DNA of 64,000 nt from Taibaiella sp. (lineage in GTDB: Bacteria > Bacteroidota > Bacteroidia > Chitinophagales > Chitinophagaceae): positions 1-64,000 of the forward strand of contig JACDGL010000013.1 in NCBI GenBank assembly GCA_013815385.1. The letters are read 5' to 3'. Under the pieces are notes generated by a model. The model searched no databases. It was not told the DNA's origin and saw only the letters and a list, made by a program, of their open reading frames with translations. A program made the translations under genes and the position numbers. Shown one piece after another: positions 1 to 64,000 of the stretch. How positions within the stretch are numbered: position 1 is the stretch's first letter; each line of letters begins with the position of its first letter.

Positions 1-111
1 GGCAGGCACAACGGAGTGCCGCAGGATATGGGCACCTACTACTATTACTTCAGCTACGAATGCAATGGCAGGGTGATAGAAGAAAAGGGTGACCTGACCC
101 TGATAAGATAA
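1..111 (+). CDS. T9SS type B sorting-domain protein, C-terminal end (partial)
   Basis: The first 36 codons are open in frame 1 and end at TAA (109-111). The peptide contains a GTYYYYF strand, then CNGR, and ends KGDLTLIR. This is the typical end of the gliding-motility-associated C-terminal domain (T9SS type B), where a GTYxY strand precedes a KGxVTLxR strand. That domain directs export through the type IX system and is attached to large cell-surface adhesins or PKD/Ig-repeat proteins. The rest of the gene lies outside the window, so its function cannot be given. A strong bidirectional terminator follows. Confidence 0.75.
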   Translation, partial: GRHNGVPQDMGTYYYYFSYECNGRVIEEKGDLTLIR

Positions 112-130
112 ATAAAGACGCACATGAAAT

Positions 131-166
131 AATAAAAACGCCCGGCAATAGCCGGGCGTTTTTATT
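131..166. terminator. Bidirectional intrinsic terminator
   Basis: Arms AATAAAAACGCCCGGC and GCCGGGCGTTTTTATT pair perfectly around an AATA loop, with A-tract on the left and T-tract on the right. It sits between two convergent genes and can serve both. Confidence 0.9.
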
Positions 167-182
167 GAGACAAAAAATTATA

Positions 183-812
183 TTACCAGTGAACGGTCAG
201 ATAATCAGCATATCCAGTGGTATTTGGCATTACCATAAAGCCACATTGTGAACCCGATGTCTGGTATGACTGTACTTTAAATACCTGTACATTATTGATG
301 TATCCGATCCAATAGTTACCCTGCTGGTCTATTTCCAGGTTATTCCAGCTATTTATACTTATGGCAGAGCTTGATTGCCAGTTCAGTATAGTGGTAGGAT
401 AACCATTGCCTTCATAATATACAGCGAAGTAACCAGTATTATCTATAAAAAAGGAGTACCCAAGATTATTATTTGAAGCCCCAAATATGAGCGCCATCTG
501 GTTATTTGACTGTATTCGGGTTTGGATCTGGAAGTCATAATTGAAATTAGCATGAGTAGCTACTGAGGCATTGTGCGACCTTGTCCATGAATAGTCTACA
601 ACCTCGTAGGTACCTCCTTGCACATCAGCATATGCAGAGTCATAAGAATCCGTGAAATTCCAACCGGCCCTGTCTGCTTCAAATTCTTCATCATACACGT
701 TCTGGTAGGTTGGTACCGGCGTTGCAGTATAGTAATCTTTTCGCACGCAGGAGGAAAGAAAAGAACTGGTAGCAAGAGCTAGCATCGGAATTATTAAGAT
801 TTTCGGTTTCAT
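183..812 (-). CDS. Secreted lipoprotein with concanavalin/LamG-like fold (putative)
   Basis: A 209-aa protein. It has a lipoprotein signal (hydrophobic stretch 4-18, lipobox LSSC with the acylated Cys near residue 22), so it should be anchored in the cytoplasmic or outer membrane. The mature part has alternating aromatic and polar beta-strand patterns, including NNQMALIFGAS, NLEIDQQGNYWIGYIN and VQVFKV. These resemble the jelly-roll domains of the DUF1080/LamG group, where an 'image of fine particles' strand is followed by a WNxLEI strand. Specific family and ligand are inferred only. An inverted repeat lies just upstream of the start (815-852). The gene ends at the terminator shared with the upstream convergent gene. 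Confidence 0.7.
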   Translation of the reverse strand: MKPKILIIPMLALATSSFLSSCVRKDYYTATPVPTYQNVYDEEFEADRAGWNFTDSYDSAYADVQGGTYEVVDYSWTRSHNASVATHANFNYDFQIQTRIQSNNQMALIFGASNNNLGYSFFIDNTGYFAVYYEGNGYPTTILNWQSSSAISINSWNNLEIDQQGNYWIGYINNVQVFKVQSYQTSGSQCGFMVMPNTTGYADYLTVHW

Positions 813-814
813 TT

Positions 815-852
815 GGTCTGTTTTCTAATAGTGTATATTCAAAAAGCAGACC
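815..852. repeat. Inverted repeat upstream of the 183-812 lipoprotein gene
   Basis: GGTCTG-TTTT at 815-824 pairs with AAAAGCAGACC ending at 852, with one bulged base and a loop of about 15 nt. It lies 2 nt upstream of the lipoprotein start codon (minus strand), so it would fall in its 5' leader or promoter. Role unknown. Confidence 0.5.
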
Positions 853-874
853 ATAATAAATAATTGTAACAAAT

Positions 875-882
875 TACTTTTG
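875..882 (+). promoter_or_regulatory. TAnnTTTG -7 box for csbD
   Basis: TACTTTTG, 73 nt upstream of the CsbD start. No clear TTG -33 box at the expected spacing, so this is a moderate call. Confidence 0.4.
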
Positions 883-954
883 TATTAACGATGTATTAAC
901 AGGATACGCATGGCACGACCTTTTTACTTCATATAAAAATAAAAACCTTAAAAA

Positions 955-1140
955 ATGGACAAGCTAGAAATAAAAGGTAACTGGAATGAACTAAAAGGGA
1001 AAATCAAGCAAGCACATGCAGACCTTACTGACGATGATTTGCAACATGAAGAAGGTAAAGATGATGAACTGCTAGGAAGAATACAGAAAAGGCTAGGTAA
1101 GACACGAGATGAGGTAGTAACCTGGATAAAGTCGCTATAG
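955..1140 (+). CDS. CsbD family protein
   Basis: A 61-aa protein matching the whole CsbD-like fold (usual length 60-70 aa). It begins with [13 protein letters not shown], and 'GxWxxxKGKxKxxxG/A' is the family hallmark. The middle contains [24 protein letters not shown], the usual acidic stretch followed by a 'G+IQ++xGxT+xEV' helix. In Bacillus the founding member is a general-stress protein under sigma B. In Bacteroidota its molecular function is unknown, and a stress role is inferred from family membership only. It is a single cytoplasmic protein, monocistronic, convergent with gtrA. Confidence 0.9.
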
Positions 1141-1157
1141 GTATTGCATAATTTTAG

Positions 1158-1184
1158 AGCACGTCTTACAGGGGTGCTTTTTTG
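1158..1184. terminator. Weak hairpin plus T-tract after csbD
   Basis: AGCAC (1158-1162) pairs with GTGCT (1174-1178), followed by a T-run. It overlaps the last codons of the convergent GtrA gene. The stem is short, so this is tentative. Confidence 0.35.
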
Positions 1185-1666
1185 TGCTTTACTTTAAATG
1201 TAAATTTTCGCTGCGATATATAGCTATATATTGCAAGAATAGCAGCGGTCAGGATGCTTGATGGTGTAGGATAGAAGTGGCACCGTTCCACAAAAAGTCT
1301 AATAAACACATAATTCAGTAGCAGGCAGCTTCCAATCAACATTGCATATCGGAATACCTGAACCTTTCCGTGGAGATTAGATTCAGGGAAGACAATGTAT
1401 TTAGATAGCATGAATCCCAACGGAGTACTTATAACAAATGCGATAAAAGTGGCAGCAACGTGTGGCGCAATTTCTTTGTTGATCAGGTTTACCGGTTGCT
1501 CACGTACTATGTAATGGTAACCAAACCAATAGATAAAAATACTAAACACGGTGTTAGACCCACCACAGGCAAGATACCTGAATGTCTGTTTGTTAATCCA
1601 GCGTGAAAAAGGCTTATGGAAAAAATCAATAATAGAAAGGATGATATGTCGCGCGGCAGATAACAC
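1166..1666 (-). CDS. GtrA family membrane protein
   Basis: A 166-aa integral membrane protein with four hydrophobic segments (about 29-50, 65-86, 101-122, 130-150). The N-terminal pattern FRYLACGGSNTVFSIFIYW matches GtrA-like proteins ('+Y+xVGxxxTxxxxxxxxxL'). A basic tail (RKFTFKVKHKK) resembles the 'xYxFxxx' end of the family. GtrA proteins are thought to move or position undecaprenyl-phosphate-linked sugars or to assist surface-polysaccharide modification. The start is GTG at 1664-1666, since no ATG is available before the first membrane segment. A -7 box at 1677-1684 puts the predicted transcription start only a few bases upstream, making the mRNA almost leaderless. No glycosyltransferase partner is nearby. 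Confidence 0.85.
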   Translation of the reverse strand: MLSAARHIILSIIDFFHKPFSRWINKQTFRYLACGGSNTVFSIFIYWFGYHYIVREQPVNLINKEIAPHVAATFIAFVISTPLGFMLSKYIVFPESNLHGKVQVFRYAMLIGSCLLLNYVFIRLFVERCHFYPTPSSILTAAILAIYSYISQRKFTFKVKHKKAPL

Positions 1667-1676
1667 TATTAGGATG

Positions 1677-1684
1677 CAAAATTA
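1677..1684 (-). promoter_or_regulatory. TAATTTTG -7 box for gtrA
   Basis: Read on the minus strand, 10 nt upstream of the GTG start. A transcription start 5-7 nt after the box would leave a leader of roughly 5 nt. Confidence 0.5.
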
Positions 1685-1705
1685 ATTTTTATTCCCATAA
1701 AACTA

Positions 1706-2716
1706 CTATGCTAACCAATTGAGCTTGCGGATACGTTTAAAAAAATCTTTTTCCTTGTCTGCACAATTAATGAGTAGATCGCTCAGTTGGTCATAAGAAA
1801 TAACATCCGTTTGTCTTGCTTTCATAATGCGCGCAGCGCTATATGCGAAATTTCGCCACTGATCTCCTATAGCTGTTAACTCACGGGAAAACTCTTGCAG
1901 TTCTTCCCTTTTTAATAATTCCCCTGCTTCCTGTAGAAAAGCGGCATACAAATACCTGAAACCGGCACCACCGGTTCCTATTTCCTCCTGCATACGAATA
2001 ATATTGCCCAGGTATAAAGATGCCTGGCGGGGAGTAAGTTTTTTAGGATACTCCCTTAATTTCTTAGCAAGTGTATAAATACCATTGTTGCCAAACCACG
2101 GTACAGGGGGGGATAACATATACCACGCAGTCTTTTTAATCCCTTTCTCTATAGCAGTTTTTATATCTGGTTCTTTTGATAGCTCCTCTATATAATACAT
2201 GAAGCCATTAGGTTCTGGCGTTCCTTTTGCAAAACGGGCTTTTGCTAAATCTTCAGCAGATATAGTGGTCGCATGTTCCATCACAGGGTCACTAACTAGG
2301 TAATGGCCATTTTCCTTTCCGTAAATGACCAGATTGTGTGCATTGAAGTGAAAACGAAAGGCTTCCGGTAAATAGGGCAAATAATAAACGCTGCTCAACA
2401 TCCCAACGGGGTAACCTTTCTCTAGGGCAGCATCCAGTGCCTGCATTGCTTTTTCTGGCGATTTGAATTTTTCTGTATGTACCCGTATGTTCAAAGCTGC
2501 CGTTACCCGTTTAAAGATAGCACCCGGCCAGGTTCTAAAAGTAGTACCTGGAGTACCACCAATCTTTAAGAAGGGGAGATGGCCAAAAAATATACCTGAC
2601 CCTATACCAAACGCTAGTGGTTCACTTATTTTTAATCCTTTATAGCCTAACAGGTTTGATGTAACACCGCTCTCGCAATGAGCATGTTGCTTATGGGTAA
2701 AATGAATATTGTTCAT
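1706..2716 (-). CDS. BtrH N-terminal domain / DUF4872 protein
   Basis: A 336-aa cytoplasmic protein with no signal peptide. Residues 10-145 fit the BtrH_N family (C39-peptidase-like fold). A Cys at residue 14 follows His-Ala-His. His127 lies in AHNLVIYG and Asp143 in YLVSDP, giving a plausible Cys-His-Asp triad spaced as in C39 folds. The C-terminal half corresponds to the DUF4872 extension usually attached to BtrH_N. In butirosin biosynthesis BtrH transfers an acyl side chain from a carrier protein to the aminoglycoside. Stand-alone homologues in Bacteroidota occur near aryl-polyene or lipid-type clusters (recalled, not checked). The substrate here is unknown. Its ATG overlaps the TAA of the upstream 140-aa gene by one base (TAATG), so the two are translationally coupled. 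Confidence 0.75.
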   Translation of the reverse strand: MNNIHFTHKQHAHCESGVTSNLLGYKGLKISEPLAFGIGSGIFFGHLPFLKIGGTPGTTFRTWPGAIFKRVTAALNIRVHTEKFKSPEKAMQALDAALEKGYPVGMLSSVYYLPYLPEAFRFHFNAHNLVIYGKENGHYLVSDPVMEHATTISAEDLAKARFAKGTPEPNGFMYYIEELSKEPDIKTAIEKGIKKTAWYMLSPPVPWFGNNGIYTLAKKLREYPKKLTPRQASLYLGNIIRMQEEIGTGGAGFRYLYAAFLQEAGELLKREELQEFSRELTAIGDQWRNFAYSAARIMKARQTDVISYDQLSDLLINCADKEKDFFKRIRKLNWLA

Positions 2717-3138
2717 TAAGTGGATACTTGATCTTGCTTTCCAAAGTTGATTAATTCCTCTTTGGAGATATTAAAAGTTTGAGCGTACACATTCAGGACT
2801 GCGTTATCTAGCCGTGCGAAAACCTCAGGTTTCATATGGCGGCGCACTTGCCACTGCCATTTGCCTACATATTTGGCTACAAGGGCAATATCCATAAGGC
2901 AGTTCTGCATAAAAAAAGCGATCGGGCTCAATTCACCGGATATTACCTTCAGTTTAGTTTCGAGGAGGTCGCTTTCTACAGCATCCCATGCCTGTTTCAT
3001 AGCAACATTCTCTGCTTCCCACCCTGCTGAATTTACACCCACATATTTGCCATCTTTATCTGTGGCATATACAAGCTTATGAAGCTTATCACCTTCTTTA
3101 AAGTCTTTTGGATCCTGGGGCACATCATTTACATCCAT
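2716..3138 (-). CDS. Conserved hypothetical protein coupled to the BtrH-like gene
   Basis: A 140-aa, probably cytoplasmic, mostly helical protein. I do not recognise the family. It has no signal peptide or membrane segment. A Trp-rich middle (VGKWQWQVRRHMKP) precedes helices ending in NISKEELINFGK. The start ATG is at 3136-3138. Its stop codon shares one base with the start of the BtrH-like gene, so the two proteins are very likely made together in equal amounts and may form a complex or act in sequence. No TAnnTTTG box was seen directly upstream. Confidence 0.7.
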   Translation of the reverse strand: MDVNDVPQDPKDFKEGDKLHKLVYATDKDGKYVGVNSAGWEAENVAMKQAWDAVESDLLETKLKVISGELSPIAFFMQNCLMDIALVAKYVGKWQWQVRRHMKPEVFARLDNAVLNVYAQTFNISKEELINFGKQDQVST

Positions 3139-3228
3139 TGCAGCAATATTTGTGCATAATGAAATTACAATAAAAAACTTAATGTTGATGAATGCAAAAA
3201 GAGAACGAAGCTATAACATCTGAATAAC

Positions 3229-3236
3229 TATTTTTG
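3229..3236 (+). promoter_or_regulatory. TATTTTTG -7 box for the 740-aa gene
   Basis: It ends 8 nt upstream of ATG 3245 and 23 nt upstream of the alternative ATG 3260. The predicted transcript start falls at about 3242, which slightly favours the second ATG. Confidence 0.5.
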
Positions 3237-3244
3237 TAGCAGCG

Positions 3245-5467
3245 ATGAAACTAACAACCATGCGAAAGGGAAGTATATTTTCTATATTTATTCTGATACT
3301 ATTGTCCGGTTTATACACCTCGTCATACGGGCAACGAAGGTCGAAGATAGTTGTCAAAAAAATAAGTATATACGATGTAGATAGCCTATTAAACCCTGTT
3401 CCCCGCCAAAGGCAGCTATGGCACGATAAAATAGATAAAGAGCAAAAACGTGCAAACGCAGGCCTTTATTCAGAAGATAGCTTATACACCAAAATACTTA
3501 CCAGGGCCATTATAAAAGATGTAAATCATTTGCAGGTAATGATTGAGAACCTTCCATCAAAGGGAGAAGCATTCACTGATAATCAAAATAAGATATTGTA
3601 TTTGCGGGCAGTATGGCAGATGCTTAGCAAATTTAATAGTGATACCAAAGTTGATCCTGTTTATTACAAGAAGCTGGTGATCAATATGCACGATATGATA
3701 ATAGCTCATTATGAAGGAAAACTGATAGAATTTTCTAAAACCCATGTGAGCATACAAAGCATAGAGAATGGAGAAATGCTTTTGGATAAGAGTCCGGAAG
3801 CGAGGGCATATATATATGAAGAGATGGGTAAGCAAGACCCAAGATTAATGATAAAACATCTTAACGAGTTCGCTGATGAGCCTTATGCCCAGCCGGTAAT
3901 AGCTGATGCCGCCAAAGTATTGCCTAACGAAATATTTAATTATGCCTCCTCTACCAACTTTAAATTACGGAGTGCTGTACGCAGAAGCACAGACCCGTTG
4001 GTTGTAGCTATTGTTGAGATCGCAGATAGATCGAAATTTCCCCTAAAGGCAATGGCCTTTCTGACAGATATATATCATAAAAGGAAAACAATTGCGCAGA
4101 TAGATTCCATAACTAATAATCCTGATCTCTACTATCGTAACCTCGTAAGGTTAAAAATTGAAAATGACTCGCTTGGCGGAATGACCTATACCGATGAACT
4201 GTCCTATCGGGGATTGCGGTATATAAGGGAAATGAATGACCTGCATGAATCGCCTGATGCCGTGCGTTTTAAATGTATTGAGGGGATGTCTCCTGTAGCT
4301 TTATATTTTCTGATGGTTTACGGGCAGGATGAAATATATACAAGCAGTTTTCTCGGCACTTTTAAACGCATGATGGAACGGCAAAAGCCAAAGAATACCA
4401 ATGAACTGCTGGATACCCTTCATGATGATCATTTTCGCACATTCATACGTATGTGCGCAGGTTACAACACCCTGAATGAGTTCCTGTCTGCAATGCCGGA
4501 TACCGATAAAACCAATCTTATGCAAAGCTTTATTGCCGGGCTTGGAAAGGGTAAAGATGATGATCTTGAGGATGCGGTTGACGTGGCTGATGCTTTTGGT
4601 AGCATCAGGGATTCAGCACTATCATCTTTTCTGAAGTTGCAGGTAAAAAGAAATTATGAAGCTTCTTACAGAAAAAAAAGTAAGAAAGGCATGATCGTTT
4701 ATGCGCTCCTTGCTACATTATTTGAAGGAGCTAAAAGTGACGATAATGATACATCTGCGATACGGCAATCTGAGACACTTCGCATCCCGCCAATCAATAT
4801 GGTTCCATTTAAAAAGCTTCTTAATGATAGCGGGGTGGTGTATGAGCAATTCTTCTTCTTCGGTGATGAAGATGGCAAAACATCCTATGCCAGTTTTCTC
4901 GGAAATTTCAGAGATGGGAAATGGAAGATTACCACTGAAAAACAATGGGCCGTCATATCATCCACTACTGGCAAGCCCATAGTTATCTATGCTAACCTGC
5001 CAATACCTGAACCCGGCGATGAGGAAGCGCAGGATGCGCTGGGTAAGTATCTTGATTTGCATGAGATACATCCTACTATCATTGTGCATCGTGGGCATAG
5101 CTACCATCTACCTTTGACAATGGATAAGCTGACAAAGTATAATAAGATAGTAATGCTGGGATCATGCGGGGGGTATCATAATCTGGCCGTTGTACTGGAT
5201 CATTCACCGGATGCCCATATTATATCTTCCAAACAAACAGGTACTATGGCAGTGAACGAGCCAATTATTAAGGCTATAAATGACCAGCTATTACTCGGCA
5301 ACGATATAAACTGGATAAAGATCTGGCGCGAATTGAACGAGTATTTTGAGAAGAAAAAAGACGTAAAAGAAAAATTCTCTGATTATGTACCTCCTTATAA
5401 AAATCTTGGCGCTATCTTCATAAAATCATACCGCAGAATATCTAATACCGGACCTACTGATGAGTAA
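3245..5467 (+). CDS. Secreted HEAT-like protein with possible clan CD (caspase/CHAT-like) C-terminus
   Basis: A 740-aa protein of unrecognised family. The signal peptide is about residues 6-29 (SIFILILLSGL, then SSYGQ), giving periplasmic or outer-membrane location. ATG 3260 gives a cleaner signal peptide. Residues about 170-330 are helical with HEAT-like spacing. The region from about 545 to the end looks like an alpha/beta domain. A strand ending in a His pair (TIIVHRGHSYH, His615 and His618) is followed by a helix and a second strand KIVMLGSCGG with Cys641. A hydrophobic strand then His-Gly, and a hydrophobic strand then Ser-Cys, is the signature of clan CD cysteine peptidases (caspases, gingipains, CHAT). 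The His-Cys spacing of 23-26 is shorter than usual, so this is an inference. The gene overlaps ppk2 by 8 bp, implying co-transcription. Confidence 0.75.
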   Translation: MKLTTMRKGSIFSIFILILLSGLYTSSYGQRRSKIVVKKISIYDVDSLLNPVPRQRQLWHDKIDKEQKRANAGLYSEDSLYTKILTRAIIKDVNHLQVMIENLPSKGEAFTDNQNKILYLRAVWQMLSKFNSDTKVDPVYYKKLVINMHDMIIAHYEGKLIEFSKTHVSIQSIENGEMLLDKSPEARAYIYEEMGKQDPRLMIKHLNEFADEPYAQPVIADAAKVLPNEIFNYASSTNFKLRSAVRRSTDPLVVAIVEIADRSKFPLKAMAFLTDIYHKRKTIAQIDSITNNPDLYYRNLVRLKIENDSLGGMTYTDELSYRGLRYIREMNDLHESPDAVRFKCIEGMSPVALYFLMVYGQDEIYTSSFLGTFKRMMERQKPKNTNELLDTLHDDHFRTFIRMCAGYNTLNEFLSAMPDTDKTNLMQSFIAGLGKGKDDDLEDAVDVADAFGSIRDSALSSFLKLQVKRNYEASYRKKSKKGMIVYALLATLFEGAKSDDNDTSAIRQSETLRIPPINMVPFKKLLNDSGVVYEQFFFFGDEDGKTSYASFLGNFRDGKWKITTEKQWAVISSTTGKPIVIYANLPIPEPGDEEAQDALGKYLDLHEIHPTIIVHRGHSYHLPLTMDKLTKYNKIVMLGSCGGYHNLAVVLDHSPDAHIISSKQTGTMAVNEPIIKAINDQLLLGNDINWIKIWRELNEYFEKKKDVKEKFSDYVPPYKNLGAIFIKSYRRISNTGPTDE

Positions 5468-6206
5468 AATAAAACTAGAGGAAATATCAACCCGCGCTCC
5501 GCATTCTGAAAAGAAGGACGACACAAAGGAAGAGTTATCGAAGATACTAAAGGAACTCGATGACCTGCAAAACCTATTGTACGCAGAGAGCCAGCATTCT
5601 GTATTAGTAATAGTACAGGGTATGGATGCGAGCGGCAAGGATGGCCTGATAAGGGACGTATTTACCAGCATGAATCCACAGGGTGTAAATGTTACCTCGT
5701 TCAAAGAGCCAACCAAAGAAGAAATAGCCCATGACTTTTTATGGAGGGTGCATAAAGAGGCGCCCGCAAAAGGCATGATGGTGATCTTTAACAGATCGCA
5801 CTACGAAGATGTATTGATAACCAGGGTGCATGGGATGATAGATGATGACACGGCAAAGATTAGGATGAATGCTATCAATGATTTTGAAAGATTACTGACA
5901 GAGAACAATAAAACCACTATTCTGAAATGCTACCTGCACATATCGCATAAGGAGCAACGGAGCCGCCTGCAGGAACGCCTTGATAACCCAAGGAAAATGT
6001 GGAAATACAATGAAAACGATTTTACTGAATCTAAATTGTGGGACAAGTATATGAAGTGTTATGAGGACGTCTTTGATAAATGTAAGGAGGTGCCCTGGCA
6101 TATAATACCCTCAGACCAGAATTGGTATAAATCATACCTCATAGCTAAGTTATTGCGCGATACATTAGTTGGATTAAAAATGAATTTTCCCGGGGTGAAG
6201 AAGTAG
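5460..6206 (+). CDS. ppk2: PPK2 family polyphosphate kinase
   Basis: A 248-aa cytoplasmic enzyme of the polyphosphate kinase 2 family, which transfers phosphate between inorganic polyphosphate and nucleoside mono- or diphosphates. The Walker A loop is GMDASGKDG at residues 54-62. The Walker B-like motif FNRSHYEDVLITRVH is present, as are the lid residues KMWKYNENDF. The length of about 250 aa is that of single-domain PPK2. The sequence style looks like class III (able to act on both AMP and ADP), but class assignment needs a tree. The start ATGAGTAA overlaps the end of the 740-aa gene by 8 bp. It converges with the alpha/beta hydrolase, leaving only 2 bp between stop codons. Confidence 0.93.
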   Translation: MSKIKLEEISTRAPHSEKKDDTKEELSKILKELDDLQNLLYAESQHSVLVIVQGMDASGKDGLIRDVFTSMNPQGVNVTSFKEPTKEEIAHDFLWRVHKEAPAKGMMVIFNRSHYEDVLITRVHGMIDDDTAKIRMNAINDFERLLTENNKTTILKCYLHISHKEQRSRLQERLDNPRKMWKYNENDFTESKLWDKYMKCYEDVFDKCKEVPWHIIPSDQNWYKSYLIAKLLRDTLVGLKMNFPGVKK

Positions 6207-6208
6207 TG

Positions 6209-7069
6209 CTATCCTGCAAATTGCTGGATGTATTTGTTTACTTCACCAGCTTTTTCCCATTGTACAAAGTGACCGCAATCGGGTACCATTTTAAGTTTTG
6301 CTCCGGGGATCAGCTTCGTTGTATCCGTAGCTAACTTGCGCGGACTGCCAGGGTGCAACAATGTATTTGGTATCAAAGCATCTTTCTCCCCGAATATAAC
6401 CAGTGTTGGGATATTGATTTTTCCCAGACTGCTGAAAACAGGTTCATTAAGCATACCCGTAATGCTGCCCTCTACCATTTTGCGATAGAGCTGGGAGGGA
6501 TATTCCTTCATTAAAAGAAGCAGGTCATCGATCATCTCATCAGCCTGGCGGGGATAGTGGTAAAAGCTGTTCTCAATCGTTTGCCTGAGGCTTTGCTCAT
6601 CTGAAGCAAACATATTAAAGAACTGCACAGAGGCCTGATACATTGTCTTCTCAAAAGAACTAAACGTTTCAAATCCTGAAGGCGCACATAATACTAATGC
6701 CTTTACCACACCCGGATGATTTAACACTGTGGTAATAGCTATTTGCCCGCCCATAGAATGCCCTACGAGACAGACATTTTTTAACTGCAATGCAATGATG
6801 AGCTCATATATCACATTGGCGAAAAAGGACATAGTGTATGGACGATCAGTATGGTCTGAAAAGCCATTGCCCGGTAAGTCTATAGCAATGCACCTGTAAG
6901 ATTTCTTAAGCTCTTCTGTATTTTTTCTCCAACTAAGCGAATAGTTAGCAAGCCCATGTATAAATAATAAGGTGGTGTTACCGCTACCTTCATCGGTGTA
7001 GGCCACTGTAGAGCTACAGGGTAATGTAATCTTATGATATGTACCAGGGTAATCTGTAAATAAAGACAT
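6209..7069 (-). CDS. Alpha/beta hydrolase
   Basis: A 286-aa single-domain alpha/beta hydrolase without a signal peptide. Visible features are the oxyanion-hole motif LFIHGLANYSLSW, the nucleophile elbow VGHSMGGQ, the acid strand TLVIFGEKDALIP and the catalytic His in DCGHFVQWEK near the C-terminus. The cap-domain region (about 140-210) is helical. This is the pattern of lipase/esterase or haloperoxidase-like enzymes, and the substrate cannot be deduced. It is monocistronic. A near-consensus TACCTTTA box lies about 10 nt upstream of the start on the minus strand. Confidence 0.88.
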   Translation of the reverse strand: MSLFTDYPGTYHKITLPCSSTVAYTDEGSGNTTLLFIHGLANYSLSWRKNTEELKKSYRCIAIDLPGNGFSDHTDRPYTMSFFANVIYELIIALQLKNVCLVGHSMGGQIAITTVLNHPGVVKALVLCAPSGFETFSSFEKTMYQASVQFFNMFASDEQSLRQTIENSFYHYPRQADEMIDDLLLLMKEYPSQLYRKMVEGSITGMLNEPVFSSLGKINIPTLVIFGEKDALIPNTLLHPGSPRKLATDTTKLIPGAKLKMVPDCGHFVQWEKAGEVNKYIQQFAG

Positions 7070-7468
7070 AAAGCTATAAAGGTACTCTTAAATCCTGTTG
7101 CTGTTTCCGAAGTTGCTTGTGTACAATATTCCTCAACGTGGTGGGGTAATAATATGTGGTATTGTTCACGATGTGTAAAACTAAAAATGACAAACAAAGT
7201 ATTTCATTTTAATGAATTTATAAGTTGCAGAAAGATATCAGTTGTCGTATGGTATGTTGTTTCATGTGTATAATAAAGGGAGGTGTATGCTCATCAATAT
7301 GCCTTACAGTATTTATTTTTTACGGATGGCATATTCTTTTTAGATATAGTACAAACGCGTTTATTAAAACATATCCCTTATTACCGCTGAAACAATAACC
7401 ATCCACGAAAACAAAGCTTAAACATCTATTACCGAAAACACGATTCTTTAAAACTAAAAAACTATCCT
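7070..7468. other. Intergenic region without a recognisable gene
   Basis: 399 bp between divergent genes, AT-rich, with only short ORFs of poor composition. I see no tRNA, strong hairpin or consensus TAnnTTTG box on the plus strand. It presumably holds the promoters of the two flanking genes. Confidence 0.6.
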
Positions 7469-7759
7469 ATGTCTGAAAACAAAAACCTCGGTTCACAGAA
7501 CCAGGATCAAAATCAAAAAAACAACTCCGGTTCTCAAAATGACAACCAGAGCAATTCTTCACAGGATCGCAACCAGAATGAAGATCAGAATCTGAAACAA
7601 AATACATCAGGTAAAGATTCTTCTTCTTCACAAAGGGAAGACCAAGACCAGGATGAAGAAACTGGATCTGACCAGAAATCCGGTTCAGGCCAGCAGCAGG
7701 GTAATTCAAACAAATCAGGTAGTACCGGTAACAACAGCGGCAGCTTAGGCAATCGCTAA
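7469..7759 (+). CDS. Low-complexity Q/N/S/D-rich disordered protein
   Basis: A 96-aa extremely hydrophilic protein built almost only of Gln, Asn, Ser, Asp, Glu, Lys and Gly, with no aromatic residue and a single Leu early and a few later. It has no signal peptide, membrane segment or cysteine. Repeated short units such as NQNEDQN, DQDQDEE and GSGQQQGNSN suggest expansion by slippage. It should be intrinsically disordered. Similar small hydrophilic proteins in Bacteroidota have been linked to stress tolerance, but I cannot name a family. Composition is consistent with coding: the stop is clean and third positions vary. Monocistronic. Confidence 0.6.
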   Translation: MSENKNLGSQNQDQNQKNNSGSQNDNQSNSSQDRNQNEDQNLKQNTSGKDSSSSQREDQDQDEETGSDQKSGSGQQQGNSNKSGSTGNNSGSLGNR

Positions 7760-7987
7760 TACCGGATACCAGATTTAGAAACCCGGTTTTCTTTATACCC
7801 TTTATGATCTTTATAGAATGTGTTAGGACTTGTAGAAGATGAATTAATGATCCAGAGGGTATAAAGGAAGCAGGGTTTATTTAGAAAATAATGCAACCTA
7901 TGGTTGCTCCATATAAATGAAAAATAGGTGGATCAAGATATCACCTATCACTATGAAAGTTTTTTTCAGTTGTGTGTGATTAAAAAT

Positions 7988-8016
7988 GAAAGGTGCACTG
8001 TTTAGTGCACCTTTTT
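7988..8016. terminator. Bidirectional intrinsic terminator
   Basis: AAAGGTGCACT and AGTGCACCTTT pair around a GTTT loop, with A- and T-flanks. It lies between the 96-aa gene and the convergent PHA synthase gene. Confidence 0.85.
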
Positions 8017-8038
8017 CTATTGTTACAGTTATGTGCGC

Positions 8039-9094
8039 TTAGCACCTATCTACCACCCATTTGGCAACAGCCGGCGCTAATTCTTTTTGTGATTTGCTGC
8101 CGACAAATACACCTATATGGCCGCCGGGGAAAGCATATACTTTCTTATCCTTGCTGCCTATTGCATCCATTACCGGCAGTGTACTTTCGTTAGGGATGAT
8201 GGTATCATCTGTAGCATACACATTCAGGAAAGGAACGGTCATATTTTTCAGGTCTACTATACGGCCACCCAGTTCCAGCTCGCCTTTTATAAGCTTGTTA
8301 TCGCGGAAAAGGTCTTTGATGTATTTGCGGTACATTTCGCCGGGCATAGCAGGCAGATCGGTCTTCCAGTTTTCCATGCGCAGGAAGTTGAGCATCTTAT
8401 CTTTATCATCGAGTGAATCGATAATGCCGAGATACTTGCTGATGTTCATGCTGGGCTTCAGCATGGCAAAGGAACCATCTATCATTTCGCCCGGTATAGT
8501 GCCTACGCAATCTACCATGTTATCTACATCAATATACTTTGTCCACTTGTAAAGCATGCAGGCCTTTGTAGAAAAATCGTAAGGAGCTACATAGGTAGTC
8601 AGCGATTTCAGCTTTTCAGGATAAAGCGCTGCATAGATCATAGAATAGGTGCCGCCCTGGCAAATGCCCATCTTGTGTATCTTTTCTACATTAGCCTCTT
8701 TGCGTACAAAGTCGACCGCATCATTCATATAGCCATCTATATAATCTTCCATCGTCAGGTAGCGATCTGCTTTGGTAGGGTAGCCCCAGTCCATAATATA
8801 GATATCCAGACCTTCTTCCACCAGCTTTTTCATCAAGCTGCGATCCTGAAGATCCAGCACATCATGACGGTTGAGCATGGCAAATGATACCAACACAGGC
8901 GTGGCGCACTTAGCGGGCGTTTCGCGGGTATAGTGGTATATCTTTACTTTATCGCGCTGCCAAACCAGTTCTTTAGGAGTATTAGCGACCACCACATCGT
9001 CAGCGTTTATCTGCTGTAGGACTTCATAGCCCTTAGCCAGTTTTTCAGTAGTTCTTGCGAGGTCCTGTGCTATATTAGCTGGATTCCAATTCAT
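8039..9094 (-). CDS. phaC: Class III-type poly(R)-hydroxyalkanoate synthase subunit PhaC
   Basis: A 351-aa alpha/beta-fold enzyme that polymerises hydroxyacyl-CoA into polyhydroxyalkanoate. The length of about 350 aa and the start without the N-terminal extension of class I/II enzymes fit class III. The lipase-like box is GICQGG with nucleophile Cys145. Asp296/297 lies in YATDDTIIP and His326 in PGGHIGVF, completing the Cys-Asp-His triad. MDWGYP near 101 is also a class III feature. Class III enzymes normally need PhaE (class IV needs PhaR), and neither is adjacent, nor are phaA or phaB. The partner may be elsewhere, or the enzyme may be divergent. A TACCTTTG box lies 24 nt upstream. Confidence 0.9.
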   Translation of the reverse strand: MNWNPANIAQDLARTTEKLAKGYEVLQQINADDVVVANTPKELVWQRDKVKIYHYTRETPAKCATPVLVSFAMLNRHDVLDLQDRSLMKKLVEEGLDIYIMDWGYPTKADRYLTMEDYIDGYMNDAVDFVRKEANVEKIHKMGICQGGTYSMIYAALYPEKLKSLTTYVAPYDFSTKACMLYKWTKYIDVDNMVDCVGTIPGEMIDGSFAMLKPSMNISKYLGIIDSLDDKDKMLNFLRMENWKTDLPAMPGEMYRKYIKDLFRDNKLIKGELELGGRIVDLKNMTVPFLNVYATDDTIIPNESTLPVMDAIGSKDKKVYAFPGGHIGVFVGSKSQKELAPAVAKWVVDRC

Positions 9095-9117
9095 AGATAT
9101 AATATTTTTAAACGCTG

Positions 9118-9125
9118 CAAAGGTA
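9118..9125 (-). promoter_or_regulatory. TACCTTTG -7 box for phaC
   Basis: Minus strand, 24 nt upstream of the phaC ATG, predicting a leader of about 18 nt. Confidence 0.55.
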
Positions 9126-9230
9126 GGGTAAATTATTATGGGGCCTTTTTTAAGGCAAAAGCGAGACTGCCAGTTTTCGGTTGAGCCCGGAACGCTTTCT
9201 GAGCGGGTGATCGTCGGAAACTTCGTGAAA

Positions 9231-9326
9231 TCTTTACCTTTTTGTGGATAACGTTTGATGTAACTGCCTGCTATAGCTGATATGCGTTTTTAAAATATGG
9301 TAATTCTGTGCCGAAAAAGGTAAAGA
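9231..9326. repeat. 13-bp perfect inverted repeat with 70-bp loop
   Basis: TCTTTACCTTTTT at 9231-9243 and its exact reverse complement at 9314-9326. It lies in the gene-free region behind the phaC promoter. It could be a pair of operator half-sites or an RNA stem; no function is assigned. Confidence 0.5.
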
Positions 9327-9659
9327 AAGTGCGGTTTTACTTCCATTTCAGGTTAATAAAAGTATAATCTGGTTCATAAAAGGTTAAGAATCTGATCAGC
9401 TGATGTGCTAATTAGCTTAATAGCTGATGGAAGTATGCAGGAAAGTCTGTATGTATGCAATATTTCAAAGAACCTTGGCAGGTGAGTGCCTAGTGCAATG
9501 TAGGAAGATGGTTGCAGAGGGCTGGGAATAGAAAATAGGGTACCCTTATAAGTGTAGTATGATACAGCAGATAGAAGGGTATGATAAAACTGGTGAGTGA
9601 GGGTGAGTGTGGCAAACGCCTTGCTGTGGCGTGCTTGAATATTTGAGGAAGAGTGGGGG

Positions 9660-9722
9660 CGCGAGCTAACCACCCCGGCCTACCGGCCACCCCTCCTAAA
9701 AACAGGAGGGGTGTTTTTTTAT
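9660..9722. repeat. REP-like GC-rich palindromic element ending in a terminator
   Basis: Starting near 9660, CCACCCCGGCC-TACC-GGCCACCCC is followed by ACCCCTCCT-AAAAAC-AGGAGGGGT and a T-run. The two adjacent GC-rich hairpins in an AT-rich spacer resemble dispersed intergenic palindromes common in Bacteroidota genomes. Only one copy is in this window, so repetition is inferred from memory of similar genomes. Confidence 0.45.
9689..9720 (+). terminator. Intrinsic terminator-like hairpin
   Basis: A nine-base-pair stem ACCCCTCCT/AGGAGGGGT with a short A-rich loop, followed by GTTTTTTT. No plus-strand gene ends just upstream, so it is probably part of the REP-like element rather than a gene terminator. 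Confidence 0.55.
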
Positions 9723-9829
9723 GTATAGTGGAGATACCTCCCTGCTGCCGGATAGTCCTTAATTTTTTTGTAGATTTAAGTTGCGCTAAGGGAAGACTTA
9801 ACTGCCGGAAATTTAGTTAAATAACGCCT

Positions 9830-10450
9830 ATGAAATATTTACTGATTACCTGTATAGTAGCATTAATTGCATTGCAGGCATGTACGAAGGTAAAACACCT
9901 GGGTATTAATTCTGATCTGGCGGCTGCATTTGATTTTAATAAAGGCAGCTATTGGATATATAAAGATTCCCTTACCGGGCAGATCGACAGCTTTTATGAA
10001 TTTAGGAGGGATTATTTTTCATTGACCCACGGCGATTATTTAAACGACCATGAAACAATGTATGTGTTGCAAAGCAATGCTGCGCATACAGATTCTATAG
10101 AGTGGCATTTTTATTTAGCCCAAGATATATATGGAATTGCATGGTATAATAAATTTGGAGAATTTTCTCCTTTGTTTCAGTATCCATATAAGTTGGGAGG
10201 AGGTAAAGCTAGTTACGCTATTAACATAGTCACTAATATCTATCCAAGTTATACAGTAAATAATCAAATATTCAGTAATGTAGTGTTAGTTAATGACTCA
10301 ATTAATAATACCCCCTACCCAATTGATTCCTATTGGAATGACTGGTTTTATATAACTGCAAATGTGGGGATAATAAAAATGAGATTATTTCACCCATACT
10401 ATTCAATTAACAGAGTATGGGAACTGCAAAGCTGGCATATTGTTAAGTAA
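9830..10450 (+). CDS. Hypothetical lipoprotein
   Basis: A 206-aa protein with a lipoprotein signal (MKYLLITCIVALIALQAC, lipobox LQAC, Cys18). After the Cys the protein is rich in Tyr, Trp, Asn and Ser. The stretch FDFNKGSYWIYKD followed by DSFYEF is the 'xxxGxYWIYxDSxTG' opening common to small Bacteroidota lipoproteins. The lipoprotein at 43369-44103 begins similarly (YYPLQIGKYVVYNVDS). No enzymatic motif is visible. Location is the inner or outer membrane. It is monocistronic and likely an accessory gene. Confidence 0.7.
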   Translation: MKYLLITCIVALIALQACTKVKHLGINSDLAAAFDFNKGSYWIYKDSLTGQIDSFYEFRRDYFSLTHGDYLNDHETMYVLQSNAAHTDSIEWHFYLAQDIYGIAWYNKFGEFSPLFQYPYKLGGGKASYAINIVTNIYPSYTVNNQIFSNVVLVNDSINNTPYPIDSYWNDWFYITANVGIIKMRLFHPYYSINRVWELQSWHIVK

Positions 10451-10522
10451 ATAAGAAATCTTATAAGATCCACCAGCGCAAGAGTTAGAGTAGCGTAATA
10501 TGCTAGTGGCAGATTTTATATA

Positions 10523-10816
10523 TTACATTGTTCTCTTGCTGCGTGGGTCTTGCTTAGCCATAAAGATGCTGTAAATAACTATCGCTGTATCAAATACTTC
10601 ATACACAACCTGGTAGGGAAACCTGTTTAACCTTCCTTCTCTTACCGGTTTATCGTAGTAGGAGTATATATAGGGATTGGCAAGAAGGGTATTGTAGAAA
10701 ATATCCAGCTCATTTAGCAATGCTGCTCCGAGACCCGGGCTTTGCTGCTCATACCAATCGTATGCCTCAATAATCTCAAAAGCGGCTAATGGGCGAAGCT
10801 CAATTTTATAGGCCAT
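10523..10816 (-). CDS. ParE/RelE-family toxin
   Basis: A 97-aa protein matching the ParE_toxin/RelE fold. It opens with YKIELRPLAAFEIIEAYDWYEQQSPGLG, then helices with LLNELDIFYNTLLANPY. The later strands contain VREGRLNRFPYQVVYEVFDTAIVIYSIFMAKQDP, the usual 'R+xx+xxFPYxVxYxxxxxxIxIxAVxHxxRxP' with Phe/Met instead of the common His. ParE toxins poison gyrase and RelE toxins cleave mRNA; the sequence alone does not separate them. Its start overlaps the end of the antitoxin gene by 11 bp, the normal antitoxin-first order. Confidence 0.88.
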   Translation of the reverse strand: MAYKIELRPLAAFEIIEAYDWYEQQSPGLGAALLNELDIFYNTLLANPYIYSYYDKPVREGRLNRFPYQVVYEVFDTAIVIYSIFMAKQDPRSKRTM

Positions 10817-11036
10817 TCCTGTTTTGCTTATCCAGGGCCATTAGCTTCACTTCATCGGGGCTATATGATCTTCCTGCACCTTTAAGATATTTTTCCCGCT
10901 CTTCCTGTACCAGTTTTTTTCTTTGGTAATCTGTATCCATCTCATTTTCAAAAAGTGTATAAATAGCTGCGGCTTTAGCATCCTCTATAGTGTCTATAAA
11001 TTGATGCAATTTTTGCCGGATGCCTGTAGTATCCAT
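10806..11036 (-). CDS. Antitoxin of the ParE-type module
   Basis: A 76-aa protein beginning MDTTGIRQKLHQFIDTIEDAKAAA. This N-terminal helix type is seen in many small Bacteroidota antitoxins paired with ParE toxins ('MD...IRxKLHxYIExADxxK'), and a charged C-terminal part would wrap the toxin. I chose ATG 11034-11036 over ATG 11051 because the -7 box at 11053-11060 would place the transcription start at about 11048, inside the longer ORF. It sits upstream of, and overlaps, the toxin gene. These operons are normally autorepressed by the complex; that is family knowledge, not seen here. Confidence 0.8.
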   Translation of the reverse strand: MDTTGIRQKLHQFIDTIEDAKAAAIYTLFENEMDTDYQRKKLVQEEREKYLKGAGRSYSPDEVKLMALDKQNRNGL

Positions 11037-11052
11037 AAAAATCAGTTTCATG

Positions 11053-11060
11053 CAAAATTA
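11053..11060 (-). promoter_or_regulatory. TAATTTTG -7 box for the toxin-antitoxin operon
   Basis: Minus strand. It ends 17 nt before ATG 11036 and directly abuts ATG 11051, which rules against the longer start. Confidence 0.55.
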
Positions 11061-11113
11061 ATCCTTATTTGGATGAAAATGTATATCTGAGGCCGATTCA
11101 TAGTGTTAGCATA

Positions 11114-12994
11114 TCACCGCGCTATAAACACGGGTACCTCTATCATGTGGCGGACGGAGTTGATGGTTTCGCCGAGTAGCCAGTCTTTCATGGCCTTGTG
11201 GCCGTGGCTGCCTATTATCAGCAGATCGCAGTTGTTCTCCTTCACTATACGTGCTATCTCGGCTGCACGTTTATTAAAGCCCAGCACGCCGGTAGCCATG
11301 TAGCGGCGCTGGCTGAAGATGCGCACGTACTCCTCCATCTGTTCTTTGTCCTTTACGGTTTCGTAATCCTGCGCGCGGTTGCCCGCTATGCGCGCCGATA
11401 CGCTCTCTACTACGTGTATCAATATAAAGGAGGTACCCTCCTTGGCCAGTTGCAATGCGTACTGCACTACCTTCTGGTCTTTCTCCGTAAAGTCAAGCGC
11501 AAGGGCTACGCGCTCGAATGGTTTGGCGGCGGCGAGTAATGATGTATTCACAGGCGTATCGTTATGTATATGGCTTTCACGGTAGCGGCGTCGCAGTATG
11601 TAGGGGTAAATGACGGTAATCACCAGCAAAGCCAGCAGTCCCAGTTCGCCCAATACTATAAGCCCCTTCACCATGAGGCTAGTGGTACCGTTTATCCATG
11701 ATGCGGCACTATCGTACACCAGCTTGAAATTGAGCACCACTATAAGCGCAGCTACCAGCCATGCTACCAGCTGCACATGCGGGCGTATGGTAAAGGCGTT
11801 CATCTTTACCTTATCGCTTACAAAATGGATGAGGGGTATAACGGCAAAGGCAAGTTGCATGCTCAGCAGCACCTGGCTGAAGATAAGGAGGCTATCTACC
11901 ATCTTATCGCCCATGAGGACAATGACCAGCACTGCGGGTACTATGGCCAGCAGGCGGGTAATGAGCCTGCGCACTACAGGATTGATACGTAGACGCAGGT
12001 AACCTTCCATCACTATCTGCCCGGCAAGCGTGCCGGTGATGGTGGAGCTTTGACCGGCGGCTATGAGTGCTATGGCAAAGAGGCGAGATGCCCACACTTT
12101 ATTGCCAAGGAGGGGGGTGAGCAGCTTGTAAGCATCCTGCAGGGACGCTACCTGGTGATGGCTGGACAGATAGAATACGCTGCCTGCAAGTATAAGAATG
12201 GCGGCATTGACAAAGAAGGCGATATTGAGCGCAATGGTGCTATCCAGCGCATTGAAGCGGATGGCGCGGCGCATGGCGCTGTCTGTATGCGCTACCTTTC
12301 GCGTCTGCACCAGCGCGGAGTGCAAGTACAGGTTGTGCGGCATAACGGTGGCCCCTATAATGCCTATGGCCACATACAATGCCGCATGGCCGGGAAGCGA
12401 GGGGATGAAGCCCAGCGCCACATCGTGCAGGGACGGGCGGGCAAAAAACATTTCGACCAGAAAGCAGCCGCCTATGATGATGATGAGACCTATAATAAAC
12501 ATCTCGAGCCTGCGCATGCCCAGGCGCTGCAGGTAGAGTATCAATACGGTATCGCACAGGGTAACCAATACACCCCACAAAAGTGGGAAGCCAAACAAGA
12601 GATTAAGCCCAATGGCCATACCCAGTACTTCTGCCAGATCGCAGGCGGCAATGGCTATCTCTGCGAGGATATAAAGAATGAAATTGATGGCGGGCGGGTA
12701 CATCTCGCGATTGCACTGGGCAAGGTCGCGGCCACGTACGATACCGAGCCGCACGCTAAGCGACTGGAGCAGCAAAGCCATCAGATTGCTCATAAGCAGC
12801 ACCCATATCAGCTTGTAGCCAAACTGGCTACCGCCCGCTATATCTGTAGCCCAGTTGCCCGGATCCATATAGCCTACACTTACCAGGTATGCCGGGCCAA
12901 AGAACGCCATTATCCTTTTCCACGGCGATTTGGCCACGGAGGGGTCTATGGTGTTGTGTACATCGCCAAGTGATAAGTGGTGATCGTCGCTCAC
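11114..12994 (-). CDS. Nramp-family divalent metal transporter fused to a universal stress protein domain
   Basis: A 626-aa fusion. Residues 25-460 are a multi-pass Nramp (MntH-type) proton-coupled Mn2+/Fe2+ importer. The metal-binding DPGN motif of helix 1 is at 44-47 and the helix 6 MPH motif is at 218-220 (GATVMPHNLYLHSA), both intact. Residues about 492-626 form a cytoplasmic UspA domain opening PFERVALALDF. It carries the nucleotide-binding pattern GSHGHKAMKDWLLGET, close to G-2x-G-9x-G-S/T but with Glu before Thr. Canonical MntH is about 410-440 aa, so the Usp tail is an addition, probably coupling transport to nucleotide or stress status. Monocistronic and divergent from trpS. Confidence 0.92.
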   Translation of the reverse strand: MSDDHHLSLGDVHNTIDPSVAKSPWKRIMAFFGPAYLVSVGYMDPGNWATDIAGGSQFGYKLIWVLLMSNLMALLLQSLSVRLGIVRGRDLAQCNREMYPPAINFILYILAEIAIAACDLAEVLGMAIGLNLLFGFPLLWGVLVTLCDTVLILYLQRLGMRRLEMFIIGLIIIIGGCFLVEMFFARPSLHDVALGFIPSLPGHAALYVAIGIIGATVMPHNLYLHSALVQTRKVAHTDSAMRRAIRFNALDSTIALNIAFFVNAAILILAGSVFYLSSHHQVASLQDAYKLLTPLLGNKVWASRLFAIALIAAGQSSTITGTLAGQIVMEGYLRLRINPVVRRLITRLLAIVPAVLVIVLMGDKMVDSLLIFSQVLLSMQLAFAVIPLIHFVSDKVKMNAFTIRPHVQLVAWLVAALIVVLNFKLVYDSAASWINGTTSLMVKGLIVLGELGLLALLVITVIYPYILRRRYRESHIHNDTPVNTSLLAAAKPFERVALALDFTEKDQKVVQYALQLAKEGTSFILIHVVESVSARIAGNRAQDYETVKDKEQMEEYVRIFSQRRYMATGVLGFNKRAAEIARIVKENNCDLLIIGSHGHKAMKDWLLGETINSVRHMIEVPVFIAR

Positions 12995-13104
12995 AAATAA
13001 TAACGGCTTTTATAAAGCAGGGCTAAATTAAGGTAAAAAGGTAACAACGATAATATTGGTATGGGTATATGAGTAGTAAGTGATTTTGTATCTTGCTGCC
13101 TGAT

Positions 13105-14103
13105 ATGAAAAAGGAGATAGTAGTAAGTGGTATCAGGAGTACCGGCTATTTGCATTTAGGTAATTACTTCGGCGCAATACAGAATTATGTAAAGATGCAG
13201 GAAGACCATGACTGCTATTTCTTTGTGGCTGACTACCACTCGCTGACCACACATCCCGATCCTAAAGACCTGAAGACAAATGTGTACCGGGTGGTGGCCG
13301 AAAATATAGCTTGCGGTATAGATGTGAACAAAGCAGCGCTATATGCCCAGAGCGATGTGCCCGAGATACCCGAGCTATACCTGATGCTGAACATGCTGGC
13401 CTACAAGGGCGAGCTGGAAAAAGTACCCACCTTTAAAGATAAAGTGCGCCAGCAGCCGGAGAATGTGAACGCCGGGCTACTTACCTATCCCGTGCTAATG
13501 GCGGCAGATATACTGATACACCGCGCGGCAAAAGTGCCTGTAGGGAAAGACCAGGAGCAGCACCTGGAGATGGCGCGCAATTTTGCCCAGCGTTTTAATA
13601 AAAGATATGGAGAGCTGTTTCCCGAGCCGGAGGTATTTCGCTACAATAGAGATACAGTGAAGATAATGAGCCTGGATGGTGAAGGGAAAATGAGCAAGAG
13701 CGAGAATGTGAACGCGACTATATTCCTATCGGACGACGATGCGACAATACGCAAAAAGATAATGAAGGCAAAGACCGATGCCGGGCCTGCCGAGCCAAAT
13801 AGCGAGATGCCGGAATATATAAAGAATCTCTTTGTGCTGATGCAAATGGTATCGGCTCCGGATGTAACTGCCACCTATACCAGTGCTTATAACAATTGCA
13901 ACATACGCTACGGCGATATGAAAAAACAACTGGCAGAAGATATGGCTGCCTTTGTAGCCCCTATACGGGAAAAAGCAGCAGCGCTGCAAAAAGATGAGGT
14001 GCTGATAAAGAAAATATTGCGCCAAGGCGCTGAAAAAGCACGTGCGAGTGCGGGGAAGACCATCAGTGAAGCCCGCCGCCTGATAGGGATCAGCTATTAT
14101 TAA
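13105..14103 (+). CDS. trpS: Tryptophan--tRNA ligase
   Basis: A 332-aa class I aminoacyl-tRNA synthetase charging tRNA-Trp in the cytoplasm. The HIGH-type signature is HLGN at residues 17-20 (STGYLHLGNYFGA). The KMSKS loop is intact (GEGKMSKSENVN). Other family patterns are PVLMAADILIH, VGKDQEQHLEMAR and the C-terminal GAEKARASAGKTISEARRLIG. Length matches bacterial TrpS (about 330 aa). I chose ATG 13105 rather than the in-frame TTG at 13093, because family members start right at 'K+xVxSGxRSTG'. A weak box TGATTTTG lies at 13080-13087. Confidence 0.96.
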   Translation: MKKEIVVSGIRSTGYLHLGNYFGAIQNYVKMQEDHDCYFFVADYHSLTTHPDPKDLKTNVYRVVAENIACGIDVNKAALYAQSDVPEIPELYLMLNMLAYKGELEKVPTFKDKVRQQPENVNAGLLTYPVLMAADILIHRAAKVPVGKDQEQHLEMARNFAQRFNKRYGELFPEPEVFRYNRDTVKIMSLDGEGKMSKSENVNATIFLSDDDATIRKKIMKAKTDAGPAEPNSEMPEYIKNLFVLMQMVSAPDVTATYTSAYNNCNIRYGDMKKQLAEDMAAFVAPIREKAAALQKDEVLIKKILRQGAEKARASAGKTISEARRLIGISYY

Positions 14104-14174
14104 TTCTTTAACGGCCCAGGTGTGCGAAGTGTAAGCGGAGAATATTAATATTACACCTACATCATCTAGAGCGT

Positions 14175-14810
14175 ATGCCTGCCAAGAAAATAACCAAACA
14201 TATAGCCGTAGCCGGAAATATAGGCGCCGGAAAGACTACGCTGACTACCATGCTTGCGAAACACTACAAGTGGACGCCGCACTATGAAGATGTGGAGCAC
14301 AACCCATACCTGGTAGATTTTTATGAAGACATGCCGAGATGGTCGTTCAACCTGCAGGTTTACTTCCTGAATAACCGCCTGCGCGACCTGATAGAAATAA
14401 TCAATGGCAAAGCAACAGTAATACAGGACCGTACCATATATGAGGATGCCTACATCTTTGCACCCAATCTGTATGAGATGGGGCTGATGACCAAGCGCGA
14501 TTTTGAAAACTATTCCTCCTTCTTCCAGAACCTGAAAACACTGGTAAAGCCACCCGACCTGCTCATATACCTGCGGGCAGGCATACCCGCACTTGTAGAC
14601 CAGATACAGAAGCGCGGGCGGGAGTATGAAGAGAATATAAGGCTGGATTATCTAAAACGCTTGAATGAATTCTATAACAAATGGATAGATAAATACAGCG
14701 ATGGACCGCTGCTGATAATAGATGTAGAGAAAAATAACTTTGCAGAAAAAGACGAAGACTTTGCAGAGGTGGTGCGCCGCATCGATGCACAACTGCACGG
14801 ACTGTTTTAG
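14175..14810 (+). CDS. Deoxynucleoside kinase
   Basis: A 211-aa kinase of the deoxynucleoside kinase family, which phosphorylates deoxynucleosides to monophosphates in the salvage pathway. The P-loop is GNIGAGKTTL near residue 13. The family motif DRTIYEDAYIFA (DRS-like) follows VIQ, the lid region has RGREYEENIRLDYLKRLNEFY, and ERxxR-like arginines are present. Length and motifs match bacterial dGK/dAK-type enzymes. Substrate preference (dA, dG or dC) cannot be read from the sequence. It lies 71 bp after trpS and 24 bp before the DUF5686 gene, possibly one transcript. Confidence 0.9.
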   Translation: MPAKKITKHIAVAGNIGAGKTTLTTMLAKHYKWTPHYEDVEHNPYLVDFYEDMPRWSFNLQVYFLNNRLRDLIEIINGKATVIQDRTIYEDAYIFAPNLYEMGLMTKRDFENYSSFFQNLKTLVKPPDLLIYLRAGIPALVDQIQKRGREYEENIRLDYLKRLNEFYNKWIDKYSDGPLLIIDVEKNNFAEKDEDFAEVVRRIDAQLHGLF

Positions 14811-14834
14811 CCTATCTGCTACCTTGCCAACCCT

Positions 14835-17363
14835 ATGAGGAAGCCCGGATATTTATTGGCAGTATTATTATCGCTACTGCAACTACCAACAGCTACAGCT
14901 GGAATATTGAAAGGCAGGGTAACCGATGCGCGGAATGCAGCACTGCCATTTGCCACCGTGTATATAAAGGGCACTACCATGGGTGTGAGCGCCAATGCGG
15001 AAGGCAACTATGAACTGAACGTAACCGCAGGCAGTTATCAAGTGCTTTGCCAGTATATTGGGTTCGGGCAGGAGGTGTACACGCTGGACATCAACAGTAC
15101 CGAAACCATAATGCATGACTTTAAGCTACGGGAACAGAATACCCAGATGAAGGAAGTGGTGGTAAAAGCCAATTCAGAAGATCCCGCATACACCATCATA
15201 CGAAATACGATAGCCCGCCGCAGTTATCATCTTGACGAGGTACATACATTCCAGACCTCCATTTACCTGAAAGGCGTAGGACGCACCCGTGAAGCGCCAT
15301 CGAAAGTGTTTGGACAGAAGATAGATAAGGGTGAACTTGGTTTGGATACAGCAGGCAAGGGCATCTTGTTCCTGTGTGAAGAAAATGCAGACTACTACGC
15401 AGCCATGCCGCACAAAAGCCGCACAGTGATACACTCGGTGGTGCAGAGCGGTGACCCTAAGGGACTGGGTTTTGCACAGCTACCCAGTGTCATTTCTTTT
15501 TATGAAAACAATGTACCCATATTCAGCCCGCGCGGTTTTGTATCTCCCATAGCGGAGAATGCGCTGTACTACTACCGTTACAAATACCTGGGCGAATACA
15601 GGGAGAACGGCTATACTATAAATAAAATACAGGTAATCCCTAGGCGCAAGTACGAAGCCACATTCAGCGGGACCATTTATATAACGGACGGAGACTGGGC
15701 CATACACAGCCTGGATATGCTGGTGACCGATAAGGCCAGCCTGAGCCTGCTGGATACAGCGCGCATACGCCAGCTATACCTGCCGCTGGATAACAACCAG
15801 TGGGTAATAAAGAACCAGGTAGTGTACGCAACCTTTAAGATATTTGGCTTTGATGTAACTGCCAACCTGGTAACAGTATATAATAACCAGAAAGTGAATG
15901 CGGCGATACCGGATACCATGTTCAATGATAAAGTGATGAGTGAATATGATAAAAAGGCGAACCAAAAGGATTCGGCCTTCTGGAATAATGCGCGGCCCAT
16001 ACCACTGGAGGGGGATGAAAAGAAAGATTATATATTAAAAGACAGCATCAGGAAGAAGGAAGAAGACCCCAGGTATATTGATTCGTTACGAAGGGTAGGG
16101 AATAAAGTAACCGCGAGGCAGATACTGGTATTCGGGCTGGATAAGCATACCAAAAAAAATAAAGATAATATACGCACCAATGCGCTGCTGACCATGGTCA
16201 ACTACAATACAGTAGAAGGGCTGAATGTATCGCCACGAGCCGTATGGACACATACCATAGATACCTCGAGGAAACTGGAAACGAGGATGGCTGTGCGGTA
16301 TGGCTTTAGCAACACCCATTTTAATGCAATAGCGCGGACAGGGTATACTTACTCATCGCCCACATGGATAGGACGCAGATGGACCATTGGCGCAGAAGCC
16401 GGTAAGTATGTGTTCCAATACAACCCTACAAACCCGGTACCGGAACTATACAATACAATATCCACCCTCTTCTATAACCAGAACTACCTGAAAATATATG
16501 AACGGTGGAATGCAAAGCTGTATATGGATAAACAGTACGCAAACGGTTGGGAATGGCATGTAAAGACAGGGTACGAGCACAGGCTGCCACTAAGAAACAC
16601 CACTGACTATAGCTGGGCAGGGCATAGCAATAAGCTGACCGATAACCTGCCTGATATATCAGGCGGCTACAACACACTGGAGGAGCATAGTGCGGTATTG
16701 GTGGAGGCATCTATCTCCTACCGGCCAGGGTATAAGTATGTATTGTATCCCGATTATAAAATGCCGGGAGTTAACAACAGGATGCCACTGTTTACCCTTA
16801 GCTACGAGAAGGGGGTACCTGGTATACTGAACAGTAAAGTGGATTTTGACAAATGGCGGTTCAGCATAGTGCAGCAACTGAGGATGAAACTGCTTGGTGT
16901 ATTCTCCTACAATATAGCGGCAGGCGGCTTCCTGAACAAGAACTATGTGGCGCTGCCCGATATGATGCACTTGAATGGCAACCAGTTTATAGCGCTGCCA
17001 ACGGGCTTTTATCTCTCAGGGTTTGAGCTGGCACCGTACTACCTATATAGCAATACAGCACCGCTATATGGCGAAGCCCATGTGGAATATAACCTCGAGG
17101 GACTGATAACCAATAAGATCCCATTATTGCGACGGGCACGGTGGTACGCGGTAATAGGGAATAATACCTTTTATACTGCTACAGGAAGCTATTATACAGA
17201 AGCATTTATAGGAATAGATAATATAGGTGTATCGAAGCTGAGAGGTTTCAGGGTAGATCTGGTGCAGGGGTGGGACAGCGATGGCCGCATGCGCAATGGA
17301 ATACGGGTAGGGCTGAAACCCAGCCTGCTGATACATATGAACACCCGAAAGGAAGAGTGGTAA
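14835..17363 (+). CDS. DUF5686 / CarboxypepD_reg outer-membrane protein
   Basis: An 842-aa protein with a signal peptide (about 1-23). Residues 24-110 form a carboxypeptidase-regulatory-like beta-sandwich (GILKGRVTDARNAALPFATVYIKGT, then GxxT/NxxGxYxL-type strands), the module that precedes many Bacteroidota outer-membrane barrels. The rest matches DUF5686: FSGTIYITDGDWAIHSLDM, a region rich in 'KDSxR+KEEDPRYIDSLRR', then a C-terminal half of amphipathic beta-strands typical of a barrel. No plug domain or TonB box was recognised, so it is not a standard TonB-dependent receptor. Function unknown. It starts 24 bp after the deoxynucleoside kinase gene. Confidence 0.88.
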   Translation: MRKPGYLLAVLLSLLQLPTATAGILKGRVTDARNAALPFATVYIKGTTMGVSANAEGNYELNVTAGSYQVLCQYIGFGQEVYTLDINSTETIMHDFKLREQNTQMKEVVVKANSEDPAYTIIRNTIARRSYHLDEVHTFQTSIYLKGVGRTREAPSKVFGQKIDKGELGLDTAGKGILFLCEENADYYAAMPHKSRTVIHSVVQSGDPKGLGFAQLPSVISFYENNVPIFSPRGFVSPIAENALYYYRYKYLGEYRENGYTINKIQVIPRRKYEATFSGTIYITDGDWAIHSLDMLVTDKASLSLLDTARIRQLYLPLDNNQWVIKNQVVYATFKIFGFDVTANLVTVYNNQKVNAAIPDTMFNDKVMSEYDKKANQKDSAFWNNARPIPLEGDEKKDYILKDSIRKKEEDPRYIDSLRRVGNKVTARQILVFGLDKHTKKNKDNIRTNALLTMVNYNTVEGLNVSPRAVWTHTIDTSRKLETRMAVRYGFSNTHFNAIARTGYTYSSPTWIGRRWTIGAEAGKYVFQYNPTNPVPELYNTISTLFYNQNYLKIYERWNAKLYMDKQYANGWEWHVKTGYEHRLPLRNTTDYSWAGHSNKLTDNLPDISGGYNTLEEHSAVLVEASISYRPGYKYVLYPDYKMPGVNNRMPLFTLSYEKGVPGILNSKVDFDKWRFSIVQQLRMKLLGVFSYNIAAGGFLNKNYVALPDMMHLNGNQFIALPTGFYLSGFELAPYYLYSNTAPLYGEAHVEYNLEGLITNKIPLLRRARWYAVIGNNTFYTATGSYYTEAFIGIDNIGVSKLRGFRVDLVQGWDSDGRMRNGIRVGLKPSLLIHMNTRKEEW

Positions 17364-17392
17364 ATGGAAAGCGCTATCTAAATTCTAATTAT

Positions 17393-17400
17393 TACATTTG
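17393..17400 (+). promoter_or_regulatory. TACATTTG -7 box for ccmC
   Basis: 22 nt upstream of the ccmC ATG, predicting a leader of about 15 nt and separating the ccm genes from the DUF5686 gene. Confidence 0.5.
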
Positions 17401-17421
17401 CAGCAATCCTAAACATCCTCT

Positions 17422-18114
17422 ATGCGCCGTAAGTGGTGGAAAGTGCTTTGCGTAATCTTATTAGGCTACACTGTTATCGGCGGGCTGCTGATGGAGGTGC
17501 CCCGTAAGGATATACTGAATGAAACCATCCGCAACCTCTATTTTCACGTACCTATGTGGTTTACGATGATACTGCTGTTTGGCGGAGCTTTTGGCTATTC
17601 TATTAAATACCTGCGCACCGGCAACCTGAAGGACGACCTGTATGCCGTATCCTTTACCACTATAGGCATCCTGTTTAGCATACTCGGCATGCTTACCGGC
17701 ATGGAGTGGGCCAAGTACACCTGGGGCGCTGCCTGGAGCAACGACCCTAAAGAGCTGGCAACCGCGCTGAGCATGCTCATTTATTTTGCCTACATGGTGC
17801 TGCGGAATGGGCTGAAGGATGAAGAAAAGCGCGCTAAAATAAGCTCGGTGTATAATGTATTCGCATTCGCAATAATGATACCCCTGATATTTGTACTGCC
17901 CAGGCTGGTAGATAGCCTGCACCCCGGTAATGGCGGTAACCCCGCTTTCAGCAAGTACGACCTGGATAGCCATATGCGATTGATATTCTACCCGGCAGTT
18001 ATCAGCTGGTTCCTGCTGGGGCTGTGGATCACCTCCCTAAGGGTGCGTTACAGTATTGTTCGCTTTGAAAGGGAAAATTCTTTTTATTCAGCAAAAACCA
18101 CAACACATGCGTAA
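17422..18114 (+). CDS. ccmC: Cytochrome c biogenesis protein CcmC/CcsA family
   Basis: A 230-aa integral membrane protein with six hydrophobic segments that handles haem for cytochrome c maturation. The tryptophan-rich haem-binding motif is seen as TWGAAWSNDPKE at 100-111 (a WWD-domain variant with DP in place of DA). Flanking histidines are His42 (YFHVP) and His184 (DSHMR), the usual pair of haem-ligand positions in CcmC, with His167 also in a periplasmic loop. Length fits CcmC (about 220-245 aa). It overlaps the ccmD-like gene by 8 bp, matching the ccmC-ccmD order seen elsewhere. No ccmA, ccmB or ccmF is in the window. Confidence 0.92.
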   Translation: MRRKWWKVLCVILLGYTVIGGLLMEVPRKDILNETIRNLYFHVPMWFTMILLFGGAFGYSIKYLRTGNLKDDLYAVSFTTIGILFSILGMLTGMEWAKYTWGAAWSNDPKELATALSMLIYFAYMVLRNGLKDEEKRAKISSVYNVFAFAIMIPLIFVLPRLVDSLHPGNGGNPAFSKYDLDSHMRLIFYPAVISWFLLGLWITSLRVRYSIVRFERENSFYSAKTTTHA

Positions 18115-18319
18115 GGCATCATTCCTATCTTTCCTCTATATATTGCTGATGGCAGCTACGGCCAGCGCCCAGCAAGCAGGCACTGAAATGGCCGATACCA
18201 TGCGGTCGAATGGTAAAATATACGTTGTCGTTTTAGTATTAGCCACTATATTTGTGGGGATCATTGTGTACCTGATAAGACTGGAACGCAAGATCACGAA
18301 ACTGGAGAAAAATAAATAA
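18107..18319 (+). CDS. ccmD: CcmD family protein
   Basis: A 70-aa protein. It has an N-terminal signal-like segment (MRKASFLSFLYILLMAATASA), a linker containing EMADTMRSNGK, one membrane helix (IYVVVLVLATIFVGIIVYLI) and a charged coiled tail LERKITKLEKN. This helix followed by a short 'R.xRKIxxLE' coil is the CcmD pattern, and the preceding gene is ccmC. CcmD releases or stabilises the haem-loaded CcmE complex. The start is the ATG at 18107 inside the end of ccmC; a longer frame upstream lacks a sensible start. The extra N-terminal hydrophobic segment is common in Bacteroidota versions. Confidence 0.82.
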   Translation: MRKASFLSFLYILLMAATASAQQAGTEMADTMRSNGKIYVVVLVLATIFVGIIVYLIRLERKITKLEKNK

Positions 18320-18347
18320 TAAAATCTATACTTAACTAAAGATCCGT

Positions 18348-19790
18348 ATGGCAGAAACAGCAACTTCCACCCCAGGGACGAAAGCACAACACTATAGCTT
18401 TTTCCAGGGTGTAGAGCGCAATTTTGATAAGGCATCCTCATTTACCCGCTTCGAAAAAGGCATACTGGAGCAAATAAAGGCCTGTAATTCTATATTACAA
18501 CTGAAATTCCCGGTACGTATAGGTGAGAAAATTGAAGTGATAGAAGCATACCGTGTGCAGCACTCCCACCACAAACTACCCTGTAAAGGCGGTATCCGCT
18601 ACAGCATGGATGTGAACCAGGATGAGGTAATGGCGCTTGCATCGCTGATGACCTATAAGTGCGCTATAGTTAATGTACCATTTGGCGGAGCAAAGGGCGG
18701 TATAAAAATAAATCCGAAGAACTACACTCCATTTGAACTGGAAAAAATAACACGCCGCTATGCATCGGAGCTGGTAAAGAAAAATTTTATAGGCCCCGGC
18801 ATAGATGTACCTGCACCCGACTATGGTACCGGCGCACGTGAAATGAGCTGGATAGCAGATACCTATGCTTCCCTGAAACCGGGCGAAGTGGATGCACTGG
18901 GTTGCGTAACGGGCAAGCCAATAACACAGGGCGGCGTACGCGGCCGTACAGAAGCTACGGGCCTTGGTGTGTATTACGGTGTGCGCGAAGTGTGCAACAC
19001 CAAAGAAGATATGAAAAAGCTGGGACTGGAACTGGGCATAGAAGGCAAGAAGGTGATAGTGCAGGGCCTGGGTAATGTAGGCTTCCATGCTGCTAAATTC
19101 TTCTTTGACAACGGCGCAATAATAGTAGGGCTGGCAGAATACGAAGGCGGCATCTACAGCGAAAAAGGAATAGATATATATAAAGTAGTGGAGCACCGCA
19201 AGGCAACAGGATCGATCCTCGACTTCCCCGGTGTTACCAACATAAAGAACAGTGCAGACACACTGGAGCAGGAATGTGATATACTGATACCCGCCGCGCT
19301 TGAAAATGTGATCAACGCAGGTAATGCAGCACGCATAAAGGCTAAAATAATAGGTGAAGGCGCTAATGGGCCACTGACACCAGACGCAGATGAAATACTG
19401 CACAAGAAAGGCGCTATAGTAGTGCCGGATATGTACCTGAACGCCGGGGGCGTAACAGTATCTTATTTTGAGTGGCTGAAGAACCTTAGCCACGTGCGCT
19501 TTGGCCGCATGGATAAACGCTTCAGCGAAAACCAGAACAGCCTGATACTGCAAACAGTGGAAGGCCTTACCGGCAAGCGTGCCAATGATACAGAACGTAC
19601 CATGATCCTACACGGTCCTGATGAAGCTGACCTTGTCTATTCAGGACTGGAAGATACCATGATCGGTTCTTACCACGAGATACGCGATATACTTAACAGC
19701 CGCGATATATCTGATATGCGCACTGCCGCCTTTGTATGTGCTATTGATAAAGTGGGTGTATCTTATGAAGAACTGGGTATATTCCCATAA
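18348..19790 (+). CDS. Glu/Leu/Phe/Val dehydrogenase (glutamate dehydrogenase type)
   Basis: A 480-aa cytoplasmic amino-acid dehydrogenase. The N-terminal catalytic domain has the signature [14 protein letters not shown] with the active-site Lys, plus [32 protein letters not shown] is the substrate-binding Asp/Pro region. The C-terminal Rossmann domain shows [17 protein letters not shown] and [18 protein letters not shown]. These are closest to NAD(P) glutamate dehydrogenases linking 2-oxoglutarate and glutamate. The length is longer than the usual 420-450 because of a C-terminal extension containing [21 protein letters not shown]. It lies 28 bp after ccmD. Followed by a strong terminator. 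Confidence 0.93.
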
Positions 19791-19821
19791 TAATATTTAT
19801 AGATGCTTTGCATCTGCACAT

Positions 19822-19853
19822 AAAAATGGCTGCCACAGGCAGCCATTTTTTTT
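19822..19853. terminator. Bidirectional intrinsic terminator
   Basis: AAAAATGGCTGCC and GGCAGCCATTTTT pair around a 3-nt loop, between the dehydrogenase and the convergent T9SS gene. Confidence 0.9.
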
Positions 19854-19872
19854 ATGATGTAACTGAAGCGTA

Positions 19873-21336
19873 TTACTGCTTTGCCAACTTTTGAATATAC
19901 AGGATGTATCCTGTAGCATCTGTTACAGAAATAAGGTAGGTGCCGGGCGTGATGCCAGATAGTGATAGCTGTACCTTAGCTGTATTGGCAGGAACTGACT
20001 GTGTCTTTATAGTACGGCCATCTATATTCATCAGACGGATAGTAATATCGCCCTTTGCAACTGCATCGCCCAGTAGGACAGAAATATTATCAGTAGCCGG
20101 ATTGGGATAAACGCTGATATTTTTAAATTGCGGGGCACCCAATACACCGGTAGGGATCTCGTAATAGTAATTCTCTACTGAATTAAGCTGGAAGCCTCCG
20201 GTGCCAAAATTTATATACTGGACGTGCTGAATAGGGTCGTTACTTGTGTTGTAAATAATATTGTCGTTGAATAAAATGTTTTGTGGAATAACACCCCCGG
20301 AAGTGTAGAAATAAACCCGTTCTGTAGTGTTAATGCTATCGGGCAGACCAGCTGAATTAACACGCTTTTTAATTTTATAAATAGAAGACCACCCTGTTGA
20401 GTCACTTGTATATTCATTAAAATAATTATAGTAATTGAGCGCAGCCGGGTAGCCTAATGTATCCTTTGTGGAGACATATAGACCGGTACCCGTATCATCA
20501 TAGGATAGCATTAATTGTAACCGGCCATCTGTATAATAAGTAAGGTCGATCTCATTGCTTTTAAACCATGGCGCGGCTGCAGTAGCTTTAGTATAATTAT
20601 TCAGCTGGGTCAACTGTCCTGCGCCGTTATAGATATAAACATATTTTGAAGACAATGCAGATGTGGCAGCATTGTATGCATATGTACTATCCTGTGTCAG
20701 TTGACCTGTGCCATTATAAGAGAAATAACGCCTGGTAGCAGTGTCCCATACCAACGGGCCACCGGTAAAAGTAACATTGACCGCAATGCGATTAGCAGCA
20801 TCGAAGGTATTAACCATGTGTGCATTACGCAGGTAAGTAGTATCGGTATATATATTGTAATAGTTTAACAGGTTGTTATTGCCATCATACATTGCAAATG
20901 TTTTGTTGGTAAGTGAAATATGATGCAGCGTATCATAAGTATAGCCCAATGCCGTATCAGACATTATGTCCATAGTACCTATGCTAAAAGGGCTGGAAAA
21001 CTGTGGCTGACCATAATCGTAAGGCGTGCGTGGAAAATTAAAGGAAACCTGGTTGAGGTCGTAATGTGAGCCACGCGCACCACTATAGGTGTACTTAGCG
21101 CTGTCATTAGAGAAAGTGGAAAAATAGGTAGAAAAATAATCGCTGCTTTTAAGGCGCTCCGGGGCAATTGAAGACCTGTATGCTGGGGCAACCGACTGTT
21201 GTTGCAGAATATGCTGCAAAAGCGCATGCTTTGCATCGCGCAGATCAACCACTGGTTTTACCAGCATATGAGCCGATTGGGCGGTAGCACCCAGTGCTGC
21301 AAATGCCATGCAAAAAAGTAATGATGCTTTCTTCAT
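19873..21336 (-). CDS. T9SS type A sorting-domain protein with YD-like repeats
   Basis: A 487-aa secreted protein. The signal peptide is about 1-19 (SLLFCMAFAALGATAQS). The centre has repeated units such as YNGTGQLTQDSTYAYN and YNGAGQLTQLNNYTK, resembling RHS/YD repeats ('YDxxGxLxxxxxY'). The C-terminal ~80 residues are a T9SS type A domain: ISVYPNPATDNISVLLG, then MNIDGRTIKTQSV and GTYLISVTD, ending YIQKLAKQ. It should be exported through the outer membrane and cleaved or attached to A-LPS. No toxin or adhesion domain was recognised. Monocistronic. Confidence 0.87.
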   Translation of the reverse strand: MKKASLLFCMAFAALGATAQSAHMLVKPVVDLRDAKHALLQHILQQQSVAPAYRSSIAPERLKSSDYFSTYFSTFSNDSAKYTYSGARGSHYDLNQVSFNFPRTPYDYGQPQFSSPFSIGTMDIMSDTALGYTYDTLHHISLTNKTFAMYDGNNNLLNYYNIYTDTTYLRNAHMVNTFDAANRIAVNVTFTGGPLVWDTATRRYFSYNGTGQLTQDSTYAYNAATSALSSKYVYIYNGAGQLTQLNNYTKATAAAPWFKSNEIDLTYYTDGRLQLMLSYDDTGTGLYVSTKDTLGYPAALNYYNYFNEYTSDSTGWSSIYKIKKRVNSAGLPDSINTTERVYFYTSGGVIPQNILFNDNIIYNTSNDPIQHVQYINFGTGGFQLNSVENYYYEIPTGVLGAPQFKNISVYPNPATDNISVLLGDAVAKGDITIRLMNIDGRTIKTQSVPANTAKVQLSLSGITPGTYLISVTDATGYILYIQKLAKQ

Positions 21337-21489
21337 AAGATGTTTGTTTAAAATTGTTTAAGATATGGTTTATGTGTATCGGGTAAATGCAACGTAATGT
21401 TACGTTATGTAAATGTTAAAAGCAATAGTTTAAATTGTTATGTGATTTTTTTAACGTTTATTCAATGAGGTACTGCATTATGGAATCTC

Positions 21490-21497
21490 TATTTTTG
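21490..21497 (+). promoter_or_regulatory. TATTTTTG -7 box for the small TonB-like gene
   Basis: It overlaps an in-frame GTG at 21497, excluding that codon as a start and supporting ATG 21518 (leader about 14 nt). Confidence 0.55.
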
Positions 21498-21517
21498 TGT
21501 ATCTTAATAGCATAAAC

Positions 21518-21928
21518 ATGCGCATGTATCGTACTCTTCGTATTTTCCTATTGCCTGCCCTCCTGTGCTATAATACGGGGATACGTGCCCAAACTACCGG
21601 CGCTACAAAACCCGCACTGGTGAGGATACAGGGATCAGTAATCAAACCCCACTTCAAGGGGGATATGGATGCGTTTATAAAGGCCAATATGCATTACCCG
21701 AAAGATGCACTGCGCAAGCATATACAGGGCACCGTGCGGGTATATATAAATGTGGATACACACGGATATATACATAATGCGGAAGTGACCCACCATGTAT
21801 GCCCGTCTATAGATGAAGAAGCGCTGCGGATAATAGGACTGATGCCCCCCTGGGAGCCGACGATGCTAAAGGGCAAGCCGACGAAGGGTAGGCTGAGTAT
21901 AGATATTGTGTTTAAGGTGAAGAAGTAA
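21518..21928 (+). CDS. Small TonB C-terminal-domain protein
   Basis: A 136-aa protein with a signal peptide or N-terminal anchor (TLRIFLLPALLCYNTGIRAQ) and a single TonB C-terminal domain. The domain shows DMDAFIKANMHYPKDALRKHIQGTV, VYINVDTHGYIHNAEV and a C-terminal WEPTMLKGKPTKGRLSIDIVF strand. These match the family pattern 'YPxxAxxxxIxGxVxVxFxVxxxGxIxxxxV'. It lacks the proline-rich spacer and the 'YLDILFxNRNKAYGAYxLR' N-terminus of full TonB (compare 61553-62353), so it may not energise receptors in the standard way. The start is ATG 21518; ATG 21524 is also possible. Confidence 0.85.
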   Translation: MRMYRTLRIFLLPALLCYNTGIRAQTTGATKPALVRIQGSVIKPHFKGDMDAFIKANMHYPKDALRKHIQGTVRVYINVDTHGYIHNAEVTHHVCPSIDEEALRIIGLMPPWEPTMLKGKPTKGRLSIDIVFKVKK

Positions 21929-21940
21929 GCATTTATGAGA

Positions 21941-22750
21941 CTAGGGTGTAGGTTTTAGCTGCTTTGCGAATTTTCTATCTTCAAGAGTACCGCTACTTTC
22001 CAGTACGCTTTTTACAACATTTCTTAACTGTGGGTATTTTAAATATGGAACTAATAATGATTTTAAATGTCCAGACTTTCTATAAGATAATGCGTCAATT
22101 GCGTATCCTTTGATACTAATATCCCATGTTTTGATGCAGGTTCTGATTATTGTATCCACCACGCTAGAAGAATCAACATCAGCCAGCGCCTGAAGTGCTA
22201 TTACTTTTGCTTTATTGTTAGGATTGCTAATATTATTATTTGCGGTAATAATCAAATGTTGCTTATCCATTTTTATCAAAAAAGGAATAAGATGTGGATC
22301 ACCAAAATCTTCATTTTTAATCAAATAATTGAATGCTGTATTTGTTTCCAAGGGTAAATTATTCATTATTGCAATAGCCAGCCAGAAAGAAGCTAAATCC
22401 TCTTTTTCTGTTTCTAATTTTAATAAAGCAATATTTGTTCTTGAAGTATCATGAAGTTTATAAAATAATTTATATGCAATGGTTCTTTGATAAATATTAC
22501 CTGTAGTTAATTTATCAATATTATTGGTATATAGAGAGTCATATTTGAATATGCAAATTTCTTGGTTTGGCAATGTATCCAATACGCTGAAAAAGCCAAA
22601 TAAATCATTTTCAGTATAAAACTTATTGAGCGTTTTTTTAAATGAGGTTACTAACACTTCCTTGTTACTTGCAACACAGAAACAAGTAAAAAAAAGCATT
22701 GAAAATATCGTACTTATAATATGTTTATTTGATAATTTTTTCATGCTCAC
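21941..22750 (-). CDS. Hypothetical secreted protein with HEAT-like C-terminus
   Basis: A 269-aa protein of unknown function. The N-terminus is a signal peptide (HIISTIFSMLFFTCFCVASN). The body is helical, and the C-terminal 100 residues show PBS-lyase/HEAT-like spacing (KAKVIALQALADVDSSSVVDTIIRTC, then GYAIDALSYRKSGHLKSLLVPYL). The gene is notably more AT-rich and Asn/Ile/Lys-rich than its neighbours, which hints at recent acquisition. ATG 22744 (MKKLSNKH) is an equally good start. It converges with the TonB-like gene, leaving 12 bp between stop codons. Confidence 0.65.
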   Translation of the reverse strand: MSMKKLSNKHIISTIFSMLFFTCFCVASNKEVLVTSFKKTLNKFYTENDLFGFFSVLDTLPNQEICIFKYDSLYTNNIDKLTTGNIYQRTIAYKLFYKLHDTSRTNIALLKLETEKEDLASFWLAIAIMNNLPLETNTAFNYLIKNEDFGDPHLIPFLIKMDKQHLIITANNNISNPNNKAKVIALQALADVDSSSVVDTIIRTCIKTWDISIKGYAIDALSYRKSGHLKSLLVPYLKYPQLRNVVKSVLESSGTLEDRKFAKQLKPTP

Positions 22751-23136
22751 TGATTATCCAAGTATAATAATTATTACACTACATTACATCATTTAATTTA
22801 AAGGTGGATATCTTTATTTGCATTTGGCCTATCCGTAATAGTATATTGCAAGGTTAGCATTTCCATATAAAAGCAATGCTCCCCAAACATTATGCATGCT
22901 ATTCAAACTTCCATTGCCAATATCAGCGCTAAACAGAAGTTTGCCCTTAAACCCTTTCCCATAGCTTATATGCATATTTACATAACGGAAATTTGGGGAA
23001 GTTTCAATCTGTATAAGGCACATTACAGCTTTTAACCATTTAGCATTTTAACCTTTTATCTTATTACAGTTTTCCTTTTTTTTAAATAATTTTGCACCGC
23101 GGTAACCCTTTTCTTTAATCTAATTCTAATATACTA
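22751..23136. other. Intergenic region upstream of aconitase
   Basis: 386 bp, AT-rich. It holds the aconitase promoter at its right end. A 64-codon minus-strand ORF (22829-23023) has reasonable composition (it ends GALLLYGNANLAIYYYG) but no promoter, signal or recognisable family. It could be a gene remnant and is not called. Confidence 0.5.
23087..23094 (+). promoter_or_regulatory. TAATTTTG -7 box for aconitase
   Basis: 43 nt upstream of the ATG, after a T-rich tract; predicted leader about 36 nt. Confidence 0.6.
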
Positions 23137-25410
23137 ATGGCTTTTAACCTTGACCTGATACAGAAAGTTTACGAACATCTTCCTACAAAAGTGAATGCTG
23201 CACGCGAGATACTGGGGCGCCCGCTGACTATGACAGAAAAAATACTGTATGCGCACAGCTACGATCCGGCCACCAAAGCACACGAACGCGGCAAAGATTA
23301 TGTAAACTTCACTCCGGATAGGGTTGCCATGCAGGATGCGACAGCACAGATGGCGCTGCTGCAGTTCATGACCTGCGGCAAGGATAAGGTAGCCGTGCCC
23401 AGCACAGTGCACTGCGACCACCTGATACAGGCTAAAATAGGCGCTACTGAAGATCTGGCAACGGCGATTGACGTAAATAAAGAAGTGTACGATTTTCTGG
23501 CCTCTATATCCAACAAATATGACATAGGCTTCTGGAGACCGGGCGCGGGCATTATACACCAGGTAGTACTGGAGAATTATGCATTTCCCGGTGGTATGAT
23601 GATAGGAACCGACAGCCATACACCCAATGCCGGTGGTCTGGGCATGATAGCTATAGGCGTAGGCGGTGCGGATGCGGTAGATGTAATGGCCGGACTACCC
23701 TGGGAACTGAAGATGCCAAAGATGATAGGTGTGAAGCTGATAGGCAAAATGAACGGCTGGACCAGCGCAAAAGACATAATACTGAAAGTAGCCGGTGTAC
23801 TGACCGTGAAAGGCGGTACCGGCGCTATAGTGGAATACTTTGGTGATGGCGCAGAAAGCCTGAGCTGCACCGGCAAGGGTACTATCTGTAACATGGGCGC
23901 TGAAATAGGCGCTACCTGCTCGCTCTTTGCCTACGATACTAAAATGGGCGAATACCTGAGCGCCACCAACCGCGCAGAAGTAGCTAAGCTGGCAGATGGG
24001 GTAAAAGACCACCTGCGTGCCGATATAGAAGTATATAACAACCCTGAAAGCTATTTTGACCAACTGATAGAAATAAACCTGGATGACCTGGAACCGTATG
24101 TGAACGGACCATTTACACCGGACCTGGCGACCCCCATCAGCCAGATGGCGGCGGCAGTAAGAGAACACAACTGGCCTGATGAGGTGGAAGTGGCGCTGAT
24201 AGGCTCCTGCACCAACTCATCGTACGAAGATATTTCGCGTTCGGCCTTTATAGCCCGCAATGCGATGGATAAGGGACTGAAAGCAAAAAGTGAATTTACC
24301 ATAACCCCCGGCTCTGAAATGGTTCGCTATACCATAGAAAGAGACGGCATGCTGGCTACTTTTGGCGAGTTGGGTGGTATAGTGCTGGCAAATGCCTGCG
24401 GCCCATGTATAGGCCAATGGAGCCGCCACGTGGATGACCCAACAAAGAAGAATACCATCATCACCTCATTCAACCGCAACTTTGCCAAGCGCAATGACGG
24501 GTTGGCAAGTACACATGCGTTTGTAGCATCGCCTGAAATAGTGACGGCGCTGGCCATAGCAGGCAGCCTGAGCTTTAACCCGCTGAAAGATACACTGACC
24601 AATGATAAAGGCGAACAGGTAATGCTGGATGAGCCTAAAGGATATGAACTGCCTCCCAAGGGCTTCTCTGTAAAAGATGCAGGCTACCAGGCCCCAGCAG
24701 TAGATGGCAGCAAGGTGCAGGTACAGGTACACCCGCACAGCGACCGACTGGAACTGTTAAGACCATTTGCCCCGTGGGAAGGTACCGACCTTACCGGCAT
24801 GAAGCTGCTGATAAAAGCATTTGGCAAGTGTACTACCGACCATATATCTATGGCTGGCCCATGGCTTAAATACCGCGGCCACCTTGACAATATATCGAAC
24901 AACATGCTGATCGGCGCTATCAATGCGTTTAACATGGAAACCAATACCGTAAAGAACCAGCTTACCGGTGAATATGGCGAAGTGCCTGCCGTGCAGCGTG
25001 TATATAAAGCAGCGCGCATAGGCAGTGTGGTAGTGGGTGATGAGAACTATGGTGAAGGCAGCAGCCGTGAGCATGCTGCAATGGAGCCACGCCACCTGGG
25101 TGTACGCGCTATAATAGTGAAGAGCTTTGCGCGCATACATGAGACCAACCTGAAAAAACAGGGTATGCTGGCACTGACATTTTGTGACAAGGCAGACTAC
25201 GAAAAAGTACTGGAAGACGATACAATAGACATTACCGGGCTTACCGACTTTGCCCCCGGCCAGACGCTCACAATGGTGCTGCACCATAAGGATGGTAAAA
25301 CGGAAGATATAAAACTGAACCAGACCTACAACCACCAACAGATAGAATGGTTTAAAGCAGGTGGAGCGCTGAATGTGATACGCGATAACGTAAACAAGGA
25401 GAAAAAATAA
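23137..25410 (+). CDS. acn: Aconitate hydratase, mitochondrial type
   Basis: A 757-aa TCA-cycle enzyme converting citrate to isocitrate through a [4Fe-4S] cluster in the cytoplasm. The three cluster ligands are Cys358 ([10 protein letters not shown]), Cys421 and Cys424 ([10 protein letters not shown]). Other family patterns are [14 protein letters not shown] and, in the swivel domain, [22 protein letters not shown] with the substrate-binding Ser/Arg. The length of about 755 aa and the motif style fit the eukaryotic-mitochondrial/Bacteroidota type rather than AcnA (about 890 aa) or AcnB. Isoleucine is mostly encoded by ATA, as elsewhere in the window. Monocistronic, with its own promoter and terminator. 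Confidence 0.97.
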
Positions 25411-25431
25411 ACAGCAAGTAACTATCCAATA

Positions 25432-25463
25432 AGCAAAAATCCCTCATGCGGGGGATTTTTGCT
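25432..25463 (+). terminator. Intrinsic terminator of aconitase
   Basis: AGCAAAAATCCC-T and GGGGATTTTTGCT pair around TCATGC; T-rich 3' arm; 21 nt after the stop codon. Confidence 0.85.
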
Positions 25464-25529
25464 GTTAATTAAACTAAAAGAAAATAAAACAGTCTGTAAT
25501 GAATGAAAGGATTGTTTTAATTTTATATC

Positions 25530-25763
25530 ATGGCCAGCCGCATTTATGAACTGAAGAACTTTATAGAGTGGAAAGCATTTGGCGTATGTACTGCTATAGG
25601 GGAGCGCCTGGGCATAGCTACATCACGCATCAGGCTTTGGTTCATTTATATATCTTTCCTTACGCTGGGTTCACCACTTATCGTGTACATGGTGCTTGCC
25701 TTCTGGATGAACCTGAGAAGCTACATAGGCATGGGAAGACGTAACCCGCTGAAATGGCTGTAA
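25530..25763 (+). CDS. PspC domain protein
   Basis: A 77-aa membrane protein with one PspC domain. The opening helix has KAFGVCTAIGERLGIATSRIRLWFIY ('FGVCxGLAxYxGIDxxxVRLxFV'), followed by a membrane helix LTLGSPLIVYMVLAFWM and a basic tail. In enterobacteria PspC relays envelope stress. The Bacteroidota stand-alone versions are small and their partners are unknown. It is a single gene, convergent with the next. Confidence 0.85.
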   Translation: MASRIYELKNFIEWKAFGVCTAIGERLGIATSRIRLWFIYISFLTLGSPLIVYMVLAFWMNLRSYIGMGRRNPLKWL

Positions 25764-25770
25764 TCAACTG

Positions 25771-26238
25771 CTAATTTACCTTTACTGCTTTTAATAAATG
25801 TCTGCGCTGGTCGTAGAATCTGATCGTGTGCAGACCTGTGTACTTAGGAATGATGCCTAATACAACATGCTGCTGGGTATAGGTGAGCGGGGCACGGCTC
25901 TTGTTTATTTTGCAATACACCTCTATAAAATCGCCTGCCTTTATAGCATTGGTATAGGTAAGGTAAACATCCTTTTCAGATGCCGGCAGCGCCAGCATTA
26001 TTACATTGTCTTTAGTGAAATCGGGTAGCTCTACCTTGTTGGTTCCTGTTTTTGCGATACCAAACGTCTTTATAAAATCTGATCTTTTGCTTATGACCCT
26101 GCAATAGTGTGGGTCATCGACTTTAACGCGGTCATCAAGAAAAAAATTCTGGAGGGGACGTATTATGATGACCTGTGTAGGCTGCGCCTTTGCTGAAAAA
26201 ACTGCAAGGAGCAATAAAGCACAAAACATTGCTTTCAT
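25771..26238 (-). CDS. Hypothetical secreted protein, possibly PrcB-like
   Basis: A 155-aa protein with a signal peptide (MKAMFCALLLLAVFSAKAQ). I chose ATG 26236-26238 because the 22 residues before it in the longer frame would disrupt the signal. The mature part has a pattern VISKRSDFIKTFG, then DFTKDNVIMLALPAS, then AGDFIEVYCKIN. It vaguely resembles the PrcB C-terminal domain ('W..l......pxxDFxxxxvxxxxxGxxpxxGYxixi'), but the match is weak. Periplasmic location is likely. It is divergent from the S46 peptidase gene, with about 110 bp between the start codons. Confidence 0.65.
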   Translation of the reverse strand: MKAMFCALLLLAVFSAKAQPTQVIIIRPLQNFFLDDRVKVDDPHYCRVISKRSDFIKTFGIAKTGTNKVELPDFTKDNVIMLALPASEKDVYLTYTNAIKAGDFIEVYCKINKSRAPLTYTQQHVVLGIIPKYTGLHTIRFYDQRRHLLKAVKVN

Positions 26239-26320
26239 AAATATGGAAGTGTGAACGGATAAAGATAATGTATAGCAGCAATGGGCGTATATAAAACCCA
26301 CCAAAGAGAATAGATTTTAA

Positions 26321-26328
26321 TACTTTTG
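26321..26328 (+). promoter_or_regulatory. TACTTTTG -7 box for the S46 peptidase
   Basis: 22 nt upstream of ATG 26350. It contains the TTG that would be an alternative start (26326), so the ATG is the real one. Confidence 0.6.
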
Positions 26329-26349
26329 CGCCACAATCATTTAAAATAC

Positions 26350-28503
26350 ATGAAAAAAATATTGTTATCACTCTGCGCAGCTGTAATGATGCTTGGCGCA
26401 AAGGCAGATGAAGGAATGTGGCTGCCCATGCTGATAGGTAAGAACTATGAGGAAATGGTACGCATGGGACTGAAGCTCTCTAAAGAAGACGTGTATAACA
26501 TAAACCACAGTAGCCTGAAGGATGCGATAGTGCAGTTTGCAGGTGGGTGCACGGCAGAAATGATATCATCAAATGGCCTGCTGCTTACTAACCACCACTG
26601 TGGTTATGATGCCATAGCTACCCTTAGCACTGTACAGAATAACTACCTGGATAACGGTTTCTGGGCACATAATATGCAGGAAGAGCTTCCGGCACAGGGA
26701 GTAACTGTGATATTTCTGCAGCGTATGGAAGATGTGACCGACGAAGTGATAAAAGAAGTGGGTACGACAAAGGGAGAAGAATACACAAAGAAATTTGACG
26801 CTATCCGCAAAAAGATCGAGGACCGCGAAACAAAGGGCAATAAGTATATGGTAGCCAGTGTAAAGGAATACTTTAACGGCAACCAATACTTCCTGCTGGT
26901 GTATAAAAAATATGTGGATGTGCGCCTGGTAGGAACCCCACCTAAATCACTGGGTAAGTTTGGTGGTGATACCGACAACTGGATGTGGCCGAGGCATACA
27001 TCGGACTTCTCTATGTTCCGTGTATATGCAGGCGCTGATAACGAGCCTGCCGACTATGCTGCTGCTAATGTAGCGTATCACCCCAAGAAATATCTACCCG
27101 TATCTATAAAAGGAGAACAGGAGAATGACTATGCAATGATCTACGGATATCCCGGCCGCACCAATCGTTACGAAGTATCGTACGGCGTGAACCTGGCTAT
27201 CAATACCATTAACCCGTCAATAGTAAGCATACGCGATACCCGTCTTGCCATTATGCGCCGCCACATGGCACAGGATAAGACAGTGTATCTGAAACTGACC
27301 TCCCTTTCTGCACGTATAGCTAACTACTGGAAATATTTTATAGGCCAGACAGAACAGCTAAAACGCCTGAAGATAGTGGACAAGAAAAAGAAGCAGGAAG
27401 ACAAGTATGTGGCCTGGGCTGCTGACAATAATTTTGATGCGGGCATCATGAACAAATTTGCCAAGATATACCAGGATGTAACGCCCTACGCAAAACATTC
27501 CGTTTACTATACAGAGTGTTTCCGAGCATCGGCACTGGCGCGTATAGGTGCCTCTACAGAACCTTTATATAAGTGGCTGCAAAAGAAAGAAACCAATGCA
27601 GACTCCCTAAAAAAATATGTGGATGGGCTGAAAGAAACACGCCGTACCATCATGAAAGAATTTGACTATGGCACAGAAAAGGATATGATGGCGGAAATGA
27701 CGAAGATGTACTATGATGAGGTGCCTAAAGTGCAGCAGCCTGATATATACCAGAAAGTGATCTTTGCAAAATACGGCAAGTATAATGCGGATAAGACCTA
27801 CATGGATTATACCGAGTATGTATTTAAGAACACTTTTTTAGTAGACAGCAATAAATTCAATGCCTTCTGCACTGCACCAAGTGTTGAGAAAATAGATAAA
27901 GACCCTGCCTGTGAATATGCGCTGAGCTTTGTACACAACTATACCAAGAACTACCAGGGCAAAGTAGAAACCTATAACGCTGAGAAGAAAGAGCTGAGCA
28001 AGCAATATGTACGCGGCCTGATGGCCTGGAAAGAAGGCAAGCTTTTTTATCCTGATGCAAACTCCACTATGCGTATATCTTATGGTAAGGTGCTGAGCTA
28101 CGACCCACAGGATGGGGTACACTATAATTACTTCACCACGCTGGATGGCCTGATGGCCAAGTACAAACCCGGCAGTGATGAATTTGATGTGCCACAGCAA
28201 CTGATAGACCTGTATAATGCAAAGGACTATGGCCGCTATGCTGATGCAGATGGCTCCCTGCACACCTGCTTCATTACCAATAACGATATTACAGGCGGTA
28301 ACTCCGGCAGCCCGGTGATAAATGCAAACGGCGAACTGATAGGCGCTGCATTTGATGGTAACTGGGAAGCTATGAGCGGTGATATTGCCTTTGATAAGAA
28401 GTATAAGAGAACTATAGTGTGCGATGTACGTTTTATCCTGTTCCTTATAGATAAAATGGGGCATGCAAAGAACCTGATAAAAGAAATGGATATCAGGGAA
28501 TAG
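26350..28503 (+). CDS. S46 family dipeptidyl-peptidase, DPP7-type
   Basis: A 717-aa periplasmic exopeptidase releasing dipeptides from the N-terminus of peptides, important for amino-acid feeding in Bacteroidota. The signal peptide is about 1-19. The trypsin-like catalytic His lies in LLTNHHCGYD (81-87) and the Ser is Ser652 in TGGNSGSPV. Family patterns KFGGDTDNWMWPRHTSDF and GYPGRTNRY are intact. The residue that sets specificity (Arg673 in DPP11, Gly673 in DPP7, 18 after the Ser) is Gly670 here (AAFDGNWEAMSGD). This points to DPP7-like preference for hydrophobic P1 residues rather than Asp/Glu. The start is ATG 26350. Confidence 0.95.
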   Translation: MKKILLSLCAAVMMLGAKADEGMWLPMLIGKNYEEMVRMGLKLSKEDVYNINHSSLKDAIVQFAGGCTAEMISSNGLLLTNHHCGYDAIATLSTVQNNYLDNGFWAHNMQEELPAQGVTVIFLQRMEDVTDEVIKEVGTTKGEEYTKKFDAIRKKIEDRETKGNKYMVASVKEYFNGNQYFLLVYKKYVDVRLVGTPPKSLGKFGGDTDNWMWPRHTSDFSMFRVYAGADNEPADYAAANVAYHPKKYLPVSIKGEQENDYAMIYGYPGRTNRYEVSYGVNLAINTINPSIVSIRDTRLAIMRRHMAQDKTVYLKLTSLSARIANYWKYFIGQTEQLKRLKIVDKKKKQEDKYVAWAADNNFDAGIMNKFAKIYQDVTPYAKHSVYYTECFRASALARIGASTEPLYKWLQKKETNADSLKKYVDGLKETRRTIMKEFDYGTEKDMMAEMTKMYYDEVPKVQQPDIYQKVIFAKYGKYNADKTYMDYTEYVFKNTFLVDSNKFNAFCTAPSVEKIDKDPACEYALSFVHNYTKNYQGKVETYNAEKKELSKQYVRGLMAWKEGKLFYPDANSTMRISYGKVLSYDPQDGVHYNYFTTLDGLMAKYKPGSDEFDVPQQLIDLYNAKDYGRYADADGSLHTCFITNNDITGGNSGSPVINANGELIGAAFDGNWEAMSGDIAFDKKYKRTIVCDVRFILFLIDKMGHAKNLIKEMDIRE

Positions 28504-28518
28504 CCATTTAATAAATAC

Positions 28519-28556
28519 ATGTATAAGCCATTGCTGTAAAGCAATGGCTTATACAT
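28519..28556. terminator. Long perfect hairpin after the S46 gene
   Basis: Two 17-base arms (ATGTATAAGCCATTGCT and its complement) around GTAA, 16 nt after the stop. The 3' T-tract is weak, so termination is likely but not certain. Confidence 0.65.
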
Positions 28557-28644
28557 TTGGAGGGGTAGTAAAGTACTGATTGTAATTACATTGGAAAGAT
28601 ATACCCGGGCAGCATTACCTTGCAGAATAAGGTAGGTTCAAATA

Positions 28645-28673
28645 AAATGCCCCTTGCAAAGCAAGGGGCATTT
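28645..28673 (-). terminator. Intrinsic terminator of the DUF6580 gene
   Basis: AAATGCCCCTTGC and GCAAGGGGCATTT around AAA; on the minus strand a T-rich stretch follows. It lies 24 nt after the DUF6580 stop codon. Confidence 0.8.
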
Positions 28674-28696
28674 ATATTATATAAAGAGGTAAGAGA

Positions 28697-29251
28697 TTAT
28701 GCTTTTGCTTTTTGCATGTTGGTAGTAAATGCCTGCTTTAAAAGGAAATAACCACCGAATAAAAACACACTGCCTATCATATCACCTGCAAGGGTATTTT
28801 TGAAGAATGGGATAGCCATGATATAAGTAGTAGTAAAGCCATTGAAGCTATATCCCCACCATCCACATGCGTATACACCCAGGTTAGAGATAATAAAGAA
28901 AATGGTAGAAGCTGCTATTGTATAGCCGAGTACAGGGAGTGCTTTAATGCTATTCATGCGTGTACCAAGGAACGTAACTGCAAGCAGGGCACCGTAGGTA
29001 AATAGCTGTGATATACCGTAAAAGCCCGGGGTATTGGTAAACAACTGGAAGTACATATCCGCAACAAACTGGCTAAGAAGGGCTACCAGGAAAGCCAGAC
29101 GGCGGTCTTTGATCACCGCGCCGCTAAATAGGCCGATAGCTGCTATAGGTGCAAAGTTGAACATGTGCATTTCGCGGTAAACGATACGCGCTGTAGCCGT
29201 CATTAAAACTAGGCCTATTGCCAGTGCGATATTGATCTTATTATTTTTCAT
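28697..29251 (-). CDS. DUF6580 family membrane protein (putative transport component)
   Basis: A 184-aa protein with five or six hydrophobic segments. The sequence FNFAPIAAIGLFSGAVIKDRRLAFLVALLSQFVADM is characteristic of the DUF6580 family ('NxxPxxAxALFxGAxxxxxxxAxxxPLxxxxxSD'), which resembles S components of ECF vitamin transporters. Later AGDMIGSVFLFGGYFLL also fits. Inner-membrane location. No riboswitch-like structure was recognised upstream, and the substrate is unknown. A -7 box precedes it. The next gene upstream on the same strand (methyltransferase) is 43 bp away. Confidence 0.85.
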   Translation of the reverse strand: MKNNKINIALAIGLVLMTATARIVYREMHMFNFAPIAAIGLFSGAVIKDRRLAFLVALLSQFVADMYFQLFTNTPGFYGISQLFTYGALLAVTFLGTRMNSIKALPVLGYTIAASTIFFIISNLGVYACGWWGYSFNGFTTTYIMAIPFFKNTLAGDMIGSVFLFGGYFLLKQAFTTNMQKAKA

Positions 29252-29268
29252 TGTTTATCTGTTCGATG

Positions 29269-29276
29269 CAAAATTA
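29269..29276 (-). promoter_or_regulatory. TAATTTTG -7 box for the DUF6580 gene
   Basis: 17 nt upstream of the ATG on the minus strand, in the 43-bp gap behind the methyltransferase, arguing for independent transcription. Confidence 0.55.
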
Positions 29277-29294
29277 AAAAAGTACGGTTAAAAA

Positions 29295-30116
29295 TCAGGC
29301 TTTCTTTTCGGCGATAAAGTTAAGCCCAAAAAAGAGATATTCCTTTCGCATGCTCTTAGCAGCAGACTGTATCTTCTCTTCCTTATGTAAAAGCTTGCCA
29401 GGATCGGATAAACGGTAAATGACAGGCAGATAATAGCGGATGTATTGTACACTATCCTTATGTATAGAAAAGCCGTTACCGGTGAAGAGTGCATTCCAGC
29501 TACGCAGGCTGCGTATATTCTCATTGCCTATAAGTATATCCTTTTGCAGTTTTTCGTCCCATATAGTAATGATACGCTTGCTACCGCGGTACTTATAGAG
29601 CTTTATGCGCTGTATGATATTATTGCCGTTTTCCTCAATGGCCAGAATTTTACCACCTTTACGAAGGCTGCTGTGAAATATCTGCAGCGCTTCATTTATC
29701 GGCTCCAGGTGGTGTAGGGTATCCTGTACTATTATCCAGTCGAATGTGTCAGCTGCGGGGTGATTATCAAAGAGGTTTTCGTAGGTACAGGTAAACAGGG
29801 AGGTATCACCATATTGAGACCAGTATGCCATACGCTTCTGTACGGTATCGTAATAGAATTCGAGCGTAGTGCCATGGGTACGTATACCATTCATGGCGAG
29901 AAACAGGCAAGTGGTGCCATAACCGGAGCCGCAATCCCAGATGGCTTTGTTGGTAGCAGAACCTAGATGCTGCTGTATATAATGCAGGCGTTGCAGAAAA
30001 TAGTTCCGGCGGAAGTGCCATGAAGACTGCTTACCAAGGAATTTATAATAGGATTGCATTTCCTTATGCTCTTCCAGTTCTGCAACCATTAGCTCAAAGA
30101 AACGCTCAGGGGTCAT
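29295..30116 (-). CDS. Class I SAM-dependent methyltransferase
   Basis: A 273-aa cytoplasmic protein. Motif I is AIWDCGSGYGTTCLFLAMNG, the acidic residue of motif II is TTLEFYYD, and motif IV is FDWIIVQDTLHHLEPI with motif V-like LRKGGKILAIEENG. This is a Methyltransf_11/12-type fold, and the substrate cannot be told. The N-terminal helix region and the C-terminal ~70 residues (YYLPVIYRLSDPGKLLHKEEK) are extra to the core fold and may bind substrate. It sits between secA and DUF6580 on the same strand, after a terminator, so is probably independently transcribed. Confidence 0.87.
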   Translation of the reverse strand: MTPERFFELMVAELEEHKEMQSYYKFLGKQSSWHFRRNYFLQRLHYIQQHLGSATNKAIWDCGSGYGTTCLFLAMNGIRTHGTTLEFYYDTVQKRMAYWSQYGDTSLFTCTYENLFDNHPAADTFDWIIVQDTLHHLEPINEALQIFHSSLRKGGKILAIEENGNNIIQRIKLYKYRGSKRIITIWDEKLQKDILIGNENIRSLRSWNALFTGNGFSIHKDSVQYIRYYLPVIYRLSDPGKLLHKEEKIQSAAKSMRKEYLFFGLNFIAEKKA

Positions 30117-30164
30117 AATGATTCAAAAGTAAAAATTACAAATTCAAAAGCAATTGCAACAGGC

Positions 30165-30200
30165 AAAAAATACCCCTGTAACTTATGTATTACAGGGGTA
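30165..30200 (-). terminator. Intrinsic terminator of secA
   Basis: TACCCCTGTAA and TTACAGGGGTA around an 8-nt loop; on the minus strand it is followed by a T-run. Thirteen bp after the secA stop codon. Confidence 0.85.
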
Positions 30201-30212
30201 AGGATCATATAA

Positions 30213-33200
30213 CTATAAGTCTTTGCCGTGGCAAGCCTTGTATTTTTTACCACTACCGCATGGGCAAGGGTCATTGCGGCCTATTTTAGGGCCTGCTTGT
30301 ACCGGGGTGCGCTTTACAGCAGTGGCCCTGTTATTATCGTACACATCATTTTCGTCAGCGGCATAGTCCTGGCCGGCGGCGTCTATCTCTGCTTTGTTGA
30401 TGCGCATATGGCTCATATCAGTATGCTGCAGGGGTGCCCGTGCTGCCTGTTGCGGCGCTTCCTCTATTGGTATACCTGCACGCAGCAGGAAGGAGATAAT
30501 ATTGCGGTTTGTTTCCAGCAGCATCTGCTTGAACAGGTTGAACGCTTCGAACTTGTATATAAGCAATGGGTCCTTCTGTTCGTATGATGCCATTCGTACT
30601 GATGTACGCAGATCATCCATAGCGCGCAGATGGTCTTTCCATGCATCGTCTATCAATGCAAGGGTTATGGTCTTTTCTAATGTTTGTATCACAGGTGCTG
30701 CTTCCTGATCTACCGCTTCTTTCAGGTCTACATACAGCTGCATGCCGCGAATGCCATCGGTAAATGGCACCACTATATTATCCACGCGATCGCCGTTCTG
30801 CTCCAGTATCTGCACCAATGTGGGTGTCATGTGTTCCCGCAGGGAATTCATTTTGCGGTTATAGAACTCTTTTACCTGGTGGTAAAGCTCATCGCCTATG
30901 GTTTGAATATTACCTTTTGCAAAAATGTCTGTATCCATCTCCGGCTCTATTGCCAGTTGCTTGATCACTTCCAATTTGAATGTATCCAGGTCGCGGTTAT
31001 TATCAAACTGCTGCGCAAGGTCTATGCACACATCGTACATGGCGTTATCGAGGTCTATAGAAAGGCGGTCGCCAAACAATGCGTGGTTACGACGCTTGTA
31101 GATGACATCGCGTTGGGTATTCATTACATCATCATACTCCAGCAGGTTCTTGCGTATACCAAAGTTATTTTCTTCTACTTTTTTCTGAGCACGTTCTATA
31201 GACTTGGTGATCATGCCATGCTGTAATACCTCGCCTTCTTTATGGCCCATTTTATCCATCAGGGAGGCAATACGTTCGGAACCGAACAGGCGCATCAATT
31301 CATCTTCAAGAGATACAAAGAACTGTGATGTACCGGGATCGCCCTGGCGGCCAGCACGGCCACGCAACTGCCTATCCACACGGCGGCTTTCGTGCCGTTC
31401 GGTACCTATGATAGCAAGACCACCTGAATTCTTGACACCAGGCCCCAGCTTTATATCCGTACCACGGCCAGCCATATTGGTAGCAATAGTTATAGCACCA
31501 GCCAGCCCCGCTTCCTGCACTATATTGGCCTCACGGACATGCTGCTTGGCGTTCAGTACATTATGCGGCACTTTCTTTTGTTGCAGCATACGGCTCAGCA
31601 ATTCAGAAACCTCTACGGAAGTAGTACCCACCAGCACCGGACGGCCTACGCCGCGTAATGCTTCTATCTCATCTATTACTGCTTTATATTTTTCGCGCTT
31701 GGTCTTATAAACAAGATCCTGCTGATCTTTACGTGTTACCTGTACGTTGGTAGGTATTGTAATGACATCCAGCTTGTATATTTCCCAGAATTCGCCCGCC
31801 TCTGTTTCGGCCGTACCGGTCATGCCGGCCAGCTTGTGATACATGCGGAAGAAGTTTTGCAGCGTAACAGTTGCAAAGGTTTGTGTTGCAGCTTCTACCT
31901 GTACATTTTCCTTGGCTTCTATAGCCTGGTGCAGGCCATCGCTGTAGCGGCGGCCATCCATGATACGGCCGGTCTGCTCATCTACAATCTTCACCTTGCC
32001 TTCCATTACCACATATTCTATATCCTTATCAAAAAGGGTATAGGCTTTCAGTAATTGCTGTATGGAATGTATGCGATCAGCCTTAATAGAATATTCCTGG
32101 AGCAGCGCATCTTTGCGTTGCACTTTTTCTTCGAGAGCAGCCTCTGATTTTTCAATAGCAGTAAGCTCAGTAGCAATATCGGGCAGTATAAAGAAATGCG
32201 GATCTTCGCCTGATTGTGTTATTAATGAAAGCCCTTTATCTGTAAGGTCTACGCTATTGCTCTTCTCATCAATAGAGAAGTAAAGCTCGGCATCTACCTT
32301 CGGCATATTGCGTTGCTGCTCGCCTATAAAGTGGCTTTCCGCTTTCTGCAATATCTGGCGGTTGCCTTCTTCACTTAAATATTTTATCAGTGCGCTGTTC
32401 TTTGGTAACCCGCGGAATGCGCGGTAAAGGAACAAACCACCATTTTCTTTATCGGTCTTGCCTTCGCTTATCAGCTTTTTGGCTTCAGTAAGGCTTTGGT
32501 TGGTAATACGGCGCTGTGCTTCCAGCAGGCGTTCTATACGGGGCTTCAGTATATGGAACTGCTGCTCATCACCGCGCGCTACCGGACCTGAAATGATCAA
32601 TGGGGTACGCGCATCATCTATCAGCACACTATCTACCTCATCCACCATAGCATAGTGGTGTTTGCGCTGCACCATCTCTTCCGGATGGTTCACCATGTTA
32701 TCGCGCAGATAATCGAAACCAAATTCGTTATTGGTACCGTAAGTAATATCTGCGAGGTATGCTGTGCGGCGCTGTGGGGTATTTGGCTCATGCTTATCAA
32801 TACAATCTACTGTAAGGCCCAGCCATTCGAACAGGGTACCGTTCCATTCCTGGTCACGACGAGCCAGGTAATCATTTACTGTAACCAGGTGCACCCCTTC
32901 GCCTGTAAGGGCATTGAGGTAAGCAGGCAGTGTAGATACCAGTGTTTTACCTTCACCGGTAGCCATTTCAGCTATTTTACCTTCGTGCAGCACTATGCCG
33001 CCTATCAGCTGCACATCATAGTGCAGCATGTTCCAGGTAACAGTAGTGCCTGCTGCCTGCCAGCTATTACTATAGATGGCCTTATCGCCTTCTATACGCA
33101 CGTAATCGCGATCTATAGCCAGTTGCTTATCCAGCTCTGTGGCCTGCGATACCAGTTCTGTATTTTCCTTAAAACGGTGTGCGGTTTCCTTCACCACAGC

Positions 33201-33539
33201 AAAGGCTTCAGGAAGTAGCTGCTCCAGTATGGCTTCTATCTGTTCGTCTCTTTTCTTCACCAGCTTATCTACTTCTTCATAAATAGCCTCCCGCGCATGC
33301 ATGTCTGTAGTGCCGGTATCATTGGCAGATTCTTTTTTAGCTGCTATCTGGCTATCAATATCCTGCAGGTGTTCCCTGATGCGTTGGCGAAACTCCAGCG
33401 TCCTATTCCGAAGCTGGTCATTTGATAGTGTTTGTAAATCATCATAAGCCTTATTAATTGCTGTAACTAACGGCTGTATGCGTTTTACATCTTTGTCGGA
33501 TTTATTACCGCCAAATAATTTAGAAAGAAGACCGATCAT
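30213..33539 (-). CDS. secA: Preprotein translocase ATPase SecA
   Basis: An 1108-aa motor ATPase that pushes unfolded proteins through SecYEG. Walker A is [11 protein letters not shown], and the DEAD-like box is [21 protein letters not shown]. Motif patterns [13 protein letters not shown] and [23 protein letters not shown] are intact. The C-terminus has the SEC-C zinc motif [19 protein letters not shown], which binds SecB or ribosomes. At 1108 aa it is longer than E. coli SecA (901) through insertions in the first half (around 330-440), usual for Bacteroidota. Monocistronic. Confidence 0.98.
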   Translation of the reverse strand: [1108 protein letters not shown]

Positions 33540-33810
33540 TTTGAATATATTATCGTTTTATCTATTTAGAGACATTTAATAAAAAAACGCCTTAATTGTA
33601 AAGTTTGCTATATTTAGGTATCAAAAGACGTGCAATCTTTTTTGACTGCCAGCCTGACACAAAAGGCTTCAAAGCTACGCCAAATGCAGCATTTGAACAA
33701 GGCAAGACCAGTTGTTTATTAAGTAATAAAAAAAAAATTGTGCTTACTACTTGCAAGGCAAGAAAATTTTTATGTATTTTGTTCCAAACATTTTGAAAAA
33801 GCGTTCAATT

Positions 33811-34350
33811 ATGAAAAAAACCTTCATCCTCGTTACAACTGTATTGGCCTCTGTGTTATGTGCTAATAAGAGTTTTGCCCAAGACGAAGAACTGATAAGA
33901 GTATATCGCTGGTACAATCCGGGGGACAACGAATACGTAACGGTTGCTGATGGTGAATACCAGGACGGCCAGATGATGAACTGGAAATGGAAAACCAAGA
34001 CCTTCATTTTTACTGCTTACCGTAATGCTGGTCCAGGTCGTGTAGCTGTGTATGGCTGGTGGAATCCTGAAACAAAGGATCACGCAAGTATAGCAGATGA
34101 TGAATTTACAGACGACCAGATGATAAAAATGGGCTATACCCAAAAACACCTGCAATATTATGCACTAACCCGCCGTGGCGCCAATACCGTAGGTATATAC
34201 CGCTGGAGAGTAAGCAAGCATAACGACTGGGTAACTGTACCTGAAGATGGCGATACTGATGCTTATCTGAAAAAAGGCTATCGTCACAAAACGTTCCAAT
34301 ACTTTGGTATAGCGCGTTCTACTGATGCCAAGATATATAACCAACTATAA
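33811..34350 (+). CDS. Secreted protein of three tandem DUF5648-like repeats
   Basis: A 179-aa protein. The signal peptide is 1-23 (ILVTTVLASVLCANKSFAQ). The mature part is made of three units of about 43-45 residues (29-71, 77-121, 127-169), each with VYRWYNPGDNEYVTVADGE-type opening (YRWYNP, YGWWNP, YRWRVS), an acidic middle and a closing GY..K..Qyf.lar strand. This pattern resembles the DUF5648 repeat ('VYRxYNPxTGDHxxTxxxxE...GYxxEG') found in carbohydrate- or cell-surface proteins. Likely a small beta-trefoil. The start is ATG 33811; the longer frame from 33751 has no signal peptide at its start. Ends in a bidirectional terminator. Confidence 0.8.
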   Translation: MKKTFILVTTVLASVLCANKSFAQDEELIRVYRWYNPGDNEYVTVADGEYQDGQMMNWKWKTKTFIFTAYRNAGPGRVAVYGWWNPETKDHASIADDEFTDDQMIKMGYTQKHLQYYALTRRGANTVGIYRWRVSKHNDWVTVPEDGDTDAYLKKGYRHKTFQYFGIARSTDAKIYNQL

Positions 34351-34368
34351 TCCGGATCTAACGTTTAT

Positions 34369-34399
34369 AAAAAAAGGTTGCCATTTGGCGACCTTTTTT
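34369..34399. terminator. Bidirectional intrinsic terminator
   Basis: AAAAAAGGTTGCC and GGCGACCTTTTTT around ATTT with one G-T mismatch, between the three-repeat gene and the convergent RlmI gene. Confidence 0.85.
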
Positions 34400-34404
34400 G
34401 TTAG

Positions 34405-35577
34405 CTATAATACCTGCACGATGAGGAATTTTAAATATTGTGTAGTTGGTATATTCCATAATATCGGGTGATCAGAAGCCTGTGTTTGCCATGTAACCTG
34501 GCGCAGCGAGCGTTTTGCATCTTTTGCAGCCGCGCTGATGATATCCAGGAACATAGCAGGCGGCACCAGATTGGTACAGGATGCGGTAACAAGAAAACCT
34601 CCGGGCTTGGTAAGCTTCATGCCGCGAAGGTTTATTTCCTTGTAGCCGGTTACCGCTTTTTCAATATTCTCCCTGCTCTTGGTAAAGGCCGGCGGATCGA
34701 GCATCACCACATCATACCGCTTGCCATCCTTTACCCATTGCTTTAGCACATCGAACGCATTCACAGCCTGGAATTTGCATCTATCCGCATACCCATTCAG
34801 TTCTGCATTACTGCGTGCTGTGGTCACGGCATTCTCAGATATATCGAGCCCCAATACTTGCTTAGCGCCATATTTTGCAGCATGCAAAGAAAAAGTGCCG
34901 GTATAACAAAATGCTTCCAGCACATCTGCATCCTTTACTATATGCTGTATGGCCCTGCGATTATCCTGCTGATCTAAAAAATATCCGGTCTTCTGTCCAT
35001 TCTCTATATCAACATGAAATTTAAGTCCATTCTCATTGATGATTATATTAGTATCGAACGGTGCAGATAAAAAACCTTTTTGCTGTGCGAGGCCTTCCAA
35101 TTCGCGAACGGGTACATCATTTCGTTCGTAAATACCCTTTGGAGAAAATATTTTTTGTATGGCAGACACAATGGCATCTTTCCATTTTTCTATCCCCAGC
35201 GCCAATGTCTGTATGACAAAATAATCGTTGAATTTATCAATTATCAATGCCGGCAACTGGTCGGCTTCGCCGAATACAAGCCTGCAATTCTCCACATACC
35301 CTATCTGCTGCCTGTATTCCCATGCTTCTTTAATGCGGTTATAAAAGAAATCATCATTTATTTCCTCTTCTTTATGGCGGGTAAGCAGGCGTATGCGTAT
35401 CTGCGAGGCCGGATTATAATAGCCTTTCCCTACAAAGGAGCCGTTATAGGAATATACTTCCACTATATCGCCCGGCTGGGGCTCGCCCTGATGATCTCCC
35501 AGTTCATTTCCAAAAATCCAGGGGTGGCCGCCTATTATTCGCTCACCTATTTTTTTGCGCAGGAAAAATTTATACAT
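34405..35577 (-). CDS. rlmI: RlmI/RlmK-type rRNA cytosine-5 methyltransferase
   Basis: A 390-aa enzyme likely methylating C1962 (E. coli numbering) of 23S rRNA. The N-terminal PUA-like domain opens FFLRKKIGERIIGGHPWIFGNEL, with GDIVEVYSYNGSFVGKGYYNPASQIRIRLL ('GxxWIFxxEI' and 'YNPxSxIRxRLL'). The catalytic domain has GQKTGYFLDQQDNR, motif I VLEAFCYTGTFSLHAAKYGA, and DVVMLDPPAFTKSRENIEKA with VTASCTN. The start is ATG 35577 because a -7 box at 35582-35589 leaves almost no leader, and the 32 residues of the longer frame are upstream of the promoter. RlmI and RlmK paralogues are not fully separable. Confidence 0.9.
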   Translation of the reverse strand: MYKFFLRKKIGERIIGGHPWIFGNELGDHQGEPQPGDIVEVYSYNGSFVGKGYYNPASQIRIRLLTRHKEEEINDDFFYNRIKEAWEYRQQIGYVENCRLVFGEADQLPALIIDKFNDYFVIQTLALGIEKWKDAIVSAIQKIFSPKGIYERNDVPVRELEGLAQQKGFLSAPFDTNIIINENGLKFHVDIENGQKTGYFLDQQDNRRAIQHIVKDADVLEAFCYTGTFSLHAAKYGAKQVLGLDISENAVTTARSNAELNGYADRCKFQAVNAFDVLKQWVKDGKRYDVVMLDPPAFTKSRENIEKAVTGYKEINLRGMKLTKPGGFLVTASCTNLVPPAMFLDIISAAAKDAKRSLRQVTWQTQASDHPILWNIPTTQYLKFLIVQVL

Positions 35578-35581
35578 CCTG

Positions 35582-35589
35582 CAAAAATA
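35582..35589 (-). promoter_or_regulatory. TATTTTTG -7 box for rlmI
   Basis: It ends 4 nt from the ATG on the minus strand, so the transcript should start at or next to the AUG (leaderless). Confidence 0.55.
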
Positions 35590-35640
35590 ATGATTGCAAT
35601 CTGTATCTGTTTTAATAACACTAAAGCAAGTATTCTTATT

Positions 35641-35648
35641 TATTTTTG
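35641..35648 (+). promoter_or_regulatory. TATTTTTG -7 box for recN
   Basis: It ends 5 nt upstream of the recN ATG at 35654 and is divergent from the rlmI box. It predicts a very short or absent leader. Confidence 0.55.
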
Positions 35649-35653
35649 TACTG

Positions 35654-37315
35654 ATGCTGCAGAAACTGGCCATTAAGAACTACGCTATTATAGATCAACT
35701 GGTGCTGGAGCCGGATGCCCATCTGAATACGGTTACAGGTGAGACGGGTGCCGGTAAAAGTATTATACTTGGCGCGCTATCGCTGATACTTGGCGAACGG
35801 GCCGATACCTCGGTGCTGATTAATAAAAGTGAAAAGTGCATAGTAGAGGCCTTCTTTGATGTAAGTGGCAATAGTGGCTTTAAAGCAGTATTGCAAAAAG
35901 AAGATATAGACGAGAGCGACCAGTGCATTATAAGGCGAGAGATAAACAGTAATGGTAAGTCGCGTGCATTTATCAATGATACACCGGTAACCTTAAATAC
36001 ACTTAACCGGATCACCGGGCTGCTGATAGACCTTCACCAGCAATTTGACCACCTTGAACTGGAGAATGACCACTTCCAGATGGATGTTGTGGATGCTATA
36101 GGGCAGAATAATGCGTTAAAAAGCACTTATGCTACATTATACCACCAGTATAAAAAAACAAGCCTCGAACTGGCTGATAAGCAGCAACAACTAGCCCAAT
36201 GGCAAAAAGAAGCAGATTACAAAAAATTCCTGCTGGATGAATTGCTACAATCTGACCTGAAAGAAAACGAAATAGAAGACGCCGGGCAACAGCTAAAACA
36301 AATGGCCCACGCCGAAAGGATAATTGGCGTGCTACAAGGAGCTCATAACGTACTGGATGGGGGAGAGCAGCCATTGATCAATGAGTTAAAACGCGTAAGC
36401 CAGCAACTGCAAACTATTACAGATGTTGCGCCGGATGCTGCACTTATAAACGAACGCATATTATCTGTATGGGCTGAACTGAAAGATATAAGCGAAGAGC
36501 TGGAGCTGCTGGAAGGGAAAGTATTGCTGGATACTGACCTTATGCAGCAAATACAGGAAAAACTGGATAAGGGCTACAAACTCCTAAAAAAGCATGGACT
36601 GCAAACAACTAACGACCTGATAGCGCTACAGCAGCAACTTGAAAAAGAGCTGAGATCCACCCTGGACCTTACAGAAGCAATAGCAACCTTAACTAAGGAG
36701 CAGGGAGCATTATATTTACAACTAATAGAAGACGGCAAAAGATTATCAGCAAAACGCAATAGTACTGCTCCCCAAATTGCAGCTAAGGTAAATGAACTAC
36801 TAACTTTAGTGGGCATGCCTAATGCTACGTTTGCCATCGTATTAAAGCCATTACCACAGCCGGGACCTAATGGTATTGATTCCATACAGTTTCTGCTGGA
36901 TGCCAACAAAAGCGGCCATATGCTACCCGTGCAAAAAGCAGCATCTGGCGGGGAAATGAGCCGTATCATGCTCTGTATCAAATCGCTTACTGCCAAAGCG
37001 ATGCACCTACCCACACTTATATTTGACGAAGTGGATACCGGAATATCAGGCGAGGCTGCACGGCAGGTAGGGATATTACTGCGCAATCTGGCTACCTACC
37101 ACCAGGTGGTGTGCATTACCCACCAGCCGCAGGTGGCTGCAAAAGGAACTACACACTTTTATGTGTATAAGGATACCGATGGCAGTGCGCGCATAACCAC
37201 TAAGGTGCGTGTATTAAAACAGGAAGAGCGTGTACTGGCTATAGCCCGCATGATAGGCGGCGAACAGCCCAGTGAAGCCGCAATGCAAAATGCGCGCGAG
37301 CTGGTAACCGTTTAA
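35654..37315 (+). CDS. recN: DNA repair protein RecN
   Basis: A 553-aa SMC-like ATPase acting in double-strand-break repair. It opens LQKLAIKNYAIIDQLVLE with Walker A VTGETGAGKSIILGAL near residue 30. A central coiled coil follows (about 150-370, heptads rich in Gln, Leu and Lys). The C-terminal head contains the ABC signature QKAASGGEMSRIMLCIKSL and Walker B PTLIFDEVDTGISGEAA, with VVCITHQPQVAA. Length matches RecN (about 550). I chose ATG 35654; the 20-residue extension from 35594 crosses the promoter and the opposite rlmI promoter. Confidence 0.96.
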   Translation: MLQKLAIKNYAIIDQLVLEPDAHLNTVTGETGAGKSIILGALSLILGERADTSVLINKSEKCIVEAFFDVSGNSGFKAVLQKEDIDESDQCIIRREINSNGKSRAFINDTPVTLNTLNRITGLLIDLHQQFDHLELENDHFQMDVVDAIGQNNALKSTYATLYHQYKKTSLELADKQQQLAQWQKEADYKKFLLDELLQSDLKENEIEDAGQQLKQMAHAERIIGVLQGAHNVLDGGEQPLINELKRVSQQLQTITDVAPDAALINERILSVWAELKDISEELELLEGKVLLDTDLMQQIQEKLDKGYKLLKKHGLQTTNDLIALQQQLEKELRSTLDLTEAIATLTKEQGALYLQLIEDGKRLSAKRNSTAPQIAAKVNELLTLVGMPNATFAIVLKPLPQPGPNGIDSIQFLLDANKSGHMLPVQKAASGGEMSRIMLCIKSLTAKAMHLPTLIFDEVDTGISGEAARQVGILLRNLATYHQVVCITHQPQVAAKGTTHFYVYKDTDGSARITTKVRVLKQEERVLAIARMIGGEQPSEAAMQNARELVTV

Positions 37316-37319
37316 GATA

Positions 37320-38960
37320 CTATCGTAGTATCACTACGCGTGTACGGGCTGCCATACTTTGTGCTGATACTTCCAATATATATTGTCCGCTTGCAGGCTT
37401 GCCCATATCTACATCCATATGGCCGGAGGCATCAAATGAATTGATGCCCTGCCATGCAGTAATGCCCGCTGCATTTATGAGGCGCATGTCCACTTGCTTA
37501 TTAATCAGCCACTGGCTCGTGGTGGATACACGTAAATGACCATGGCCGGGATTAGGCGACACTGCAATAACATCAGTAGAATAAGGTATCTGTGATATAC
37601 CGGCAGTTGGTGGATTGGCTTTTGCTGCTTTCCACATACCGCGGCCATAGGTACCAGCCCATATCTCGCCTGTGGCATAATTAATAGCCATATCATTGAC
37701 CTGGACAACAGGAAGGCCATTATTATACAATGCCCAATCGTTCATAACTGTATCGCGATAGAAAATACCTACATCAGTGCCTACATATTTTGTGCCGTCT
37801 ACCTTATCTATTACAATGCTATGTAGCGGTATATTAGGCAGTGTGCCACTATCATCATGCCATGTGATATCGGATATGTGCCTGTCCATTACTTTTTTAC
37901 CTGTGTAGTTGGCATATGTGGCCCATATGTGATCAGGATTATTGGGGTCAGCTACGATATCAGAAATAGTACCAAAGAAATTATTCATTGATGTCCAGGT
38001 AGTACCAGCATCTGTAGAATACCATACCAGATTACTTACCAATACAAATATATAGGAGCTATTAAGAGGTGATACTACTATACGATCTATATTGCCGCTA
38101 AATAGTTTAGTGTATGCAGTCCAGTTACTCCCCCTATCCTCAGAATGGTACAGTTTATTGTAACCAACATAAAGGGTAGAAGGGGTAGCGGGGTCGATTA
38201 TGTAGGGGGTAGTCCATGCACCTGTTGGTGTAGGAGTAATATTCCTTGAGATATTGGTACCGGAAGTACCTACATACCTAGTAATATTCCCATACTGTAT
38301 AGCCACATAATAAATGCTGGAATCGGAGTAGTCAATATTGCATTCCATTCCATCTCCCGATGTTCTTACTTCGTCGTTCTTATTTGTTGTCCTTACTATT
38401 TTAGTATCATTGTCCTGAGCACCGCCAAGGGTATAATTTGCATTATCGGCTACTGCTATACGATAGAATTGCGTAATGCCCAGGCCGTTTGAAAGATCTA
38501 CCCAATAGGAGGTATCAGGTGCGGTTTTATACACACCGCCATCGTTAGTTTCAAACAAGGTATGCGGAGACAGGGGGTTATAGCCCATAAAATGTTTGTC
38601 CGCATGTACCACTTCCAGAGTAGAGATATTATTGGTCCATTGGCTTGCTATTTTCCAGGTATTGCCTCCATTGTTTGAATGCCAGGTATTAACACCGCCA
38701 ATGTACACACTATTAGAATCAAGCGGGCTTATTGCCATACACAGGTCGTACCAGCCTTGTCCGCCACAACTACTTGTGGCAAGCCTAGGGTCGTAGTTGA
38801 GGATGTTATAAATACACCCGGAGTCGGCGCTGTATATTCTTCTGAATGTTTTGCCGGTATCAGATGAAGTGTAAAAGCCTTCGATCCCATAAAGTATTAG
38901 AACTAATAGCTTTAACAATAGCCGGATTCTGGGGTGTAACGGCAAGGGCCATTCGTACAC
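37320..38960 (-). CDS. T9SS type A beta-propeller protein, C-terminal part of a frameshifted gene
   Basis: This frame is the continuation of the gene at 38860-39897. True homology starts near YGIEGFYTSSDTGKTFRR (about 38890), and the 28 residues before it read through the wrong frame. It contains BNR/sortilin-type beta-propeller blades: WHSNNGGNTWKIAS, YHSEDRGSNWTAYTK and WYSTDAGTTWTSMNN ('xxSxDGGxTW'). The end is a T9SS type A domain (VSPNPGHGHLRVS, then GQYILEVSAQS and VVILR). Exported surface protein of unknown ligand. One extra base in the TTT or GGG run near 38886-38893 would restore the single frame (about 860 aa in total). Confidence 0.85.
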   Translation of the reverse strand: MYEWPLPLHPRIRLLLKLLVLILYGIEGFYTSSDTGKTFRRIYSADSGCIYNILNYDPRLATSSCGGQGWYDLCMAISPLDSNSVYIGGVNTWHSNNGGNTWKIASQWTNNISTLEVVHADKHFMGYNPLSPHTLFETNDGGVYKTAPDTSYWVDLSNGLGITQFYRIAVADNANYTLGGAQDNDTKIVRTTNKNDEVRTSGDGMECNIDYSDSSIYYVAIQYGNITRYVGTSGTNISRNITPTPTGAWTTPYIIDPATPSTLYVGYNKLYHSEDRGSNWTAYTKLFSGNIDRIVVSPLNSSYIFVLVSNLVWYSTDAGTTWTSMNNFFGTISDIVADPNNPDHIWATYANYTGKKVMDRHISDITWHDDSGTLPNIPLHSIVIDKVDGTKYVGTDVGIFYRDTVMNDWALYNNGLPVVQVNDMAINYATGEIWAGTYGRGMWKAAKANPPTAGISQIPYSTDVIAVSPNPGHGHLRVSTTSQWLINKQVDMRLINAAGITAWQGINSFDASGHMDVDMGKPASGQYILEVSAQSMAARTRVVILR

Positions 38961-39897
38961 AACTGATAATATTGGTTATTTGTGTCCATGTAGCACCGCC
39001 GTCAGCAGAACGGTAAACATTTGCAGAAGGGCCACCTGTCGCAAAAACGATAGAGGTGTCAACTTTACTATATACGAGTTGTTTAAAAGCACCGGTTTTT
39101 ACTATTGACCAGCTTACGCCGGCATTCAGAGATCTGTATAGACCTATATTGGTGGCTAAAAGAAGCGTATTCGTATCCGACGGGTTAATAAGCATTGAAT
39201 TGGCCAATACTCCCTGTGTGGGTGCCCACGTTAACCCGGCTACAGTATCCCACGATGCACCACCATTAGTAGAATGCAGAATGCCTATACTGTAATTATC
39301 CTGGGCGTCCTTATCTCCCGTGCATAGAAAAATACTGTTCGTATTCAGCGGGTTTACGGTGATATCAGATACTCCGCGTACAGGATAAGCGTTGTCAGTG
39401 ATGCAGTTCCAGTGCATACCGCCATCAGTAGTTTTCCATGCGCCGCCACCTGCGCTTCCTACCCAGAAAGTATTGGAATCTGTAGGATGGAAAGTGACCG
39501 TCTCAATACGGCCCATTCCCTTGCCATTGGCAGTACTGCCATCGGGGCCGGCAAAATTCCACATTGCTGTAGCTGTAGTGCGGGCGTGCGATTGATTGAT
39601 ATTATGGGTGGCCTTGTAGGCTTCCCATTCGCGCATGGTGCGCACCTGGGATACCAGGTAACCGTTCTCATCTGTGTGGTAGCGCCAGAATGCTACCCAC
39701 CTGTCAAACTGGTAGTTGACATCATCTTCTTCATTTTCTGACTCTTTCTCAGCCTCTGCTGTATGTGTTGCTTTCCATTCGTCTATTACATCCTGTAGTT
39801 TCACAGGAGTACCTGGTGTATGATCCTTAAGCCATGGCTGGGCATGGCATAGGGTACCTAAAAAAAGACAAATAACAAATATGGTAAGTTGCTTCAT
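38860..39897 (-). CDS. Beta-propeller protein, N-terminal part of a frameshifted T9SS gene
   Basis: A 345-codon frame with a signal peptide (LTIFVICLFLGTLCHAQ), a linker containing VDYQFDRW-type residues, and the first propeller blades: AGGGAWKTTDGGMHWNCITD, LHSTNGGASWDTV, YRSLNAGVSWSIVK and YRSADGGATWTQITN. These are the sortilin/VPS10-like blades that fit those in the downstream frame. The reading frame breaks after AIVKAISSNTL and ends in an unrelated short tail. It lies 14 bp after the stop of the 39912-40370 gene on the same strand, so the two are probably one transcript. Confidence 0.85.
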   Translation of the reverse strand: MKQLTIFVICLFLGTLCHAQPWLKDHTPGTPVKLQDVIDEWKATHTAEAEKESENEEDDVNYQFDRWVAFWRYHTDENGYLVSQVRTMREWEAYKATHNINQSHARTTATAMWNFAGPDGSTANGKGMGRIETVTFHPTDSNTFWVGSAGGGAWKTTDGGMHWNCITDNAYPVRGVSDITVNPLNTNSIFLCTGDKDAQDNYSIGILHSTNGGASWDTVAGLTWAPTQGVLANSMLINPSDTNTLLLATNIGLYRSLNAGVSWSIVKTGAFKQLVYSKVDTSIVFATGGPSANVYRSADGGATWTQITNIISCVRMALAVTPQNPAIVKAISSNTLWDRRLLHFI

Positions 39898-39911
39898 TTT
39901 TATATGGATAA

Positions 39912-40370
39912 CTATGGCAATGCGAGTACAGGGGATTCTTTTACCACTTTTGCAGTAATGCCGGCCCAGCCACTTTTATTGGTTTTAAAATAGATGCTAT
40001 TATTGGAAGGTTTTATACAATTACCAACAGGGTCATGAACTGTATCAAGGGGCATAAGCGTAATTACGTCACCCTTTTTTATATTTTTCAAGTTCCTTAC
40101 AGGTATATCTTTTGAAGATTGTACTCCACATTTCTTCCATTCATTATTTATATACGAATAAAACAGGGTGGGCGGTTCTGCATTTAACCACTTTATTGTG
40201 AATCTGTACTCATCCATAATTGGTGAGCCCTGCCTACCAGGTAACACTCTGCGATGGCTGCAATCAATAAGTGATGCATATCCGCTTTTGGGAGCATGTT
40301 TATTTTTATTTGCTTTACCAGACACAGCTACAGCTGCACACAATATTATTATACTGAAAAATACCCTCAT
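39912..40370 (-). CDS. Hypothetical secreted protein
   Basis: A 152-aa protein with a signal peptide (MRVFFSIIILCAAVAVSGKA). The start is ATG 40370, since the longer frame from 40400 crosses a -7 box. The mature part is basic and contains two cysteines (KKCGVQSS, GNCIKPS), a pattern YRFTIKWLNAEPPTLFYSYINNEW, and later KKGDVITLMPLD. I do not recognise the family. It is probably periplasmic or exported and precedes the frameshifted propeller gene in the same direction, so it may be a partner. Confidence 0.65.
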   Translation of the reverse strand: MRVFFSIIILCAAVAVSGKANKNKHAPKSGYASLIDCSHRRVLPGRQGSPIMDEYRFTIKWLNAEPPTLFYSYINNEWKKCGVQSSKDIPVRNLKNIKKGDVITLMPLDTVHDPVGNCIKPSNNSIYFKTNKSGWAGITAKVVKESPVLALP

Positions 40371-40388
40371 TATGCAATATGGAAAGCG

Positions 40389-40396
40389 CAAATATA
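40389..40396 (-). promoter_or_regulatory. TATATTTG -7 box for the 39912-40370 gene
   Basis: 18 nt upstream of ATG 40370 on the minus strand; excludes the longer start at 40400. Confidence 0.55.
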
Positions 40397-40477
40397 ACAA
40401 AATACGGAGATTTGTGGGGGATAATTGGGGTGATGATATGTAATCTGTTCGTCATTACTTACTTGAGGTGGCAGTAG

Positions 40478-40485
40478 TACATTTG
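40478..40485 (+). promoter_or_regulatory. TACATTTG -7 box for the RsmB-like gene
   Basis: It ends 4 nt before the ATG at 40490. The predicted transcript start coincides with the AUG. Confidence 0.55.
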
Positions 40486-40489
40486 CACT

Positions 40490-41662
40490 ATGCGGTATAT
40501 AAAAGACTATGCAGAAAACATTATAAGGGACTACCGTGGAGCGGAGCCATTGGCGCAATATCTTAAAAATTATTTTAGGCTGTATCCCAAACTAGGAAGC
40601 AGAGACAGGAAGATGATAAGTGATATGGCCTATAGCTGGTATCGCTGTAGTAAGGCTATAACAGGAACAGAAAGCACCAACAATGAGGTAGAATCTAAAC
40701 TACAGGCATGCATCCTGTTATGCAGCGCTAATGACCGTGTAATGCAAACTTTTCTGCCAGCAGATTGGAAACCATACTCCACCAAGAGCATAGAAGAAAG
40801 AGTAGCATTACTAAGCAAGAGTAACTTCAAAATAGATACCGGTCTTTTGGCACCTTTTGACTCCACATTGTCAGAGGGGATAGGAAGAAGAGAATGGCTA
40901 AATTCTATGTGGATACAACCCCGATTGTTTATAAGGATCAGGAAGGAAAAGGATAAGATCACAGACATTCTGAACGACAATAATATCCCATTTGTACATT
41001 TTTCGGATAATTGCCTATCACTACCAAATGGGGCTGCTATTGACAAGCTACTGCCACAGGATGCGTATGTGGTTCAGGATGCTTCTTCGCAGAAAACAGG
41101 AACTTATTTTAACCCTAAGGACAAAGAGGTTTGGTATGACTGCTGTGCGGGCGCAGGCGGCAAATCGTTGCTGCTGAAGGATATGGAGCAGAATGTATTG
41201 CTTACAGTCTCAGATAAACGGGAAAATATACTCCACAATCTGAAAAACCGCTTCAGCCAATATCATATAGAGCCACCCGAGGTAATAATTACAGATGTTT
41301 CAGATGCTGGATTGCTTGCAAAGCAAATAGACGGTAGGAGCTTTGATGGGATAATATGCGATGTGCCGTGCAGCGGATCTGGAACATGGGCCAGAAACCC
41401 GGAAGAGCTTTATTATTTTAATAAGAAGAAAATTAGGGAACTACCCGCCCTGCAAACACAGATAGCCTGTAATGCAGTCGGCTATTTGAAAGATAGTGGT
41501 AGAATTATCTACATTACCTGCTCCGTATTTAAAGAGGAGAATGAGGATGTGGTAAATGAAATAGCAAAGCAAACCGGACTGACAATAGAACACCTGCAAA
41601 TAATAAACGGGATAGATGATAAGGCAGATAGCATGTTTGTAGCTGTGCTGCGAAAACTATGA
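40490..41662 (+). CDS. RsmB/NOP-family RNA cytosine-5 methyltransferase
   Basis: A 390-aa enzyme methylating cytosine in RNA, most likely 16S rRNA. The N-terminal helical region is NusB/RsmB-like. SAM motif I is WYDCCAGAGGKSLLLKD, and the catalytic Cys lies in motif IV as DVPCSGSGTWARNPE. The second Cys is in motif VI, YITCSVFKEENEDVV. Both cysteines of the family are present. It differs from RsmB itself in length and in a Glu-rich C-terminus, so target position is uncertain. The start ATG follows a -7 box directly. It overlaps the 3' end of the convergent subtilase gene by 6 bp. Confidence 0.9.
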   Translation: MRYIKDYAENIIRDYRGAEPLAQYLKNYFRLYPKLGSRDRKMISDMAYSWYRCSKAITGTESTNNEVESKLQACILLCSANDRVMQTFLPADWKPYSTKSIEERVALLSKSNFKIDTGLLAPFDSTLSEGIGRREWLNSMWIQPRLFIRIRKEKDKITDILNDNNIPFVHFSDNCLSLPNGAAIDKLLPQDAYVVQDASSQKTGTYFNPKDKEVWYDCCAGAGGKSLLLKDMEQNVLLTVSDKRENILHNLKNRFSQYHIEPPEVIITDVSDAGLLAKQIDGRSFDGIICDVPCSGSGTWARNPEELYYFNKKKIRELPALQTQIACNAVGYLKDSGRIIYITCSVFKEENEDVVNEIAKQTGLTIEHLQIINGIDDKADSMFVAVLRKL

Positions 41663-43357
41663 CCGTACCAGCTTCACCACCTGTTGCTGTGTAGCGGCTG
41701 ATACCTTAAGTAAATAAATACCCCCCGGCAAGCCGTCAGGAACGGGTAGGCGCACATTTCGTGTATTCCATGTATCTATCAGCTGCTGATAGTTCATTAT
41801 GATCCTGCCACTTACATCCATCAACTGGAAAGTGACCATTTGCACGGTGGGTAATCTCAGTGTTACTTTTAGCAGTGTAGTAAACGGATTAGGCGTTACT
41901 GTTATCCACGAACCACTAGTGTCTGCGGGTGTGTCCGGTACAACGAGCAGATGTGCGGCCAGAGAAAAATCAGGTATCCCGTACCCGATATCATTATTGG
42001 GGGTACTGTAGTGGTCTGCACTACGGATAATAGCATTACGTATCAGGTAGGGTGTAGCAGCCTTACTACCCTGCAAAAGGCATGCAGACCAGCCTGCTAT
42101 TTGCGGAGTAGAAAACGATGTGCCGCTGCCTACAGCCAGGCGATCTCCAGGGCCGGAAATAAATATGCTAACATCTGCGCCCAGGTCGCACATATCTGGT
42201 TTTTGCACACCTGCTGCATTGGGCCCGTGGCCGCTAAAGCCTACATATACGCGGTTGACATCAACAGCCCCCACGGTGAGCGAGCTGTCTGCATCGCCTG
42301 GTGTAAGTATATGGTTCCACGAGTTCCCACCTTCATTGCCCGCGCTTGCTACATACAGTATCCCCTTTGTGGTAGCTATATTTGCCGCCTTATCTGCTAC
42401 TGTACCAGTACCGTTAAGATCGGCATAGGTAAGACCGAATAAGGGTACATCATTATCAAATGTATTATACCCCAGCGATACAGATATTACATCAGCCCCC
42501 ATACTATCGGCCCGTTCGGTGGCAGCCAGCATGTTATCCATTTCTATAGGCTGCTCTGAATTATTATCTTCTGTTACATAAAGCGCATATTGTGCCAATG
42601 GAGCGCTGCCTACATAAAGGCCAGGCAGGTAACCGGCCAGGGTAGATAGCACTTCCATGCCATGAGTATCGTAGCTGTATATATCTTCATTGTGGTGCAC
42701 AAAATTGTGTATATCCAGTAGTCTGCCCGAGGAGCGGAGGCTATCAAAACCGGCATGTGTATTTACATCTATAAACCCGGCATCAATTACTGCTATAAGC
42801 ATGCCCTGCCCTTTAAGGCCGGCATCGTGCAGGTAATCGCCGTTCACCATTACTGTTTGTGCATAAGTTTGGCCATAGTAGGTGGCGCTGCCCGCAGTGG
42901 TATTATTCAAAGGCGAAACGGTACGTTCTTCGCGGGAGAACTTAGTGCTCTTGCTGTTCCTGTTGTGAAGCCCTGCGGGATAATAAGCAATGAATTGCGT
43001 ACCGGACACATATGGTTTGTGCCGGATATTGCTCATTAAAGAAGAATCGGCCAGCAAAAAAACGCGATCATTTAGCCAACGGGAGGTAACATGTATTATC
43101 CCACCGGTAAGCTTAACGACACTATCTGTATAATCGGGGGAAACGGGGAGGTCCGTACTATCTACAGAAATGTGATGGGTAGTGCGCCTTGCTAGTGAGC
43201 GGGCTGATAAGAAAGTTAATGGGAAATTGAGATCTTCCGTCCCTTTTTTATCAGTAAAGGTGATACGAAAAGCATATTGAGGAGCCGATTGCGCCCTAGC
43301 CACACTGCCTATTACCACACCTGCCAAACAACACCATATAGCCTTCCGCGCGTTCAT
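41657..43357 (-). CDS. S8 family serine peptidase with T9SS type A domain
   Basis: A 566-aa secreted subtilase. The signal peptide is about 1-22 (IWCCLAGVVIGSVARAQ). The triad is Asp in IAVIDAGFIDV, His in SYDTHGMEVLSTLAG and Ser in AVGSGTSFSTPQIAGWS, with oxyanion Asn in VASAGNEGGNSW. The region before Asp looks like an inhibitory propeptide (FTDKKGTEDLNFPLTFLS and RWLNDRVF). The C-terminal ~80 residues form a T9SS sorting domain (VTPNPFTTLLKVTLRL, LMDVSGRIIMNYQQL, GGIYLLKVSA, then KLVRS). It starts 11 bp after the stop of the upstream lipoprotein gene (43369-44103), forming an operon. Confidence 0.95.
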   Translation of the reverse strand: MNARKAIWCCLAGVVIGSVARAQSAPQYAFRITFTDKKGTEDLNFPLTFLSARSLARRTTHHISVDSTDLPVSPDYTDSVVKLTGGIIHVTSRWLNDRVFLLADSSLMSNIRHKPYVSGTQFIAYYPAGLHNRNSKSTKFSREERTVSPLNNTTAGSATYYGQTYAQTVMVNGDYLHDAGLKGQGMLIAVIDAGFIDVNTHAGFDSLRSSGRLLDIHNFVHHNEDIYSYDTHGMEVLSTLAGYLPGLYVGSAPLAQYALYVTEDNNSEQPIEMDNMLAATERADSMGADVISVSLGYNTFDNDVPLFGLTYADLNGTGTVADKAANIATTKGILYVASAGNEGGNSWNHILTPGDADSSLTVGAVDVNRVYVGFSGHGPNAAGVQKPDMCDLGADVSIFISGPGDRLAVGSGTSFSTPQIAGWSACLLQGSKAATPYLIRNAIIRSADHYSTPNNDIGYGIPDFSLAAHLLVVPDTPADTSGSWITVTPNPFTTLLKVTLRLPTVQMVTFQLMDVSGRIIMNYQQLIDTWNTRNVRLPVPDGLPGGIYLLKVSAATQQQVVKLVRS

Positions 43358-43368
43358 TTACATATGCT

Positions 43369-44103
43369 CTAATTATGATCAGTGGCGCTCATTATAACTG
43401 AATAGCCTTTTTTACAGCTTGCTTTAACGGGATCATACGTCCAGTGGGTAGCTTCACTATATATAAGACCAACGCCTTCGCCATATATCTCTTTAAAATA
43501 GGTACGTGAAGCCGTAGTATCCGGCAGGGTAGCTATGTTGTTTATTGTTTCGTCCCTTTCGTTTACGGTTATTGTTTTATCAAAGCTAAGTGTGCCATCG
43601 TAAAAGGAATTAGCCACATTCTGGTAAGTATACGACCAGTTATTAAAGTAGGCATTATCCGTGTCGGAAGTATGTATCAGTGTATTGCCACGCCATGCGT
43701 TACCAGAAGTAACCGGTAAAGTGATCTTTATAAACCGAAGCTGGTCTTTGGTTACAATAATACCAGTATCGCTAAGTGACGCATAAAAAACATCATTGCT
43801 TACCCAGGCCTGTTTAGTTGCGTTTGATTTTTTATAGACGTAAAAGACATAAAACAGGTTTTTACGTGCATCGCTGAATGTGTCTTTTATCTCGTAGCGT
43901 AGCTGGTAGGTGGTGTTGTACTCAAGGCAACTGGTATCTACCCAGCGTATGGAATCTACATTATACACCACATATTTGCCTATCTGGAGCGGGTAATAGG
44001 CCACAGACTTAACTGCAGGCCCGGAACTGCTTTTTTTACACGAGAAAAACACGACAGAAAGCAATACAGCTAATACTAAGACAGGTAGACAAATTCTTTT
44101 CAT
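43369..44103 (-). CDS. Hypothetical lipoprotein
   Basis: A 244-aa protein with a lipoprotein signal (LPVLVLAVLLSVVFFSC, lipobox FFSC, Cys22). It opens after the Cys with KKSSSGPAVKSVAYYPLQIGKYVVYNVDSIRW, an 'YxPLxxGxYxxYxVDS' opening common to Bacteroidota lipoproteins. The rest is beta-rich with YGEGVGLIYSE near the end ('GxGVGLIxxE', also common in this group). Likely outer-membrane or periplasmic. It lies 11 bp upstream of the subtilase gene in the same direction, so the two are probably co-expressed. Confidence 0.75.
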   Translation of the reverse strand: MKRICLPVLVLAVLLSVVFFSCKKSSSGPAVKSVAYYPLQIGKYVVYNVDSIRWVDTSCLEYNTTYQLRYEIKDTFSDARKNLFYVFYVYKKSNATKQAWVSNDVFYASLSDTGIIVTKDQLRFIKITLPVTSGNAWRGNTLIHTSDTDNAYFNNWSYTYQNVANSFYDGTLSFDKTITVNERDETINNIATLPDTTASRTYFKEIYGEGVGLIYSEATHWTYDPVKASCKKGYSVIMSATDHN

Positions 44104-44208
44104 AATACTCAGAATGGCCTTGTTTAACGTAAATATAGTTAAACTAATGAAACAAGCATAATCATTATGAAATTGCCTTATTTAACAGGAGAAGAATATA
44201 AACGGTAG

Positions 44209-45303
44209 CTAAAAGCCAGACCTGATAATGCCACCAGCTACCACATCGTCCCCTTCATAAAATACAGCTGACTGGCCGGGTGCAATGCTATTTACTGAAT
44301 GGGCAAATGCTACACGTACCATATCACCTTCAGAATATAGCATGCTTTCACTGCCTGCATCCTTGTATCTTATTTTGGTTACTGCAGGCATACTTTCAGG
44401 TAATTTTTCATATTTACCCATATTCAGGCCGCCTACCAGCATTTGTGACTGTTGCAACTCATGCGCCTCGCCAAGCACCACCGTGTTGGTATCCGGCAGT
44501 ATCTTCGTAACGAACATTGGCTTACCTAAAGCTATTTCCAATCCCTTACGCTGGCCTATGGTATAAAAAGGGTAGCCATGGTGGCTGCCTACCTTAGTGC
44601 CATCCGTCAGTACAAAATCGCCACCATCTACTTCTGCCTCCAGGCCGGGTATCTGGCGCTTCAGGAAGCCGCGGTAATTATTATCGGGCACAAAGCATAT
44701 TTCATAGCTCTCAGACTTTTTAGATAATTCCGGATAGCCCATATCATACGCTATCTGGCGTACTTCGGTCTTCAGGTAATCTCCCAGGGGGTATATACTG
44801 CGGCTCAGGCAATCCTGCCCCAGCCCCCATAGCACATAGCTCTGGTCTTTTGTAAGGTCTTTGGCCTTAGAGAGCACGTAGCGGCTGTTATGCTCCCGCA
44901 CCTTTACATAATGCCCTGTAGCTATAAATTCACAATCCAGCGCATCTGCACGCTTTAGCAGTGCCGACCATTTTATATGTGTATTGCAAAGCACGCAGGG
45001 ATTGGGTGTGCGCCCTGCCATGTATTCTTCTACAAAATTTTCGATAACGTGGCTCCCGAATTCTTCCCTTATATCCAGTATGTAATGTGGAAAACCATGT
45101 TCTACTGCTGCCTGCCGGGCATCATTAAATGAATCTACATTGCAGCATCCTGTTTCTTTCTTACCACCGCCCGATGTGGCATAATCCCATGTTTTCATGG
45201 TAATGCCCACCACTTCGTAACCCTGGTTGTGCAGCATAAGGGCGCTGATAGTACTATCTATACCACCGCTCATTGCTACCAATACCTTACCCATCCTGCT
45301 CAT
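44209..45303 (-). CDS. mnmA: tRNA-specific 2-thiouridylase MnmA
   Basis: A 364-aa enzyme making s2U34 in tRNA-Lys, -Glu and -Gln. The PP-loop is VAMSGGIDSTISA near the N-terminus. The two sulfur-transfer cysteines are in GRTPNPCVLCN and SESYEICFVPD. GQRKGLEIALGKPMFV and APGQSAVFYEGDDVVAGGII mark the C-terminal domains. Length fits (about 360). The -7 box at 45327-45334 excludes the longer ORF start at 45384. ATG 45301-45303 is favoured, with ATG 45294 possible. Confidence 0.96.
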   Translation of the reverse strand: MSRMGKVLVAMSGGIDSTISALMLHNQGYEVVGITMKTWDYATSGGGKKETGCCNVDSFNDARQAAVEHGFPHYILDIREEFGSHVIENFVEEYMAGRTPNPCVLCNTHIKWSALLKRADALDCEFIATGHYVKVREHNSRYVLSKAKDLTKDQSYVLWGLGQDCLSRSIYPLGDYLKTEVRQIAYDMGYPELSKKSESYEICFVPDNNYRGFLKRQIPGLEAEVDGGDFVLTDGTKVGSHHGYPFYTIGQRKGLEIALGKPMFVTKILPDTNTVVLGEAHELQQSQMLVGGLNMGKYEKLPESMPAVTKIRYKDAGSESMLYSEGDMVRVAFAHSVNSIAPGQSAVFYEGDDVVAGGIIRSGF

Positions 45304-45326
45304 ATGCTGTATTACTGAAAGAGGTG

Positions 45327-45334
45327 CAAAGGTA
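45327..45334 (-). promoter_or_regulatory. TACCTTTG -7 box for mnmA
   Basis: 23 nt upstream of ATG 45303 on the minus strand; the longer ORF start at 45384 lies upstream of it. Confidence 0.6.
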
Positions 45335-45404
45335 CGAATAACCCTATAAGTGGATAAACTTGTATTATATACGGAAATAGACAACCTATATAGCAGGCAA
45401 CCAT

Positions 45405-45412
45405 TAAATTTG
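45405..45412 (+). promoter_or_regulatory. TAAATTTG -7 box for the aroBAC operon
   Basis: 7 nt before the aroB ATG. Predicted leader of only a few bases. Confidence 0.55.
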
Positions 45413-45419
45413 ATCTCTC

Positions 45420-46463
45420 ATGCAACCAATGCCTTATACAATTAAGTTTCCCGCAGGCGCAGTTCAATATTTGTATGGCCCATTGTCAGCAATTGATGGT
45501 CTATCCGGTGATAGGGAAATAATTGTCATCACTGACACAAATATAGCTGCCCTGTATCCGGAGCTTGAGAAACGGTACAGGGTTATCGCCATACCGCCTG
45601 GGGAGGTGCACAAGAACCAGCACACGGCAGATGATATAATAGAAAGCCTGCTGGAAATGGAAGCGCATCGCAAAACGACACTGGTGGGCATAGGTGGCGG
45701 CCTGGTAACAGACATTACAGGATATGTAGCGTCCATATATATGCGTGGCATTCCATACGGGTTTGTGCCTACTACACTATTAGGCATGGTGGATGCAGCT
45801 ATAGGCGGGAAAAATGGCATCAACCACCGCCTGCAAAAAAATCTGATCGGCACTATTAACCAGCCGGGATTTATACTTTATGACACCACCTTCCTGAAGA
45901 CACTACCTGATGAGGAATGGAGCAATGGTTTTGCAGAAGTAATAAAGTACGGGTGCATTTTTGATAAGAGCCTGTTTGACACATTGAGTGAGCATAATAT
46001 TGATTACTATAAACAGGGAAATACTATTGATGGGATCATACAAATGTGTGTGAGCTGGAAAAATCAAACCGTAGTAGCCGATGAAAAGGAAAAAGGCCGG
46101 CGCAAGCTGCTTAATTTCGGGCATACTGCCGGGCATGCTTTAGAGATCTTGTACGGTCTTCCTCATGGGCAGGCTGTGGGTATAGGTATGGTAATAGCCT
46201 GTATCGTGTCAGAGAAACTAAACGGGCTGGATAAGAATATGCTGCTGGCACTAAAAGCCCAGCTTAAAAAATATAACCTCCGTACCTACCTGAATATAAA
46301 TACCACTGAAGTAATGGAAGTGCTGCGGATGGATAAAAAACGCAATGGTGACCAGATAGACTATATAACTCTTAACCAGATAGGGGAGAGCATAATAACC
46401 ACTATGGCATTTGATATAATTGAAGAAGCCTTAACCACATTTAGCAATGCTGGCGATAATTAA
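45420..46463 (+). CDS. aroB: 3-dehydroquinate synthase
   Basis: A 347-aa NAD- and Zn-dependent enzyme catalysing the second step of the shikimate pathway. The NAD-binding GGG is IGGGLVTDITGYVASIYMRG, followed by PTTLLGMVDAAIGGKNGIN. Zn ligands are Glu in GFAEVIKYG, His in LLNFGHTAGHALE and His in LPHGQAVGIGM. MDKKRNGDQI fits the C-terminal signature. Length is typical (about 350). The end overlaps the start of aroA by 17 bp, so the three ar genes form one operon. Confidence 0.97.
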   Translation: MQPMPYTIKFPAGAVQYLYGPLSAIDGLSGDREIIVITDTNIAALYPELEKRYRVIAIPPGEVHKNQHTADDIIESLLEMEAHRKTTLVGIGGGLVTDITGYVASIYMRGIPYGFVPTTLLGMVDAAIGGKNGINHRLQKNLIGTINQPGFILYDTTFLKTLPDEEWSNGFAEVIKYGCIFDKSLFDTLSEHNIDYYKQGNTIDGIIQMCVSWKNQTVVADEKEKGRRKLLNFGHTAGHALEILYGLPHGQAVGIGMVIACIVSEKLNGLDKNMLLALKAQLKKYNLRTYLNINTTEVMEVLRMDKKRNGDQIDYITLNQIGESIITTMAFDIIEEALTTFSNAGDN

Positions 46464-47727
46464 TCCTGGTTACATACAGGGTACCGTTACCGCTCCCGCA
46501 TCTAAAAGCATGATGCAGCGTGCCTGCGCAGCTGCATTGTTGCATACAGGCAAAACGATAATCCATAACCCCGGCAGATCGGACGATGATAAAGCAGCCC
46601 TGCAGATAATACAGCAATTAGGTGCTACAGTGGAGCATACAGCTACAGGCGCTATAGAGATAACAAGCAATGGGGTAATGCCTGTCAGCAATGCAATTGA
46701 CTGCTGCGAAAGCGGACTATCAGCACGTCTTTTTGCGCCTATTGCTGCAATGGGAAACAGTGAGATAACTATTAAGGGCAAAGGCAGTTTGCTGAAGCGG
46801 CCAATGGAAGCATTTGGTGAGTTATATACAACGCTTGGTGTAAGTCTTGTAAATTTCGAAGGCTTTATTCCTTATTCCATTAAGGGACCATTGCATGCTG
46901 CAGATATAGAAATAGATGGCGCAGCCAGCTCCCAGTTCCTGACAGGTATATTATTTGCATTTGCACACACAGCCAAAGAACGAGTAGTTATCAAAGTAAA
47001 CTCGCTGAAAAGCAAACCCTACATAGATCTTACACTGGATATACTGAATCGTTTCGGAAAGACGATATTACACAACAACTACAAAGAGTTTTATATTGAC
47101 CCTGTTCTTTTTCAGCATAAGGGAACTGTATCTATAACTATAGAGGGAGACTGGAGCAGCGCTGCCTGCTGGATGGTGGCTGGCGCTATTGGTGGGAATA
47201 TTACTATATCAGGGCTTGATACAAAAAGCACACAGGCTGATAAAGGTATATTGGATGTATTAGTGAATGCAGGTGTAATAATTAATAGAGAAAATAATTC
47301 TATTACAGTTAGCAAGAGCACGATCAGCGGATTTGAATACGATGCCACTAATAGTCCGGACCTTTTTCCGATATTGTCAATACTGGCTGCATACAGTAAA
47401 GGAGAAAGCCTGATAACCGGTGTGCACAGGCTATGGAATAAGGAAAGTAACCGTGCAGAAAGCATCACCGAGATGCTGCATCTGTTTGATGTGCCTTATT
47501 CAATAGAGGAGGACGATATGTGCATTAACGGCCGTGGTTGGTGCGACGGGGCTACTGTAGATGCCTGCAATGATCATCGTATAGTAATGGCAGCTGCAAT
47601 AGCTGCTTTGCGTGCAGATGGGCCGGTAACAATAGTAGGCGCAAAGGCAGTAAGTAAATCTTATCCTGATTTTTTTAAAGACCTGGCATCGCTGGGTATT
47701 GATTGTACTTTTAACAGCGTGATATGA
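46447..47727 (+). CDS. aroA: 3-phosphoshikimate 1-carboxyvinyltransferase (EPSP synthase)
   Basis: A 426-aa enzyme making EPSP from shikimate-3-phosphate and PEP. PEP/shikimate-binding motifs are TAPASKSMMQRACAAALL with Lys and Ser, CCESGLSARLFAPIAAM (in place of the NxGTxxR loop of many homologues), DGAASSQFLTGILFA, and KESNRAESI. The final domain has DHRIVMAAAIAAL and KSYPDFFKDLASLG. The start ATG at 46447 lies inside the end of aroB; the stop overlaps the aroC start (ATGA, 4 bp). The unusual ESG-LSAR loop is seen in Bacteroidota and is not by itself a defect. Confidence 0.95.
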   Translation: MLAIINPGYIQGTVTAPASKSMMQRACAAALLHTGKTIIHNPGRSDDDKAALQIIQQLGATVEHTATGAIEITSNGVMPVSNAIDCCESGLSARLFAPIAAMGNSEITIKGKGSLLKRPMEAFGELYTTLGVSLVNFEGFIPYSIKGPLHAADIEIDGAASSQFLTGILFAFAHTAKERVVIKVNSLKSKPYIDLTLDILNRFGKTILHNNYKEFYIDPVLFQHKGTVSITIEGDWSSAACWMVAGAIGGNITISGLDTKSTQADKGILDVLVNAGVIINRENNSITVSKSTISGFEYDATNSPDLFPILSILAAYSKGESLITGVHRLWNKESNRAESITEMLHLFDVPYSIEEDDMCINGRGWCDGATVDACNDHRIVMAAAIAALRADGPVTIVGAKAVSKSYPDFFKDLASLGIDCTFNSVI

Positions 47728-48698
47728 ACACATACGGTAGAACATTTCGTGTGCACATTTTTGGTGAATCTCATGGGCCAATGGTGGGGGTAACCATAGA
47801 TGGATGCCCGGCTGGCATCAGCATGAAACATGCTGATCTTTTACCTGACCTGGAAAGAAGGAAAGCCGGGGCCACAGGTACCACACAGCGCAAAGAAACC
47901 GATGAACCGGAGATAGTAAGTGGCATCTTCAATGAGGTAACGACCGGCGCTCCCATTACTATTCTTTTCCGTAATGCAGATACTAGGTCGGCTGATTATG
48001 AGAGCATCCGCAATACACCCCGCCCCGGGCATGCGGACTTTGTGCTTCATAAAAAATATGACGGGTATAATGATTACCGTGGTGGCGGCTATTCTTCCGG
48101 CCGGCTCACAGTTGCATTGGTAGCTGCAGGAGTAATAGCTAAAAAAGTACTCAACGAAATAACAATACAAGCTACCCTTACTGAGGCAGGTGGCAATACA
48201 AATATAGATGCAGCAATAGAAGCGGCAGTAACTGATCAGGATAGCATTGGCGGTATCGTATCATGCGTGGTGCGTAATATCCCTGTAGGGTGGGGCGAGC
48301 CTTTCTTTGATTCAGCAGAGTCGGTTATCAGTCATGCTGTGTTTGCCGTGCCTGCGATTAAGGGTATAGAATTTGGTAGTGGCTTTGGTGCTGCGAAAAT
48401 GAAAGGCAGTGTACACAACGATGCAATAATGAATGAAAGCGGCACTACCCAAACCAATAATGCAGGAGGTATAAATGGGGGGATCACGAATGGAAACGAA
48501 TTATATTTCAGGGTAGCGGTGAAGCCAACCAGCAGTACACCCCGTCAACAGCAGACCTGGAATAATGTCACTGCTTCTGTGGAGGCTTTTGCTATAATGG
48601 GAAGACATGATCTTTGTATAGCTCTGCGGGTGCCGGTGGTTATAGAAGCGGCTACTGCAATAGCCCTTGCAGACCTTAAGCTGATGGCGGGCAAATAG
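47724..48698 (+). CDS. aroC: Chorismate synthase
   Basis: A 324-aa FMN-dependent enzyme making chorismate from EPSP. N-terminal signature is FGESHGPMVGVTIDGCPAG. RPGHADFVLHKKYDGYNDYRGGGYSSGRLT covers the FMN/phosphate loop and 'GxxSxGRxT' signature. The C-terminus ends GRHDLCIALRVPVVIEAATAIALADL. It is about 30 residues shorter than E. coli AroC, which is usual for Bacteroidota. It overlaps aroA by 4 bp and closes the operon. It converges with the SirB1-like gene. Confidence 0.95.
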   Translation: MNTYGRTFRVHIFGESHGPMVGVTIDGCPAGISMKHADLLPDLERRKAGATGTTQRKETDEPEIVSGIFNEVTTGAPITILFRNADTRSADYESIRNTPRPGHADFVLHKKYDGYNDYRGGGYSSGRLTVALVAAGVIAKKVLNEITIQATLTEAGGNTNIDAAIEAAVTDQDSIGGIVSCVVRNIPVGWGEPFFDSAESVISHAVFAVPAIKGIEFGSGFGAAKMKGSVHNDAIMNESGTTQTNNAGGINGGITNGNELYFRVAVKPTSSTPRQQQTWNNVTASVEAFAIMGRHDLCIALRVPVVIEAATAIALADLKLMAGK

Positions 48699-48700
48699 GT

Positions 48701-49582
48701 TTATTCGTCTATATCTATTACCAGTCGCATAAGGTCCTGTATCTCATCTGCTTTTTGCTCTTCGCGGCGGTAGCGGTAGCAGAGGCTCAACTCTTCCAGC
48801 ATCTTAAATATAATTCGCTTTGCAAGCAGTGGCGTGAAATAGCTTTCACGCTCGTGTGCATTTATCTTACGCAGGTAGGTATCCACATCCTTCTGGGTGT
48901 AGATAGTGCCATTCAATGGATCTATATAAAATTGTATTTGCTGGATGGTGCTCGTTTCGCTGGCGAAATACGGATGTATCGTATCAATAAATGCAAAAAC
49001 AAACTGACGTGGAATATCTAATGCAAAGATGGGTGTATCCAGCAATTCGCACAACGCCAGGAAAATAATACCTAAACTGTAGGCATTGCCTTGCTTGCTT
49101 TCCAGTACCTGGTTTATGAAAAAATATTTCGGGTCGCGCTCAGTAAGTTCGTGGCCCTGTAGCTTATAATAGTTATAAAGAATGCTATTGTAAACATTTA
49201 CCTGCTCAAGAGGGGTCAGATAGTTATTGAGCTCCAACCATATATTTCTTTTTATCTGGTCAAATTGTGTCAATATAGCAGCCACATTCAGGTCAGGGAA
49301 CTGGTAGCGGGCTATTATTATTGCACCTCTCAATATTTCAGGATGCTCAGAGCGTGTCCATTCCAGAAGGTCATGTTGCAGGTCCTGGAAGTGCACCCTG
49401 TGTATCAACTGCTCTATACGCTCCTGTACTATTTCATCAGCCGTTACCTCCCACAGCTTTTCAAGATTGGGTATTATTTCTTTACCATAGTGAAGCAGCT
49501 GCATAGCTACGGTGTCATATACCTCATCATCCGGATCATCTATTAATCCAAGTAGTGCGGTTATTTTTTTGTTTTGCTGCAT
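48701..49582 (-). CDS. SirB1/transglutaminase-like family protein
   Basis: A 293-aa cytoplasmic protein. Residues 1-100 are helical with HEAT-like character (LIDDPDDEVYDTVAMQLLHYG). Residues about 110-240 resemble the SirB1/transglutaminase_9 domain, including a segment LNNYLTPLEQVNVYNSILYNYYKLQGHE followed by SKQGNAYSLGIIFLALCELLDTPIFALDIPRQFVFAF ('R+GNPxSLxxxxxxVxxRLGxxxxGVxxPGHFLxxx'). The canonical catalytic Cys/His are not obvious: Asn replaces Cys-like positions and Gln replaces the His. The domain may be non-catalytic. Monocistronic, between aroC and topA. Confidence 0.75.
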   Translation of the reverse strand: MQQNKKITALLGLIDDPDDEVYDTVAMQLLHYGKEIIPNLEKLWEVTADEIVQERIEQLIHRVHFQDLQHDLLEWTRSEHPEILRGAIIIARYQFPDLNVAAILTQFDQIKRNIWLELNNYLTPLEQVNVYNSILYNYYKLQGHELTERDPKYFFINQVLESKQGNAYSLGIIFLALCELLDTPIFALDIPRQFVFAFIDTIHPYFASETSTIQQIQFYIDPLNGTIYTQKDVDTYLRKINAHERESYFTPLLAKRIIFKMLEELSLCYRYRREEQKADEIQDLMRLVIDIDE

Positions 49583-49621
49583 GCGGTCTTCCCTTCGGCA
49601 CTATTAAGATACAACAAAATA

Positions 49622-51964
49622 TTATTTTCTTTTCTTACCGCGAGGCACTTTTTTTGGTGGATTTGCTTTTACGTCTTCTATGATGGCTTTCACTTCTTCT
49701 ATCGTCAGGTTGGCAGGTGTCTCCTGCTTTTCTTTAGGTATCTTATAGTTACGCAGGCCTTGTTTTATATACGGGCCATATGGGCCTTTCAGGATCTTTA
49801 TTTTTTCTTTCTCAAATATCTTAATGGTGCTTTCAGCCTGTGCTTTTCTTTTTTCTTCTATGAGCGGGGCTACTTCTTCCAGTTCTACCGTGTATGGGTC
49901 CATTTCCTTTTTCAGCGAATAGAACTTATCTGTATGTTGTGCATAGGGGCCAAAGCGGCCTATATTTACAGTTACATCTTCACCTTCAAATAGCCCCAGC
50001 TTACGTGGCAGCTTAAAGAGCTCCATTGCTTCATCAAAGGTTATTGTTTCTATGCTTTGTCCGGTACGCAGCTTGGCAAAGCGTGGCTTTTCTTCATCTT
50101 CAGTAGTTCCTATCTGCACCATGGGTCCAAACCTGCCCAGGCGTGCCACTACAGGCTTACCGCTGCCGGCATCCACACCTAATACATGCTCGCCCTTGGC
50201 GCGGCCGGCATTTTCTATTGTTTGTGATACCTGCTCGTGGAATGGGTTGTAAAAAGTATCGATCATCTTATTCCATACCTTCTTTCCATCTGCTATCTCA
50301 TCAAATTCTTCTTCTATTTTGGCAGTAAAGCCATAGTCCATTACACTTTTAAAATGCTCGCTCAGGAAATCGGTAACTACCAATCCCAGATCTGTAGGGA
50401 ATAGCTTTGCACGTTCGGCGCCTACATTTTCGTTATCCGTGCGCTGCTCTATCTTGTTATCTTTTAATAATAATGTTTGGTAATCACGTTTCACACCTTC
50501 TTTCTCACGCTTCTCTACATAGCCCCTTTGCTGTATGGTGCTGATGGTAGGGGCGTAGGTAGATGGCCGGCCTATTCCCAGTTCCTCCAGCTTTTTCACT
50601 AATGAAGCTTCTGTATAGCGTGGCAGCGGACGTGTAAAACGTTCAGTCGCGCGCATTTCAGATAGATCTAAAGATTGCCCCGACGTAAGAGGTGGTAACA
50701 TTCCTTCATTTTCTTCTTCCCCATCTTCTTCGTCACGGCTTTCGGCATATACTTTCAGAAACCCGTCAAATCGCATTACTTCTCCAGTAGCGGTAAGTGG
50801 ATCTGGGTGAGCCGAAACACTTATTTTAGCAATGGTTCGTTCCAGTTGCGCATCAGCCATTTGCGATGCCATGGTCCGTTTCCATATCAGGTCGTATAGT
50901 CGCCTGGAATCGGCATCCCCTGCTTCGGTTATGTTCAAATCAGTAGGGCGTATAGCTTCATGTGCTTCCTGTGCAGAAGCATTCTTGGTATGGTACACGC
51001 GCTTCTGGTGGTATTTCTCGCCAAACAATCCTGTTATTGATTGCTGGGCACTATCCAAAGCTGTTTCAGAAAGATTTACAGAATCGGTACGCATATAAGT
51101 GATATGCCCGTTTTCGTATAGTTTCTGTGCCAGTAGCATGGTCTTGGATACAGAATAACCCATCTTACGGCTGGCTTCCTGCTGTAATGTAGAGGTGGTA
51201 AATGGCGCGGCAGGTGATTTTTTTGCCGGCTTTACTTGTACATCTTTTACCGCATAAGCAGCCCCGATGCATTTTTCAAGATATGCCTGGGCACCTGCTG
51301 CATCTTTAAGTTTGTCGGGCCCTTCCGCTTTAAATGTAACCTGTTTTTTGTTTATGTCCGGTGCCTGGAAGTAGGCTTCGAGCTTAAAGCTGCTTTGCGC
51401 CTTAAAACGGGTTATTTCTCTTTCGCGCTCTGCTATAAGCCGCACGGCAACTGATTGTACACGGCCCGCTGACAGGTTATTGCGCATACTCATTTTACGC
51501 CACAGTACGGGCGATAACTCAAAACCTACTATGCGGTCCAGTATGCGGCGTGCCTGCTGTGCATTCACCAGGTCCATGTTTACAGTCCTAGGTTTTAATA
51601 CAGCTTTCTCTATAGCAGGTTTTGTAATTTCATGAAATACTATGCGTTTGGTAGTGGCAGGGTCCAGGTCCAGTACTTCGCAAAGATGCCAGCTTATAGC
51701 TTCCCCCTCACGATCCTCATCCGTTGCCAACCATACTTCATCTGCTTTTTTGGCAAGTGAGCGGAGCTCTTTTACCACCTTTACCTTATCCTCAGATATG
51801 GCATATTTTGGTTTAAAGCCGTTTTTAATATCAATCCCCATATCCTCCTTCTCCAGGTCGCGGATATGCCCGTAGCAAGACCTAACATCAAAATCACTAC
51901 CCAGTATCTTCTCTATTGTTTTAGCTTTAGCGGGCGACTCCACGATCAACAAATTCTTAGCCAT
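49622..51964 (-). CDS. topA: DNA topoisomerase I
   Basis: A 780-aa type IA topoisomerase relaxing negative supercoils. The Toprim domain opens NLLIVESPAKAKTIEKIL and has EVWLATDEDREGEAISWHL. SAGRVQSVAVRLI and the active-site Tyr in GHITYMRTDSVNLS follow, then RPSTYAPTISTIQQRGYVE. The C-terminal third consists of repeats of the Toprim_C_rpt type (ARLGRFGPMVQIG, VNIGRFGPYAQH, KILKGPYGPYIKQG) in place of zinc fingers, with a Lys-rich end. Usual for Bacteroidota. Monocistronic; the gap to the SirB1-like gene is 39 bp. Confidence 0.97.
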   Translation of the reverse strand: MAKNLLIVESPAKAKTIEKILGSDFDVRSCYGHIRDLEKEDMGIDIKNGFKPKYAISEDKVKVVKELRSLAKKADEVWLATDEDREGEAISWHLCEVLDLDPATTKRIVFHEITKPAIEKAVLKPRTVNMDLVNAQQARRILDRIVGFELSPVLWRKMSMRNNLSAGRVQSVAVRLIAEREREITRFKAQSSFKLEAYFQAPDINKKQVTFKAEGPDKLKDAAGAQAYLEKCIGAAYAVKDVQVKPAKKSPAAPFTTSTLQQEASRKMGYSVSKTMLLAQKLYENGHITYMRTDSVNLSETALDSAQQSITGLFGEKYHQKRVYHTKNASAQEAHEAIRPTDLNITEAGDADSRRLYDLIWKRTMASQMADAQLERTIAKISVSAHPDPLTATGEVMRFDGFLKVYAESRDEEDGEEENEGMLPPLTSGQSLDLSEMRATERFTRPLPRYTEASLVKKLEELGIGRPSTYAPTISTIQQRGYVEKREKEGVKRDYQTLLLKDNKIEQRTDNENVGAERAKLFPTDLGLVVTDFLSEHFKSVMDYGFTAKIEEEFDEIADGKKVWNKMIDTFYNPFHEQVSQTIENAGRAKGEHVLGVDAGSGKPVVARLGRFGPMVQIGTTEDEEKPRFAKLRTGQSIETITFDEAMELFKLPRKLGLFEGEDVTVNIGRFGPYAQHTDKFYSLKKEMDPYTVELEEVAPLIEEKRKAQAESTIKIFEKEKIKILKGPYGPYIKQGLRNYKIPKEKQETPANLTIEEVKAIIEDVKANPPKKVPRGKKRK

Positions 51965-52120
51965 GCTCGGGGTTTAACTTATTTATACATTATAAAAACA
52001 GCGCTATGTTCTATAGCTCTGGTGTGTGCAATAATAAAGGATTGTTTTGGAAAAAAGAAAAAGCGCACAAATTGCTCTTAGCAGGTTTGCTATATTATTA
52101 TATATAACAGCACATAAAAT

Positions 52121-52156
52121 AAAAATACGGATGACAATATTGTCATCCGTATTTTT
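52121..52156. terminator. Bidirectional intrinsic terminator
   Basis: AAAAATACGGATGACA and TGTCATCCGTATTTTT pair perfectly around ATAT, after the first tandem T9SS paralogue (minus strand). Confidence 0.92.
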
Positions 52157-52174
52157 ATGTAATATAATGCAATC

Positions 52175-53686
52175 TTAGTGCGTAATTATTACTCTGCCTG
52201 TAGTGCGCTCTGCGCCAGCAGTAAACGTGTAAAAATACACGCCTGCGGGTAACACAGCAGTATTAAATACCGCTTTACCATTATTTACATTGCCCATCTT
52301 TTGAAAGTTTACTGTTTGGCCTATAGCATTGCTCAGCGAAATATTTACTACAGCCGACTGACTTAATGTAAACGCAATGGTTACCTGACTATTAGCCGGA
52401 TTTGGGAACGTCTTTATTGTATTAATGATAGCGGGTATATTACTTACAAATACACCATTGCCCCCCTGATGATGAAAAGAAGTATCAGTTGAGGACGTAC
52501 CGATAGAATGACAGGTAGCGCAGGTAATATGTGCCTGTATATTATGGTATTGGTAACTGAATTTTGCATTATCATTATGTGCCTGTATATATATGGTAGG
52601 CTCATAATAATCAAGTTTTTTAGGGAATAGCAGATCTGATGAGTTTTGGTCGTTAAATTGGTCATACCAATAGGTCATGTATCCTCCGGTGGTATTGGGA
52701 TATTCGTAGGCTGATACAGGCATCCAGTGATTATATTCATTAAAGGAATCAATACCAGGATGGATGTTAGCGGTTGGTTCCCCTGATTTGAATGTGGCTG
52801 TAATAGATACCTCATAACCTGCGGGTATAGATGCGCCACCATTAGGCACTGTATAGGTATATGGTTTAATGCTATCATAACCACTCACCCCGCCAACACT
52901 GAATAATGTATCACCATCTGTCGCATGCAATAATACTTTCCATGTCTGACCCGGAGAAGTGGATATATCAGATTTACCTGCCCGTAAAGCGGTATCCACA
53001 TTTATGGTAGCAAAACCTACCAGTGCAGTATCACTAGGCAGCATAGTGGAAATATGAGATATTTGTGGCCATGCAGTTTGTCCATATATATATGCATGCT
53101 TAGTTGGGGTAACCGATAATATAAGGGTATCTACAACAGAAGGCTTGCTGGAAACACGTACATACCCTGCTTGTATGTTAATCGAATCCACAATGTAATT
53201 ATCCGTTGCGCTTACTGCTATAAAATCTGATGTGCCTGATGCCGCATACATAGTATTTAATAGTATGGTATCATTAAATTCAGTAAAATGGATGGGGTCT
53301 ATAACCTGCCCAACCGAGCAAAAATTTATAGTACCATAAAAATATCCTGTGCCATTGTAAAAGCGTTGGGTTACAGACGAATCAAACCAAAGTGGTATTT
53401 GCGATATCTGTGCAGGCGCTGTGGTAAAAGGTTTGCCCTTTTCCTCATTAATAACCGAATAATGACTGTACCACCTGTTGATCGGCGTTCCGGTAGTTCT
53501 AAGATGACTACCTGACTGTTGCACAGGGAACGTCAGCTTTTCATTTCTTGCCAACCCTTTGTACAATTGAACCGGATTTTTGTAATCCTGCTCACTTAAC
53601 ACATTCACTACGGATGTAGATGCTGATTGAGCAAAGGCCGAACATGATAAAGTAAGCGCTAATATGGGTAAAAGTATTTTTTTCAT
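52175..53686 (-). CDS. T9SS type A protein, tandem paralogue 1
   Basis: A 503-aa secreted protein with signal peptide (ILLPILALTLSCSAFAQS) and a T9SS type A domain (IKTFPNPANSQVTIAFTL, NAIGQTVNFQKMGNVNNGKAVF, AGVYFYTFTAGAERTTGRVIITH). The body is shared with the next two genes. It has RWYSHYSVINEEKG, PIHFTEFNDTILLNT, DTLILSVTP and IPAGYEVSITATFKSGE. A CxxC near residue 390 is CATCH here, matching a haem-c motif by chance, while the paralogues have CPTC and CDSC without His. No known domain recognised. It has its own promoter (TATATTTG, 53705-53712) and terminator. Confidence 0.85.
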   Translation of the reverse strand: MKKILLPILALTLSCSAFAQSASTSVVNVLSEQDYKNPVQLYKGLARNEKLTFPVQQSGSHLRTTGTPINRWYSHYSVINEEKGKPFTTAPAQISQIPLWFDSSVTQRFYNGTGYFYGTINFCSVGQVIDPIHFTEFNDTILLNTMYAASGTSDFIAVSATDNYIVDSINIQAGYVRVSSKPSVVDTLILSVTPTKHAYIYGQTAWPQISHISTMLPSDTALVGFATINVDTALRAGKSDISTSPGQTWKVLLHATDGDTLFSVGGVSGYDSIKPYTYTVPNGGASIPAGYEVSITATFKSGEPTANIHPGIDSFNEYNHWMPVSAYEYPNTTGGYMTYWYDQFNDQNSSDLLFPKKLDYYEPTIYIQAHNDNAKFSYQYHNIQAHITCATCHSIGTSSTDTSFHHQGGNGVFVSNIPAIINTIKTFPNPANSQVTIAFTLSQSAVVNISLSNAIGQTVNFQKMGNVNNGKAVFNTAVLPAGVYFYTFTAGAERTTGRVIITH

Positions 53687-53704
53687 CTTCGTGTTTGTTT
53701 AATA

Positions 53705-53712
53705 CAAATATA
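53705..53712 (-). promoter_or_regulatory. TATATTTG -7 box of tandem paralogue 1
   Basis: 18 nt upstream of the ATG, followed by a GTATTAAACAA leader identical to that of paralogue 2. Confidence 0.6.
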
Positions 53713-53744
53713 ACTTTAATATAGTGCAATTAATGTAGTGCATA

Positions 53745-53780
53745 AAAAAAAATAGGGGCTTCAGCGAAGCCCCTATTTTT
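53745..53780. terminator. Bidirectional intrinsic terminator
   Basis: AATAGGGGCTTC and GAAGCCCCTATT around AGC, with A- and T-tracts. Ends paralogue 2. Confidence 0.9.
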
Positions 53781-53797
53781 TTAGAAATATAGCAGTT

Positions 53798-55279
53798 CTA
53801 GTGGGTAATTACTACGCGGCCAGTAGTGCGTTCTGCACCTGCTGTCAGCGTGTAAAAATATACTCCACCAGGTATAGCAGTTGTATTGAACACCGCTTTA
53901 CCGGTAGTTACTTTACCCATATTCTGGGTGCTTATCACCTGGCCTATTACGTTAGTAAGGGATACGCTAACCGCAGATGACTGGTTTAAGATGAATGGGA
54001 CATTCAATTCATTATTAGCCGGATTTGGATATGCTTTTACAGTATTTATTGCAGAAACCACATTAGGTACGGCCAACTGAGCTATGGTGATGCAGGTAGG
54101 GCAATTTACGTGTGCAGACATTTGCATATACTGTGTAGGCCAGCCTGTACTAAAATTATTTGCATCCTGCACTACAAATTCAGATACCCAATGGTCAGGG
54201 ATACCCTGGTTATTACGCCCGCGGCTATCAATATAAGATGATCCGTTATAATCATGAGAACCTGTATCTGATTTAAGCCAGTACGTCATCCAGGTTGCTG
54301 CTGTAGAGGTACCTTCAAAGCTATAAACAGGTTGGAAAGTGCTGAATTTATTTATAGAATCAACATTTTGTACCCACGTATCGCCCGATTTAAATGATAC
54401 AGTCACTGCAAAATGTGCGCCTGCAGGTATGGTATTACCTAAGCCATGGTTTATTACAAACTGGTATGTGGTGAGTGTATCAAATTCCTGTCCTGGATGT
54501 GAGGTAAGATCAGGCAGATGACCGTCAACAGAGGGATTCAGGATTATAGTATCCAGCGTTTGTACATATCCTGCTGTGCTTACATCTGGAAACGCTGCGC
54601 GGTGCACGCTATCTGCATACTTGGGCTGTGCAGAAAATAATATTGTGTCGGTAGGGGGTACGCCGGGATTATTGTGTAGCCAGTTATGGCCTGTAGAATC
54701 ATAATAAAAATCATTGGCCTGCGGACTAACAGATATGATCAGTGTATCCCGTACAGACGAAGGGCGAGCTGGCCTGTGTACATATACAGCTCTTATCTGT
54801 ATGGTATCTACAATGTATGTTTTATCAGCCTGCACCGCTATATCTGTTGTGTTATTGATGGATACGGTGGGGTCGTTGTAATAACGGTACCTGATAGGGT
54901 CAAATGTCTGGCAGGCACCCGCCATTTCATTAGCGAAAACACCATTGCTGTATCTTTTCGTCACAGTAGAATCCCACCACATCCCTTCCCATGTTTCAGG
55001 AGGGGTACCGCTGGCTGGGAAAAATGCATCCCCTAACAATTTATTTACAGTAAGATAATGGCTATACCATTTGCCCGGTTCTGTAGTAGTACGGGCCAGA
55101 GGATTAGTATGCAGGCCATTGATCAGTTTTGTCTCATTGGAGCTTATCCCATGCTTATTCTGCATAGGCGAATGGGTTTGCTGCGGGTTATCAAAAATAA
55201 TGGATGTAGCTGCTGATTGAGCCATAGATGCATACGTAGCATTAATGGCAAATAAGGCTAAAAGTAACTTTTTCATCAT
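53798..55279 (-). CDS. T9SS type A protein, tandem paralogue 2
   Basis: A 493-aa protein of the same unnamed family as the two neighbours. Signal peptide LLLALFAINATYASMAQ. Shared body motifs are KWYSHYLTVNKLLGDAFF, RYRYYNDPTVSINN, RDTLIISVSPQ and IPAGAHFAVTVSFKSGDTW. The conserved CxxC is CPTC (residues near 395). The T9SS domain is VKAYPNPANNELNVPFIL, NVIGQVISTQNMGK and GGVYFYTLTAGAERTTGRVVITH, nearly identical to paralogue 1, which suggests recent duplication or gene conversion of the tail. ATG 55276 (second Met) is also possible. Own promoter (55298-55305). Confidence 0.85.
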   Translation of the reverse strand: MMKKLLLALFAINATYASMAQSAATSIIFDNPQQTHSPMQNKHGISSNETKLINGLHTNPLARTTTEPGKWYSHYLTVNKLLGDAFFPASGTPPETWEGMWWDSTVTKRYSNGVFANEMAGACQTFDPIRYRYYNDPTVSINNTTDIAVQADKTYIVDTIQIRAVYVHRPARPSSVRDTLIISVSPQANDFYYDSTGHNWLHNNPGVPPTDTILFSAQPKYADSVHRAAFPDVSTAGYVQTLDTIILNPSVDGHLPDLTSHPGQEFDTLTTYQFVINHGLGNTIPAGAHFAVTVSFKSGDTWVQNVDSINKFSTFQPVYSFEGTSTAATWMTYWLKSDTGSHDYNGSSYIDSRGRNNQGIPDHWVSEFVVQDANNFSTGWPTQYMQMSAHVNCPTCITIAQLAVPNVVSAINTVKAYPNPANNELNVPFILNQSSAVSVSLTNVIGQVISTQNMGKVTTGKAVFNTTAIPGGVYFYTLTAGAERTTGRVVITH

Positions 55280-55297
55280 TTATAAGGTTGTTTAATA

Positions 55298-55305
55298 CAA
55301 ATATA
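55298..55305 (-). promoter_or_regulatory. TATATTTG -7 box of tandem paralogue 2
   Basis: Minus strand; box plus following bases TATATTTGTATTAAACAA match the upstream region of paralogue 1 exactly. Confidence 0.6.
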
Positions 55306-55345
55306 ACATTAATCATACCAAAATCCGTATAATCAAATTGCGGAA

Positions 55346-55384
55346 TAAAAAAAGGCTGTTTCTTGGAAGAAACAGCCTTTTACA
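55346..55384. terminator. Bidirectional intrinsic terminator
   Basis: AAAAGGCTGTTTCT and AGAAACAGCCTTTT with a short loop, downstream of paralogue 3. Confidence 0.9.
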
Positions 55385-55400
55385 GTGTAAGTATTTTGTA

Positions 55401-56831
55401 TTAATGAGACACAACTACTCTATCCGTATAGCGTTGGCCATCCACCTGTAAAGTGTAGAAATAAAGGCCGCTTGCATAAGCTGACGTATTGAATACGGCT
55501 TTGCCTGTGCTTATATTATTAAAGTTTTGACGTCCTGTTACCTGACCAATAGCATTAGTTATTGTTACTGTTACGTTGCCTGATTTAGCAAGAGTAAATG
55601 GTATTGTTAACTCATTAACTGCAGGGTTAGGAAATGCAGAGATCGACGTAATGTTGCTCGTTACATTCTTAACGGCAACACCACCTACTGGACCTGGATT
55701 ATCAATAGTACTGGTCTGTATAGCAGCACATGAATCACATTTCATAAAAGCACTAATGGTACTATACTGATAACGGAAATTACCGGTTGGATTAAAACCC
55801 TGGATTGCAATGCTTGGTATATAATGAGCACTGTCACTTGAAAACATTAAGCCTGCACCATTCCTATCAGAACGATCTGCACCATAAGCATAGGTCATGT
55901 GACCAGATGTATTTTCATATCCAAACAATGTCAGGAATCTGTTGTATTCTTCAACAGAATCTGCAGCTGTCCAGCTATCTGTAGATTTAAATGTTACAGA
56001 TACAGCAACATTTGAACCCGGGGGTATTTGTAATGGCGTAGGTAATGCAAAAGTAAAAGCATGTATAGAAACGGTACCTGTTGAAGAAAGCGTATCGCCC
56101 ATAGCTGCTGTAAGTGGCACTGACCATGTCATCTTTGTAGCTGCAGTGGCAGAAGATGCTATTTTACGTATACTATCAACATAAAAAGGAGCATATGCAA
56201 ACAATGTGTCCTGAGTAGTATAAGTAGGTACAAAAGTATAAGTAGCTTTTGGGAAATAGTAATATCCTGTGCTTGGGGCTACTGATATGATCAGTGAATC
56301 CGGAGTAAGACGGCTTTTCTTTACTCTCAGATAGGTACCATTAACAGAAATTGAATCTACTTCATATCCATGCCTTGTATCGATGTATAAAAGGCTGCTA
56401 CCATTAGATATACCATAGAGGGTATTTAACAAGTTGCTATCATTGTAAGAAAAGAAGTCAGGAGCTATAACTTGCGCCGAAGAAAGATAGTTTACTGTGC
56501 CGGGGCCAGTAGAAAAAGTTTGTTTAATATTAGCAGACTGCCATGTGTTTAAAAAAGCCGTTTGAGGTGTAGTGCCTGTAAAGGGACTTCCTAATAGAAG
56601 GTTTTTTGTGCTGAAGTAATCGTACCAGCGACCTGGTAATGCAGTAGTACGTAGATTACCTCCTGCGGGAGCATTAGCAGCATGCACAGTAGCATTTCCA
56701 ACTGCCTTGATATTATCTACGGTAGGGTTATTAGTTCTGTCTTTTCCTAAAAGTAAAGAACTGCTGATAGCTTGTGCATAAGCGCCTGCTGAAAAGGCCG
56801 CAGCAACACCAAATAATATTAGTTTTTTCAT
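55401..56831 (-). CDS. T9SS type A protein, tandem paralogue 3
   Basis: A 476-aa protein, the first of the tandem set in transcription order. Signal peptide KLILFGVAAAFSAGAYAQ. Shared motifs are RWYDYFSTKNLLLGSPF, DFFSYNDSNLLNTLYG, PDSLIISVAPS and IPPGSNVAVSVTFKSTDSW; the CxxC is CDSC. The T9SS domain is more divergent than in the other two (ISAFPNPAVNELTIPFTL, ITNAIGQVTGRQNFN, SGLYFYTLQVDGQRYTDRVVVSH). I chose ATG 56831 rather than ATG 56945, because the longer frame overlaps the proline dehydrogenase promoter side. It has no exact TAnnTTTG box, but a related GTATTAAATATAAC leader. Confidence 0.85.
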   Translation of the reverse strand: MKKLILFGVAAAFSAGAYAQAISSSLLLGKDRTNNPTVDNIKAVGNATVHAANAPAGGNLRTTALPGRWYDYFSTKNLLLGSPFTGTTPQTAFLNTWQSANIKQTFSTGPGTVNYLSSAQVIAPDFFSYNDSNLLNTLYGISNGSSLLYIDTRHGYEVDSISVNGTYLRVKKSRLTPDSLIISVAPSTGYYYFPKATYTFVPTYTTQDTLFAYAPFYVDSIRKIASSATAATKMTWSVPLTAAMGDTLSSTGTVSIHAFTFALPTPLQIPPGSNVAVSVTFKSTDSWTAADSVEEYNRFLTLFGYENTSGHMTYAYGADRSDRNGAGLMFSSDSAHYIPSIAIQGFNPTGNFRYQYSTISAFMKCDSCAAIQTSTIDNPGPVGGVAVKNVTSNITSISAFPNPAVNELTIPFTLAKSGNVTVTITNAIGQVTGRQNFNNISTGKAVFNTSAYASGLYFYTLQVDGQRYTDRVVVSH

Positions 56832-56962
56832 CGTAAAGTTATATTTAATACAGAATGATTTAGGTAAAGATAATGATTTCAATATAATAGAGAAAAATAA
56901 TTTGGTCATAGAGGGGTAAAAAAGGGGTGATATGCAAATTTCCATCCGTCAGGTTTCGGAAC

Positions 56963-56970
56963 TACATTTG
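56963..56970 (+). promoter_or_regulatory. TACATTTG -7 box for proline dehydrogenase
   Basis: 20 nt upstream of ATG 56990, favouring it over the in-frame ATG at 56927. Confidence 0.6.
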
Positions 56971-56989
56971 CAGCCTGCAAGTGTACATT

Positions 56990-58162
56990 ATGCTCCCTGA
57001 ATTTGAGAATACAGAAATAGCTTTCCGGTACCGTAGTGATAAAGACCTGAAACAGGCTCGGTTCCTGTTCAATTCTATGGGCTCGCCATTACTTACATCT
57101 ATAGGTATGCGCGCTACTAAAATAGCGTTGGCGCTCCACCTGCCTATAGAAGGCCTGGTAAGGAAGACCATTTTCAACCAATTTTGTGGGGGCGAAACAA
57201 TGGGAGATGCAGCCCATACAGCAGATGCATTAAGCCAATACGGAATAGGGGTGATACTGGATTATGGGGTAGAGGGTAAGGATAATGAAGAGGATTTTGA
57301 TAAGGCTGTGCCTGAGTTTATTAAGGCAATAAGATATGCTGCTTCCCAAAAGAGCATTCCTTTTATCAGTATTAAGGTTACCGGCTTTGCCAGGTTTAGC
57401 CTGCTGGAGAAATTACATGCCGGCGAACAACTATCCAATAGTGAGCAAAATGAGTGGGGAAGGGTAAAGAAAAGAATAGAGGCTATTTGCAGCGCCGGAG
57501 CTACCGAAGGCATTATGGTGCTGGTAGATGCGGAAGAGAGTTGGGTGCAACAGCCAGTAGATGACCTCGCCGGTGCCATGATGGAACAATTTAATAAGCA
57601 AAAGCCGGTGGTGTTCAATACTTTTCAGCTATACCGCAACGACCGGTTGGAATTTTTAAAAATATCGGAAGTAAAGGCTGATAATAAAGGATATATATTG
57701 GGCGCCAAACTAGTACGTGGAGCCTATATGGAGAAAGAACGGCGCAGGGCTGCTGAAAAAGGATATCCTGATCCGATACAGAAGAGCAAAGCGGATACGG
57801 ATAAAGATTATGATGATGCAGTAACCTACTGCCTGGCACGACTTGATAAAGTTGCTGTTTTTATAGGCACGCACAATGAGCATAGTTGCCTGCTGGCTGC
57901 CCGGTACATGGAGGAACATAAAATTGCGCCTACCAATGCGCATTTATGGTTTTCACAGCTCTATGGTATGAGCGATAATATATCGTTCAATCTTGCCAAT
58001 TCCGGTTATCAGGTGGCTAAGTATCTGCCATATGGCCCGGTGAAAGATGTGATGCCCTACCTGATGCGCCGCGCGCAGGAAAATACCTCTGTAGCAGGGC
58101 AAACAGGCCGTGAGCTGATGCTGATAAATAAGGAAATGAAACGCAGGACGCTAATAAAATGA
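56990..58162 (+). CDS. Proline dehydrogenase
   Basis: A 390-aa FAD enzyme oxidising proline to pyrroline-5-carboxylate. The (beta-alpha)8 barrel motifs are visible: FCGGETMGDAAHTADALSQYGIGVILDYGVEG, FISIKVTGFARF, GIMVLVDAEESWVQQP, KPVVFNTFQLYRND, GAKLVRGAYMEKERRRAAEKGYPDPI and the FAD-binding VFIGTHNEHSC. The C-terminal YLPYGPVKDVMPYLMRRAQEN with paired Arg (RRAxEN) binds proline. It is the stand-alone ProDH type rather than bifunctional PutA. The downstream PH-domain gene overlaps by 4 bp. Confidence 0.94.
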   Translation: MLPEFENTEIAFRYRSDKDLKQARFLFNSMGSPLLTSIGMRATKIALALHLPIEGLVRKTIFNQFCGGETMGDAAHTADALSQYGIGVILDYGVEGKDNEEDFDKAVPEFIKAIRYAASQKSIPFISIKVTGFARFSLLEKLHAGEQLSNSEQNEWGRVKKRIEAICSAGATEGIMVLVDAEESWVQQPVDDLAGAMMEQFNKQKPVVFNTFQLYRNDRLEFLKISEVKADNKGYILGAKLVRGAYMEKERRRAAEKGYPDPIQKSKADTDKDYDDAVTYCLARLDKVAVFIGTHNEHSCLLAARYMEEHKIAPTNAHLWFSQLYGMSDNISFNLANSGYQVAKYLPYGPVKDVMPYLMRRAQENTSVAGQTGRELMLINKEMKRRTLIK

Positions 58163-58659
58163 GATGCTATAAAGCAAAACTGGATGCAACAGCTGTCGCC
58201 ATTACCATTATGGTGGCGGTACTTGTAGGCATCAGCATAGCTACTACATGTATAGCTCCTCCTCGCCGTGCCAATTCCTCTGTCATCAAGTTATTGGCTA
58301 TGGGTTTGGGGTTTTCAGCACTGGTGGTTACTTATTTTTTTAAGCCTACAGCATATTTTATAGAGGATAAAAAAGTGCACATTAAACGCCCGATTGGCGA
58401 TATTGTTATCCCACTCACTGATATTATTGAACTGAAAAGGATTTATAAAGGTGACCTTGGTTTAGGTATTCGCTACTTTGGTAGCGGCGGCTTCTTTGGC
58501 TATCTGGGCAAGTATTATTATCGTTCGGTAGGTAAGGTTAACATATATAGTACCGATTGCAGCAAGTTGGTGTTGATACGCGCACAGAAGAAATACATCA
58601 TCAGCCCTGATAGTCCCGATGAGTTTATAAATGAATTAAACAGTCAACTGCATCGTTGA
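58159..58659 (+). CDS. Membrane-anchored PH-domain protein
   Basis: A 166-aa protein. Two membrane helices (AITIMVAVLVGISIATTCIA and IKLLAMGLGFSALVVTYFF) are followed by a bacterial PH-like domain of about 100 residues: YFIEDKKVHIKRPIGDIVIPLTDIIELKRI, then GIRYFGSGGFFGYLGKYYYRS, then KKYIISPDSPDEFINEL. This is the bPH_2-like architecture ('VxIKRPxGxxxIxxxdIxxI', closing 'SPxDPxxFIxxL'). Its role is unknown. It overlaps proline dehydrogenase by 4 bp and is followed by a terminator, so the pair is an operon. Confidence 0.85.
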   Translation: MRCYKAKLDATAVAITIMVAVLVGISIATTCIAPPRRANSSVIKLLAMGLGFSALVVTYFFKPTAYFIEDKKVHIKRPIGDIVIPLTDIIELKRIYKGDLGLGIRYFGSGGFFGYLGKYYYRSVGKVNIYSTDCSKLVLIRAQKKYIISPDSPDEFINELNSQLHR

Positions 58660-58660
58660 A

Positions 58661-58691
58661 AAAAAATCCCCGCTCAGTAGCGGGGATTTTC
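58661..58691. terminator. Bidirectional intrinsic terminator
   Basis: AAAATCCCCGCT and AGCGGGGATTTT around CAGT with A- and T-flanks; it ends the proline dehydrogenase operon and the convergent eno-divIC operon. Confidence 0.9.
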
Positions 58692-58692
58692 T

Positions 58693-58980
58693 TTATTTTT
58701 TTTCTATGATATAAAGGTCTTCGTTATCTCGTTTCATCCGGAAAGTTTCACGGGCATATTGTTCTAGTTTGGCGGGGTTGGTGCGCATGGCCATGTTTTC
58801 TTTTTCCATTCGCGCTACTTCAGTATTCAGATAAGTGATATTATCCCTGGTAGCCTGTAGTTCTTTTTTTCTTTCTTTTTGCAGCACCCAGTCGTTCTGG
58901 TCAAAGTACGCCATCCACACCAGAAAGGCTACCCCTGTCAGAAGGAATTTGTTGGTAAGTACATGGTACACCTTTTTCAT
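58693..58980 (-). CDS. Septum formation initiator family protein (DivIC/FtsB)
   Basis: A 95-aa protein with one membrane helix (about 12-25) followed by a coiled coil (KERKKELQATRDNITYLNTEVARMEKENMAMRTN) and a compact end PAKLEQYARETFRMKRDNEDLYII ('ExxARExxxMxxxxExVYxI'), which is the DivIC/FtsB signature. It acts in the divisome with FtsL and FtsQ. Downstream of eno with a 19-bp gap in the same direction, a context common in Bacteroidota and comparable to the E. coli eno/ftsB neighbourhood. Confidence 0.92.
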   Translation of the reverse strand: MKKVYHVLTNKFLLTGVAFLVWMAYFDQNDWVLQKERKKELQATRDNITYLNTEVARMEKENMAMRTNPAKLEQYARETFRMKRDNEDLYIIEKK

Positions 58981-58999
58981 AGCAACTTAAAGATAAATT

Positions 59000-60364
<1,365 letters not shown>

Positions 60365-60406
60365 TTAGCATATTTCATTACTCATATTAAATCAGGAAGG
60401 TACACC

Positions 60407-61462
60407 ATGCCAGTGCTACACAACCGGGTAAATAATGAGGAGCTGAAGCAACGCCTGTATGCCGAAACGGAGCGCAGGGTCACGGTCTCCTTCTATAAGT
60501 ATTTCCATATTATTGATCCGTCCCTTTTCAGGGATGAATTGTATCAGCGCTTTTACGCGCTCAATGTCTTTGGGCGCATATATGTAGCTCATGAAGGAAT
60601 AAATGGGCAGGTAAGCATACCCGAAAGTAATCTGGATGATTTTAAAACAGCCTTATACAATGCTGCGCCGGAGCTGGATCAGGTACGCATAAACATTGCT
60701 GTAGAAGATGATGGAAAGTCGTTTTGGGTCTTACGTATTAAGGTGCGCCCTAAGATTGTTGCTGATGGAATTGACGATCCATCTTTCGATTCATCAAGAA
60801 CCGGCATCCATTTAAAAGCCCGGGAATTCAATGAGCTTGCTTCCAGCCCTGATACGATCATTGTAGATATGCGCAATCATTACGAATATGAGGTGGGCCA
60901 TTTTGACAATGCCGTAGAAGTTCCTTCAGATACTTTCCGCGATCAGCTACCAATGGCTGCAGCTATGCTGGAAGATAAGCGGGATAAAAATATTATCATG
61001 TACTGCACCGGTGGTATACGATGCGAAAAGGCCAGCGCATACCTGGTGCATAATGGCTTTAAAAATGTCTTTCAGTTAGAAGGCGGAATAATAGAATATG
61101 CACGCCGGGCAAAAAGCGAGGGCCTGCCTTTGAAATTTAAAGGGAAGAATTTTGTTTTTGACGAGCGTCTTGGCGAGCGGATAACAGAAGATGTAATAGC
61201 AAGCTGTCATATTTGCGGCTCGCTATGCGATACACATACTAATTGCAAGAACGATGGCTGCCACCTCCTTTTTATACAATGCGATACTTGTGCTGCTAAA
61301 TATGATGGCTGTTGCAGTGTAGAATGTAAGGAAGAAATGCACCTCCCCGAAGTGGAACAACGAGAGCGCCGTGCAGGCCGGGAAAATGGCCAGATGATTT
61401 TTAATAAATCAAAAGCGCATCCCTTGCGTAAACATAGGAATGAGTGGAAAAATTCCGGTTAG
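60407..61462 (+). CDS. trhO: tRNA uridine(34) hydroxylase / rhodanese-like TrhO
   Basis: A 351-aa enzyme that hydroxylates U34 of some tRNAs with O2 (prephenate-independent pathway). N-terminal acylphosphatase-like part is [23 protein letters not shown] and [20 protein letters not shown]. The rhodanese domain has [15 protein letters not shown] and catalytic Cys in [21 protein letters not shown]. The C-terminal cysteine-rich tail ([40 protein letters not shown]) and [17 protein letters not shown] are the same as in E. coli TrhO/YceA, so it is not a special addition. Start ATG 60407, downstream of the -7 box. Confidence 0.92.
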
Positions 61463-61552
61463 GTATTTGCTATCGTAGGCATGTAATTAAAAATTGTTTC
61501 AGATTTCTTGTGGAATTTACCGTTTTGTGGTTCTTAATAGTAAATCACTATT

Positions 61553-62353
61553 ATGAAATCACAAACCATTTTGCGACAAGGCTACCTCGATATTCTTTTT
61601 CTCAATCGTAACAAAGCCTATGGAGGATACGAGCTCAGGAAGAACTATAATTATCGGGTATTGCTCTCGCTTGCTGGCATGACGGCAAGTATTATAATCC
61701 TCGCAGTATGCTCGCGGTTATTTCACACAGAGGATATCAAACCGCCAATTATTATAGATGAAATTGGAAAACATGTTTTCACATCAGTAATAATACAACG
61801 TCGGATAGCTGTGCCTCCTGCGGCCGAGTTGTATCCTATTACATCAGTTATTAAAAGTAGTGTTCCTAAGATCGTTACTGATTTTAAAGAACAGACCAAA
61901 GTGACAGATATGCCAAAGGAAAATATTGCAACTGGTTCAGAGAGTACTAATGGTACTTCTATTAGTAAAACCGGAAATATAACTGGGAATGCAAATGTTA
62001 ATAGTAATAAGACCATTGGTGAGAATCCGGGAAAAACAGACGTAAAGAAGATATACTCTTTCGTAGAGGTGATGCCGGTTTATAACGGAGATATGGCAGC
62101 CTATATTCAGAAGAATATCCATTATCCTCAGCAGGCAAAAGAAAACAACATAGAGGGAAAAGTGGTAATAGGGTTCGTGATAGATGAAGAGGGAAACTTG
62201 GTGAATGCAAGAGTGGTACGAGGTATAGGAGGTGGCTGTGACGAGGAGGCAATACATATACTACAGCAAATGTCGAGGTGGCAACCGGGTAAGCAAAATG
62301 GTATACCTGTTAGAGTTTATTTTACGGTACCTATCCAGTTTAAATTACAATAA
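61553..62353 (+). CDS. tonB: TonB-family energy transducer
   Basis: A 266-aa protein. The N-terminus GYLDILFLNRNKAYGGYELRKNYNYRV is the Bacteroidota TonB opening, followed by one membrane helix (LLSLAGMTASIIILAVC). A Ser/Thr/Asn-rich periplasmic spacer (about 60-160, poor in proline) links to a C-terminal TonB domain (VEVMPVYNGDMAAYIQKNIHYPQQAKENNIEGKV, IDEEGNLVNARVVRGIGGGCDEEAIHIL, MSRWQPGKQNGIPVRVYFTVPIQF). It transmits proton-motive force to outer-membrane receptors. It is longer than the window's second TonB-like protein at 21518-21928. Confidence 0.92.
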   Translation: MKSQTILRQGYLDILFLNRNKAYGGYELRKNYNYRVLLSLAGMTASIIILAVCSRLFHTEDIKPPIIIDEIGKHVFTSVIIQRRIAVPPAAELYPITSVIKSSVPKIVTDFKEQTKVTDMPKENIATGSESTNGTSISKTGNITGNANVNSNKTIGENPGKTDVKKIYSFVEVMPVYNGDMAAYIQKNIHYPQQAKENNIEGKVVIGFVIDEEGNLVNARVVRGIGGGCDEEAIHILQQMSRWQPGKQNGIPVRVYFTVPIQFKLQ

Positions 62354-62380
62354 AATCATTTGGTTTATTTTGCAACGTTT

Positions 62381-63022
62381 ATGTTGGATATCGAATTGAA
62401 GGGGGAGAACTTAAAATTGTTACCAGAGCGTGCTATATGGTGGCCCTCCGAAAGTACGTTGATCATAGCTGACCTGCACTGGGGTAAGGCTGGGCATTTT
62501 CGTAAGAATGGCATTGCCATACCGCATAGCGCCCAACCCAAAGATGAACTGCGCCTTGCTAAAATAATAAAAGAAACAAATGCGGAAAGATTGTTCATAG
62601 CCGGCGATTTATTTCATAGCAGGGATAATAAGGAGGTCGATAATTTTACCTACTGGCGTAGAGAACACTCACAATTGCAGATAGATCTAGTAATAGGAAA
62701 CCATGATATTCTACCAAAAGAAAAATATGAAGGCTGGCAAATGCAGTGGCACACAAATAGCTATTGCATAGGCCCCTTCTGCATAGCGCACGATGAACAG
62801 CAGGATACTGAATTATACACCATACACGGCCACATACACCCTGCCGTTATGATAAACGGAAAAGGCCACCAGGCCGGGATGAAACTATGCTGTTTCGCCC
62901 AGGACGCAAAGCATTTTATCCTTCCTGCTTTCGGCTCTTTTACGGGCAGCCATATCATAGACAAAAACGGCTATCAACATATATATGTGATAGCCGAAAG
63001 TGAGGTAATACAATGGAAATAG
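62381..63022 (+). CDS. pdeM: Ligase-associated DNA damage response endonuclease PdeM
   Basis: A 213-aa metallophosphoesterase. The motif series is IADLHWGKAGHFR (D.H), FIAGDLFHSRDN (GD), VIGNHDIL (GNHD) and YTIHGHIHPAV (GHxH), all intact for a di-metal site. The segments PERAIWWPSESTLIIADLHWGKAGHFRKNGIAIP and CFAQDAKHFILPAFGSFTGSHII match PdeM. It usually lies with LigD-like ligase, Lhr helicase and exonuclease in a DNA-repair cluster. None of these is adjacent here. ATG 62381 is preferred over a TTG at 62360. It starts 27 bp after tonB. Confidence 0.9.
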   Translation: MLDIELKGENLKLLPERAIWWPSESTLIIADLHWGKAGHFRKNGIAIPHSAQPKDELRLAKIIKETNAERLFIAGDLFHSRDNKEVDNFTYWRREHSQLQIDLVIGNHDILPKEKYEGWQMQWHTNSYCIGPFCIAHDEQQDTELYTIHGHIHPAVMINGKGHQAGMKLCCFAQDAKHFILPAFGSFTGSHIIDKNGYQHIYVIAESEVIQWK

Positions 63023-63030
63023 CTAGGCAA

Positions 63031-64000
63031 TTATCGCAATAACGTTATGTTCCCTTTTATAACGGTATGCTTTCTGTCTACTTGTCCGTCGCTTATTTTA
63101 TACCCTGTTATCAGGTACATATAAACATCTTTAGGTTGGGGTTGACCATTCAGTTTGCCATCCCAGCCCGTATTAGGCATAGTAGTTGTAAATACCGGTT
63201 GCCCCCATCTGTTAAAGACACTGAAACGTTCAAATATAAAGTTGCAATACGATGTAGGATATATCACATCATTCAATCCGTCATTATCTGGCGTAAAGGC
63301 GTTCGGCATGTAAGCAGAATCTTTCAGGCTGTAAATAGTAATCGAATCCACTGATTCGCAACCCTTACCATCATTACCGGTCACATAAAAAGTAGTAGTA
63401 GTCTGTGGCGTCACTATGGGGTGCGATGATGTATTGCTATCACACAGCAGGCCGGGCTGCCATATATATTTTTTGGCTCCAGATACAAAGAGCTGGATAG
63501 AGCTGTTACTGCACGTTACAGGATTTGTGTTAGGAGTAATGTATAGTGTTGGAGCAGAAAAGAATTTTATCTGTACAGAATCAATGCCTATGCAATTGTT
63601 ACTATCCACACCCGTTACCACATAGGTAGTTGCCTGAGAAGGGGTAGCCCTGGGGTTAGATACAGTGGAGTCATTAAGGTCTTTTCCCGGGGTCCAGTAA
63701 TACCGTGTTGCGCCGGTTGCAGATAATTGTACTACTGCGCCCTTGCATATGGTAGTATCCCCTTTGGCTACTACACTGTTAGTGATAGTGTTGATAGTTT
63801 GCCGTACCTGAACAGTATCAACACATCCGAAAGAATCTCTTTCCGCAAAACTGATAGTATAAGTACCGGTAGTATCAAAAGTATGTTTCACCGCTGTGCC
63901 AGTATCTGTATTGCCATCACCATATAACCAAACTCTTGATGTTATTCTTGTTCCTATAGTATCTATAGCGGTAAGGTTTACCGTTTTACTGCATAGGGCT
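63031..64000 (-). CDS. PKD-domain protein with T9SS type B sorting domain (partial, 5' end outside window)
   Basis: The frame stays open on the minus strand from 63031 to the window edge, so 63891 (GTG) is not the start. The visible 323 codons begin in a PKD-like domain (VWLYGDGNTDTG, then HTFDTTGTYTISFAERD, CVDTVQV). They contain two Ig/PKD-like repeats with ICKGAVVQLSATGATRYYWTPGKDL and CSNSSIQLFVSGAKKYIWQPG ('CxGxxVxLxAxGAxxYxWxPG'). The end is the gliding-motility-associated C-terminal domain: PNAFTPDNDGLNDVI, FSVFNRWGQPVF, WDGKLNGQPQPKDVYMYLITG and KGNITLLR. Large exported adhesin-like protein; same tail class as at 1-111. Confidence 0.92.
   Translation of the reverse strand, partial: ALCSKTVNLTAIDTIGTRITSRVWLYGDGNTDTGTAVKHTFDTTGTYTISFAERDSFGCVDTVQVRQTINTITNSVVAKGDTTICKGAVVQLSATGATRYYWTPGKDLNDSTVSNPRATPSQATTYVVTGVDSNNCIGIDSVQIKFFSAPTLYITPNTNPVTCSNSSIQLFVSGAKKYIWQPGLLCDSNTSSHPIVTPQTTTTFYVTGNDGKGCESVDSITIYSLKDSAYMPNAFTPDNDGLNDVIYPTSYCNFIFERFSVFNRWGQPVFTTTMPNTGWDGKLNGQPQPKDVYMYLITGYKISDGQVDRKHTVIKGNITLLR

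Follow-up and report, generated by a model that had tools for sequence, protein, structure and literature searches.

A probably exported Chitinophagaceae protein family with a helical body and a putative caspase-like C-terminal domain

Introduction

The closest described counterparts of the protein reported here are proteins with a caspase-like domain, in some of which other parts precede that domain. The helical N-terminal parts of separase (C50) and of TPR-CHAT proteins are thought to hold or select the substrate, or to control the peptidase, and the histidine and cysteine of separase are spaced about 26 residues apart. The CHAT group (PF12770; DdvA, 8rot/8rw5; TPR-CHAT, 7zoq) likewise has its caspase-like domain at the C-terminus. 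Gingipain-like C25 proteins (PF01364), which are common in the genomes related to the one studied here, have, like that protein, a fairly compact link between histidine and cysteine. In the clostripain-like C11 proteins (PF03415; iotapain, 6nag/6n9j), the His and Cys are described as lying at the ends of successive strands, and those of PmC11 (His133 and Cys179) are 46 residues apart (PMC4357240). The same source places the catalytic His and Cys of clan CD at the C-terminal ends of strands b3 and b4, and gives the minimal core of the clan as b1–b4 plus a1–a3, to which caspases add a small beta section that follows b3 and precedes a3. Separase is a eukaryotic enzyme, and its likeness to the exported protein below is one of layout as described in PMC4626109: a helical N-terminal part followed by a C-terminal caspase-like domain.

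The window analysed is a stretch of 64,000 nucleotides from Taibaiella sp. (contig JACDGL010000013.1). It contains a gene for a 740-residue protein that we read, with a probability of about 0.6, as an exported cysteine peptidase of the clan CD kind, acting in the periplasm or envelope and built from a helical body and a compact domain. What the analysis shows is the gene itself, an N-terminus of the export type, the near-invariance of the His/Cys pair and the predicted succession of secondary-structure elements; catalysis, location, the part played by the body and the substrate are inferred. The literature searched holds no description of the family, which is weak testimony given that most subscription journals lay outside its scope.

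The gene and its product

The features of the locus are as follows.

3245..5467, + strand: 740-aa exported protein of an unnamed family (ATG open reading frame plus homologues)
3245..3334, + strand: probable signal peptide, residues 1–30 (...SSYGQ; read from the sequence, with a hydrophobic-core rule)
3404..4777, + strand: all-helical body, residues about 54–511 (AlphaFold2 model)
4790..5449, + strand: predicted C-terminal caspase-like alpha/beta domain, residues 516–735 (AlphaFold2, VIA-align)
4865..4876, + strand: D541-x-D543-G544 loop following strand b1 (98, 97 and 98 of 99 homologues)
5087..5104, + strand: H615-R-G-H618-S-[YF] motif at the end of strand b3, with His618 as the proposed general base (conservation and domain model)
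5159..5170, + strand: G639-[SG]-C641-G642 motif at the end of strand b4, with Cys641 as the proposed nucleophile (conservation and domain model)
5460..6206, + strand: PPK2-family polyphosphate kinase, overlapping the upstream 740-aa gene by 8 bp (PF03976, E 2.3e-64; TIGR03709 above cut-off)

The gene is present in a single copy in the window's genome. Its product starts with a signal-peptide-like N-terminus, MKLTTMRKGSIFSIFILILLSGLYTSSYGQ, as had been claimed earlier from the sequence, and 73 of the 85 full-length homologue ORFs satisfy a crude rule for a hydrophobic core. Some of the 12 ORFs missed by the rule look signal-bearing by eye. The body that follows is all-helical in the AlphaFold2 model, with 28 helices of at least four residues and no strand of three or more. 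It had been called HEAT-like; the helical part of that description holds, and the HEAT part was not confirmed, the Pfam scan of the protein giving no HEAT row.

Taken as a whole, the observations of the earlier note were reproduced (reading frame, 8-bp overlap with ppk2, motif positions and spacing). Its interpretation survives in part: His618 and Cys641 are retained and the predicted fold is compatible, the HEAT label was not confirmed, and the pairing with ppk2 is no family-wide trait.

Homologues and distribution

Homologues were found in 40 of 59 relative genomes, the window's own genome counted. The 45 homologue loci on named contigs carry the labels Taibaiella, Flavipsychrobacter, other Chitinophagaceae, Sphingobacteriales, one uncultured Bacteroides and unclassified Bacteroidetes. 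The gene is near-core within its taxonomic family and patchy beyond. A profile of the C-terminal domain has matches in 186 of the 195 genomes of the window's family, including 163 of 167 high-quality genomes, and in 99 of its 101 genera. The corresponding counts are 128 of 298 genomes for the order, 23 of 395 for the class and 15 of 395 for the phylum, the last taken at E ≤ 0.01. The weakest class and phylum rows (E 4.1e-4 and 0.004) may be due to chance.

The His and Cys motifs

The codons of the three central residues lie at 5087–5089 (His615), 5096–5098 (His618) and 5165–5167 (Cys641). From His618 to Cys641 there are 23 residues, and from His615 to Cys641 there are 26, which agrees with the 23–26 residue spacing reported before. 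A first conservation set consisted of 68 non-redundant homologues (72 rows minus duplicates and the self-locus), all of which have His615, Arg616, Gly617, His618, Ser619, Tyr620, Gly639, Ser640, Cys641 and Gly642. The wider set of 99 adds 31 more, mostly distant, and spans identities from 21% to about 73%, with 32 of its members below 34%.

Across these 99 homologues Cys641 and His615 are invariant (99/99 each), as are R616, G617, S619, G639 and G642, and His618 is present in 98; the lack of conservation at His618 and Cys641 that had been named earlier as a refuting result was not seen. The sole exception at His618 is a divergent 935-aa paralogue from a tandem pair (L105), which has Tyr at this position and retains Cys641. 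In the alignment, 17 of 700 columns are conserved in at least 98 of the 99 homologues, and they include all nine positions of the two motifs H615-R-G-H618-S and G-S-C641-G (hypergeometric P about 2e-16). The remaining eight are Tyr486, Asp541, Gly544, Asn671, Trp690, Trp694, Tyr714 and Pro717. Lys663 (96/99), Gln664 (95/99) and Gly666 (97/99) are also well conserved. Among the 18 other His or Cys residues in the 700 columns, His334 reaches 94/99 and all others stay at or below 73/99. His615 is conserved as strongly as His618, and could be the base in its place.

Predicted fold

AlphaFold2, run with 41 sequences, gave a model of the mature protein with pLDDT 88.1 and pTM 0.73, and a model of the C-terminal domain alone with pLDDT 92.7 and pTM 0.91. 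According to DSSP, the elements of the domain model follow the order b1-a1-(hairpin)-b2-a2-b3(His)-a3-b4(Cys)-a4-b5-a5, the extra hairpin between a1 and b2 being formed by domain-model residues 45–49 and 53–58. The chain order that PMC4357240 gives for the clan CD minimal core, b1-a1-b2-a2-b3-a3-b4, is therefore contained in the model. Strand b3 covers residues 612–615 and b4 covers 635–638, with His618 three residues past b3 and Cys641 three past b4, so that in the model the two conserved residues occupy, past these two strands, the places of the clan CD catalytic pair. The 23-residue link between them consists of one helix, and it is short because the small beta section of caspases is absent from the model.

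The domain departs from clan CD at the residue after the histidine. The usual motif of the clan is His-Gly, and YabG, a proposed member, has His-Asp, as reported in PMC12445089; here His618 is followed by Ser619 in 99 of 99 homologues. For this reason the claim is limited to a mode of action like that of clan CD peptidases, which the conserved residues and the model make probable, and formal membership is not proposed.

Comparison with known families

Searches of sequence databases with the whole protein returned little. The Pfam scan gave a single sub-threshold row (SF3A3, E 0.1), the NCBIfam scan nothing, the PDB sequence search three weak rows at E 0.03–0.07 (Otoferlin, Pumilio), PHROGs two weak rows (E 0.11 and 0.26) and PADLOC none. 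The profile of the C-terminal domain has one row in the PDB, at E 0.62, and Pfam scans of 30 members of the domain family gave 17 families, with a best E of 0.012 and no peptidase of the caspase-like kind. CHAT (PF12770) gave no row for the protein at E up to 10 and none in the 30 members at E up to 1, and PF03415 (C11), PF00656 (C14) and PF01364 (C25) gave none in either scan. In the window's genome PF00656 is unmatched anywhere, and the one C25 match is on another contig (C35).

A comparison of the domain with peptidase families by profile, as suggested in the earlier note, gave no significant match. The hhalign scores against named families are 19.7 for CHAT (E 0.06), 18.3 for ARF, 17.2 for C14, 12.3 for C11 and 11.0 for C25, none of them significant, and 21 unrelated neighbour families, an imperfect control given their shallower alignments, reach a maximum of 17.3. 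An earlier run with a shallower query likewise found no significant family. The family alignments were made from cleanly cut matches (CHAT 28 of 30, C11 7 of 8, C25 28 of 30, C14 24 of 30 and ARF 27 of 30). When the profiles were aligned unguided, Cys641 was paired with the CHAT catalytic Cys each time; its pairing with the catalytic Cys of C14 and C25 was confined to the second run, and with that of C11 it was never paired; in the C25 alignment (second run) it is His615, not His618, that falls on the catalytic His. By these profiles the domain is to be placed outside CHAT, C11, C14 and C25. Such isolation is what PMC12445089 says of YabG, which, like other clan CD proteases, has no sequence homology to other members; a contrary view, given in PMC4626109, puts the identity between clan CD families at about 25%.

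The spacing and motifs also set the domain apart. In the CHAT alignment (A4, 27 of 28 sequences, L152 being left out), His170 and Cys249 are invariant and H166, four residues earlier, is nearly so, a pattern that resembles H615/H618/C641; the His–Cys distance is 79 in the first row of that alignment, against 23 here. A motif search for the CHAT spacing matched 3 of 28 sequences and was discarded. By reading of the two consensuses, CHAT has Trp-x-Val-x-Asp where the domain family has Lys-Gln-x-Gly. The link is 34 residues in 27 of 28 C25 sequences and 46 in PmC11, to be compared with 23 in this family. The C11 frames in the class are 382–483 aa long, too short for a comparable helical body.

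Structure comparison

Structural searches give a divided picture. With the full model, Foldseek returned no row at E ≤ 0.001. With the domain alone, small GTPases such as MglA and Arl3 make up most of its best 50 rows, MglA leading at E 6.5e-4, and clan CD peptidases are absent from those 50, a result that speaks against a caspase-like reading of the model. VIA-align, applied to the domain over Foldseek's 1000 best chains, has a C11 peptidase, iotapain, at rank 1 (6nag; Z 8.7, 183 residues aligned, rmsd 4.0), with the alignment spanning residues 13–220 of 220, and has further C11 rows at ranks 9 and 22. With the full model, ranks 1 and 2 are CHAT chains of DdvA (Z 8.8, 161–162 residues aligned, rmsd 3.3–3.4), rank 3 is iotapain (Z 8.7, rmsd 6.1), rank 6 another iotapain entry (Z 7.8) and rank 8 the TPR-CHAT protein 7zoq (Z 7.6); five of the best 50 rows are CHAT or C11. 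By the guidance that VIA-align itself gives, a Z of about 8.7 counts as borderline. As an independent check, a CHAT profile built from 27 sequences of relatives locates the CHAT domains at 836–975 in 8rot/8rw5 and at 581–777 in 7zoq, within the ranges aligned by VIA-align.

The comparison suggested in the earlier note thus came out in favour of C11 and CHAT by VIA-align, at borderline scores, and in favour of GTPases by Foldseek. A fold unlike caspase and CHAT, which would have told against the original proposal, was not predicted: the model is compatible with caspase, CHAT and C11 folds, with a similarity that is borderline by score. The borderline Z values of 8.7–8.8 against C11 and CHAT hint that the model may have the parallel sheet order of clan CD, 2-1-3-4.

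Function and alternative readings

The Foldseek rows, from E 6.5e-4 upward, raise the possibility that the domain is some other three-layer alpha/beta domain, for example GTPase-like, in which His and Cys happen to sit on loops of a common topology. Small GTPases also make up most of the other VIA-align rows for the domain, with Z up to 8.6, but they align over 122–151 of the 220 residues, against 181–183 for the three C11 rows. The P-loop GxxxxGK[ST] is absent, the b1 loop reading G-D-x-D-G, and Lys545, where the P-loop Lys would stand, is found in 45 of 99 homologues; an exported protein, moreover, would not encounter GTP. The GTPase reading was set aside on the ground that the P-loop Lys is not conserved, and we regard it as very unlikely. 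The case for a caspase-like domain rests on CHAT and C11 at the top of the VIA-align rankings with wider coverage, together with a conserved His and Cys at the right places. Granted such a domain, it may serve to bind or to signal, the motifs being retained for structural reasons or to hold a metal and not for catalysis. The best match of the full model, DdvA, is called an anti-sigma factor in structure entry titles and in PMC4374960, and the divergent paralogue that lacks His618 retains the other motifs, which would suit a non-catalytic role. Inactive enzymes would not usually keep such residues as strictly as this family does, however, with Cys641 in 99 and His618 in 98 of 99 homologues, and this reading is judged unlikely. 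The domain may also act through the His/Cys pair as a transpeptidase or ligase, joining exported proteins to something else in place of hydrolysis. The evidence of fold and dyad is identical to that for a peptidase, and the export-type N-termini and a near-core envelope role suit a processing enzyme. PorU and GPI transamidase are caspase-like transpeptidases that attach exported proteins. Against a further enzyme of that sort, C25 proteins, some of which may, we assume, be PorU, are already present in 37 of the 39 relatives searched, and a transpeptidase is thought quite unlikely.

For an exported clan CD-like peptidase, the preferred reading, the following mode of action may be pictured. The protein would be carried across the inner membrane and would act in the periplasm or envelope; His618, following b3, would activate the thiol of Cys641, following b4; and the helical body would probably hold or select the substrate, or control the peptidase. 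The near-universal and mostly single-copy presence of the gene in its taxonomic family points to a housekeeping processing step in the envelope rather than to defence or virulence. A fuller proposal, put forward tentatively and at rather less than even odds, is that these proteins form a previously undescribed family of clan CD-type peptidases (or transpeptidases), separase-like in layout but exported, with a helical body and a minimal domain that has the shortest His–Cys link measured in this comparison, near-universal in a large family of Bacteroidota and perhaps obligatory for protein processing in the envelope. If so, nearly all members of a large environmental bacterial family would export a caspase-like peptidase that the libraries searched leave unannotated, and a compact exported branch of the caspase-like fold would stand beside CHAT, C11, C14 and C25. 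Such a near-core enzyme would also lend itself to genetics, with an evident catalytic pair for mutation and, in most genomes, a single copy for deletion.

Gene neighbourhood

To the left of the gene, on the opposite strand, are DarG- and DarH-like genes of flexirubin-type pigment biosynthesis, and to the right of ppk2 are an alpha/beta hydrolase and a class III PHA synthase. The 8-bp overlap described earlier is real, the PPK2 gene (PF03976) starting at 5460 within the last 8 bases of the 740-aa gene. The pairing had been thought odd, and a survey of the linkage shows that it is not family-wide. A PPK2 gene directly downstream and in the same orientation is seen at 27 of 44 close loci (45, of which one has no room), at none of 20 distant or tandem loci and at 3 of 19 further loci, the last two sets having been picked by hand for spread and so not random. 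In a quick-build tree of 84 rows (midpoint root; L049, L068, L070 and L075 dropped beforehand), in which linkage was scored more loosely as PPK2 within 1500 bp, all 30 linked rows fall within one clade of 46 rows (support 100), with about 5 gains or losses. Since the linkage is confined to one clade, the overlap is best seen as a local arrangement that says little on function, and a functional module of ppk2 with the 740-aa protein gene was rejected as a candidate on the same ground.

Three arrangements recur around the family: the ppk2 type, a response-regulator type and tandem copies. The order in the window's subclade is glyA, 740-aa protein gene, ppk2, hydrolase, PHA synthase, and 25 of 41 close loci have GlyA no more than two genes upstream. 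A divergent response regulator upstream, usually accompanied by a histidine kinase, occurs in none of 41 close loci and in 20 of 39 hand-picked ones, that is, in 20 of the 27 hand-picked loci of the window's taxonomic family without PPK2. Of the 39 hand-picked loci, 13 have an ABC transporter within two genes downstream and 12 have ATP synthase genes within seven. Tandem copies are found in families f8, f20 and f10 (L099, L100 and L105); two genomes of the window's family (L007, L101) have them as well. In L099 and L100 one copy, of about 1,080 residues, contains a second match to the helical body in its N-terminal part.

Gene neighbourhood

The gene studied (3245-5467, forward strand; 740 residues) is divergent from a pair of pigment genes on its left, and a polyhydroxyalkanoate synthase gene lies further along the window:

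1706-3138 (-), DarH- and DarG-like genes, flexirubin/dialkylresorcinol pigment biosynthesis (NCBIfam)
8039-9094 (-), PhaC, class III poly(R)-hydroxyalkanoic acid synthase subunit (above the NCBIfam cut-off)

The DarH-like gene scores above its NCBIfam cut-off, while the DarG-like gene is under the equivalog cut-off, yet above that of the wider DarG family. The phaC gene, the polyphosphate kinase gene ppk2 and an alpha/beta hydrolase gene form one neighbourhood, conserved in many close relatives.

A different arrangement occurs at L101, at L110-L115 and at 13 of the 19 loci L255-L273, where the gene and a response regulator point away from each other, and a histidine kinase in most cases follows the regulator. 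Downstream of the gene, several of these loci carry ABC transporter and ATP synthase genes.

Tandem, divergent and broken copies

Homologues at four other loci depart from a single intact copy (coordinates within each locus):

L099, 2930-8293, tandem pair of the gene family
L100, 883-6213, tandem pair of the gene family
L105, 3462-6266, divergent paralogue of 935 residues
L075, 5866-8723, homologue in three overlapping frames

At L099 and L100 a copy of ~700 residues adjoins one of ~1,080, the additional segment of which looks like a second helical body, and the His/Cys motifs are present in both copies at each locus. Nearly all of the genomes listed from f8, a family distinct from Chitinophagaceae, have two matches each; where sizes are given, one is ~700 and the other ~1,070-1,220 residues. 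The L105 paralogue retains His615 and Cys641 and has Tyr in place of His618, and is possibly an inactive partner of the adjoining copy. At L075 the adjoining ppk2 is likewise broken, into two frames, and the frame splits may reflect sequencing errors or decay.
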